NCBI GenBank assembly: GCA_012838265.1 | Contig: DUPP01000116.1 | Span: 1 to 42,480 of the forward strand | Reading direction: 5' to 3' | DNA from: Clostridiales bacterium | Lineage (GTDB): Bacteria > Bacillota > Clostridia > Peptostreptococcales > Anaerovoracaceae | Length of the DNA stretch: 42,480 bases | Shown here: positions 1 through 42,480 of the stretch, piece by piece | How positions within the stretch are numbered: the first letter of the stretch is position 1 | Layout of the letters: the number at the start of each line of letters is the position of its first letter | The notes under the pieces: generated by a model | Told to the model about the DNA's origin: nothing | The model's database searches: none | Seen by the model: only the letters and a program-made list of their open reading frames with translations | Translations under genes and position numbers: made by a program

Positions 1-168
1 CAGTTCCAAGGCAATAGGCGGCAAATTGAACTTTAATATCCTTAGTTATAATAAATTCCCCTTCATAAGAGGTGCTTCCAATCATGATGATGCTAATTAC
101 CGCAAAAAAACCGGCAGTAATAACAATATTTTATCAATATTCTTCAGCAAATTTTTGAAATAATCCAT
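1..168 (-). pseudogene. 5' part of an FtsW/RodA/SpoVE (SEDS)-like gene, apparently frameshifted at an A7 run (+ strand 104-110); continues off the left edge
   Basis: Minus strand from ATG at 168 reads MDYFKNLLKNIDKILLLLPVF, then a +1 shift is needed to read FAVISIIMIGSTSYEGEFIITKDIKVQFAAYCLGT, which looks like a SEDS first-TM region. Confidence 0.5.
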
Positions 169-255
169 GGTAAAAGCCCTTCATTTTTTGTGAATGGAAT
201 CAGATAAAATAGTGTATTTATTACAAATATACGCATTGCCTGAGGTCTAATTCTC

Positions 256-285
256 TTGACATCATGCCATAATAAACATTATAAT
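256..285 (+). promoter_or_regulatory. sigma-A-type promoter (TTGACA-18 bp-TATAAT) upstream of rny
   Basis: ttgaca at 256-261, tataat at 280-285. Confidence 0.6.
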
Positions 286-400
286 ATACATTGCGTAGCT
301 ATATCAATAATAAATTGACTAATGCTGATATTTAGTTGTTCGCTGGGAGTATAACAGGTTTTAATATTTTTACATAATAGGAAAAAGGAGGTGCATTAGC

Positions 401-1942
401 ATAGGAGTAGGTACAGTAATAATAATTGCAATTATTGCCTTAGCCTTTGGGCTGTTGGTTGGATATATATTCAGAAAAACTGTAGGGGAAAGGGAAATTG
501 GAAGCGCAGAACAGAAAGCAAGGAACTTGATCCTCGATGCTGAAAACAGATCGGAAACCATAAAAAAGGAAATAACACTCGAGGCTAAAGAAGAAGCTCA
601 TAGAATGAGAAGCGAAGTTGAGCGCGAAATAAGAGAAAGAAGAGCTGAAATCCAAAGAGCTGAAAAACGACTAATTCAGAAGGAAGAAGCTATAGATCGG
701 AAAACTGAAAATCTAGAGAGAAAAGAAGAGAGCATTACCAAAAAAGAGCAAGAATTGATAGATAAACAGCGCGAGCTGGTCGGGTATATAGATAAGCAGG
801 TAGAAGAGCTTGAAAGAATTTCCGGATATACGGTTGAAGAAGCAAAGAAAATTTTACTTTCAAACGTAGAAAAAGAAATTAGACTTGAAGCATCTATTTT
901 GATTAAGGATATTGAGTCCAAGGCTAAGGAAGAAGCCGATAAAAGAGCAAAAGAGATCATTACTGGAGCAATACAGAGATGCGCTGCAGACCATGTGGCT
1001 GAAAGTACGGTATCTGTTGTTCCTCTTCCTAATGATGAAATGAAGGGAAGGATCATCGGAAGAGAAGGAAGAAATATTAGAGCAATCGAAACACTTACAG
1101 GAGTAGATTTGATTATAGACGATACCCCAGAGGCAGTTATATTATCCGGCTTTGATCCAGTCAGAAGAGAGATTGCAAGAATTGCTCTCGAAAAATTGAT
1201 TGTAGATGGAAGAATTCATCCGGCCAGGATTGAAGAAATGGTCGAAAAAGCAGAAAAAGAAGTTAATCACATTATTAAAGAAGAAGGTGAGCATGCTACA
1301 TTTGAGGTTGGCATACATAATCTTCATCCAGAATTGGTTAAACTTCTGGGGAGATTAAAATATAGAACAAGCTATGGACAAAATGTGCTTAAACATTCCG
1401 TGGAAGTATCTCACCTTGCCGGATTGATGGCAGGAGAACTAGGACTTGACATTAAGGTTGCGAAGAGGGCTGGATTACTTCATGATATAGGAAAAGCGGT
1501 CGATCATGAGATTGAAGGAACCCACGTTGATATCGGTATTGATCTTCTGAGAAAATACAAGGAATCAGAAGCTGTCATAAATGGTATGGCTGCTCACCAC
1601 GGTGATTATGAGCCCAAGAACATGGAAGCAATTCTAATATCAGCAGCGGACGCATTATCAGCCGCAAGACCAGGAGCTAGAAGAGAGACCTTGGAAACAT
1701 ATATCAAGAGACTGCAAAAACTTGAGGATATAGCAAATACCACGACGGGAGTTGAACGTTCCTATGCGATTCAGGCAGGTCGTGAAATTAGAATCATTGC
1801 AAAGCCTGAAGAGATGAACGATGAGGAGATAGTCTTCTTGGCACGGGAAATCAGCAAAAAAATAGAAAGTGAGCTGGAATACCCGGGACAGATCAAGGTT
1901 AATGTCATTAGAGAAACAAGAGCAATTGAATATGCAAAATAA
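401..1942 (+). CDS. rny: Ribonuclease Y
   Basis: Coiled-coil N-terminus, KH domain ([31 protein letters not shown]), HD domain ([10 protein letters not shown]...[12 protein letters not shown]). The N-terminal TM anchor is encoded upstream of the ORF-track start at 455; a strong SD (ggagg 387-391) points to a start near 401. Confidence 0.95.
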
Positions 1943-1966
1943 AGAAGAGGCTTTAGCCTCTTCTTT
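1941..1966 (+). terminator. hairpin terminator-like element after rny
   Basis: AAAGAAGAGGCT-tt-AGCCTCTTCTTT perfect stem overlapping the stop codon. Confidence 0.55.
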
Positions 1967-1978
1967 CATGAAATGACT

Positions 1979-2070
1979 GTGGGTGTATTCCCTTGGAAAT
2001 CGCCGTTTTTCGAATGTTTCACATAAAATACAGTAAAGGGGTTTACGGTTTCTACGGGAACACATCCCAC
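1979..2070 (+). ncRNA. Candidate structured RNA: long imperfect hairpin between rny and the cysteine desulfurase gene
   Basis: GTGGGTGTATTCCCttgGAAAtcgCCGT (1979-2006) pairs with ACGGTTTCtacGGGAACACATCCCAC (2045-2070): more than 20 bp with small bulges. Confidence 0.4.
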
Positions 2071-2117
2071 CTTTACATATACGTAAAAAGAAAAGTGTCA
2101 AAATACTGGAGGATAGG

Positions 2118-3284
2118 ATGTTTGTTTATTTGGACAATAGTGCAACAACAAAGCCATATAAAGAAGTCATAGATGTAATGGTAAAATATATGCAAACCTA
2201 TTATGGCAATCCCTCTTCTTTGCATAGCATGGGACTAGATGCAGAAAGAGCTATTAAGGAAGCACGTAAAATAATTGCTAACTCAATAAAGGCAAAGGAT
2301 GAAGAAATATATTTTACTTCCGGTGGTACAGAAGCTGATAATATGGCAATTTTTGGTGCGGCACAAGCCAGAAGGCGTAGAGGGAATAAAATCATCACTT
2401 CTAAGATTGAACATCCTGCAGTTCTTGAAACTTGTAAAAATCTTGAGGTCTTGGGTTTCAAAGTTGAGTATATTCCCGTAGATTGTAACGGTATCATCGA
2501 CTTATCTGCATTAAGGGAAGCATTGGACGAACAGACTATACTAATATCGGTGATGCAGATAAACAACGAATTAGGTTCAATACAACCCATTACAGAAATA
2601 GCAGAGATGAAAAGCAATGCAGAAAAAAAACTGAAAACTGAGATATTGCTTCATATAGACGCAGTTCAATCATTTGGAAAACTGCCTATTAATGTTAAGG
2701 ATAGTAGTATAGATTTGATAACAATAAGCGGTCACAAAATACATGGTCCTAAAGGTGTTGGGGCACTATATATAAGAAAAGGTCTAAATATAAAACCTTA
2801 TTTATATGGAGGCGGACAGGAACGCGGATTAAGATCGGGAACAGAAAATGTACCTGCTATAGCAGGATTTGGGGTTGCCGTCGATTTATATATGAAAAAT
2901 TTTGAAAAGCGAATGGAAACAATTCAATCGGTTCGAAACTATCTAGAAGAATGTATCTGTTCTGAAATTAAGGATATAAGGATAAACAGTCCGAAGGATG
3001 GCAGCCCGGCAATTCTTAATGTAAGCTTTTTAGGGGTGCGTGGAGAAGTTATTCTTCATACTCTTGAACAATCAAATATCTATGTTTCAACCGGCTCTGC
3101 CTGCTCTTCCAAGAAAAGAGGTCAAAGTCATGTCTTGGAGGCCATTGGATTATCTAATACAGAAATAGAAGGGGCGATTCGATTTAGCTTCTCAGAATTT
3201 AACACTATAGAGGAAATGGATTACGTATTGATTAATTTGAAAAATGCAGTTGATAAATTTAGAAAGTTAGGAAGTTTTCGATGA
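2118..3284 (+). CDS. Cysteine desulfurase, NifS/IscS family
   Basis: YLDNSATTKPYKEV, SGGTEADN, HIDAVQSFGK, SGHKIHGPKGVGALY, STGSACSS motifs. Confidence 0.95.
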   Translation: MFVYLDNSATTKPYKEVIDVMVKYMQTYYGNPSSLHSMGLDAERAIKEARKIIANSIKAKDEEIYFTSGGTEADNMAIFGAAQARRRRGNKIITSKIEHPAVLETCKNLEVLGFKVEYIPVDCNGIIDLSALREALDEQTILISVMQINNELGSIQPITEIAEMKSNAEKKLKTEILLHIDAVQSFGKLPINVKDSSIDLITISGHKIHGPKGVGALYIRKGLNIKPYLYGGGQERGLRSGTENVPAIAGFGVAVDLYMKNFEKRMETIQSVRNYLEECICSEIKDIRINSPKDGSPAILNVSFLGVRGEVILHTLEQSNIYVSTGSACSSKKRGQSHVLEAIGLSNTEIEGAIRFSFSEFNTIEEMDYVLINLKNAVDKFRKLGSFR

Positions 3285-4471
3285 ATAAAGAGAAAAAAAT
3301 TTTTATAGTTCGGTGCGGTGAAGTTGCACTGAAAGGATTGAATAAACCATATTTCGAAAGGATGCTTGTTGACCGAATTAGACGTGTATTAAGAAAGTAC
3401 AATGAAGTGGAAGTCAAAAGAAATGAAGGGCTCATTTTCGTAAAAACACCCGGTGATTTAGATCCGGATTTAATAGTAGGTGAAATTTCCAGGGTATTTG
3501 GAGTTGCTTCTATCAGCCCGGCTATTGAGGTTGACTCTGATCTAGACGAGATAGGTAAGGCAGCAGTGGAATTCATGCAAGAGCTGATTGAAAAAAAAGG
3601 AGTAAAAACCTTTAAAATAAATGCAAAACGAGCTGATAAGAATTTTCCTGTTAAATCACCTGACATAGCAAGGACAATCGGTGCGAAAGTATTAAAAGGA
3701 TGCAAGACTTTAAAGGTAGATGTACATGATCCGGATTGTCTTTTATTCGTTGATGTAAGAAAGGGCAAATCTTATATATATGAACAGAAAATAATGGGGT
3801 ATGGTGGACTTCCGCTGGGGACCAACGGAAAGGGCATGGTTCTTCTCTCAGGAGGAATAGATAGTCCAGTTGCCGCATGGATGATGGCTAAGCGAGGTAT
3901 GCTGATTGAGGCTATCCATTTTCACTCCTACCCTTATACCAGCGAACGGGCACAAGAAAAAACCGAAGATTTGGCTCAGATTATTGCCGGATATTGCGGG
4001 AGGTTTAAAATGCATATTGTTAACCTTTTGCCAATCCAAGAAGCAATAGTCACGAATTGCCCTGAAGAGGAGACTACGATCCTTGTCCGAAGATTTATGA
4101 TGAGGATCGCCGAAAAAGTTGCAAAGGAGACAGACTGTTGTCTACTTATTACAGGAGAAAATTTGGGACAGGTTGCAAGCCAGACTGCAGAAGCTTTGGT
4201 TGTCACCGATCATTCAGTGCAAATTCCTGTTATGAGACCACTGATTGCTATGGATAAGATAGATATTATGGACATCGCAAAAAGTATTGGTACTTATGAA
4301 ACTTCAATTTTGCCATATGAAGATTGCTGTACTGTTTTTTTACCTAAGCATCCAACAACAAAGCCCAAGCTCGAAAAGATTTTAGAATCTGAAAGCAAGC
4401 TGGATGTAGAAAAGTTGATAAATGATGCATTGGCATCCAAAGAAACTATCATAATCAACCCAGCTGACTAA
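3281..4471 (+). CDS. thiI: tRNA 4-thiouridine synthetase ThiI (no rhodanese domain)
   Basis: THUMP-like N-terminus, PP-loop LLSGGIDSPVAAWMMAKRG; ATG overlaps the upstream stop by 4 nt. Confidence 0.93.
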   Translation: MNKEKKIFIVRCGEVALKGLNKPYFERMLVDRIRRVLRKYNEVEVKRNEGLIFVKTPGDLDPDLIVGEISRVFGVASISPAIEVDSDLDEIGKAAVEFMQELIEKKGVKTFKINAKRADKNFPVKSPDIARTIGAKVLKGCKTLKVDVHDPDCLLFVDVRKGKSYIYEQKIMGYGGLPLGTNGKGMVLLSGGIDSPVAAWMMAKRGMLIEAIHFHSYPYTSERAQEKTEDLAQIIAGYCGRFKMHIVNLLPIQEAIVTNCPEEETTILVRRFMMRIAEKVAKETDCCLLITGENLGQVASQTAEALVVTDHSVQIPVMRPLIAMDKIDIMDIAKSIGTYETSILPYEDCCTVFLPKHPTTKPKLEKILESESKLDVEKLINDALASKETIIINPAD

Positions 4472-4490
4472 TTACGACAAAAATAGAACT

Positions 4491-4560
4491 AAACCCCCTC
4501 ATTCTCTTAGCGACAGGCAGCGGACAAGCCTGTATAATTAATAGGAAGGGGGGTTTTTTT
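4491..4560 (+). terminator. terminator-like hairpin immediately upstream of spoIIAA
   Basis: AAACCCCCT (4491-4499) pairs with AGGGGGGTTT; nested ACAGGC/GCCTGT stem; T7 at 4554-4560. Confidence 0.55.
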
Positions 4561-4562
4561 AT

Positions 4563-4943
4563 ATGCAGATAGAATTTGAAATGACGGATGATATTATGAT
4601 TGTAAATTTAGATGGTGAATTAGATCATCACTATTCATCTGTAATCAGAGAAGAAATTGACAAGACTATTGATACCTTTCACACAAAACATCTCATCTTC
4701 AATTTTGAGAAGGTAAGCTTCATGGACAGCTCGGGAATCGGTGTTATTATGGGTAGATATAATAAAATATCACAACTGGGAGGTAAACTACTGATTACGG
4801 GTTGTAGTGAATATATAGATAGAATTTTGGAAATGGCCGGCATTTATACAATAGCGACTAGGATGAAAAATGTTGCCGATTCCATTGCGCTTATAGAAGG
4901 CGATAATATTGAAAAGGGGGCGAAAAGCGAGAATGAACAATAA
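4563..4943 (+). CDS. spoIIAA: Anti-sigma-F factor antagonist SpoIIAA
   Basis: STAS domain with [13 protein letters not shown]; position before spoIIAB and sigF. Confidence 0.95.
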
Positions 4944-5394
4944 TGATAAAGATAACATTCAGAACAAAATGAAACTTCAATTTTCAAATCGGTCAGAAAA
5001 TGAGAGTTTTGCACGGGTTGCAGTTGCTGCATTTATAGCACCCTTAGATCCAACGGTTGAGGAGCTGACAGAAATAAAAACGGCTGTTTCAGAAGCGGTA
5101 AGCAATGCAATAATTCATGCATATGGAGAAAATGAAAATGAAATGGTCACAGTCGAATGCTTGATAGAGAAAGATAGGCGAGTTGTTATTATTGTAACTG
5201 ATAATGGCATCGGAATTGAGGATGTTGAATTGGCAAGAGAACCACTCTACACCTCGAAGCCTGATGAAGAACGGTCGGGCATGGGTTTCACCGTAATGGA
5301 AAGCTTTATGGACAAGCTTGAAGTTGAATCAACTCCTGGAGTTGGTACAAGAGTAATAATGATTAAGAAATTGGATTTGGCTTATGAGTTCTAA
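4934..5394 (+). CDS. spoIIAB: Anti-sigma-F factor / serine kinase SpoIIAB
   Basis: GHKL ATPase motifs [33 protein letters not shown]; likely ATG at 4934. Confidence 0.95.
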
Positions 5395-6115
5395 TTGTGC
5401 AACAAGAACTAAAGAGTATACATATGATCTGATTGAGCTTGCCAAAAACGGTGATGAATTTGCAAAAGAAGAGCTAATCAAACAAAATACTGGTTTGGTG
5501 AAGAGTATCGCAGTAAAATTCATTGGAACCGGATATGAATTAGATGATATTTTGCAGATTGGATATATTGGTTTAATAAAGGCAGTGGATCGTTTTGACA
5601 GTAGTTATGGAGTAATGTTTTCAACATATGCGGTACCCATGATTTTGGGAGAGATAAGACGATATCTGCGGGATGATGGAAGGATTAAAGTAGGAAGACA
5701 AGTTAAACAGGATATTAAAAATATGAAGCATTTTCAGGAAAGCTTCTATAATGAACATGGAAGGTATCCTAGAATAAGTGAGCTAGCAGAGCTTATGGAG
5801 ATAGATGCAGAACAGGTCATGCATTTGATGGAAACCAGCGATGCAATGTCAAATCTTGAGAGTCTAGATGATCCAGAAAGGCAGGAGAGACGCGGGAAAG
5901 AGCCTTATATTGATACTGAACAAAGAAATATCGATATGATTCATCTGAAAAGCGTTATAGGAAAACTCTCTCAAAAAGAAAGGCAAATCATTGTCTTGCG
6001 GTATTTTAAAGATATGACACAACAGCAGGTGGCAGGTTTGATGGGGATTTCCCAGGTTCAGGTATCTCGAATAGAAAAAAAAATCCTTACCGCATTAAGG
6101 GAGCAAATAGAATAA
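5384..6115 (+). CDS. sigF: RNA polymerase sporulation sigma-F factor
   Basis: sigma-70 regions 2-4 ([67 protein letters not shown]). Confidence 0.95.
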
Positions 6116-6157
6116 TTGAATGCAAATACAAAGCTGATATAAAAAAGGTTTATCGGA

Positions 6158-6193
6158 CCTCTCATAATAGTATGAGGGGTTGTTTTATTTTTT
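6158..6193 (+). terminator. Rho-independent terminator after sigF
   Basis: CCTCTCATA-atag-TATGAGGGG followed by a T-rich tract. Confidence 0.7.
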
Positions 6194-6227
6194 AAGTGAT
6201 GATTTTTTTAGAATCTTTCTTTTAAAA

Positions 6228-6310
6228 ATGCCTAAATATTCTAAAGTGAAAATCATAATGGAGATAAATGATTTATGCACTAATGGAAATACTAAAGTGA
6301 GAATCATTAA
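6228..6310 (+). repeat. imperfect direct repeat (period about 47-51 bp) in the spoVAC promoter region
   Basis: ATGCCTAA..TTCTAAAGTGAAAATCATAA (6228-6258) and ATGCACTAA..TACTAAAGTGAGAATCATTAA (6275-6310). Confidence 0.6.
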
Positions 6311-6329
6311 CAAAAGGAGTTGCTTTAAT

Positions 6330-6803
6330 ATGGCTAGCAAGGAAAAAGAACTAAATAATAAGCCCAAAAAAGAAGTAGCAAAAAAATATGAGCAGTATGT
6401 AAAGCAGTTTACACCGAGGCCGAAATATTTTTCAAACAGTTTAAAAGCATTTTTGGTAGGCGGACTAATATGTATGGCAGCTTTATATATACAAAACATG
6501 TTAGTTGATAAGGGTTTAAGTGAAAAAAGCGCCGGAGCTTATGTAACCGTTATACTTATATGTCTGGCACAATTGCTGACAGGCCTGGGAGTTTTTGATA
6601 CTATTAGTAAATTTGCAGGAGCAGGTGTAATAGTTCCCATTACAGGGTTTGCGAATTCCATGGTGGCACCTGCTATTGAATACAAAAAAGAAGGACCGGT
6701 ATTAGGCATAGGAGCAAAGCTATTCAGCATTGCAGGCCCAGTGTTGGTATGTGGCATTTCAGTCTCAGTCATCATTGGAATCATCAGTTATTTTATGAGA
6801 TAG
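6330..6803 (+). CDS. spoVAC: Stage V sporulation protein AC
   Basis: SpoVAC-like membrane protein; ATG at 6330 with SD aaaggag; precedes spoVAD and spoVAE. Confidence 0.93.
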   Translation: MASKEKELNNKPKKEVAKKYEQYVKQFTPRPKYFSNSLKAFLVGGLICMAALYIQNMLVDKGLSEKSAGAYVTVILICLAQLLTGLGVFDTISKFAGAGVIVPITGFANSMVAPAIEYKKEGPVLGIGAKLFSIAGPVLVCGISVSVIIGIISYFMR

Positions 6804-6812
6804 GAGGCTGCT

Positions 6813-7865
6813 ATGAAGAATAAACTTGGAAAACAAACCTTTCAATTTCCGCTAAAACCTAGAATCATAGGATCCTGCTCTATAGTTGGAGAAAAGGAAG
6901 GAAAGGGACCTATGGCAAAATGGTTCGATATTATATTGGAGGATGACACCTTTGGAGAAAAAACATGGGAAAAGTCAGAAAGTAAAATGCTGAAACAAGC
7001 TCTTTTACTAGCACTTCAAAGGTCCGGTCTTGAAAAGGATCAAATCGATAGTATGCTGACTGGTGATTTAATAAATCAACTGATGCCATCTTCCTTTATG
7101 GCTAGAGATCTTTCTATACCCTTTTTAGGGATTTACGGAGCATGCTCAACAATGACGGAGTCGATGATTTTAGGTTCCATGATGATTGACGGCCTTTATG
7201 CGTCAAATATTCTAATAGGAGCTTCCAGCCATTATTGTACAGCTGAGCGCCAGTTTCGCATGCCGCTTGAACATGGAAATCAACGTCCTCCATCTGCACA
7301 ATGGACTAGCACTGCAGCGGGAGGGATGGTTCTTTCTGCGAATGATAAAGGTGATGCCGCCGTCACTCAGGGTCAGGATGTAAAGGAAATATACATTACT
7401 CATGCGACACCAGGTAAAATCATAGATGCAGGAATAAAAGACGTAAATCAAATGGGTGCGGCAATGGCTCCCGCCGCTGTAGATACTATTGTAAGACACC
7501 TTATGGATACCCAAAGAGCCCCCGAGTTTTACGATTTAATTCTTACCGGAGACTTAGGTCTGATTGGTAAGCAAATAGCAATGGATTTATTGAATGGAGC
7601 TGGTATGGATGTTGCAAATATTTATGACGATTGCGGAGCAATGATGTATTTCGAATCTCAGGATACACACGGTGGTGGCAGTGGGTGTGGATGCTCTGCT
7701 TCCATTTTTAGCGGGTACGTATATAAAGAGATGAGAAGCGGGAAAATCAAAAATGCATTATTAGTTTCAACAGGAGCGTTATTGTCGACTATAAGTCCAC
7801 AGCAGGGCGAATCGATTCCAGGCATTGCACATGCTGTTGCTGTTACAACGGAAGGGGGAAATTAA
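6813..7865 (+). CDS. spoVAD: Stage V sporulation protein AD
   Basis: Thiolase-like SpoVAD sequence, e.g. GIYGACSTMTESMILGSMMIDG, GGGSGCGCSASIFSGY. Confidence 0.95.
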   Translation: MKNKLGKQTFQFPLKPRIIGSCSIVGEKEGKGPMAKWFDIILEDDTFGEKTWEKSESKMLKQALLLALQRSGLEKDQIDSMLTGDLINQLMPSSFMARDLSIPFLGIYGACSTMTESMILGSMMIDGLYASNILIGASSHYCTAERQFRMPLEHGNQRPPSAQWTSTAAGGMVLSANDKGDAAVTQGQDVKEIYITHATPGKIIDAGIKDVNQMGAAMAPAAVDTIVRHLMDTQRAPEFYDLILTGDLGLIGKQIAMDLLNGAGMDVANIYDDCGAMMYFESQDTHGGGSGCGCSASIFSGYVYKEMRSGKIKNALLVSTGALLSTISPQQGESIPGIAHAVAVTTEGGN

Positions 7866-7866
7866 A

Positions 7867-8220
7867 ATGGAATATTTTTATGCATTTATTATAGGTGGGG
7901 CTATTTGTGTAATAGGTCAAATATTAATTGATACAACAAAGTTGACTGCACCTAGAATTTTAGTAATTTTTGTAGTTGCTGGTGCTATTCTGACAGGACT
8001 CGGAATATATGAGCCGCTTGTCAAGTTAGCTAACAATGGGGCAACGGTTCCATTGCCAGGGTTTGGGTATGCTTTGGCAAAAGGTGCGATGGATGGAGCT
8101 AAAGATGGTTTCCTTGCCGCTGTTTCAGGAGGAATAAAAGATACTGCCGCAGGGGTAGCTGCAGCAGTAACATTTGGGTACGCAATTGCTTTGGTTTTTT
8201 CACCAAAATCGAAACGATGA
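7867..8220 (+). CDS. spoVAE: Stage V sporulation protein AE
   Basis: MEYFYAFIIGGAICVIGQILIDTTKLTAPRILV typical SpoVAE; ATG at 7867. Confidence 0.93.
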   Translation: MEYFYAFIIGGAICVIGQILIDTTKLTAPRILVIFVVAGAILTGLGIYEPLVKLANNGATVPLPGFGYALAKGAMDGAKDGFLAAVSGGIKDTAAGVAAAVTFGYAIALVFSPKSKR

Positions 8221-8260
8221 AGCAATCTGTGTCATATAATTCTTGGGGTTACTTGTGCTG

Positions 8261-11200
8261 TTAATCGTTAGAGAAATTAAGCCAATCTGGTATTCGGCTT
8301 CCATCATTTGTGTTGTTTCCATTACCATTATTTCCGTTTTCGTTGTTTCCATTTCCGTTATTTCCCGGATTTCCTTCGTCATTATCAGATGGCCATGGGA
8401 AACCTGGAAAACTCGGGAATCCATCCCATACATCAGGAGGTGTAGCATCCGGATGTATAGGGTAAGTTGACACATCAGGATTATGAAGATTGCAATAATA
8501 TGATGGCATTTCATAATTAATGTCTCCGACCCCGGATACAGCATAAGGTCTCTTCACAAAGACACTATTAACAGTATTGAAGCAGTAGGGAGTAGCTAAA
8601 TAATTACTCTCACTGCATACATTTACTGCAACATGTACGTTATCGTATGATGTTGGCTCAGTTCCTTTTACAAAATATTCATTTATTACAGTACCCCTGG
8701 GATCCAATGCACTTAGTTCGGATGGCAGGCGGCCTGATTTAGTGTCAATTGCCACGCTGATTACATTGTTAGCTGGAGGAAAGCTTCCACTAGGCAAACC
8801 TGAATGTACCTGTCTCATGATTTTACTCCAGATCGTGGCTGCTGCGACACTCCCCTGACTCAGTTCAACATTAATATCATTACCTATCCATACAGATGCA
8901 GCTAAATGCGGTGTATATCCTACAAACCATGCATCATAGTTATCAGATGTAGTCCCGGTCTTTCCTGCTACAGGATGGCTTCCAATAGCTGCTGCTTTAG
9001 CGATACCGTTAGAGACTGTCGTTCGCAGCATATCGGTCATGATAAATGCCACGCCTTCGTCCATTACCTTCTTTTTGGCGGAGGTATTTTCCAGAATTAT
9101 TTCTCCTTTTTTGTTTGTGACCTTTGTGTATGCTATGGGTTCCGTATAATATCCCTGATTTGCAAAAGCCCCATAACCAGCAACCATCTCCAAAGGTGAT
9201 ATTCCGCGAGTCATACCACCTAGTGCCAGCGCAGCAGCATTCATATCATTAACATTTCCGTTTTCAACTATGGTAGAAATATTTAATTTTTTTAAGAAAT
9301 TTATTGAAGTCTGCAGACCAATCTCAGAAAATACTTTAACTGCGTTTACGTTTACTGACTGTTCTATGGACTGACGCATGGTGTGTAAGCCGCGATAACC
9401 GTTATACCAGTTTTTAGGCCATAATTTTCCTTGCACAGTCATCGGAGCATCATCGATTACACTGGCAGCAGTCCAAAGAGCGCCGTAACTATTACCTTCG
9501 GAAGCTGTATTTGTTATACCTCCGTTAGCTTTATCTACTCCGTTTTGAAGAGCAGGTCCATATACTCCCATAGGCTTGATAGCAGAACCGGGTTGTCTAG
9601 GACTTGTTGCACGATTGAAAAGCAATCTTCCGTCAATATTTCTGCCTCCGACCATAGCTTTGATGCTTCCATCCTTATAATCAAAAATCACCATTGCAGA
9701 CTGGGGCTGTACAACCCTTTGCTTCAGCATATAGTTTTCCTTACTAATAGAGATTCCTTCAGGAGAAAATTGAAAAAATTCGGGATAGTCAGTAAGGAAT
9801 TGCTCGCTGACCAATAAGTTGCCGTCGTTGTCCTTACTCTTATATTCCTGAGGTATGTTTATTACGCCGCCTTTAATTAAATAGAAAACATTATCCTGCA
9901 TAATATACATATCTTTGAACTCAACGCTATAATCAATCTGACCTTGAACCTCAGTTTTATAAAAATGCAGGCGCTTACCCTTTAAAAGGGTAATTCCTCC
10001 TTCTGCATTAGATTCGTATTCATCTGGATTGAGTAAAAAAGTCCCTTCTCCATCAAAATAATTATTATAATTATAAAGTAATATATTGCCGCTAGAATCG
10101 AGAATATTTCCAGCAGAATCTTTTTTCAAATTAGATACTTTTGGAAAATTATTATTTTTTACGAATTCTTGCTCTACGATCTTTTGAATACGAGAGTTCA
10201 TGGTGGTGTAGATGCGAAGACCGTTATTTTTTATTATTTGTCTGGCTTCGAATTCGTCGATGTTATGTTCTTTCATTAAGTCCTTCACAACAGCATCGAT
10301 AGCAAAGTCGGCAAAGTAGGAGGATAGATTTTCTGTTGAATCATCTCCTGGATTTATATAATCCCTCAAATCTTCAGACATGGCAGCATCATACTCCTCC
10401 TGAGTAATCTTTTTCTGGTCAAGCATAAAAGAGAGAACTAGATTTTTTCTATTCGTGAAAGCATCGTTATATACAAGGGTATACACTTCTCCCCTTCGAA
10501 CAATATTTGGATCGTCTTCTGCTACCTGGCTGCTTTCATATCGTTTCAGCAGTGCAAAAGCATCGGGGGCTTGGGGAAGGCTTGCAAGTGCTGCTGATTC
10601 TAGAAGAGTTAAGTCCTTTACATCTTTTGAGAAATATGCCTGAGACGCTGCTTGAACTCCATTTGCGCCGTGTCCTAAATATATTGTGTTTAGATAAGCT
10701 TCAATGATTTGCTTCTTTGAAAGATGCTTTTCTAATAATATTGCATAATAGGCCTCTTTTATTTTTCTAGCCATATCCCTTTTGGATTTTGATTCTGCCA
10801 AATAGACGTTTCTTGCGAGTTGCTGGGTGATGGTACTCGTTCCACTGATTCTTTGACCTTCAAAGATACTTTCCTTAATTGCACCTAGTATGCGGACCAC
10901 ATTGAATCCGTTGTGTTCCCAAAAGGTCTTATCTTCGATGGCGACAAATGCATCCACAAGGTTTTGCGGCAGATCAGAATATGAGACATTGGTTCTCATT
11001 TCCTTGTTAGAGGTCAAAATGCTGTCGATAACATTTCCTTCATCATCATAGAGTATAGAATTTTCAGCTAATCGTGAATAAATATTTCCAGGTTCGATTG
11101 GCTCCGTCGTAGCAATAATTGAAACAACAAATCCACCCAAGATCAGTCCAAAAGCCAAAAATAAAACTATTAGGACTTTTAATAATTGCTTCTTATTTAG

Positions 11201-11632
11201 AGTATATTTTTTTTTCTTATTATTAGTTTTTTTATTCATCGGATTATCTACCTGATCGGATGTGTTGCTGTCCATTTTTTCAACGTTCTCACTTTGGAGT
11301 AATTTAGCATTATTGTTGAATCGTTTTTTTACAGAATTCATTTTTTCATTTACTGCTGAAAAAATTTGATTTTGGCGTTTGGATTCAGACAATCGTTCTA
11401 ACCGTGTTTTATTTACACCATATTCAACGGGATTTACATTTGTCGTCTTTGAATCTTCTGATAATTTCGAGTCAAATTCTTCCTCTAAAGTTATTTTGGC
11501 TGAATCTTGATTTTTATTTGGCATATTAAAACTTTTATCGAAATCATTGCTTATTTTATCAAATTTTGCAAAGAAATCTTCCATTTCTTTTTGTTCATCA
11601 TTTTTTTCAAACTCATCTGTCAAGGATATCAC
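8261..11632 (-). CDS. Class A penicillin-binding protein (PBP1A-type transglycosylase/transpeptidase)
   Basis: TGase motifs EDKTFWEHNGFN, GTSTITQQLARN; transpeptidase motifs RQPGSAIKP, SVN, KTGTT; single N-terminal TM; Asn/Gly-rich C-terminal tail. True start may be TTG at 11623. Confidence 0.95.
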   Translation of the reverse strand: MISLTDEFEKNDEQKEMEDFFAKFDKISNDFDKSFNMPNKNQDSAKITLEEEFDSKLSEDSKTTNVNPVEYGVNKTRLERLSESKRQNQIFSAVNEKMNSVKKRFNNNAKLLQSENVEKMDSNTSDQVDNPMNKKTNNKKKKYTLNKKQLLKVLIVLFLAFGLILGGFVVSIIATTEPIEPGNIYSRLAENSILYDDEGNVIDSILTSNKEMRTNVSYSDLPQNLVDAFVAIEDKTFWEHNGFNVVRILGAIKESIFEGQRISGTSTITQQLARNVYLAESKSKRDMARKIKEAYYAILLEKHLSKKQIIEAYLNTIYLGHGANGVQAASQAYFSKDVKDLTLLESAALASLPQAPDAFALLKRYESSQVAEDDPNIVRRGEVYTLVYNDAFTNRKNLVLSFMLDQKKITQEEYDAAMSEDLRDYINPGDDSTENLSSYFADFAIDAVVKDLMKEHNIDEFEARQIIKNNGLRIYTTMNSRIQKIVEQEFVKNNNFPKVSNLKKDSAGNILDSSGNILLYNYNNYFDGEGTFLLNPDEYESNAEGGITLLKGKRLHFYKTEVQGQIDYSVEFKDMYIMQDNVFYLIKGGVINIPQEYKSKDNDGNLLVSEQFLTDYPEFFQFSPEGISISKENYMLKQRVVQPQSAMVIFDYKDGSIKAMVGGRNIDGRLLFNRATSPRQPGSAIKPMGVYGPALQNGVDKANGGITNTASEGNSYGALWTAASVIDDAPMTVQGKLWPKNWYNGYRGLHTMRQSIEQSVNVNAVKVFSEIGLQTSINFLKKLNISTIVENGNVNDMNAAALALGGMTRGISPLEMVAGYGAFANQGYYTEPIAYTKVTNKKGEIILENTSAKKKVMDEGVAFIMTDMLRTTVSNGIAKAAAIGSHPVAGKTGTTSDNYDAWFVGYTPHLAASVWIGNDINVELSQGSVAAATIWSKIMRQVHSGLPSGSFPPANNVISVAIDTKSGRLPSELSALDPRGTVINEYFVKGTEPTSYDNVHVAVNVCSESNYLATPYCFNTVNSVFVKRPYAVSGVGDINYEMPSYYCNLHNPDVSTYPIHPDATPPDVWDGFPSFPGFPWPSDNDEGNPGNNGNGNNENGNNGNGNNTNDGSRIPDWLNFSND

Positions 11633-11717
11633 CTTCCCTTGTTAACAGTTTGTTCTATATTTAAACTTTGTAAAAATCTGTATAATTATTACTCTATACT
11701 AGAACTAAACCTAGATG

Positions 11718-11740
11718 AAATCATTATAGCATAATGATTT
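11718..11740. promoter_or_regulatory. perfect 10-bp-arm palindrome between the PBP and HutP-family genes
   Basis: AAATCATTAT-agc-ATAATGATTT. Confidence 0.5.
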
Positions 11741-11791
11741 TATGATGTTAATCGAATTCTATCAAAGACACATACTTGTAATATTGATTTC

Positions 11792-11815
11792 TTTACTTTT
11801 TCATTGTAAAGTAAA
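11792..11815. promoter_or_regulatory. perfect 8-bp-arm inverted repeat upstream of the HutP-family gene
   Basis: TTTACTTT-ttcattgt-AAAGTAAA. Confidence 0.45.
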
Positions 11816-11873
11816 AGCATTAAAGGACAAATTCGAATTATTTTAGTATGCTTATCAGCATGGAGGAGAAGTT

Positions 11874-12290
11874 ATGTATGATAGTGTCGATGTTGCCAGA
11901 GCAGCCATTAAGCTTGCTATTACACCAAATAGAAGCTCAGAGGAATTACTTATCACAAAATTGAAAGAAAGGGAAATCCGTGGTGCCGCAGTAGATATAG
12001 GCGGAAATATTGTAAACTCAATTCATACTGTAATCGAAAGAGCGATTATTGCTTCCAGAAAAAGCGGAATAACAAAGGAAAGTCACGTACAGGACGGAGC
12101 AATAGCAGGGGCAGCGAGAGAAGCGATCACGCAGATTGCGGCAAAGGCTACCGGTCTTAACGGTGGAGGAAAGGTTGCAATTTGCAGGCATAAGGAGCAT
12201 CTCAGCGTGTGCATATTCATGAGCATAGGGCTGCTGCATCTCAATGAAGTTGTAATAGGGCTTGGGCACCGATCTCTTCCATCAGACTAA
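11874..12290 (+). CDS. HutP-family protein
   Basis: GAIAGAAREAITQIAAKATGLNGGGKVAICR and GLLHLNEVVIGLGHR motifs typical of HutP-like proteins. Confidence 0.75.
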   Translation: MYDSVDVARAAIKLAITPNRSSEELLITKLKEREIRGAAVDIGGNIVNSIHTVIERAIIASRKSGITKESHVQDGAIAGAAREAITQIAAKATGLNGGGKVAICRHKEHLSVCIFMSIGLLHLNEVVIGLGHRSLPSD

Positions 12291-12300
12291 CAAACGGGTA

Positions 12301-12328
12301 TTGACATAAATTACATTATATGTAAATA
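12301..12328 (+). promoter_or_regulatory. candidate comEC promoter with an overlapping palindromic operator
   Basis: TTGACA 12301-12306, TTACAT-tat-ATGTAA 12311-12325, TAAATA 12323-12328. Confidence 0.4.
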
Positions 12329-12380
12329 TATGTGTATGAGAGAATGAGGGTTTGGTATTCGTAAGCAGGAGACATGAACT

Positions 12381-14789
12381 GTGAGAAGACCAATTGTTTT
12401 TATTTTTCTTTCATACGTTTTTGGAATTGTCATTCAGCATTTTATTTTGCAAGATGGCTTCTCTTTAATTATTTTTGCATCCCTGATAGTGGCAGTTAGT
12501 ATTATTGTAAGGCTTCTGAAATTCAAAATTAACCAGTCATCGATAGCTGTTCTTTTCTTATTGATAAATTTATTTGGTTGTCTTTCATATTATGTAGCTG
12601 AAAATAGTCAGGATCCTCTGGTAGAAGATATCGGTAAGCACTGTTATGTTGAAGGTCGCGTAATAACTGTTCAAATCAAAGACAAGGAATATTGGCAGAT
12701 GCTTATAACCTCAGAAAATGGAGGAAAAAGGCTTATACAGGTTAAGGGTAGTTCGATAAAACCACAGGATATGATTGGAAAAAGAACTCGTGTACTAGGT
12801 GAGGTATTACTCCCAAACGAAAGCCGGAATCCTGGTCTTTTTAATTACCGACTCTATTTGAAAACAATAGGCGTCAGGATTATTATAAAGGCAAATGCTG
12901 AAAACATAGTATTTTACTGCGAGAATAAATCAATTTTATTCTCCAATATTGCTGCCATGAAATATGGCTTTCTTAATAGACTTGAAAAAGTTATGGAGCC
13001 GGAAACGTTTGGGATAATGACCGGGATGCTTTTTGGAGATCGCAGCTTAATTGGCGACAATACATATTCAATGTTCCAACGAAACGGAATCGCACATATA
13101 TTAAGTGTTTCTGGAATTCATGTGGGCATTATCTATATGTTTATAAGCCGTCTATTTGGTTCGAGAAAGACAAAAAGTTTTTATTTACTGAGCGTAGTGT
13201 TTCTGATTCTGTATGCAGCCTTAGCTGAATTTTCACCTTCTGTTGTCAGAGCGGTTATTATGATTTTCATCTATATTTTCTCTAAAATCTCATACCATCG
13301 GTATGATTTTATGTCATGTACAGCGTTCGGTGCATTTGTAATGCTCATTTTCAATCCATTTTACTTATTTCATATAGGCTTTCAGCTATCATACCTGGCT
13401 GTATTCTGTCTGGCATCAGCGCTTCCATGGGTAAACAGAAAATTAGATATTCTTAATCAAAAAAGTAACAGCAACGTCAAGGACATATTGATTGAAGGGC
13501 CCCGGTATATTGCACCCTTACTAGTGATACAAATTGGTATGGCTCCATTGACAGCATATATGTTCAATTATTTTTCAATTGCGTCTTTCTTCATCAATAT
13601 TCCTGTAATAGCAATATCTGGAATACTCATTCCTTTGGGTGTTGCATTAATGCCGCTTTCTTTTTTTGAAGGCGTAGGACCGGTTGGGTTAATGTTTGGG
13701 GTGCTTGCTGAATTGGCGGAATTGCTCATCAACGGTATGACTTGGCTAAACGAGTTGTTTTATCTACCAGGCTTAGGTTTTTTTAATGTGACAAGTCCGT
13801 ATATTTTTTTTATGCTACTTTTTTACGGGTTCTTTTTTTATCTATCATCGGAACTTTTTCGTATTCAATATCAACGAAAAAAATATAAAGTTATTGCTCT
13901 CATCTGCGCTGTTTTTATTATTATTTCCTTTTTAGCTTTAGCGATGATTGGTACAGAACACCATAAGGCAGAGCTAGTTTTTGTTGATGTGGGTCAAGGG
14001 GATTGCTTGCACATAAGGACTCCAGGCGGCAAAAATATTCTTATTGACGGCGGTGGCAGCCCTAACAATGCTGTAGGTGAAAAAATACTGCTTCCTTATC
14101 TATTAAAAAACCATGTAAGTTCAATAGACTTAGCTGTAGTTACCCACCTCCATGATGATCATTATCTTGGAATAGCCGAGCTCTCAAATAAGATGGAAAT
14201 TCGAAAACTTGGAATCTATGAAGCATACCGTCATAAAGAGCATTTGATCATGGATGATACAGGCTTAAAAAAACAAGATTTGCTTTATCTGAAAAAAGGA
14301 GACCGAATAGAAATCGAAAAGGGGATTAGACTGGATGTACTTTATCCAGAAAAAAAATCGGATGAGATGTATCAAAAATTTCTTCTGGATGAGCATGATG
14401 AAAACAATAACAGCTTGTTGATTAAATTGTATTATCATGGGCTTTCTGTGCTGCTGACAGGGGATATTGGACTTGAAGGAGAACAGAAAATTATGAATTT
14501 ATATCGTGAAAATGAAAGCTCACTAAATGCTGATATTCTTAAAGTAGCCCATCACGGAAGCAGGTACTCCACAGGAGATAGGTTTTTAGATGCAGTTAAT
14601 CCCAATATTGTTGTATTTCAAGTGGGGAAAAATAATTTCGGACACCCACATCCTGCAATCATTGATAAATGTTTAAAAAAAGATATAATTGTATATAGAA
14701 ATGATCAGGATGGTGCAATCATCCTTCAGGAAGAGGGAGAAAAATGGCAAATAGAAACCATGCTAAGAAAGAGCATGCGTATAAAATAA
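12381..14789 (+). CDS. comEC: ComEC/Rec2 DNA internalization channel protein
   Basis: Competence domain (HILSVSGIHVGIIYMFISRLFG) plus metallo-beta-lactamase domain (FVDVGQGDCLHIRTPGGKNILIDGGG, THLHDDHYLG). Confidence 0.93.
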   Translation: MRRPIVFIFLSYVFGIVIQHFILQDGFSLIIFASLIVAVSIIVRLLKFKINQSSIAVLFLLINLFGCLSYYVAENSQDPLVEDIGKHCYVEGRVITVQIKDKEYWQMLITSENGGKRLIQVKGSSIKPQDMIGKRTRVLGEVLLPNESRNPGLFNYRLYLKTIGVRIIIKANAENIVFYCENKSILFSNIAAMKYGFLNRLEKVMEPETFGIMTGMLFGDRSLIGDNTYSMFQRNGIAHILSVSGIHVGIIYMFISRLFGSRKTKSFYLLSVVFLILYAALAEFSPSVVRAVIMIFIYIFSKISYHRYDFMSCTAFGAFVMLIFNPFYLFHIGFQLSYLAVFCLASALPWVNRKLDILNQKSNSNVKDILIEGPRYIAPLLVIQIGMAPLTAYMFNYFSIASFFINIPVIAISGILIPLGVALMPLSFFEGVGPVGLMFGVLAELAELLINGMTWLNELFYLPGLGFFNVTSPYIFFMLLFYGFFFYLSSELFRIQYQRKKYKVIALICAVFIIISFLALAMIGTEHHKAELVFVDVGQGDCLHIRTPGGKNILIDGGGSPNNAVGEKILLPYLLKNHVSSIDLAVVTHLHDDHYLGIAELSNKMEIRKLGIYEAYRHKEHLIMDDTGLKKQDLLYLKKGDRIEIEKGIRLDVLYPEKKSDEMYQKFLLDEHDENNNSLLIKLYYHGLSVLLTGDIGLEGEQKIMNLYRENESSLNADILKVAHHGSRYSTGDRFLDAVNPNIVVFQVGKNNFGHPHPAIIDKCLKKDIIVYRNDQDGAIILQEEGEKWQIETMLRKSMRIK

Positions 14790-15799
14790 TAGATAGGGAA
14801 ATTAAAAGCCACAGTGTAAATAATCTGCTTTTTTTTTATGGAGAGGAGGATTTTCTAATTCACTGGGCGGTTGAAACAATAGTAAAAGAATATGTAAATG
14901 AAGCCTGCAGGGAATTGAATTTTTCGCGTCTAGATGGAAATGCGGTAACATTCGAGCAGATTAGAAATAACTGCGAAACCTTACCTTTTATTTCTGAAAA
15001 AAGAGTGGTACTTATTAGTGACTTCAAATTGATTGAGGGTATAAAGAGTAGATTTATTAACGAGGAAGAAGAAAAACTCCTTGTGTCATATCTGAAACAG
15101 CTTCCAGAACACTGCATTCTTATTATAACGGCTGATAGTGCAGATAAACGTAAAAGGCTATATAAGGCAGTTTTAGATCAAGGCAGTGTGTACGAATTCG
15201 GAAAATTAGATGAAAGCTCATTAATCTCATACATTACAAAAAGATTCCGTAAATCAGGAAAAAAAGCCAAGCCATCTGTGATAGCTCAAATTATCGAAAC
15301 ATCAGGGTATTACGACAAAGATACAGATTACAGCCTGTATAATCTTGAGAACGACATTAAAAAGGCAATCGCATATAATGATGATATTTATATAGAACCA
15401 GAGTCTGTATATAATACTATATCAGGCAACTTGGATACAGACGTATTTGCAATGATCGATTCATTAAGCCAAAACCGTAAAGAAGATGCTTATCATATAC
15501 TGCATAATTTGCTGTCTTCCGGCGAAAATGAGTTCAAGCTTCTTGCCCTGTTGGCTTCTCAGTTTGAGATCGTTTTAGCAATAAAAGAAATGAAGGAAGA
15601 GGGCAAGTCATTTTTGCAGATGAAGGAGATTCTTGGGATACATGAATACAGAATAAAAAAAGCAGCATTTTTTACTAATAAGTATACAATATCTTCATTA
15701 AAAAAAATACTAATGAAAATCTATAATATCGATAAAAGTATAAAAACCGGTCTACTTGAGCCATCCTTAGCTTTGGAAATTTTCATTTCTGAGATATAA
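14744..15799 (+). CDS. holA: DNA polymerase III delta subunit
   Basis: NNLLFFYGEEDFLI, RNNCETLPFISEKRVVLISD; overlaps comEC, a common neighbour order. Confidence 0.9.
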   Translation: MANRNHAKKEHAYKIIDREIKSHSVNNLLFFYGEEDFLIHWAVETIVKEYVNEACRELNFSRLDGNAVTFEQIRNNCETLPFISEKRVVLISDFKLIEGIKSRFINEEEEKLLVSYLKQLPEHCILIITADSADKRKRLYKAVLDQGSVYEFGKLDESSLISYITKRFRKSGKKAKPSVIAQIIETSGYYDKDTDYSLYNLENDIKKAIAYNDDIYIEPESVYNTISGNLDTDVFAMIDSLSQNRKEDAYHILHNLLSSGENEFKLLALLASQFEIVLAIKEMKEEGKSFLQMKEILGIHEYRIKKAAFFTNKYTISSLKKILMKIYNIDKSIKTGLLEPSLALEIFISEI

Positions 15800-15933
15800 A
15801 AATCTTTAGCAAAATCCATTGTGTTAAAAATTTAACGATATTAAATCATTAGTTTCATTAAAAACACCAAAAACACCAGTAATAGCACCACAAAATAAAT
15901 AAGTCAGACTTCGATATATTTCGACACTATATA

Positions 15934-15963
15934 TTGTTTTTTTATTTCTAATTCTGGTATAAT
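15934..15963 (+). promoter_or_regulatory. putative promoter for the NuoE/F/G-like operon
   Basis: TTGTTT-18 bp-TATAAT. Confidence 0.5.
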
Positions 15964-16040
15964 CGTTCCTAATTATACAAGATACAATCATTGATAATAA
16001 AGGATTGTTAAATGCTAAACGATATGGGGAAGGAAACAAT

Positions 16041-16559
16041 ATGACTTGTGAAAACAGCAGCTGTCAATGTGGATGCAGCAGCAATGCCTTTGCTGAACTT
16101 GCTCCTGTTATGGAAAAGTATGCCAACACTCCTGGCAGCTTGATTCCTATCTTACAAAAAGTGCAGGATATCTATGGTTATATATCTATAGATGCGATAA
16201 ACTACATTTCTGAAAAAATTGGAGTAAAGCCAGCAAAGATTTATGGTGTTGCAACCTTTTATTCACAATTTAGGCTCAAGCCTATAGGTAAATATCTCAT
16301 AATGCTATGCAAAGGAACAGCGTGCCATGTAAATGGTGCAGACAAAATTGAAGAAGCAATAAATGAAGAATTGAATATCAGGGATGGCGAAACAACTGAG
16401 GATGGGTTATTCACATTAAACAATATGGCTTGCCTGGGTTGTTGCAGCCTTGCTCCAGTAATGATGATAAGGAGCGGTTCAGAGGATGAGACTTATGGAA
16501 ATTTAACAAAGGACAGTACTAAGAAGGTTTTGAATGAAATTAGAAATAGAGAGGCGTAG
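16041..16559 (+). CDS. NuoE-like [2Fe-2S] thioredoxin-fold subunit
   Basis: ILQKVQDIYGYI..., GVATFYSQFRLKPIGKY, CKGTACHVNGA, CLGCCSLAPVM; SD ggggaagga before ATG 16041. Confidence 0.92.
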   Translation: MTCENSSCQCGCSSNAFAELAPVMEKYANTPGSLIPILQKVQDIYGYISIDAINYISEKIGVKPAKIYGVATFYSQFRLKPIGKYLIMLCKGTACHVNGADKIEEAINEELNIRDGETTEDGLFTLNNMACLGCCSLAPVMMIRSGSEDETYGNLTKDSTKKVLNEIRNREA

Positions 16560-16562
16560 GAG

Positions 16563-18323
16563 GTGAAGAACAATATGAAGGTTGTTGTTGGACAGGGTAG
16601 TTGTGGAGTAGCTTCGGGCGCCAGAAAAACAGCTGCTGAATTTGAGAGATTAATATCAGAAAAAGGACTCAATATAGAAGTTGCAAAAACTGGTTGTGTA
16701 GGTAACTGCTATTTAGAGCCGATTGTTGACGTATATGATGATAAAGGTGCCTTAACAAGGTATGTTAAGGTTCAACCTGATAGGGTTTCCGATATAGTTG
16801 AAAAGCACCTAATTGGCGGTGAACCTGCTGAGGGTCATGCAATAATGGAAACAGACAAAATGTTCATAGATAAACAGGAAAGAATCGTATTAAGAAATTG
16901 TGGCTTGATAAATCCGGAGGATATTGAAGAATATATCGCAGCAGGAGGTTATGAAGCAACGAAAAAAGCAGTAACCTCGATGACACCGGAGGAAGTCATT
17001 GAAGAAATCAAAGTATCAGGATTAAGAGGCAGGGGAGGTGCCGGATTCCCTACTTGGTTTAAGTGGAATGCCGCAAGACAAGCCCCGGGAACAGAAAAAT
17101 ATATGGTATGTAATGCTGACGAAGGAGATCCTGGTGCCTTCATGGATAGAAGCATTTTGGAAGGAGACCCTCATTCACTTATTGAAGGGATGATTATAGG
17201 CGGATATGCAATAGGTGCGTCAGAAGGATTGATTTATGTTAGAGCAGAATATCCTTTAGCTATTCACAGACTTGAGATTGCAATGGAACAGGCAAGAGAA
17301 AAGGGTTTTCTGGGAAACAATATTTTCGAATCCGGTTACAACTTTGATATAAGAATAAAGGCTGGAGCTGGCGCATTCGTTTGTGGAGAAGAAACAGCAT
17401 TGATTGCCTCACTTGAAGGAGAGAGAGGTATGCCGCGTCTGAAGCCGCCATTCCCTGCTCAGAAAGGATTTTGGCAGAAACCAACTAATATAAATAACGT
17501 GGAAACATTTGCAAATATTCCATGGATTATTGCTCACGGCGGAGCTGCATTTGGAGCTTATGGAACCCCTCAGAGCAAGGGTACAAAGGTATTTGCATTG
17601 GCAGGCAAGATTAAAAAGGGAGGTCTTGTTGAGGTTCCCATGGGCTTGCCGCTTAAAGAAGTTATTTACGGTATTGGCGACGGCATCAAAGATGATAAGG
17701 AATTTAAAGCTGTTCAGATGGGCGGCCCTTCAGGCGGATGTATCCCGGCTTCACTGGCTGATACACCGGTAGATTATGAGAATATCACTAAAACAGGTGC
17801 AATTGTCGGTTTTGGCGGAATGATCGTAATGGACGAAACGACCTGTATGGTGGATATGGCAAGGTATTTTCTTGATTTTACAAGAAAAGAGTCATGCGGT
17901 AAATGCAACTATTGCCGTGTTGGGACAAAGAGAATGTTGGAGATTCTTGAAAGAATTACGTTAGGAGAGGGAAAAGACGGCGATATTGAGCTTTTGGAAG
18001 AACTTGCATCAAAGATTAAAGACGGTTCAATGTGCGGATTGGGACAAACAGCTCCAAATCCTGTGCTTACAACTATCAAATACTTTAGAAACGAGTATGA
18101 GGATCATATATACAAGAAAAAATGTACAGCTCATTCCTGTAAAGAATTGCTGACATTTACCATTACAGATAAATGTACAGGATGTACCTTATGTTCCAGA
18201 AAATGTCCTGTTAATGCAATTTCAGGTGAATTAAAGAAATTGCATGAAATCGATCAAAGATTATGTATTAAGTGTGGAAAATGCGAAGAAGTTTGCAGAT
18301 TCGACGCAATTATAAGAGACTAA
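16563..18323 (+). CDS. NuoF/HydB-like FMN- and NAD(H)-binding subunit with C-terminal 2x[4Fe-4S] ferredoxin domain
   Basis: GRGGAGFPTWFKWNAARQ, CNADEGDPGAFMDR, GAGAFVCGEETALIASLEGERG, ESCGKCNYCRVGTKRM, CTGCTLCSRKCP / CIKCGKCEEVC. Confidence 0.95.
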   Translation: MKNNMKVVVGQGSCGVASGARKTAAEFERLISEKGLNIEVAKTGCVGNCYLEPIVDVYDDKGALTRYVKVQPDRVSDIVEKHLIGGEPAEGHAIMETDKMFIDKQERIVLRNCGLINPEDIEEYIAAGGYEATKKAVTSMTPEEVIEEIKVSGLRGRGGAGFPTWFKWNAARQAPGTEKYMVCNADEGDPGAFMDRSILEGDPHSLIEGMIIGGYAIGASEGLIYVRAEYPLAIHRLEIAMEQAREKGFLGNNIFESGYNFDIRIKAGAGAFVCGEETALIASLEGERGMPRLKPPFPAQKGFWQKPTNINNVETFANIPWIIAHGGAAFGAYGTPQSKGTKVFALAGKIKKGGLVEVPMGLPLKEVIYGIGDGIKDDKEFKAVQMGGPSGGCIPASLADTPVDYENITKTGAIVGFGGMIVMDETTCMVDMARYFLDFTRKESCGKCNYCRVGTKRMLEILERITLGEGKDGDIELLEELASKIKDGSMCGLGQTAPNPVLTTIKYFRNEYEDHIYKKKCTAHSCKELLTFTITDKCTGCTLCSRKCPVNAISGELKKLHEIDQRLCIKCGKCEEVCRFDAIIRD

Positions 18324-18340
18324 GGAGAGAGGTGATAAAG

Positions 18341-21300
18341 ATGAAAAAAATTAGAATAAATATTGATGGCAAAGAAGTTTTAGGACTTCCCGGACAGACA
18401 ATCTTGGACGTTGCAAAAGAGAATGATATCTATATCCCTACTCTCTGCTTTGATGAAAGAACTGAAATATATGGTGCATGCGGGCTATGTGTTGTCGAGG
18501 TTGAAGGTAATCCCAAAATGGTTAAAGCCTGTGCAACTGAAATCGCTCCGAATATGGTGATTTTAACGTCAACCGAGAGAGTAAAGGAGTCCCGAAAAAC
18601 AAATCTTGGGCTTCTGTTATCTAACCACATTGGAGACTGTAGACCTCCATGTGTATTGGCATGTCCTGCGGGAACTGATTGTCAGGGTTATGTAGGTTTG
18701 ATAGTTAACGGAGAATTTGATAAAGCGAATGAACTGATTAAGGATAAAATACCATTGCCGGGAGCAATAGGAAGAGTTTGTCCACATCCATGTGAAGATA
18801 ACTGCAGAAGAAAGCTAATCGATGAACCGATCTCGATAGCATGGTTAAAGAGATTTGCTTCGGACTATGATCTGTCTGGAGATAATCCGTTTATACCAGA
18901 TATCGCTCCTGATACAGGAAAGTCAGTAGCAATTATCGGCGGTGGTCCAATGGGACTTTCAGCAGCGTATTTCCTTCGTGTTAAGGGACATGCTGTTACA
19001 ATTTTCGATGCCATGCCAAAACTTGGAGGAATGCTTAGATACGGTATCCCTGAGTACAGGCTGCCAAAAGAGGTGTTAGATGAAGAGATTTATCTCATTG
19101 AAAAAATGGGAGTAACTATGATCCCTAATACTAAGGTTGGTGTCGATATTTCCTTTGAATCTATACGGAAGGACTTCGATGCGGTTCTTATTGGTATAGG
19201 TGCTTGGGTTTCCACAGGTGTAGGCTGCAAGGGTGAGGATGCTGAGGGTGTTATAGGCGGCATCGATTTCTTAAGAAAAGTAGTAAGAAATGAAGAAATA
19301 AAGATTGGAGATAGAGTTGCTATCGTCGGCGGCGGAAATACAGCCATGGACGCATGCAGAACAGCTGTAAGACTTGGAGCCAGAGAAGTTTATAATATCT
19401 ATAGACGTACTAAAGATGAGATGCCGGCAGATATGATTGAAATAATAGAGGCAGAAGAAGAAGGAGTTATCTTCAAAAATCTGGTCAACCCATTAGAAAT
19501 AATTAAGGATGAAAAAGGGCATGTAAAACAGATTTTGCTTCAGGTTATGGAACTTGGTGAGCCAGATGAAAGCGGAAGAAGAGCACCAAAGCCAATTGAA
19601 GGTAAAACTGAGACGCTGGATATCGATACTGTAATACTTGCAATCGGTCAGGCTGTTGATCCTCAAGGATTTGAAGGACTGGATCTTACAAGAAAGCGGG
19701 GTATCGCATACGATAAAGATACCTATATGACAAGCTTAGAAGGTGTATTTGCAGGTGGAGACTGTGGAAATGATAAGATATCCATTGCCGTTGAAGCAAT
19801 TGCAGATGCAAATAAAGCCTCTGAAATAATTGATGCATACCTTAACGGTGAAAAAATTAAATACGAAAAGCCTTATGTAGTTGAAAGACATGATATAACG
19901 GAAAAAACCTTTGAAGACAGAGAAAGACAATGTAGGCCAAAGATGGATCAGCTTGAAGCCATGGAAAGAAAAGACAACTTCACGGAGATAGTATTCGGAT
20001 ATGATGCTGATAAGGCTGTTGAAGATTCCATGAGATGTCTTGAGTGCGGATGTCACGATTACTTTGAATGTAAGCTGATACAATATGCAAATGAATACAA
20101 GGTTGAACCAGAACGATTTGCAGGAGATGTGAACAAAATCGACTATGAGGACGATCATCCGTTTATAGTAAGAGATCCTAACAAGTGTATTCTTTGCGGT
20201 TTATGCGTACGTGTCTGTGATGAAGTGATGGGAGTTGGAGCACTCGGATTAGTAAATAGAGGATTTGATACAGTCGTAAAACCTACACTTGAAAGGCCAC
20301 TTACTGAATCAGGCTGCGTGACTTGCGGTCAGTGTGTAAGCATTTGTCCAACAGGTGCTTTAGGTGAAAAACTTTCAATATCAAAGCCTGTTCCACTTAA
20401 GACTGAAGTAACGAATTCAACCTGTCCTTATTGCTCCGTAGGATGTAGTTTGCACCTTGAAACCTATGGTGATATGCTGATTAAAGCTATTCCGGATATG
20501 GAAGGGGCTGTAAATAAAGGTCTTCTTTGTGGAAAAGGAAGATTTGGATTTGATTGTGCGCAGCTAGAAGGCAAATTAGTCGACCCTATGATCAAAAAAG
20601 AAAATGGATTAGAGGAAGTAAATTATCATGAAGCATTTATGGTAACTGCCAAGAAAGCTCAAGCTATTGGAGCAAAATATGGCAAAGATGCCGTAGCTGT
20701 AGCTATTTCTGACAGATATACAAACGAAGAGGCTTATGCGATTAAAAAATTTGCAGATATAATAGGTGCTAAGACACTGAGCTTTAATAATCGGAAAAAT
20801 GGTATTGCAGAAGTTTTAGGTTTTGATGCATCTCCTAATACTATTGACGAGCTTCTTGCAACAGAAGTGATACTTGTTACAGGATTCAATATCGTGCTTA
20901 ATCCGATTATTCAATTAAAACTTAAACAAGCAGCTGAGGCAGGAGTAAAAGTGGTTCTTATTAACCCCAAAGGATATGAACAACACTTTGAGTTTGCAAC
21001 AAAGACAGTCTATGTAAATAACGATGTTAATTTTTTAAAGGAAGTTGCAAAAGCATTGTTGGATATGGGCAAGAAATCCAATGCCGAAGGCTTTGATGAG
21101 TTTACCGCAAGTATTGCAAAGGTTAAAACAAGCGATGATGCAAAAGAAATTGCTGAGCTTTATGGTAATGCTAAGAAAGCGATGATCGTATTCCAACAGA
21201 ATTTAGTTACTGCGGATGCAGCATCATTGCTTGCTAATATAGCTGTTATTTCCGGACCTATCGGTTCTCCGAGAGACGGTATTCTTATGGTTAAGGCAAA

Positions 21301-21835
21301 GAATAACAGTCAGGGCTTAATCGATCTTGGAATAAGATCAGGTTCAGAATCACTTGAGGGAGTGAAAGCAATTTTAATATTCGGAGAGGATCCAGATATG
21401 GATTTAAGCGGGATGGAGTTTATAATGGTTTCCGATACTCATATGACTGAAACAGCTAAAAAAGCGGATGTCGTTATTCCGGGTACCGGTTTTGCCTCCA
21501 CAGACGGCACTTTTACCAACACTGAAAGGCGACTGCAGCAAGTATCACAGGCAATTTTTGAGGACGTTGCCTACAGCAACTGGGAAATTGCTGCAGAGCT
21601 AGCTCATGTATTCGAAGTAGAAATGCCTTTTGATGACACTTATGATATTTACGCAGAAATGAAAGATCAGCTTGATAAATATAAATATGCTAAAATCGGT
21701 GAAATAATTGGTGGAGTGCTTAAGCCGGAATCCCCTGTATTAAAGGTTATTGGTGATGCTGAATTTGTAGCACCGCTAAAATCTACGGATAATCTTATGA
21801 ATGTTATTTCACGAAGACTACCCAAGCCAGTATAA
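18341..21835 (+). CDS. NuoG-like [2Fe-2S]/[4Fe-4S]/molybdopterin-type protein with an inserted GltD-like FAD/NAD(P)-binding domain
   Basis: N-terminal 2Fe-2S (CGLCVVEVEGNPKMVKAC), GltD-like Rossmann motifs IIGGGPMGLSAAYFL and AIVGGGNTAMDACRTA, 2x[4Fe-4S] (CILCGLCVRVCDE, CVTCGQCVSICPTGAL), CPYCSVGCSLHL...GLLCGKGRFG. No Sec or Cys after GFDC; true start probably ATG 18341. Confidence 0.9.
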   Translation: MKKIRINIDGKEVLGLPGQTILDVAKENDIYIPTLCFDERTEIYGACGLCVVEVEGNPKMVKACATEIAPNMVILTSTERVKESRKTNLGLLLSNHIGDCRPPCVLACPAGTDCQGYVGLIVNGEFDKANELIKDKIPLPGAIGRVCPHPCEDNCRRKLIDEPISIAWLKRFASDYDLSGDNPFIPDIAPDTGKSVAIIGGGPMGLSAAYFLRVKGHAVTIFDAMPKLGGMLRYGIPEYRLPKEVLDEEIYLIEKMGVTMIPNTKVGVDISFESIRKDFDAVLIGIGAWVSTGVGCKGEDAEGVIGGIDFLRKVVRNEEIKIGDRVAIVGGGNTAMDACRTAVRLGAREVYNIYRRTKDEMPADMIEIIEAEEEGVIFKNLVNPLEIIKDEKGHVKQILLQVMELGEPDESGRRAPKPIEGKTETLDIDTVILAIGQAVDPQGFEGLDLTRKRGIAYDKDTYMTSLEGVFAGGDCGNDKISIAVEAIADANKASEIIDAYLNGEKIKYEKPYVVERHDITEKTFEDRERQCRPKMDQLEAMERKDNFTEIVFGYDADKAVEDSMRCLECGCHDYFECKLIQYANEYKVEPERFAGDVNKIDYEDDHPFIVRDPNKCILCGLCVRVCDEVMGVGALGLVNRGFDTVVKPTLERPLTESGCVTCGQCVSICPTGALGEKLSISKPVPLKTEVTNSTCPYCSVGCSLHLETYGDMLIKAIPDMEGAVNKGLLCGKGRFGFDCAQLEGKLVDPMIKKENGLEEVNYHEAFMVTAKKAQAIGAKYGKDAVAVAISDRYTNEEAYAIKKFADIIGAKTLSFNNRKNGIAEVLGFDASPNTIDELLATEVILVTGFNIVLNPIIQLKLKQAAEAGVKVVLINPKGYEQHFEFATKTVYVNNDVNFLKEVAKALLDMGKKSNAEGFDEFTASIAKVKTSDDAKEIAELYGNAKKAMIVFQQNLVTADAASLLANIAVISGPIGSPRDGILMVKAKNNSQGLIDLGIRSGSESLEGVKAILIFGEDPDMDLSGMEFIMVSDTHMTETAKKADVVIPGTGFASTDGTFTNTERRLQQVSQAIFEDVAYSNWEIAAELAHVFEVEMPFDDTYDIYAEMKDQLDKYKYAKIGEIIGGVLKPESPVLKVIGDAEFVAPLKSTDNLMNVISRRLPKPV

Positions 21836-21860
21836 ACACTGACGCGGGACGTAATGGAAA

Positions 21861-21903
21861 AGAGAGGACTAGCATCGATTGCGGTGCTAATCCTCTCTTT
21901 TTA
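21861..21903 (+). terminator. Rho-independent terminator of the NuoE/F/G-like operon
   Basis: AGAGAGGACTAGCA/TGCTAATCCTCTCT then TTTTT. Confidence 0.8.
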
Positions 21904-21927
21904 TATAGACGTTATCAACCCTAAATA

Positions 21928-22031
21928 TGTCCAGTTAATATGTCCATTTGTCCAATAAAATGTCCATCATTAATTTGTCTAATAATACGTCCAATATTTA
22001 ATTTGCCTAAAATAAATTTCTAACATTAATT
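21928..22031. repeat. degenerate short tandem repeat array (unit about TGTCCA-N-TTAAT, 8-16 bp)
   Basis: TGTCCAGTTAATA/TGTCCATT/TGTCCAATAAAA/TGTCCATCATTAATT/TGTCTAATAATA/CGTCCAATATTTAATT/TGCCTAAAATAAATT/TCTAACATTAATT. Confidence 0.65.
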
Positions 22032-22043
22032 TATCCGGCGGTA

Positions 22044-22838
22044 TCATTTATTCTTAAACTTTGCTGGCCTTTTTTCAAGGAAAGCCGTCATGCCTTCAAT
22101 TCTATCTTCAGAACTGAATGGCGCAACCAAAGCTTCTCCCTCAAATGCTACACCAGTCTTTACATCAAGGCTGATCCCGTTATTTATTGATAATTTTGCT
22201 GCTTGAATTGCAATAGGGGCTTTTGACATAATAATTCTGGCAGTTTTTTCGGCTGTTCCCATCAACTCTTCAGCAGGAACAACTTTTTCAACCAGGCCGA
22301 TTCTGTATGCTTCATGAGCATCAATCATTTCTGCAGTCATAATCATATATTTACCCATGCCTTTTCCTACAAGTTTAGGAAGTCTTTGTGTACCCCCAAA
22401 CCCAGGAATAATTCCTAAGTTGACTTCAGGTTGTCCAAATTTTGCATTTTCTGATGCAATTCTAATATCACAAGCCATGGCAAGCTCACATCCTCCACCG
22501 AGAGCAAATCCGTTGACAGCTGCAATAACAGGTTTTTTCAACATTTCGATTTGATTCATAACATTTTGACCCTTGATCATCATTGCTCGCCCTTCAAGAG
22601 TTGAAAGTTTAACCATTTCAGCAATATCCGCTCCGGCAACAAAGGCTTTGCCTTCTCCGGTTAAAATTACACTTTTCACTTCAGGGTCATTATCAACAGC
22701 GGTAAATGCAGCATGTAACTCGTCGAGAACTTCATTGCTTAGGGCGTTTAGGGATTTCGGTCTGTTTATAGTTATATAAGCAATTCCATCCTTTGTTTCG
22801 TAAAGTAAATTCTGATACATAATCGCTCTTCCTTTCAA
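22044..22838 (-). CDS. crt: Enoyl-CoA hydratase / crotonase
   Basis: GEGKAFVAGADIAEM, NGFALGGGCELAMACDIRIASENAKFGQPEVNLGIIPGFGGTQRLPKLVG. Confidence 0.92.
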   Translation of the reverse strand: MKGRAIMYQNLLYETKDGIAYITINRPKSLNALSNEVLDELHAAFTAVDNDPEVKSVILTGEGKAFVAGADIAEMVKLSTLEGRAMMIKGQNVMNQIEMLKKPVIAAVNGFALGGGCELAMACDIRIASENAKFGQPEVNLGIIPGFGGTQRLPKLVGKGMGKYMIMTAEMIDAHEAYRIGLVEKVVPAEELMGTAEKTARIIMSKAPIAIQAAKLSINNGISLDVKTGVAFEGEALVAPFSSEDRIEGMTAFLEKRPAKFKNK

Positions 22839-22893
22839 AATATTATATTAGTTTGTCTTATGACATTTTTATTGCAACTCAACTTGTTCGTTC

Positions 22894-22922
22894 ATATTAG
22901 CACTAAGGGTTGTTATTGTCAA
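22894..22922 (-). promoter_or_regulatory. putative promoter for crt
   Basis: minus strand TTGACA-17 bp-TAATAT. Confidence 0.5.
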
Positions 22923-22969
22923 TTAACTCACTAAGTGCAGTACCAGGTTGTTTTTTTAATTTGAATTAC

Positions 22970-23623
22970 TTAATCTTGTGAAAGGATGATAAGCAACTTT
23001 CCTGATTTATGGCTGATTATAGCTTTTGAGTCTATAAATTCATTGCTGACTCCTATTGCGCAGCTGTGATTTAGTCGACCATTTGTTAATTGGTATTTAA
23101 CACCTTGAGTGTTTATGCCATCACATACTTCGCTATACGATAAAAGAGAGATCTTATATCCATCTAATTTTTGAATTGTTATGCTTCCGGGATTTCGCAG
23201 TGTTGTACAATTTTTACCATCAAGTATCCAAATGGACTTGCCTATATCTACGGCATAGGACATGAGCTGTAAATTTGCGACCGTGTGATCAAGTCTTCCG
23301 CCAAGTCCACCAAGTATATAAAAATCGTTATAGCCCTGGTTGATGCCATACTTCAAACAGATCATCGTATCTGTATAGTTTTTCTCAACTTTTTGACGTA
23401 AAATTCGGCATCCATTTTTTAAATGAGAATTCTCTAAACTATCATAGTTCAATGAATCGAAATCCCCAATCAAGACATCTGCTTGAATATCTTCTGTGCA
23501 AGCATGCGAATAGCCCCCATCTGCGCAAATGATAAAATCATCCTCATGAAAATCAAAGAACTCTCTTAGCCGCGCTGATTGATATGAAGTTATAATTATG
23601 CACCGACTCATTAAATTCACCAC
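22970..23623 (-). CDS. Thiamine pyrophosphokinase
   Basis: ICADGGYSHA, VLIGDFDSL, KNYTDTMICLKYG, LGGLGGRLDHTVANLQ. Confidence 0.9.
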   Translation of the reverse strand: MVNLMSRCIIITSYQSARLREFFDFHEDDFIICADGGYSHACTEDIQADVLIGDFDSLNYDSLENSHLKNGCRILRQKVEKNYTDTMICLKYGINQGYNDFYILGGLGGRLDHTVANLQLMSYAVDIGKSIWILDGKNCTTLRNPGSITIQKLDGYKISLLSYSEVCDGINTQGVKYQLTNGRLNHSCAIGVSNEFIDSKAIISHKSGKLLIILSQD

Positions 23624-24903
23624 TATTTCGCAGCAGCATGTAATGCTTTGTCAAAGTCTTCAATTATATCGTCAATATCCTCTATACCGACCGAAACACG
23701 TATCATTTCAGGCAGAATTCCTGATTCAATCTGCTGCTTCTCAGAAAGCTGTCTGTGTGTGGTACTAGCTGGATGCAGAATGCTTGTACGAAGATCGCCA
23801 AGATGTACTACCAGACGCACAAGATCCAGGTGCTTTACCAATTCTTTGCCTGCACTTGCACCACCTTTAATACCGAAAGAAAGTATGCCGCTTGCACCTT
23901 TAGGCATATATTTTTGAGCTAAAGGAAAATAAGGATCGCTCTTTAATCCGGGATATTTTACCCAATCAACACAAGGATGAGATTGGAGGAATTCAGCTAA
24001 TTTCAAGGCATTTTCGCTGTGACGTTCCATTCTTAAATGCAGGGTTTCAAGACCCAGATGAAACATGAAGGCATTAAACGGGCTTGGGGTGCATCCGTAG
24101 TCTCTCAGGAGATGGACTCGGGCTTTTACAATATAGGCAGCTGTACCAAAGGTTTTAACATATTCTAAACCGTGATAACTTGGATCTGGTTCTACCAGAT
24201 CAGGGAATTTTCCATTATTCCAATTAAAGTTGCCGCCGTCAATAAGTATGCCGCCTAAGCTTGTGGCATGGCCATCCGTATACTTAGAAGTGGAATGTAT
24301 TATGATATTTGCACCATGCTCAAATGGACGGCATAGATAAGGGGTAGCAAGGGTATTGTCCACAATTAGTGGTATATCAAGCTGCTTTGCTATGAAAGAA
24401 AATTTATCAAAGTCAAGAATACTCATACCAGGATTAGCGATTGTTTCACCAAAAATTACCTTTGTATTTGGTTTTGCACTTGCCAGGATCGTATCTTTGT
24501 CAGCATCAGGGTCTACAAAGGTAAAATCAATTCCTAACTTGCGCAAAGACACATTGAATAAATTATAAGTGCCTCCGTAAATACTTGAAGAAGAAATGAC
24601 ATGATCACCTGCTTTACAGATATTAAGAATAGCAAACAAACTGGCACTTTGACCTGATGAAAGCGCCAAAGCGCCCACTCCGCCTTCCAATAGATTCATT
24701 TTTCCTTCAAAGGCATCAGTTGTTGGATTTCCAAGTCTTGTATAGAAAGAGCCGCCCACTTTCAAATCAAACAGATCCGCTACATAATCAGGATCATCAT
24801 ATGAAAAGGTTGTGCTTTGAGTAATGGGTAATACTCTTGGTTCACCTGATTTTGGGTTGTAAGTTCCTTGAACACAATTAGTATTAAATCGATATTTTGT
24901 CAT
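23623..24903 (-). CDS. metY: O-acetylhomoserine sulfhydrylase (Cys/Met metabolism PLP enzyme)
   Basis: ALSSGQSASLFAILNICKAGDHVISSSSIYGGTYNLF, VDNTLATPYLCRPFEHGANIIIHSTSKYTDGHAT. Confidence 0.92.
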   Translation of the reverse strand: MTKYRFNTNCVQGTYNPKSGEPRVLPITQSTTFSYDDPDYVADLFDLKVGGSFYTRLGNPTTDAFEGKMNLLEGGVGALALSSGQSASLFAILNICKAGDHVISSSSIYGGTYNLFNVSLRKLGIDFTFVDPDADKDTILASAKPNTKVIFGETIANPGMSILDFDKFSFIAKQLDIPLIVDNTLATPYLCRPFEHGANIIIHSTSKYTDGHATSLGGILIDGGNFNWNNGKFPDLVEPDPSYHGLEYVKTFGTAAYIVKARVHLLRDYGCTPSPFNAFMFHLGLETLHLRMERHSENALKLAEFLQSHPCVDWVKYPGLKSDPYFPLAQKYMPKGASGILSFGIKGGASAGKELVKHLDLVRLVVHLGDLRTSILHPASTTHRQLSEKQQIESGILPEMIRVSVGIEDIDDIIEDFDKALHAAAK

Positions 24904-25055
24904 AATAGAGCCCTCCTGGAATAATATTAATTTATTCTACCACAAAATTTTTTATTGTATATATTACAATTCTAATTATTCCCTTTTATCAAACAATTCC
25001 CTTATAAATAAATAATTTAAGCTCTTGCCATTGGGGAGACCATTTATTATACTTA

Positions 25056-25075
25056 ATTTAGACAATAGTCTAAAT
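25056..25075. promoter_or_regulatory. perfect 20-bp palindrome in the metY / NifU-like divergent region
   Basis: ATTTAGAC-AATA-GTCTAAAT. Confidence 0.5.
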
Positions 25076-25137
25076 ATTCTTAAAGAAAAGACTTATAAAA
25101 AGCCTTACATCTTATAAATTTGTATTAGGAGTAAATG

Positions 25138-25422
25138 TCAATGAATGAAAAAATAAGTAAAGTACTAAGTGAGAAAGTGAACCCTGTGTTGGCATCTCAT
25201 TTTGGTGGAATCAAACTGACTAAATTTGAAAATGGGATTGCATACGTAAAAATGACAGGTGAATGCAGTACTTGTCCTTCAGCCCAATTTATCATTGAAG
25301 ATGTGGTAAAGGGTATCGTAATGCAAGAAGTTCCTGAAGTTAAAGATATTGTTTTAGACATGAGCGTAGACGAAGAACTGCTAGATATGGCGAGAAAAAT
25401 ATTAAATAAAGAAAAAAGGTAA
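25138..25422 (+). CDS. Small NifU-like (NifU C-terminal domain) FeS scaffold protein
   Basis: 95-aa ORF, CSTCPSAQFIIEDVVKGIVMQEVPEVKDIVLD resembles the NifU C-terminal CxxC domain; start 25135 or nearby. Confidence 0.75.
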   Translation, partial: SMNEKISKVLSEKVNPVLASHFGGIKLTKFENGIAYVKMTGECSTCPSAQFIIEDVVKGIVMQEVPEVKDIVLDMSVDEELLDMARKILNKEKR

Positions 25423-25483
25423 TTTCATAAATACGTTTCGGAATCAAAAATGTTGATTTTTCTTACTATAGTTTCTAATTATG

Positions 25484-25533
25484 TAGGCAATTCGTTTATA
25501 TAGGCAATTCGTTTATGTAAGTATTCGTTAATG
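25484..25533. repeat. three-unit tandem repeat (period about 17 bp) upstream of abfD
   Basis: TAGGCAATTCGTTTATA / TAGGCAATTCGTTTATG / TAAGTATTCGTTAATG. Confidence 0.75.
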
Positions 25534-25567
25534 TGTAGCCCAGTAATATTTAAGGAGTGATTTTATT

Positions 25568-27046
25568 ATGGCATTAATGAACGGAGCTCAATATATTGAG
25601 AGCTTAAGAAATTTGAACACCAAAGTGTACCTGTTCGGTGAGGAGGTAAAAAACTGGGTGGATCATCCAATGATTAGGCCTTCAATCGAATGTATCGCTA
25701 TGACGTACGAATTGGCCCATGATCCTCAGTATGCTGATTTGATGACGGCTAAGTCTAATCTTACAGGTGAAACGGTGAACAGATTTTCACACCTTCATCA
25801 GAGTACTGAAGACTTAATAAAAAAAGTGAAGATGCAGAGACTTCTTGGTCAGAAAACGGCATCCTGCTTCCAAAGGTGTGTAGGAATGGACGCGTTCAAT
25901 GCAGTGTTTTCTACGACCTATGAAATTGATAAGAAATATGGGACAGAATACCATGAACATTTTAAAAAATATCTTATGTATATTCAGGAAAAAGATCTTG
26001 TTGTGGATGGCGCAATGACTGATCCAAAGGGTGACAGGAGTTTGGCTCCAAGCCAGCAGGCTGATCTTGATTTGTTCCTTCGCATTGTAGAAAAAAGGCC
26101 TGATGGGATAGTAGTCAGAGGGGCAAAATGTCATCAAACCGGCTCAATTAATTCACATGAACATTTAATTATGCCAACAATGGCTATGAGCGAAGCTGAT
26201 AAGTCATATGCGGTATCCTTTGCAATTGAGTCTGATGCACCAGGTCTCTTCATGGTTTACGGACGCCAGTCCTGTGATACCAGGAAGCTGGAAGAAAATG
26301 CAGATATAGATCTTGGAAATAAGAAGTTTGGTGGGCAGGAGGCATTAGTAGTCTTTGATGATGTCTTCATTCCAAACGAAAGAGTTTTTATGTGTGAAGA
26401 ATATGACTTTGCAGGAATGCTAGTAGAAAGATTTGCTGGATATCACAGACAGTCTTATGGTGGATGCAAGGTAGGAGTGGGCGACGTTATAATTGGTGCC
26501 GCAGCCCTTGCAGCCGATTACAATGGGGCACAAAAAGCTTCCCATATCAAAGATAAACTTATCGAAATGACACATCTAAATGAAACTTTATACAGCTGTG
26601 GTATAGCATGCTCAGCTGAAGGGTATCCAACAGAAGCAGGAAACTATCAAATCGATTTGCTTCTTGCCAATGTGTGCAAGCTAAATGTTACAAGGTTTCC
26701 ATATGAAATCGTAAGGCTTGCAGAAGACATTGCCGGAGGTCTGATGGTTACCATGCCGTCTGAAAAAGATTTTAAATCGGATTTAGTAGTAGGGCAAACA
26801 GGGAAGTCTATAGGAGAATGGTGCAATAAGTTATTTGCTGCTGCTCCAGGAGTTACTACAGAAAATAGGACGCGTATATTGAGATTCCTAGAGAATATCT
26901 GTCTTGGCTCATCTGCTGTAGGTTATAGAACGGAATCCTTACATGGCGCTGGATCTCCACAGGCACAAAGAATAATGATAGCTCGTCAGGGCAATATCGA
27001 ACATAAGAAACAGCTAGCTAAGGAAATAGCAGGAATCAAAGAATAA
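25568..27046 (+). CDS. abfD: 4-hydroxybutyryl-CoA dehydratase / vinylacetyl-CoA delta-isomerase
   Basis: Full-length match by eye to AbfD; C100-x3-C104 (TASCFQRC) and H293...C300 (GYHRQSYGGC) match the [4Fe-4S] ligands known from C. aminobutyricum AbfD (C99, C103, H292, C299). Confidence 0.95.
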   Translation: MALMNGAQYIESLRNLNTKVYLFGEEVKNWVDHPMIRPSIECIAMTYELAHDPQYADLMTAKSNLTGETVNRFSHLHQSTEDLIKKVKMQRLLGQKTASCFQRCVGMDAFNAVFSTTYEIDKKYGTEYHEHFKKYLMYIQEKDLVVDGAMTDPKGDRSLAPSQQADLDLFLRIVEKRPDGIVVRGAKCHQTGSINSHEHLIMPTMAMSEADKSYAVSFAIESDAPGLFMVYGRQSCDTRKLEENADIDLGNKKFGGQEALVVFDDVFIPNERVFMCEEYDFAGMLVERFAGYHRQSYGGCKVGVGDVIIGAAALAADYNGAQKASHIKDKLIEMTHLNETLYSCGIACSAEGYPTEAGNYQIDLLLANVCKLNVTRFPYEIVRLAEDIAGGLMVTMPSEKDFKSDLVVGQTGKSIGEWCNKLFAAAPGVTTENRTRILRFLENICLGSSAVGYRTESLHGAGSPQAQRIMIARQGNIEHKKQLAKEIAGIKE

Positions 27047-27070
27047 CTTGCTGTATTAAAAAATACAATA

Positions 27071-27098
27071 AGAACCGTCGAAGCTATTCGGCGGTTCT
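27071..27098 (+). other. strong intergenic hairpin after abfD without a clear T-tract (attenuator or processing stem?)
   Basis: AGAACCGTCGAA-gcta-TTCGGCGGTTCT. Confidence 0.55.
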
Positions 27099-27120
27099 AT
27101 ATGGTTTAGGAGAACGGTAA

Positions 27121-27396
27121 ATGCTTATAGGCATAAAATATTGCGGAGGCTGCAACCCCAGATACAATAGGGGAGGAGCATTTGAAACGATAAAAAAACA
27201 GCTGCCTAATAATGTAGAGTTCGCTATAGCTGAAGAAAGCATCGAATATGATTATCTGTTGGTGATAGGAGGATGCACGAAATGCTGTGCATCTTATTGT
27301 CAATATCAGGTAAAGAATGATATTATATTTGTGCGGAATGAAGACCATATTGACATGGCTATTACAAAAATTGAAGATATTGTGGGAGGAAAATGA
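27121..27396 (+). CDS. Small Cys-rich protein of unknown function inside the 4HB cluster
   Basis: 91 aa, MLIGIKYCGGCNPRYNR...GGCTKCCASYCQYQ; good SD (aggag); stop is 1 nt before the next start codon. Confidence 0.8.
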   Translation: MLIGIKYCGGCNPRYNRGGAFETIKKQLPNNVEFAIAEESIEYDYLLVIGGCTKCCASYCQYQVKNDIIFVRNEDHIDMAITKIEDIVGGK

Positions 27397-27397
27397 T

Positions 27398-28714
27398 TTG
27401 AACTGGAAACAATTGTATAAGGAACGACTATGTACAGCAGAAGAAGCGGTTAATTGCATAAAATCAGGTGATAAGGTTGCATTTGCCCATGCTATTGCAG
27501 AACCTACGGTGCTTGTAGATGCAATGGTTGCCAATGCTAAAGCCTATAAAAATGTTGAAATAAGCCACATGGTTTCTCTTGGGAAGGGTGAATACAGCAA
27601 GCCTGAATATAAGGAAAATTTCAGGGTTAACAGTTGGTTTGTAAGTCCAGCTGTTCGAGGCAGCATTGCAGAAGGTCATGGCGATTATACACCTGTATTT
27701 TTCTATGAAATACCTTCATATATAAGAAAAGGAATATTCAAATTAAATGTCTTTATGGTTACTGTTTCTCCTCCGGATGAACACGGGTATTGCTGTGTAG
27801 GTGTATCTTGTGATTATACAATGCAAGCCATTGAATCTGCTGATATTGTTCTTGCAGAAGTAAATGATCAGGTTCCTGTAGTATATGGTGATGCTTTTGT
27901 ACATGTTAGCAAAATCGACAGATTTGTTGAATCATCACGACCATTGCCTGAACTTTCGCTACCTCATATTGGCGAAACTGAGCTTGCAATTGGCAGATAC
28001 TGTGCAGAGCTTATTGAAGATGGGGCAACATTACAATTGGGAATAGGTGCTATTCCCGATGCAGTACTTCAGGCATTAAAGGACAAAAAGGATCTTGGCA
28101 TCCATTCAGAAATGATATCTGATGGGGTAGTAGACTTGTACGAGGCAGGTGTTATAAACAATTCCCAAAAAGGAATAAATAAAGGAAAAATGGTAGTAAC
28201 ATTTCTGATGGGTACTAAGAGGATATATGACTTTATAGACCATAATCCAGCAGTCGAAATGCGCACAGTTGATTACGTAAACCATCCTGTGATTGTTGCG
28301 CAAAATACAAAGTTGGTAAGTATTAACTCTTGTATTTCAGTAGATTTTATGGGGCAGGTAGTATCTGACAGCATAGGTATTACTCAATTTAGCGGAGTTG
28401 GTGGACAGGTGGATTTCATCAGAGGAGCAGCAATGTCGATTGACGGCAAGGGTAAAGCAATAATTGCAATGCCTTCAGTAGCTAAGAAAAAAGATGGAAC
28501 ACTTATTTCCAAAATAACTCCTTATATTGATAAGGGCGCAGCTGTAACCACCTCAAGAAACGATGTAGATTATATCGTTACAGAATATGGGATTGCCCCA
28601 TTAAAAGGTCAAACCTTAAAGAACAGAGCTAGAAATTTAATTAACATATCTCATCCGGATTTTAGAGAAGAGTTAAAAATAGAATTTGAAAAAAGATTTA
28701 ATGCAAAATTTTAA
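27398..28714 (+). CDS. abfT: 4-hydroxybutyrate CoA-transferase
   Basis: Acetyl-CoA hydrolase/transferase family: GATLQLGIGAIPDAVLQAL, SVDFMGQVVSDSIG, QFSGVGGQVDFIRGA; probable TTG start at 27398 after gggagg. Confidence 0.9.
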   Translation: MNWKQLYKERLCTAEEAVNCIKSGDKVAFAHAIAEPTVLVDAMVANAKAYKNVEISHMVSLGKGEYSKPEYKENFRVNSWFVSPAVRGSIAEGHGDYTPVFFYEIPSYIRKGIFKLNVFMVTVSPPDEHGYCCVGVSCDYTMQAIESADIVLAEVNDQVPVVYGDAFVHVSKIDRFVESSRPLPELSLPHIGETELAIGRYCAELIEDGATLQLGIGAIPDAVLQALKDKKDLGIHSEMISDGVVDLYEAGVINNSQKGINKGKMVVTFLMGTKRIYDFIDHNPAVEMRTVDYVNHPVIVAQNTKLVSINSCISVDFMGQVVSDSIGITQFSGVGGQVDFIRGAAMSIDGKGKAIIAMPSVAKKKDGTLISKITPYIDKGAAVTTSRNDVDYIVTEYGIAPLKGQTLKNRARNLINISHPDFREELKIEFEKRFNAKF

Positions 28715-28766
28715 TCATAAAGAATAACAGGATGGGCATGAATGCCTGATGATTGGAGGAAAAATA

Positions 28767-29885
28767 ATGCTAGCTTTAAGAATAGTTCCAAAAATATTTT
28801 ATTTTAATAATTTTAAAGAATTTAATGATGAATTCAAATTAGGTAAGAATGATTTAGTTTTGACAAACGAATCTAGGTACAATCAATTCATTAAGCCGCT
28901 CGGAGTAGATACAAATGTTATCTTCAGGGAAAAGTTTGGTAAGGGTGAACCATCTGATGAAATGATCGATGCAATAGCTAAAGAGATGAAGAAGTATAGC
29001 TTTGAGAGAATAATTGCATTTGGTGGCGGTACTATAGTAGACATATGCAAAGTGTTAGCTTTAGATGTACCTGAAAAATCTGTTGACCTCTTCACAGGGA
29101 AAGCAGTCCCCAAGAAAATCAAGGAGCTGGTTATTGTTCCTACAACAGCAGGAACAGGAAGTGAAGTGACAAACGTTGCAATTGCAGAATTAAAATCATT
29201 AAAAATCAAGAAGGGCATTGCTGTTGAAGAGACGTATGCAGATTATGCAGTACTTATACCTGAAACTGTAAAAGGCCTTCCATATAAATTCTTTATTACA
29301 AGCTCCCTTGATGCATTGATACATGCAGTCGAATCTTTTTTATCGCCAAAGGCATCTCCTTTCACCGAAATGTATTCGCTTAAAGCAATCCAAATGATAA
29401 TGAATGGCTACAAGGAAATAGTTGCAAAGGGTGAGGATGAGAGATTGAATCATCTCAAGGACTATATGCTGGCTTCCAATTATGCCGGAATTGCTTTTGG
29501 AAATGCAGGTTGTGCTGCAGTTCATGCGTTGTCATATTCAATAGGCGGAGCATTCCATGTACCCCATGGCGAAGCAAACTATCAGTTTTTCACAGAGGTA
29601 TTAAAAATGTATATGAAAAAGAATCCAAACGGTAAAATCGTTGAAGCCACCAAAATATTTGCTGAAGTTCTTGACATGGATGTAAATGGAGATGTTTACG
29701 GAGAATTGGAGAATTTTCTGAACAAACTGATCGCAAAGAAGCCGCTTAGAGAATATGGAATGGTTGAAAGTCAAATTGATGAATTTACAAAATCCACGAT
29801 AGAAAACCAGCAGAGATTGTTAGCTAATAATTATGTATTTCTAACTGATGAAGATATCAGAGAAATCTTTGCAAACCTGTACTAA
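28767..29885 (+). CDS. abfH: 4-hydroxybutyrate dehydrogenase (iron-containing alcohol dehydrogenase family)
   Basis: FGGGTIVDICKVLAL, VPTTAGTGSEVTNVAI, SSLDALIHAVESFLSPKASPFTEMYSL; cluster context; ATG 28767 after ggagg. Confidence 0.9.
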   Translation: MLALRIVPKIFYFNNFKEFNDEFKLGKNDLVLTNESRYNQFIKPLGVDTNVIFREKFGKGEPSDEMIDAIAKEMKKYSFERIIAFGGGTIVDICKVLALDVPEKSVDLFTGKAVPKKIKELVIVPTTAGTGSEVTNVAIAELKSLKIKKGIAVEETYADYAVLIPETVKGLPYKFFITSSLDALIHAVESFLSPKASPFTEMYSLKAIQMIMNGYKEIVAKGEDERLNHLKDYMLASNYAGIAFGNAGCAAVHALSYSIGGAFHVPHGEANYQFFTEVLKMYMKKNPNGKIVEATKIFAEVLDMDVNGDVYGELENFLNKLIAKKPLREYGMVESQIDEFTKSTIENQQRLLANNYVFLTDEDIREIFANLY

Positions 29886-30000
29886 ATTTCTGTACTAAAT
29901 AAAAACCAGTTTAGGGATTAATTCTAACTTAGTATTACAGTAAAAAATAATATTACAATATTATTATATAACATAAAACTTAGTATTACTTTAAACAACA

Positions 30001-30056
30001 AAAGGGATGATGTGCATAGAACTTAGAAATTCTTTGTGCGTCAGCCCTTTTTTATT
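30001..30056 (+). terminator. Rho-independent terminator after the 4HB cluster
   Basis: AAAGGG.TGA.GTGCA.AGAA / TTCT.TGTGC.TCA.CCCTTTTTT. Confidence 0.7.
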
Positions 30057-30111
30057 GGTAAGCACCTTAACAAGGTTGATATGCCCTCTGTCAATAAATT
30101 AGGTGCTGATG

Positions 30112-30142
30112 AACGGTTATACGATTTGCGCAGCCGTTTTTT
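30112..30142 (+). terminator. second + strand terminator-like hairpin
   Basis: AACGG...CCGTTTTTTT. Confidence 0.55.
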
Positions 30143-30882
30143 TATGCGCTCCATATTTCGTGAGCTTTTACAGCTTGCTCCTTTAGCATTATTTCACCGC
30201 CGATTCCTTTAATGCCTAACTCCTCTGCGAATTTCAACAATGAAGTTTTCTGCGGGTTGTATATTAAATCGATAACGATGTTAGCATGGATATCTTCTTT
30301 TGGCAACGGTGAAGCATTGATATTCGGATACATTCCGACTGGTGTACAGTTTATGATCATATCATTTTTTATCTTGGATTCCTTATAGTATTCATAAGAA
30401 ATACTATGGTTCCCATGAAAATTATGTTTCCCTCTGCTCACAATGGTCAAATCATATATTCCAAGGTCAAGCAGTGCTGTTATAATTGCTTTGGCTGCCC
30501 CACCTGATCCGAGTATTACTGCACTTTTTCCCTTAACAACAACATTATGATGTTCAAGTAATGAAATAAAACCGTAATAGTCAGTATTGTAGCCTTTTGC
30601 AATTCCGTTTTCAAATGACACAGTATTTACCGAACCTATATATTTAGCTTTTTCCGAGATATCGTCCAAGAGCGGAAGTACAGTTTCTTTATATGGAATA
30701 GTAACATTAACGCCTCGGTATCCTGATTTTTTTAGATTATTGAATTCCTCGGCAAAGGTTTCCCTTGAAAACTCCAGTAATTCATAAGTGCCATCTACCT
30801 CGTGCTTACTCATTATTTCTCTGTGTATTTGAGGGGACAGGCTATGAGATAGTTTTTCTCCAACGAGTCCGAGTTTTAACAT
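30142..30882 (-). CDS. aroE: Shikimate dehydrogenase
   Basis: MLKLGLVGEKLSHSLSPQIHREIM, GVNVTIPYKETVLPLLDD, GYNTDYYGF, ILGSGGAAKAIITALLDLG; likely start at 30882 after ggggagg. Confidence 0.93.
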   Translation of the reverse strand: MLKLGLVGEKLSHSLSPQIHREIMSKHEVDGTYELLEFSRETFAEEFNNLKKSGYRGVNVTIPYKETVLPLLDDISEKAKYIGSVNTVSFENGIAKGYNTDYYGFISLLEHHNVVVKGKSAVILGSGGAAKAIITALLDLGIYDLTIVSRGKHNFHGNHSISYEYYKESKIKNDMIINCTPVGMYPNINASPLPKEDIHANIVIDLIYNPQKTSLLKFAEELGIKGIGGEIMLKEQAVKAHEIWSA

Positions 30883-31233
30883 TGATTTGACCTCCCCAAA
30901 AGTTGTACCAGAATATAGTACTTTTTTTGATATTTTTGATAAGACAGTATCTGTAGAGCATCTATAGATTATAGATTCTATGAGATTATATTTCATACGT
31001 CTATTGCAAATGTTAATATATACCAGATATGATGCTTGTTAAAACTAAGATACTTTTAGGATACTTTAAATAATAAATATATAAAGGGTATATAACGAGT
31101 ATACACTAATAAAGAAGGATTAGCAAACGTCTAACCCCAATACAAGCCTTTAGAAAATTTTGGTTTGTAGATTCATACGACCTATATTATAATGTAATTA
31201 TTGGAAATTGGTGATAAGAAAGTGAGATTTAAC

Positions 31234-31932
31234 ATGGAGCATAACATAATCGTAAACGAAAGCTGTAGTAATCTTAGAGCGTTGGCAAGACATTCTCTTT
31301 CAGGCAGATGGAACTTAGCACTCATGGGGACATTAGTATATTTCGCTTTAACAACTATACCAGTTCTCCTGCTAAATGCCATTTTTGCGGAAGGTGAATC
31401 AAACCAGGCTGGTATTTCTTCTGTCTACAACCTGGTGATTGCAGGCCCTATGATACTTGGATATGCAATGTTCTGCATTTCAATATTTAGAAAAAGGGAA
31501 ACTTCACCTTCAGAAGTTTTTTACGGTTTTGAACGTTTTACAAAGGCTTTTGGATTATATCTCGTTGTAATGCTATTCACATTCTTGTGGACACTACTGT
31601 TTATAATACCAGGGATTATTGCTGCTCTCCGGTACAGTATGAGTTTTTACATACTTGCTGATAATCCCGATATCGGGATTATGGAAGCAATAAATAGAAG
31701 TAAGGTAATGATGCGTGGAAATAAATGGAAATTCTTCTGCCTTAATTTAAGCTTTATTGGCTGGGCATTTCTTTGCGTATTTACCTTTGGCATAGGTTTA
31801 TTATGGCTGATGCCTTATATGGAAAACGCATTCATTGCATTTTATGATATTGCAAACGGAAGTCTAAGAGCTGTAAGATCGCTTGAAACAAATGCATCAT
31901 TAATTAATGAGAGTGAAGAAGCAAATATTTAG
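31234..31932 (+). CDS. DUF975-like integral membrane protein
   Basis: LRALARHSLSGRWNLA N-terminus, multiple TMs, LLFIIPGIIAALRYSMSFYILADNPDIGIMEAINRSKVMMRGNKWKFF. Confidence 0.8.
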   Translation: MEHNIIVNESCSNLRALARHSLSGRWNLALMGTLVYFALTTIPVLLLNAIFAEGESNQAGISSVYNLVIAGPMILGYAMFCISIFRKRETSPSEVFYGFERFTKAFGLYLVVMLFTFLWTLLFIIPGIIAALRYSMSFYILADNPDIGIMEAINRSKVMMRGNKWKFFCLNLSFIGWAFLCVFTFGIGLLWLMPYMENAFIAFYDIANGSLRAVRSLETNASLINESEEANI

Positions 31933-33062
31933 CGTTGACTAAGTTTCTGAGTTAATTCTTTTCTCAAAGAATCTATTTTCAAAAAATCCATATTTGGTAC
32001 ATAATATTGCTCCAACTTATCATGCTCTTTTTTTGCATGGCTCAGGCAATAAATAGATTTTTCCAACAACTCTTTCATTTTTATGCGGCTGTCTTCAAGG
32101 ATAGGATCTTGATATTTAATAGCATCATAGCGGATAATTTTTTCTAAATTTATGATTTCTACTTTGGCGGGATGATCTGATAAATCTATAGTATGGTAAT
32201 CATTGGATGTAATAAAAGCTAACCCCAGCTCTGGAATCAGTAGGTGTTCAAGCTTTGTAGATGGTTTCATCGGACAATAGTATCCTTCTACATTTAAACC
32301 TCGATATGCAGCTCCTTCCATGAAAAGATTCAGCATCCGTTCGCTGCTGACTCCAATAGGTGCTTTTATCAGATATATCTTTTTGTATCCGAACAATAAA
32401 GTATCAATAAAATGTTCAAAACCGCTGGGAGTAATAGCAGTAGCAAAATACTTTTTTATATCTCCCTGATTTGAACAGATTTCTTTATGTATAAGCTCAT
32501 CGCCAATAACCTTCGCTGCAAATTTATACAGCTCTTCATTCTTTATCGCCGACTCATAGATACTTACGAGGTTATCATACATTTTCCCTGCTGCTGCCAG
32601 ATAATTATATGCTCTTCCAAAGATGCTTCTGACTCTTTCACTGTTACTAATAACAGCATCTCGGTTTTTGCGAATACCTTCCTCATCCCAATAATCCCCC
32701 AAATGAATTATTGAGTCAACTGCTCCTGGATTGATGGGGTCTACAACATGAGGAGCAGTTCCATCAATAATGGCAATCTTTTTATCACGCATTACTATAC
32801 CGTCTATGGAACTGTTATCAGAAGAACAATGCATGAAATCCACATCATGGCCTTCCTGGAGCATTGCTTCGCCTATTTTTTTCATAAATGTAGATTTGCC
32901 TACGCCAGGACCGCCCTTGATGCAAAAAATTCTGTCTGCCTCTTCCTGACTAAGTATGTATTGATAATAAGAGAAAAAACCTTCCGGAGTATTGTTCCCC
33001 GGATACATATGCCTTTCGATACCTGCCATATTCATCATCCTTTCCATAATACCTCCATTCAT
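31929..33062 (-). CDS. PRK06851-like P-loop ATPase of unknown function (tandem P-loop-like halves)
   Basis: FCIKGGPGVGKSTFMKKIGEAM; second half YLIKAPIGVSSERMLNLFMEGAAYRGLNVEGYYCP. Confidence 0.7.
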   Translation of the reverse strand: MNGGIMERMMNMAGIERHMYPGNNTPEGFFSYYQYILSQEEADRIFCIKGGPGVGKSTFMKKIGEAMLQEGHDVDFMHCSSDNSSIDGIVMRDKKIAIIDGTAPHVVDPINPGAVDSIIHLGDYWDEEGIRKNRDAVISNSERVRSIFGRAYNYLAAAGKMYDNLVSIYESAIKNEELYKFAAKVIGDELIHKEICSNQGDIKKYFATAITPSGFEHFIDTLLFGYKKIYLIKAPIGVSSERMLNLFMEGAAYRGLNVEGYYCPMKPSTKLEHLLIPELGLAFITSNDYHTIDLSDHPAKVEIINLEKIIRYDAIKYQDPILEDSRIKMKELLEKSIYCLSHAKKEHDKLEQYYVPNMDFLKIDSLRKELTQKLSQR

Positions 33063-33067
33063 GATAT

Positions 33068-33114
33068 GACGGAAAGTGTCCCATTGTGATTATAAAAACC
33101 TGTTTCCGTGTCCC
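33068..33114. repeat. REP-like inverted/direct repeat element
   Basis: GACGGAAAGTGTCCC ... TTTCCGTGTCCC: ACGGAAA/TTTCCGT inverted plus two GTGTCCC direct copies. Confidence 0.35.
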
Positions 33115-33146
33115 TTTTTAAGCCAGTTCTCAAAATCAATAATACA

Positions 33147-33175
33147 TTGATAACAAGCAAAAAAAGTATTATAAT
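33147..33175 (+). promoter_or_regulatory. promoter of the ATP-grasp/racemase/MurE-like operon
   Basis: TTGATA-17 bp-TATAAT. Confidence 0.65.
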
Positions 33176-33266
33176 GAATAAAAATCTGAAAGCCGCAAAC
33201 AATCAATTAAACACTCAATAATCAATGGATAGACGATACAGAATAAACATGACGAAGGAGATATGA

Positions 33267-34478
33267 ATGAGCCGAAACTTCATACCGTTACTCTTTGCGG
33301 GCGATATAAATGTATATAGCGTTGCGAGAGCTTTTCATGAGCAATACGATATAAAAGCAAGCGTGTTTGGAAAATACCTAAGCGGTCCTTGCGCGGACAG
33401 CAAGATTATGAACTATAATGCAAACCCCAAAATCGATCAACAGGATACATTCCTAGAGGTTATTAATGAGTTTGCTGAAAAATATAAAGAAAAAAAAATA
33501 CTTGCTATTGGCTGCGGCGACAGTTATGTGCAGCTTCTCAGTCAAAATAGGGACAACCTTCCCGAGAATGTTATTGCACCTTATATAGACATTGAATTGA
33601 TGAACCAATTGATTCATAAGGAAAAATTCTATAATTTGTGTAAAGAATCAGGTATTGATTATCCTGATACTTTTATCCATAGAAAAGAGCTGGGGGAAGA
33701 TTTTGAACTACCATTTGAAGCACCGTTCATAATCAAGCCTTCTAATGGGATTGAGTACTGGAGACACCCTTTTGGATCTCAGAAAAAAGTCTATAAAGCC
33801 AAGAGCAGAGCGGAGCTTTTACGTATTTTGAATGATATTTACGGTGCAGGTTATGATGATTCAATCATTATACAGGATTTTATTCCGGGCGATGACACTT
33901 ATATGCGCGTTCTGACCAATTATTCTGATAGAAATGGAAATGTAAAACTCATGGCATTAGGTCACGTATTACTGGAGGAACATACACCCCATGGCATAGG
34001 AAACCATGCTGTTATTATCACAGAACACAATGCGGAAATTGCAGAAAAATTTAAGAAGCTTCTCGAAGATCTGCATTATATAGGATTTTCAAACTTTGAT
34101 ATCAAGTACGATCAAAGGGACAATAAATATAAGGTATTCGAAATTAATACAAGACAAGGCAGAAGTAATTATTATGTTACAGGTGCAGGGCAGAATATAG
34201 CAAGATATCTTGTAGAAGATTATATAGATCAAAAGCAGCTGGATTTAAAGTTAGTTACTGAGAAATCACTTTGGATGGTAGTACCGAAAGGAGTTGCATT
34301 CCGATATATCAAGCCAGCAGAATACAAAAAAGAAATGAGAGGGCTGATTAAGTCAGGGCAATACGTAAATCCACTTTTCTACAAAAAAGATAAGGGGTTT
34401 ATAAGGAAGCTCAAATTATTTAAATCGCAGATGGGCCATTATTATAAGTATAGGAAATACCTTGGTAGGCAAAAATAA
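33267..34478 (+). CDS. ATP-grasp carboxylate-amine ligase, D-aspartate ligase (Asl)-like
   Basis: FIPLLFAGDINVYSVARAFHEQY, IIIQDFIPGDDTYMRVL, GFSNFDIKYDQRDNKYKVFEINTRQGRSNYYVT resembles Enterococcus faecium Asl; next gene is a racemase. Confidence 0.75.
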   Translation: MSRNFIPLLFAGDINVYSVARAFHEQYDIKASVFGKYLSGPCADSKIMNYNANPKIDQQDTFLEVINEFAEKYKEKKILAIGCGDSYVQLLSQNRDNLPENVIAPYIDIELMNQLIHKEKFYNLCKESGIDYPDTFIHRKELGEDFELPFEAPFIIKPSNGIEYWRHPFGSQKKVYKAKSRAELLRILNDIYGAGYDDSIIIQDFIPGDDTYMRVLTNYSDRNGNVKLMALGHVLLEEHTPHGIGNHAVIITEHNAEIAEKFKKLLEDLHYIGFSNFDIKYDQRDNKYKVFEINTRQGRSNYYVTGAGQNIARYLVEDYIDQKQLDLKLVTEKSLWMVVPKGVAFRYIKPAEYKKEMRGLIKSGQYVNPLFYKKDKGFIRKLKLFKSQMGHYYKYRKYLGRQK

Positions 34479-34492
34479 AGAGGAAAAGATAT

Positions 34493-35209
34493 ATGTGGAT
34501 CGATAATAGAAAGATTCTTGGCGTAATCGGTGGAATGGGTCCTTTAGCGACTCAGCTTTATTACAAACTAATCATTGAAAAAACAGACGCAAACTGTGAT
34601 CAGGAACATCTTAACATGATAATTCTAAACCACGCAACTATGCCAGACCGAACAAAAGCAATCCTGGAGGGACGAAGTGAAGAGCTGCTTAATCTTCTTA
34701 CAAAGGATGCACAGATGCTGGAGCAAAATGGTGCAGGAGTGATTGCCATTCCATGCAACACTTCTCATGTGTTAATGGACAAGCTTCAAAAAAATATAAA
34801 CATTCAAATTATTAACATGGTTGAGGAAACAGTTAATTACATAGTAAACACATTTTCTGAGAATGATTTGCGGATAGGAATTCTCGCAACAGATGGAACA
34901 ATTAATACTGGTTTATATCAAAAGGCACTTGAAAAACAGGGAATTTGTCCATTAGTTCCCAGCACTGAATCACAAAAATTAGTGATGAAATTAATCTACG
35001 AAGGAGTAAAAAACGGCGGGGAAATAGACATTTCTGATTTCCTAATGGTACAGGAGGAGCTATTTGAAAAGAAATGCCATGGGGCAATCCTTGCCTGCAC
35101 TGAATTATCCTGCCTTCGAGAGATGTATAAATTACCCCCTTATTACATAGATGCAATGGTCATACTTGCAGAAAAGTCAATTCTCGCCTGCGGTGGGAAA
35201 ATCAAATGA
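34493..35209 (+). CDS. Aspartate/glutamate racemase family (aspartate racemase-like)
   Basis: LGVIGGMGPLATQLYYKLI, AIPCNTSHVLMDKLQ, GAILACTELSCL (two catalytic Cys). Confidence 0.9.
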   Translation: MWIDNRKILGVIGGMGPLATQLYYKLIIEKTDANCDQEHLNMIILNHATMPDRTKAILEGRSEELLNLLTKDAQMLEQNGAGVIAIPCNTSHVLMDKLQKNINIQIINMVEETVNYIVNTFSENDLRIGILATDGTINTGLYQKALEKQGICPLVPSTESQKLVMKLIYEGVKNGGEIDISDFLMVQEELFEKKCHGAILACTELSCLREMYKLPPYYIDAMVILAEKSILACGGKIK

Positions 35210-35232
35210 ACGAATGAACAGGAGCAGAAAAG

Positions 35233-36741
35233 ATGGAAAAGTCAATTCATAGTTTAAATAATTATTTGAATATACTAGACTCTAATAATTTGCTCAAAGA
35301 ATATCAAATCGCGCCGGAAATGCTTGCGCAGCCAGTTTATCACATATCATATAATTCGATGGATATGGCGGAAAATACATTATTTGTCTGTAAGGGTATT
35401 CATTTTTCCGTTGACTATTTAAAGGATGCCGTTAAAAATGGAGCGATCTGCTATGTCAGTGAAAAACGATATGATTTAGAGCTTGATAAAGAGGTCTCTT
35501 ATATTATTGTGAGTGACATTCGCAAAGCAATGGCCTATATAGCGGATCTATTTTACAACAAAATATGGAGGAACTTAAAAATTATAGGGGTCACGGGAAC
35601 AAAAGGAAAATCAACTACAGCCTATTTCATGAAGTATATTTTAGATAGCTATTTAAAGGATAAGAAAAAACCGATAAGCGCTATCATATCGGGAATCGAC
35701 AACTATGATGGTATTATAAATGAAGAATCCCACCTTACTACCCCAGAAGCAATGATGCTTCATAAGCATTTTAATAATGCAGTTAAAAGCGGCATCGAAT
35801 ATTTAAGCATGGAAGTATCAAGTCAAGCATTAAAATATGACAGAACTCTGGGAATCACCTTTGATGTGGGTTGTTTTTTGAATATCGGTGAGGATCATAT
35901 AAGTGATCTGGAGCATAGCAGCTTTGATGATTATCTGGAGTCCAAGCTGAGGATTTTCAGTCAATGTGAGAAAGCATGCGTAAATATAAACAGCGATCAC
36001 ATCGATCGAGTGATGGAAGCATCTAAGGCGTGTCCCCATGTTGTAACATTTGGTTTAGATGAAAGGGCAGATGTTTATGGCTACGATATTGTAAAAACGG
36101 GAAAAACTATAAAGTTTAAAGTAAGAACAAAGGACTTCGATAAGGAGTTTAAATTAACCATGGCTGGCTTGTTTAATGTTCAAAATGCGTTGGCAGCTAT
36201 AGCTATGTCACAATGTCTGAACATCCCAATGACCTATGTTGCAGCAGGACTTAGGAGAGCAAGAGTCAGTGGAAGAATGGAAGTGTATACTGGAAAGAAA
36301 AGAAAGGTTCATGTAATAGTTGACTATGCCCACAACAAGATGAGCTTTGAAACGCTGTTCCAGTCCACCCTTCGGGAATATCCCAACAAAAAGATAAGCA
36401 TAGTATTCGGTTGCCCGGGGAAAAAGGCCTTAGGACGCAGAAAAGAATTGGGCGAGATTGCAGGAAAATATTCTGATCGTGTTTACATTACTGAAGAGGA
36501 TGCGGGAGAGGAACCCGTTTTGAAAATCTGTGAGGAAATAGCCCAACATCTAAAGATGCAGGAGGGAAGCTACGCAATCATACCGAATCGTGAAGAAGCA
36601 ATAAGAGAGGCAATCGAAAAGGCTGATGACGATACGGTCGTTTTAATTACTGGAAAAGGGAGAGAAACTAGGCAAAAACGAGGAGTTCAATACATTGAAA
36701 CGCCTTCTGATGTGGATGTTGTGAAGAAGTATTTAGTATAA
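35233..36741 (+). CDS. MurE-like UDP-MurNAc-dipeptide:amino acid ligase
   Basis: GVTGTKGKSTTAYFMKYIL, SHLTTPEAMMLHKHF, EVSSQALKYDR, SGRMEVY, DYAHNKMSFETLF; DNPR-equivalent position reads EDAG. Confidence 0.88.
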   Translation: MEKSIHSLNNYLNILDSNNLLKEYQIAPEMLAQPVYHISYNSMDMAENTLFVCKGIHFSVDYLKDAVKNGAICYVSEKRYDLELDKEVSYIIVSDIRKAMAYIADLFYNKIWRNLKIIGVTGTKGKSTTAYFMKYILDSYLKDKKKPISAIISGIDNYDGIINEESHLTTPEAMMLHKHFNNAVKSGIEYLSMEVSSQALKYDRTLGITFDVGCFLNIGEDHISDLEHSSFDDYLESKLRIFSQCEKACVNINSDHIDRVMEASKACPHVVTFGLDERADVYGYDIVKTGKTIKFKVRTKDFDKEFKLTMAGLFNVQNALAAIAMSQCLNIPMTYVAAGLRRARVSGRMEVYTGKKRKVHVIVDYAHNKMSFETLFQSTLREYPNKKISIVFGCPGKKALGRRKELGEIAGKYSDRVYITEEDAGEEPVLKICEEIAQHLKMQEGSYAIIPNREEAIREAIEKADDDTVVLITGKGRETRQKRGVQYIETPSDVDVVKKYLV

Positions 36742-36748
36742 AAAAGCG

Positions 36749-36812
36749 AAGACTGCTGCTTGACGATGACCGTGGGAAATGCTCCGGGCACTGTAAAGCA
36801 GCAGTCTTTTTA
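36749..36812. terminator. bidirectional terminator between the MurE-like gene and the acidic-protein gene
   Basis: AAGACTGCTGCTT...AAGCAGCAGTCTT with flanking A and T runs. Confidence 0.8.
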
Positions 36813-36827
36813 CATAATTCATAAATC

Positions 36828-37469
36828 TTAGTAATCTGCATCTGCTTCCTCATCATACGATTCTCCGTCTATTACTGGAAATTCTTTGTCGATGAGGCCT
36901 TCCTCATATAATTCTTCATCTTCTTCAATTATTTCGTCGTATTCTTCATCGATCTTTGCATCAAATGAAATGGAATATTCATCGATTTCATAATCGAGAC
37001 AATCGCTGAAATCATATCTGTACTTATCCTCGTTTAATTTTTCCAGCCGATAAAGCGATATGGCCTCGCTGATTGATACATCAAATTCTTTACCATCGTT
37101 TATCCGTTGTACATGAACAATTCCATCAAAAATATACCAATTTCTAAATTTATATAACTCATCTACATACGCAATTCGGTCATCATCACTATTTGAGGAA
37201 TTACTTAGCAGTCCTAATAAAGCTTGCCTTATAGTATCCAACATCGTGTAGATTTCGATTCCGTCATCTGGGATACCTTGCAGTATGTCTTCAAAATAAT
37301 TGTCAGTTAAATCTATTAAAGTCTCCGAATCCGTTTCCGACAGGAATCTGTAGAATAAATCATAGGGGATATCTTCGTCACACTCAATCAGAGAAGCGAA
37401 GTGTTCAAAATACCCAAATTCATCGGGGGATTCGATTTCAAGCATATCTAATAATTCGTTATAATCCAT
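36828..37469 (-). CDS. Highly acidic protein of unknown function
   Basis: 213-aa ORF rich in D/E/Y, acidic tail EEYDEIIEEDEELYEEGLIDKE; directly downstream of murI. Confidence 0.75.
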   Translation of the reverse strand: MDYNELLDMLEIESPDEFGYFEHFASLIECDEDIPYDLFYRFLSETDSETLIDLTDNYFEDILQGIPDDGIEIYTMLDTIRQALLGLLSNSSNSDDDRIAYVDELYKFRNWYIFDGIVHVQRINDGKEFDVSISEAISLYRLEKLNEDKYRYDFSDCLDYEIDEYSISFDAKIDEEYDEIIEEDEELYEEGLIDKEFPVIDGESYDEEADADY

Positions 37470-37478
37470 TTCAGCACC

Positions 37479-38297
37479 TCATTTATAAGTTTCTAGATCA
37501 AAGCTCTTAAACGCGACCTTGAATCCTGAATTCTCGAAAATTTTGTTAATCATATTAACAAAGTTTTCAGATAAGTCGCTTGCATAGAACGTATTATCAA
37601 AAACCGGTTTTTCAGAAAATAGATCTTTAGCCGCGAGTTTAGCTATAATGCTTTCTATTATTTCCTCTGATGGATTTATAATTCTTAATCCAGGATATAT
37701 TTTTTCGATATTTTTTCTTATCAATGGATAGTGAGTACAGCCTAATATAAGAGTATTAATGTTATTATATGATATGAAGTGATCTAAATAATATTTAATT
37801 GATAAATCCATAATTTCATTTTGTATAATGCCTTCCTCTATTAATGGGACAAGGACTGGGCAGGGGGTGGTATATATTTTAAGTTTTGGGTTCTTATTAT
37901 ATATCAGTTTTTCATAAGCTTTGCTTTTTATCGTTACCTTAGTTCCGATAATTCCTATATGATCCAGCTCGTTACATGTTTTTGCTGTGATCTCAGCTGT
38001 TGGCTCAATAATTCCAACAATTGGTATCTGGGGATACCTTTGATGCAATTCATCTAGACAGGTGGAACTAACGGTATTACATGCAATTACAATCATCTTT
38101 ACATTTTCATTTATTAAAAAATCTGCTATTTGCATTGAAAAGTGGCGAATAGTAGAAATTCCTTTTGACCCATATGGTGTACGTGCAGTATCTCCAAAAT
38201 AGATGATCCGTTCGTTAGGTAAAGCTTGCATTAAATGTGGTATGCAGGTCAGTCCTCCAAGCCCTGAATCAAAAAAACCTATTGGCCGGTTATCCAT
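37479..38297 (-). CDS. murI: Glutamate racemase
   Basis: IGFFDSGLGGLTCIPHLMQALPNERIIYFGDTARTPYGSKG, VIACNTVSSTCLDEL, LILGCTHYPLI. Confidence 0.95.
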   Translation of the reverse strand: MDNRPIGFFDSGLGGLTCIPHLMQALPNERIIYFGDTARTPYGSKGISTIRHFSMQIADFLINENVKMIVIACNTVSSTCLDELHQRYPQIPIVGIIEPTAEITAKTCNELDHIGIIGTKVTIKSKAYEKLIYNKNPKLKIYTTPCPVLVPLIEEGIIQNEIMDLSIKYYLDHFISYNNINTLILGCTHYPLIRKNIEKIYPGLRIINPSEEIIESIIAKLAAKDLFSEKPVFDNTFYASDLSENFVNMINKIFENSGFKVAFKSFDLETYK

Positions 38298-38458
38298 AAA
38301 ATATTAGTGTCCTTTCTTTAATTGAAGATCATTCTTCACTGAAATATCGGCAGATTCAATATTCATTTTTACCTAACCATGTTACATGGTATGATATAAT
38401 AATATTAAAGAATAAAGGTTAAAATGTAAATAGCAAAAAATTAATAAGGAGTTTTGTT

Positions 38459-40255
38459 ATGAGCAAAGAGACAAAAACAAGAGATCAGATTGATTCGAAA
38501 TATAAATGGAATATCAGCGAGATGTATCCAGACGAGGAACAGTGGAAGAACGATTATCAGACAGTTGAGAAAAAGGCAAAAGATTTTGTAGATTTTTCAG
38601 GCAGACTTGGCGACAGCCCGCAAATACTTCTGGACGCACTTCAGAAGAAAGATAATATATGGCTGCTGCTTGAAAAGATTTATGTGTATGCCAGGATGAA
38701 AAAAGACGAGGATAATCGTGTTACTAAGTATCAGGCAATGAGCGATAAGGCGAATTCACTGATTGCTAAGACATCATCATATCTATCCTTCTTTATACCT
38801 GAGTTGCTGGAAATTCCAGAGGAAAAACTAAGAGGATTTATTGATTCGGAAAAAGGGCTCAAACTTTATGAGCATGTCATAAATGATCTCATTAGACAAA
38901 AAGCACACGTTCTTTCCAAAGCAGAAGAAAGTATATTGGCACAGATAGGAGAAGTTACGGGTGCAACTAATGTTGTATTTAACATGCTTAATAACGCTGA
39001 TTTAAAATTTGGATCGATCATCGATGAAGATGGCGACGATGTGGAGGTTACACACGGCAGGTATTCAGGATTTTTGGAATCTTATAATAGAAGAGTCAGA
39101 AAAGAAGCCTTTGAGCATATGTACGAAGCGTATATCAACTTGAAAAATACACTTGCTGCAAATTACAATTATAATACAAAAACTGATGTGGTTACTGCCA
39201 GGATTAGAAAATATAGTTCCGCACGCAGTGCTGCACTTGCCGGAGACAATATTCCTCTGAAAGTTTATGATAATTTAATCGACACAGTAAACGATAATTT
39301 GGGACTTATGCATCGGTATATGGAAATAAGACGTAAGATGCTGCAGCTAGATGAGATCCACATGTACGATATGTATGTACCGCTTGTTGAGATACCTAAA
39401 AAAGATATCCCTTATGAAAAGGCACTAGATATGATTCGGGAAGGGCTTTCCCCACTGGGAGAAGATTATATAAGCAAAATGAATCATGGCATCGAAGCAG
39501 GCTGGATTGATGTTTATGAAAACGAAGGCAAAACGAGTGGTGCCTATTCATTTGGAAGCTACGATAGTATGCCTTACATTCTTTTGAACTACAATAATAA
39601 ATTAAAGGATGTTTTCACTATTGCTCATGAAATGGGGCATTCTATGCACTCTTATTATACGAGGCACAACCAGCCATTTGTATATGGGGGGCATTCGATT
39701 TTTACAGCAGAAGTAGCTTCGACAGTAAACGAATCACTGTTGATGCAGCACCTGCTCTCAGTCTGCAAGGATCCAGAAGAGAAAAAATACTTGTTGAACC
39801 TGCATATAGAGGAATTCAGAACGACCTTATTCCGTCAGACCATGTTTGCGGAATTTGAGAAGCTTACTCATGAAGCAGTTGAAAAAGGAGAAGTGCTAAC
39901 TGCAGAGTGGTTATGCGAAGAGTACGTCAAGTTGAATCGCAAGTACTACGGAGAAAAGGTCGTTCATGATCCGCAGATTAAGATGGAGTGGGCGAGAATC
40001 CCACATTTCTACAGAGCATTTTATGTTTATAAATATGCTACGGGTTTTTCGGCAGCTACTTTCATATCATCTAAGATTCTAAATGAAGGACAAAAGGCAA
40101 GGGATGCATACATTGAATTCTTAAAGTCTGGAGAAAGCGATTATCCTATTGAATTGCTGAAAATTGCTGGAGTGGATATGAGTAAACCGGAGCCGATTGT
40201 CCAAGCTATGGATACCTTTGAAAAACTTGTTGTGAGTCTTGAAGAACTGATGTAA
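38459..40255 (+). CDS. pepF: Oligoendopeptidase F
   Basis: M3 metallopeptidase HEMGHSMHSYYTR, full-length M3B architecture. Confidence 0.95.
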   Translation: MSKETKTRDQIDSKYKWNISEMYPDEEQWKNDYQTVEKKAKDFVDFSGRLGDSPQILLDALQKKDNIWLLLEKIYVYARMKKDEDNRVTKYQAMSDKANSLIAKTSSYLSFFIPELLEIPEEKLRGFIDSEKGLKLYEHVINDLIRQKAHVLSKAEESILAQIGEVTGATNVVFNMLNNADLKFGSIIDEDGDDVEVTHGRYSGFLESYNRRVRKEAFEHMYEAYINLKNTLAANYNYNTKTDVVTARIRKYSSARSAALAGDNIPLKVYDNLIDTVNDNLGLMHRYMEIRRKMLQLDEIHMYDMYVPLVEIPKKDIPYEKALDMIREGLSPLGEDYISKMNHGIEAGWIDVYENEGKTSGAYSFGSYDSMPYILLNYNNKLKDVFTIAHEMGHSMHSYYTRHNQPFVYGGHSIFTAEVASTVNESLLMQHLLSVCKDPEEKKYLLNLHIEEFRTTLFRQTMFAEFEKLTHEAVEKGEVLTAEWLCEEYVKLNRKYYGEKVVHDPQIKMEWARIPHFYRAFYVYKYATGFSAATFISSKILNEGQKARDAYIEFLKSGESDYPIELLKIAGVDMSKPEPIVQAMDTFEKLVVSLEELM

Positions 40256-40301
40256 AATATATAGGACTTGCTTGTTTTGTATTATAAGGGGGACAGCTGT
40301 A

Positions 40302-41105
40302 ATGAGAATTATTAATGTTTTTGCAAACGATACTGAATTATCTCAAAAAACCAAAAAGCTGTTAAAACAAAAACTTGAAAAAAGTGGTTTTTTTGTTCCG
40401 CAGGAGTATGATCTAAATGCGGAGCTGATCATATGTATAGGTGGGGACGGATCATTTTTAGAAACCCTTCATAAGTATAACTTTCCGTCTATTCCCTTTA
40501 TAGGGGTCAATACAGGTCATTTGGGTTTTTTTCAGGAAGTTTACCCGGATGGCTTAGATGAGTTTATTTTCAAATACAAGCAGGGTAAGTATGAGACTCA
40601 GCACTTAAAGACATTAAAGGCAGAAGTTACTACAGCGGAAGGAAAACAAGAATTTATGGGATTAAATGAAATCCTGATTAAAGGGGTTAAGTCCCGTCCT
40701 ATTCATTTGAATATATCAATAGGAGATAGTTTTATTGAGCGTTTCAGCGGCGACGGAATTCTTGTCGCAACTCCCGCAGGGAGCACAGCTTATAACTACT
40801 CTCTTGGGGGAAGTATTGTTGATCCGCGGCTAAGCTTGTTACAGGTGACTCCTATCGCTCCCATGAACACTACGGCATACAGATCCTTTACATCTAGTTT
40901 AATCCTGCCTCCATATTTGTCTATACGGGTCAATCCGGAATATTCGGAGCATAAGAGAAAGGGTATGCTGATAGTATCTGATGGTATGGAGCATTTTCTT
41001 CAAGAAGCAGAGGAAATAATATTTGAGTTTTCAAATTCAATTATTAAGCTGCTCCGATTCGATAATTCTGATTTCTGGACAAAGGTGAAAAGTAAGTTTA
41101 TTTAA
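40302..41105 (+). CDS. nadK: NAD kinase
   Basis: CIGGDGSFLETLHKY, GVNTGHLGFF, FSGDGILVATPAGSTAYNYSLGGSIVDP; likely ATG 40302. Confidence 0.93.
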   Translation: MRIINVFANDTELSQKTKKLLKQKLEKSGFFVPQEYDLNAELIICIGGDGSFLETLHKYNFPSIPFIGVNTGHLGFFQEVYPDGLDEFIFKYKQGKYETQHLKTLKAEVTTAEGKQEFMGLNEILIKGVKSRPIHLNISIGDSFIERFSGDGILVATPAGSTAYNYSLGGSIVDPRLSLLQVTPIAPMNTTAYRSFTSSLILPPYLSIRVNPEYSEHKRKGMLIVSDGMEHFLQEAEEIIFEFSNSIIKLLRFDNSDFWTKVKSKFI

Positions 41106-41138
41106 TTAATTTGTATAATAGCAAAAGTAGGTAAATTA

Positions 41139-42053
41139 ATGGATAATAAGTATCAAAAATTCGAATATATTATTAAAGAAATGGATAAGGAGCTCCCGAT
41201 AAAGGAGCTCTTACAACGTAATTTTAAGTTTTCTTCCAGGTTGATAATAAAGCTAAAGTTAAACGATTGTGTATTGCGGAATGGCATTCCAGTAAAAATG
41301 AACGAAAAGGGGCATAATATTGGAGATAGAATTACTGTGTTATTTCCTGAAGAAACAAGCTCCTTTGAGCCTGAAGACATTCCTATTTCAGTTGTTTATG
41401 AGGATGATGACTTATTAATAATAGATAAACCGGCAGGATATGTAGTTCATCCTACAAAAGGTCATCCTAGTAATACCATTGCAAACGGGATCATGAAATA
41501 CATGCTTGATCAGAATCAGCGATACAAGATTAGATTTATCAATCGTCTGGATATGGATACGTCAGGGCTTATGGCTATCGCTAAAAATTCATATTGTCAG
41601 GAAGACCTCGCCAGGCAGATGAGTAAGAATAGCGTAATAAAAAAATATGTGACTGTTGTGAAGGGGATAATTGCCGAGGAAGAGGGAACCATAGATCTGC
41701 CTATTGGTAGATTGTTTGAGGGACAGGTGATACGTGCAGTTAAGCCGAACGGTTATCCATCTATAACGCATTATAGGGTGCTTGAGCGATTTCAAAAAGG
41801 GTTTACTATGCTTGAACTTTTGCTTGAAACAGGAAGGACACATCAGATTCGGGTACACCTATCTCATATAGGATATCCAATCGTTGGCGATGTGCTTTAT
41901 GGTTTGGCATCTGAATGGTTGATTGAAAGACAAGCACTTCACGCAGTATATTTATCCTTCCAGCATCCTGTAACAAATCAGCACATGGAGTTTGAGGCAC
42001 CATTACCTAAAGATATAAAGCTGCTTATTAAAAAAATTTCTAATGATGCTTAA
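41139..42053 (+). CDS. RluD/RluA-family pseudouridine synthase
   Basis: S4-like N-terminus, FINRLDMDTSGLMAIAKN, LLETGRTHQIRVHLSHIGYPIVGDVLYG. Confidence 0.93.
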   Translation: MDNKYQKFEYIIKEMDKELPIKELLQRNFKFSSRLIIKLKLNDCVLRNGIPVKMNEKGHNIGDRITVLFPEETSSFEPEDIPISVVYEDDDLLIIDKPAGYVVHPTKGHPSNTIANGIMKYMLDQNQRYKIRFINRLDMDTSGLMAIAKNSYCQEDLARQMSKNSVIKKYVTVVKGIIAEEEGTIDLPIGRLFEGQVIRAVKPNGYPSITHYRVLERFQKGFTMLELLLETGRTHQIRVHLSHIGYPIVGDVLYGLASEWLIERQALHAVYLSFQHPVTNQHMEFEAPLPKDIKLLIKKISNDA

Positions 42054-42137
42054 ATAATGATAATAAATAAACGGCTGGCATTCACTGATGATGCTTAAGT
42101 AATGATATAATAAATGAGAAGACTGGCATTCACTGAT
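42045..42137. repeat. two-copy tandem repeat (45/48 bp) spanning the RluD-family stop codon
   Basis: GATGCTTAAATAATGATAATAAATAAACGGCTGGCATTCACTGAT / GATGCTTAAGTAATGATATAATAAATGAGAAGACTGGCATTCACTGAT. Confidence 0.9.
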
Positions 42138-42207
42138 TGCACATAATAACGCGTCGCTTCATATTATATACGAAATATGTAATGAAATTTACATGGAGGT
42201 GTATAAG

Positions 42208-42480
42208 GTGGGCGATGAATTTAAACAATGCCTAGATAGAGATCGATTTGATAAATTTGATAAGAGTTGCTGCGATAAAGGTTTCAGACACGATGATTTT
42301 TGCCATGACCATGACGATAGCTGGGATTTGGCAAGTTGGATTCCAATTATAATCATCGTATTTCTACTCTGCGGAGGAACAAACATATTTGGCGGATCCG
42401 GCTACAAAGACGATTTCTGTGGTGATAACACAGGGTTTGGTGGCGGCTGGTTACTTATCCTGATACTGGTATTCCTCTTC
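42208..42480 (+). CDS. Partial small Cys/His/Asp/Gly-rich membrane protein (spore-associated type?), runs off the right edge
   Basis: GTG start with ggaggtg SD; (M)GDEFKQCLDRDRFDKFDKSCCDKGFRHDDFCHDHDDSWDLASWIPIIIIVFLLCGGTNIFGGSGYKDDFCGDNTGFGGGWLLILILVFLF; not in the ORF track because it has no stop. Confidence 0.6.
   Translation, partial: MGDEFKQCLDRDRFDKFDKSCCDKGFRHDDFCHDHDDSWDLASWIPIIIIVFLLCGGTNIFGGSGYKDDFCGDNTGFGGGWLLILILVFLF

Follow-up and report, generated by a model that had tools for sequence, protein, structure and literature searches.

AbfD is the model enzyme for dehydration through a ketyl radical by means of a [4Fe-4S] cluster and a flavin, and represents a step in archaeal CO2 fixation and in 4-hydroxybutyrate/GABA fermentation, including that of C. 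difficile. The [4Fe-4S] cluster of AbfD is oxygen-labile and has an unusual ligation of three cysteines and one histidine. In the literature that we searched, no description of the insertion or repair of the AbfD cluster was found. Among the described systems, the closest in proposed function are the Nfu proteins, carriers with a NifU C-terminal domain (PF01106) that provide Fe-S clusters to client enzymes. AbfD is both abundant and slow (PMC7078158), which would make a dedicated factor for its maturation or repair useful. In an iron-regulation study of C. difficile 630, CD630_23400, listed as a “hypothetical protein” between cat2 and abfD, had log2 changes of -2.16 and -1.55 and fell together with abfD, sucD and cat1 (PMC6311696).

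Here, we analyzed a locus from a Clostridiales bacterium that encodes a small protein at the corresponding position. The window, i.e. the whole stretch of 42,480 nucleotides analyzed (contig DUPP01000116.1), contains a run of five genes on the + strand in the order Nfu-AbfD-Sml-AbfT-4HbD, and the genes next to this run at either end lie on the - strand. Sml is the working name that we give to the 91-aa four-Cys protein encoded by the third gene, between abfD and abfT.

Results

The features of the five-gene run are listed in Table 1. A sequence-only reading of this DNA had pointed out an ORF of 91 aa with six cysteines between abfD and abfT, behind a hairpin and tightly spaced with the CoA-transferase gene. 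The sequence and the coordinates agree with that description, the ORF has its own ribosome-binding site, and a single base separates the stop codon of Sml from the TTG start of abfT, at which the homolog alignments begin as well. The AGGAG motif is likewise found 5' of many Sml homologs.

Table 1. Coordinates of the features of the Nfu-AbfD-Sml-AbfT-4HbD run in the window
Feature	Position	Strand	Basis
Nfu (NifU C-terminal-domain), Fe-S carrier paralog	25135-25422	+	Pfam NifU, E 6.6e-17; CxxC in GECSTCPSA
abfD	25568-27046	+	Pfam HpaB_N/HpaB; cluster-ligand positions C100, C104, H293, C300
Intercistronic RNA hairpin (stem of 12 bp, loop of 4 nt) without a true T-tract	27071-27098	+	fold z = -4.4
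Sml ribosome-binding site AGGAG	27108-27112	+	8 nt 5' of the ATG; read in the sequence
Sml gene	27121-27396	+	ORF call; ATG start, TGA stop at 27394-27396
abfT/cat2-type 4-hydroxybutyrate CoA-transferase	27398-28714	+	Pfam AcetylCoA_hyd_C, E 3.9e-62; TTG start
4hbD/abfH, Fe-ADH-type 4-hydroxybutyrate dehydrogenase	28767-29885	+	Pfam ADH_Fe_C, E 2.4e-45; synteny

Searches of Pfam, NCBIfam, PHROGs, PDB sequences and PLSDB with the Sml protein returned nothing above the cut-off, and an Rfam scan of the window gave no match. Our literature search found no paper describing Sml, the sole mention being the table row for CD630_23400. Homologs of Sml were found in 38 of 99 related genomes in a single-sequence search, in 26 of 399 Bacillota genomes with the window's own included, and in C. 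aminobutyricum. We aligned 30, 67 and 34 members, the set of 34 being the widest, and in these 34 diverse members eight residues (C8, G9, C11, N12, P13, G51, C52 and C56) were invariant. The window Sml has six cysteines (C8, C11, C52, C55, C56 and C60), of which only C8, C11, C52 and C56 are invariant among the relatives. Because C55 and C60 are not conserved, the constant feature of the family is C8-x2-C11 plus G-C52-x3-C56. Thus, of the CxxC and CxxCC-like groups proposed from the sequence alone, the six cysteines and the CxxC hold, and the second group is better written as G-C-x3-C. The window Sml has both motifs of the family, CGxCNP, which follows strand 1, and GC-x3-C, which follows strand 3. 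Sml is a real conserved family and more than a chance ORF.

The neighborhood of Sml was compared in two samples. The first, drawn evenly from Bacillota only, comprised 399 genomes and is a fairer test than the loci of close relatives. In this sample, all 25 other Sml carriers had an AbfD at 53% identity or more, and 26 of the 29 Sml copies had an AbfD gene no more than 1 kb away, with two more having one within 7.2 kb. Co-occurrence of Sml and AbfD had a Fisher P of 3e-29, a value to be read with the genomes not being independent. In the other direction, AbfD at 53% identity or more was present in 41 of the 399 genomes, 16 of which (about 40%) had no detectable Sml, and about half of the AbfD genes at this identity had no linked Sml, many of the sampled genomes being incomplete assemblies. 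The 38 carriers among the 99 relatives include a single genome (G023/G497, 85% complete) without any trace of AbfD, the one exception to an AbfD-family gene being adjacent to Sml or elsewhere in the genome, and two further carriers in which AbfD is cut by a contig end.

The second sample was the best 80 GTDB loci, which come from the closest relatives and are therefore biased. The usual order in these loci was Nfu-abfD-Sml-abfT-4hbD, with AbfD immediately 5' of Sml in 72, and the CoA-transferase immediately 3' in 71, of the 77 informative cases. Where Sml was not adjacent to AbfD (L096 and L107), AbfD was still present elsewhere in the genome. At L107 (6693-8112, Frisingicoccus caecimuris), an Nfu and Sml pair lies beside a DUF6076 gene with no AbfD nearby.

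In divergent clades (L160 to L164), Sml follows AbfD paralogs of 54-60% identity in clusters that encode a thiolase, a 3-hydroxyacyl-CoA dehydrogenase, an acyl-CoA dehydrogenase and an SDR, and most of these clusters contain neither abfT nor 4hbD. Because divergent Sml adjoins AbfD paralogs in clusters without abfT/4hbD, the partner of Sml is AbfD rather than the CoA-transferase. The gene-neighborhood comparison suggested by the sequence-only reading thus tied Sml to AbfD. That reading had also held that homologs broadly found without any 4-hydroxybutyrate or CoA-transferase genes would refute its proposal; such homologs do exist among the divergent clades, but they still lie beside AbfD paralogs.

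Two other observations concern AbfD paralogs. Those at L160-L165 and L168 form a clade of 54-60% identity in which the cluster ligands are kept, with several copies per genome. The genome of the window also encodes a second AbfD paralog, 58% identical, at G000:C20:19285-20715 (L150), on a contig that stops 270 bases downstream.

The window AbfD is 84% identical to the AbfD of C. aminobutyricum, and its C100, C104, H293 and C300 are at the positions known to ligate the cluster in that enzyme. The ligands are kept in the window AbfD and in every Sml-linked AbfD checked, and are absent from HpaB-type relatives at 27-32% identity. AbfDs without a linked Sml keep the same ligands, as do most of the more distant AbfD relatives at 33-46% identity; for the Fe-S AbfD relatives at 37-46% identity, which keep the ligands, no linkage to Sml was found. 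Mapped onto a tree with 61 AbfD proteins, the label of linked Sml needs 12 changes, six of which are forced by strongly supported branches. Linked Sml is clustered on the AbfD tree, yet has been repeatedly gained or lost. A general need of Fe-S AbfDs for Sml was tested, and it failed on both counts. Since unlinked AbfDs keep the ligands and the tree requires 12 changes, Sml is likely specific to AbfD without being required by all AbfDs.

Among the 62 loci with a full upstream flank, 55 have both AbfD and Nfu 5' of Sml, in the order Nfu-AbfD-Sml (51 loci) or AbfD-Nfu-Sml (4 loci). A second, better-scoring Nfu was found elsewhere in seven of the eight genomes examined, among them that of the window, so the operon Nfu is a specialized copy of this known Fe-S carrier family, beside a housekeeping Nfu. 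The Nfu carriers resemble Sml in its proposed role, and one of them is encoded in the same operon. On the other hand, Nfu is a separate neighboring gene, and its sequence and motif are unrelated to those of Sml. Of the evidence for a role of Sml connected with the cluster, the dedicated operon Nfu is the strongest. CD630_23400 shares with Sml the position between cat2/abfT and abfD and is assigned to the family by gene order, not by sequence, with the C. difficile loci L048 and L052. Unlike the window, these loci have no Nfu beside abfD, and the residues at C55 and C60 are not cysteines.

The hairpin between abfD and Sml was also examined. None of 200 shuffles folded as well as the hairpin region. 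Although a loose terminator scan lists it and its stem is G+C-rich, the hairpin is probably not a canonical terminator, because its tail in the window is ATATGGTTTA. The 12-bp stem without a proper T-tract is as the sequence-only reading described it, and a stem of at least 10 bp is present in 57 of 69 homologous abfD-Sml spacers. Mononucleotide shuffles of the spacers gave such a stem in 4 of 1380 cases. The other spacers of the same loci contain one in 6 of 168 cases (0/47 for Sml-abfT, 3/65 for abfT-4hbD and 3/56 for Nfu-abfD); the abfT and Sml-abfT spacers are shorter and have a lower chance of a stem, but the Nfu-abfD spacers, which match the abfD-Sml spacers in length, still lack it. The stem sequences vary widely (GAACCGTC, GAGGCCGC and AAGGACGG) with the pairing retained; as the stems were chosen for pairing, a tally of base pairs is not independent evidence, whereas the positional enrichment is. 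No T-run follows the hairpin in the genus of the window or its near relatives, T-rich tails occur elsewhere (e.g. at L091 and L100), and the hairpin is absent from the divergent clades. Both conserved and specific to its position, the hairpin most likely controls how much abfD message there is relative to the downstream genes, an effect that the sequence-only reading had also considered.

AlphaFold2 models of two Sml members have a common b-a-b-b-b-a layout, with a pLDDT of 85.5 for the window Sml and 89.5 for the other, and the cysteine pairs come after strand 1 and strand 3. A Foldseek search of the PDB with the two models gave nothing at E <= 0.001; the best E-values were 0.03 to 0.2, and the best matches were a mixture of Rossmann-like and ArsC/flavodoxin-like folds. 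The structure prediction that had been suggested for finding a metal site yielded a common layout, but no fold match at this threshold and no solved or profiled relative with a metal site, and we assigned Sml to no fold family. A thioredoxin-like [2Fe-2S] ferredoxin fold, suggested by the cysteine spacing, was dropped, as Foldseek gave no support for it.

Two known families come nearest to Sml. Selenoprotein W/Rdx (PF10262; PDB 2p0g) has a similar length and order of strands and helices and a CxxC after strand 1, but lacks the second invariant pair, GC-x3-C. The profile search of PDB sequences had a sole match, a selenoprotein W-related protein (E 1.6, N-terminal half), and one Sml member matches Pfam Rdx at E 0.15; neither is significant, and no Rdx structure is among the best 50 Foldseek matches of the Sml models. 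DGC proteins (PF08859) are likewise small; a cysteine follows their first strand, and a hydrophobic strand leads into a [D/G]GC-x3-C turn. In contrast to Sml, they need a D before the GC and have another N-terminal cysteine pattern. The window Sml scores 14.6 bits against DGC, where the Pfam gathering cut-off is 27, and seven of the 30 members scanned have weak scores, the best at E 0.013, that all stay below this cut-off. An hhalign comparison of Sml with DGC gave a probability of 77% over 17 columns around GC-x3-C. The DGC-x3-C pattern with C-x-G and a mid-protein cysteine is not found in Sml, and the invariant columns of the two families differ except at GC-x3-C.

Sml also occurs in fused form. 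At L172 (5301-6038) it forms a fusion with a MaoC hydratase, immediately 3' of an Nfu gene, and at L171 (3759-4829) it is in one open frame with an enoyl-CoA hydratase (crotonase). Elsewhere in the window, an ORF of 1187 aa (18272-21835) reads as an iron-sulfur NADH/formate dehydrogenase-like flavoprotein.

Discussion

We propose that Sml is an accessory factor dedicated to AbfD that takes part in Fe-S delivery or in insertion or repair of the AbfD cluster, a role to which we would give an even chance. The four invariant cysteines (CGGCNP after strand 1 and GC-x3-C after strand 3) could form one metal or Fe-S site, and Sml together with the operon Nfu would deliver, insert or repair the oxygen-labile [4Fe-4S] cluster. 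Through the hairpin 3' of abfD, which may act by stabilizing or partly terminating the abfD message, more of the abundant enzyme would be made than of the downstream factor and the transferase. The fusion of Sml to a MaoC hydratase next to Nfu and the fall of CD630_23400 together with its operon in the iron-regulation data also speak for the accessory role. The sequence-only reading had suggested an FeS/metal chaperone or redox partner for AbfD; the tie to AbfD, the invariant four-Cys pattern and the operon Nfu support this in part, and an Fe-S accessory role specific to AbfD fits them best. The AbfD of C. aminobutyricum was reportedly made active in E. coli, which counts against an accessory factor. 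So does the recombinant archaeal AbfD Msed_1321, which is tabulated as active (PMC7078158). The AbfD genomes without Sml, the unlinked AbfDs with unchanged ligands, the absence of a metal site from any solved or profiled relative and the C. difficile Sml without an adjacent Nfu also argue against it. More tentatively, and somewhat short of an even chance, the Sml family as a whole may represent target-specific Fe-S maturation or repair factors with their own fold and a dedicated Nfu, serving AbfD-class radical dehydratases, with expression set by the hairpin.

The cysteines of Sml could instead serve thiol chemistry. A CxxC directly after strand 1 in a b-a-b-b-b-a topology, with the selenoprotein W-related protein as the sole PDB profile match and the one weak Pfam Rdx match, would suit a SelW/Rdx-like thiol-redox protein that reduces or protects the cysteines or the flavin/cluster of AbfD and carries no cluster itself. 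We consider this unlikely, as the PDB match is at E 1.6, Rdx structures are missing from the best Foldseek matches, GC-x3-C lies outside the Rdx active site, and four invariant cysteines suit a metal site better.

It is a little less likely still that Sml binds AbfD in turnover as a small structural or regulatory subunit or as an electron donor/acceptor. The strict neighborhood with AbfD, a spacing of 19-80 nt between abfD and Sml in some clades, and the fusions to crotonase and MaoC hydratase, enzymes of neighboring CoA esters, would fit such a subunit. However, AbfD from C. aminobutyricum, which has Sml, was reportedly purified and crystallized as a homotetramer with no Sml-like subunit, and the overall AbfD dehydration is redox-neutral, so external electrons are not needed per turnover. 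That Sml might be a DGC-type protein which binds zinc or iron, has a function apart from the cluster and merely travels with the operon is improbable. The weak Pfam scores and the hhalign match would suit it, but the scores are all below the cut-off, the match is limited to the GC-x3-C turn, Sml mostly has G, S or C where DGC has its D, and hitch-hiking would not account for why Sml is linked to AbfD paralogs in different clusters.

The proposed role in Fe-S delivery or repair offers a hypothesis for a protein that is annotated as hypothetical across many gut anaerobes. Sml and a dedicated Nfu exist even in the organism of the classical AbfD biochemistry, and the two together could improve AbfD activity in engineered pathways.

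One copy of Sml departs from the family pattern. At L170 (5560-5772; G223:C1, about 879583), the first motif contains an in-frame TGA, with C-TGA-GC in place of CGGC, and the 3' end of the copy continues in frame into the CoA-transferase. We weighed selenocysteine at this TGA, but the continuation into the transferase makes decay the likelier explanation, and the L170 copy is probably a decaying gene.
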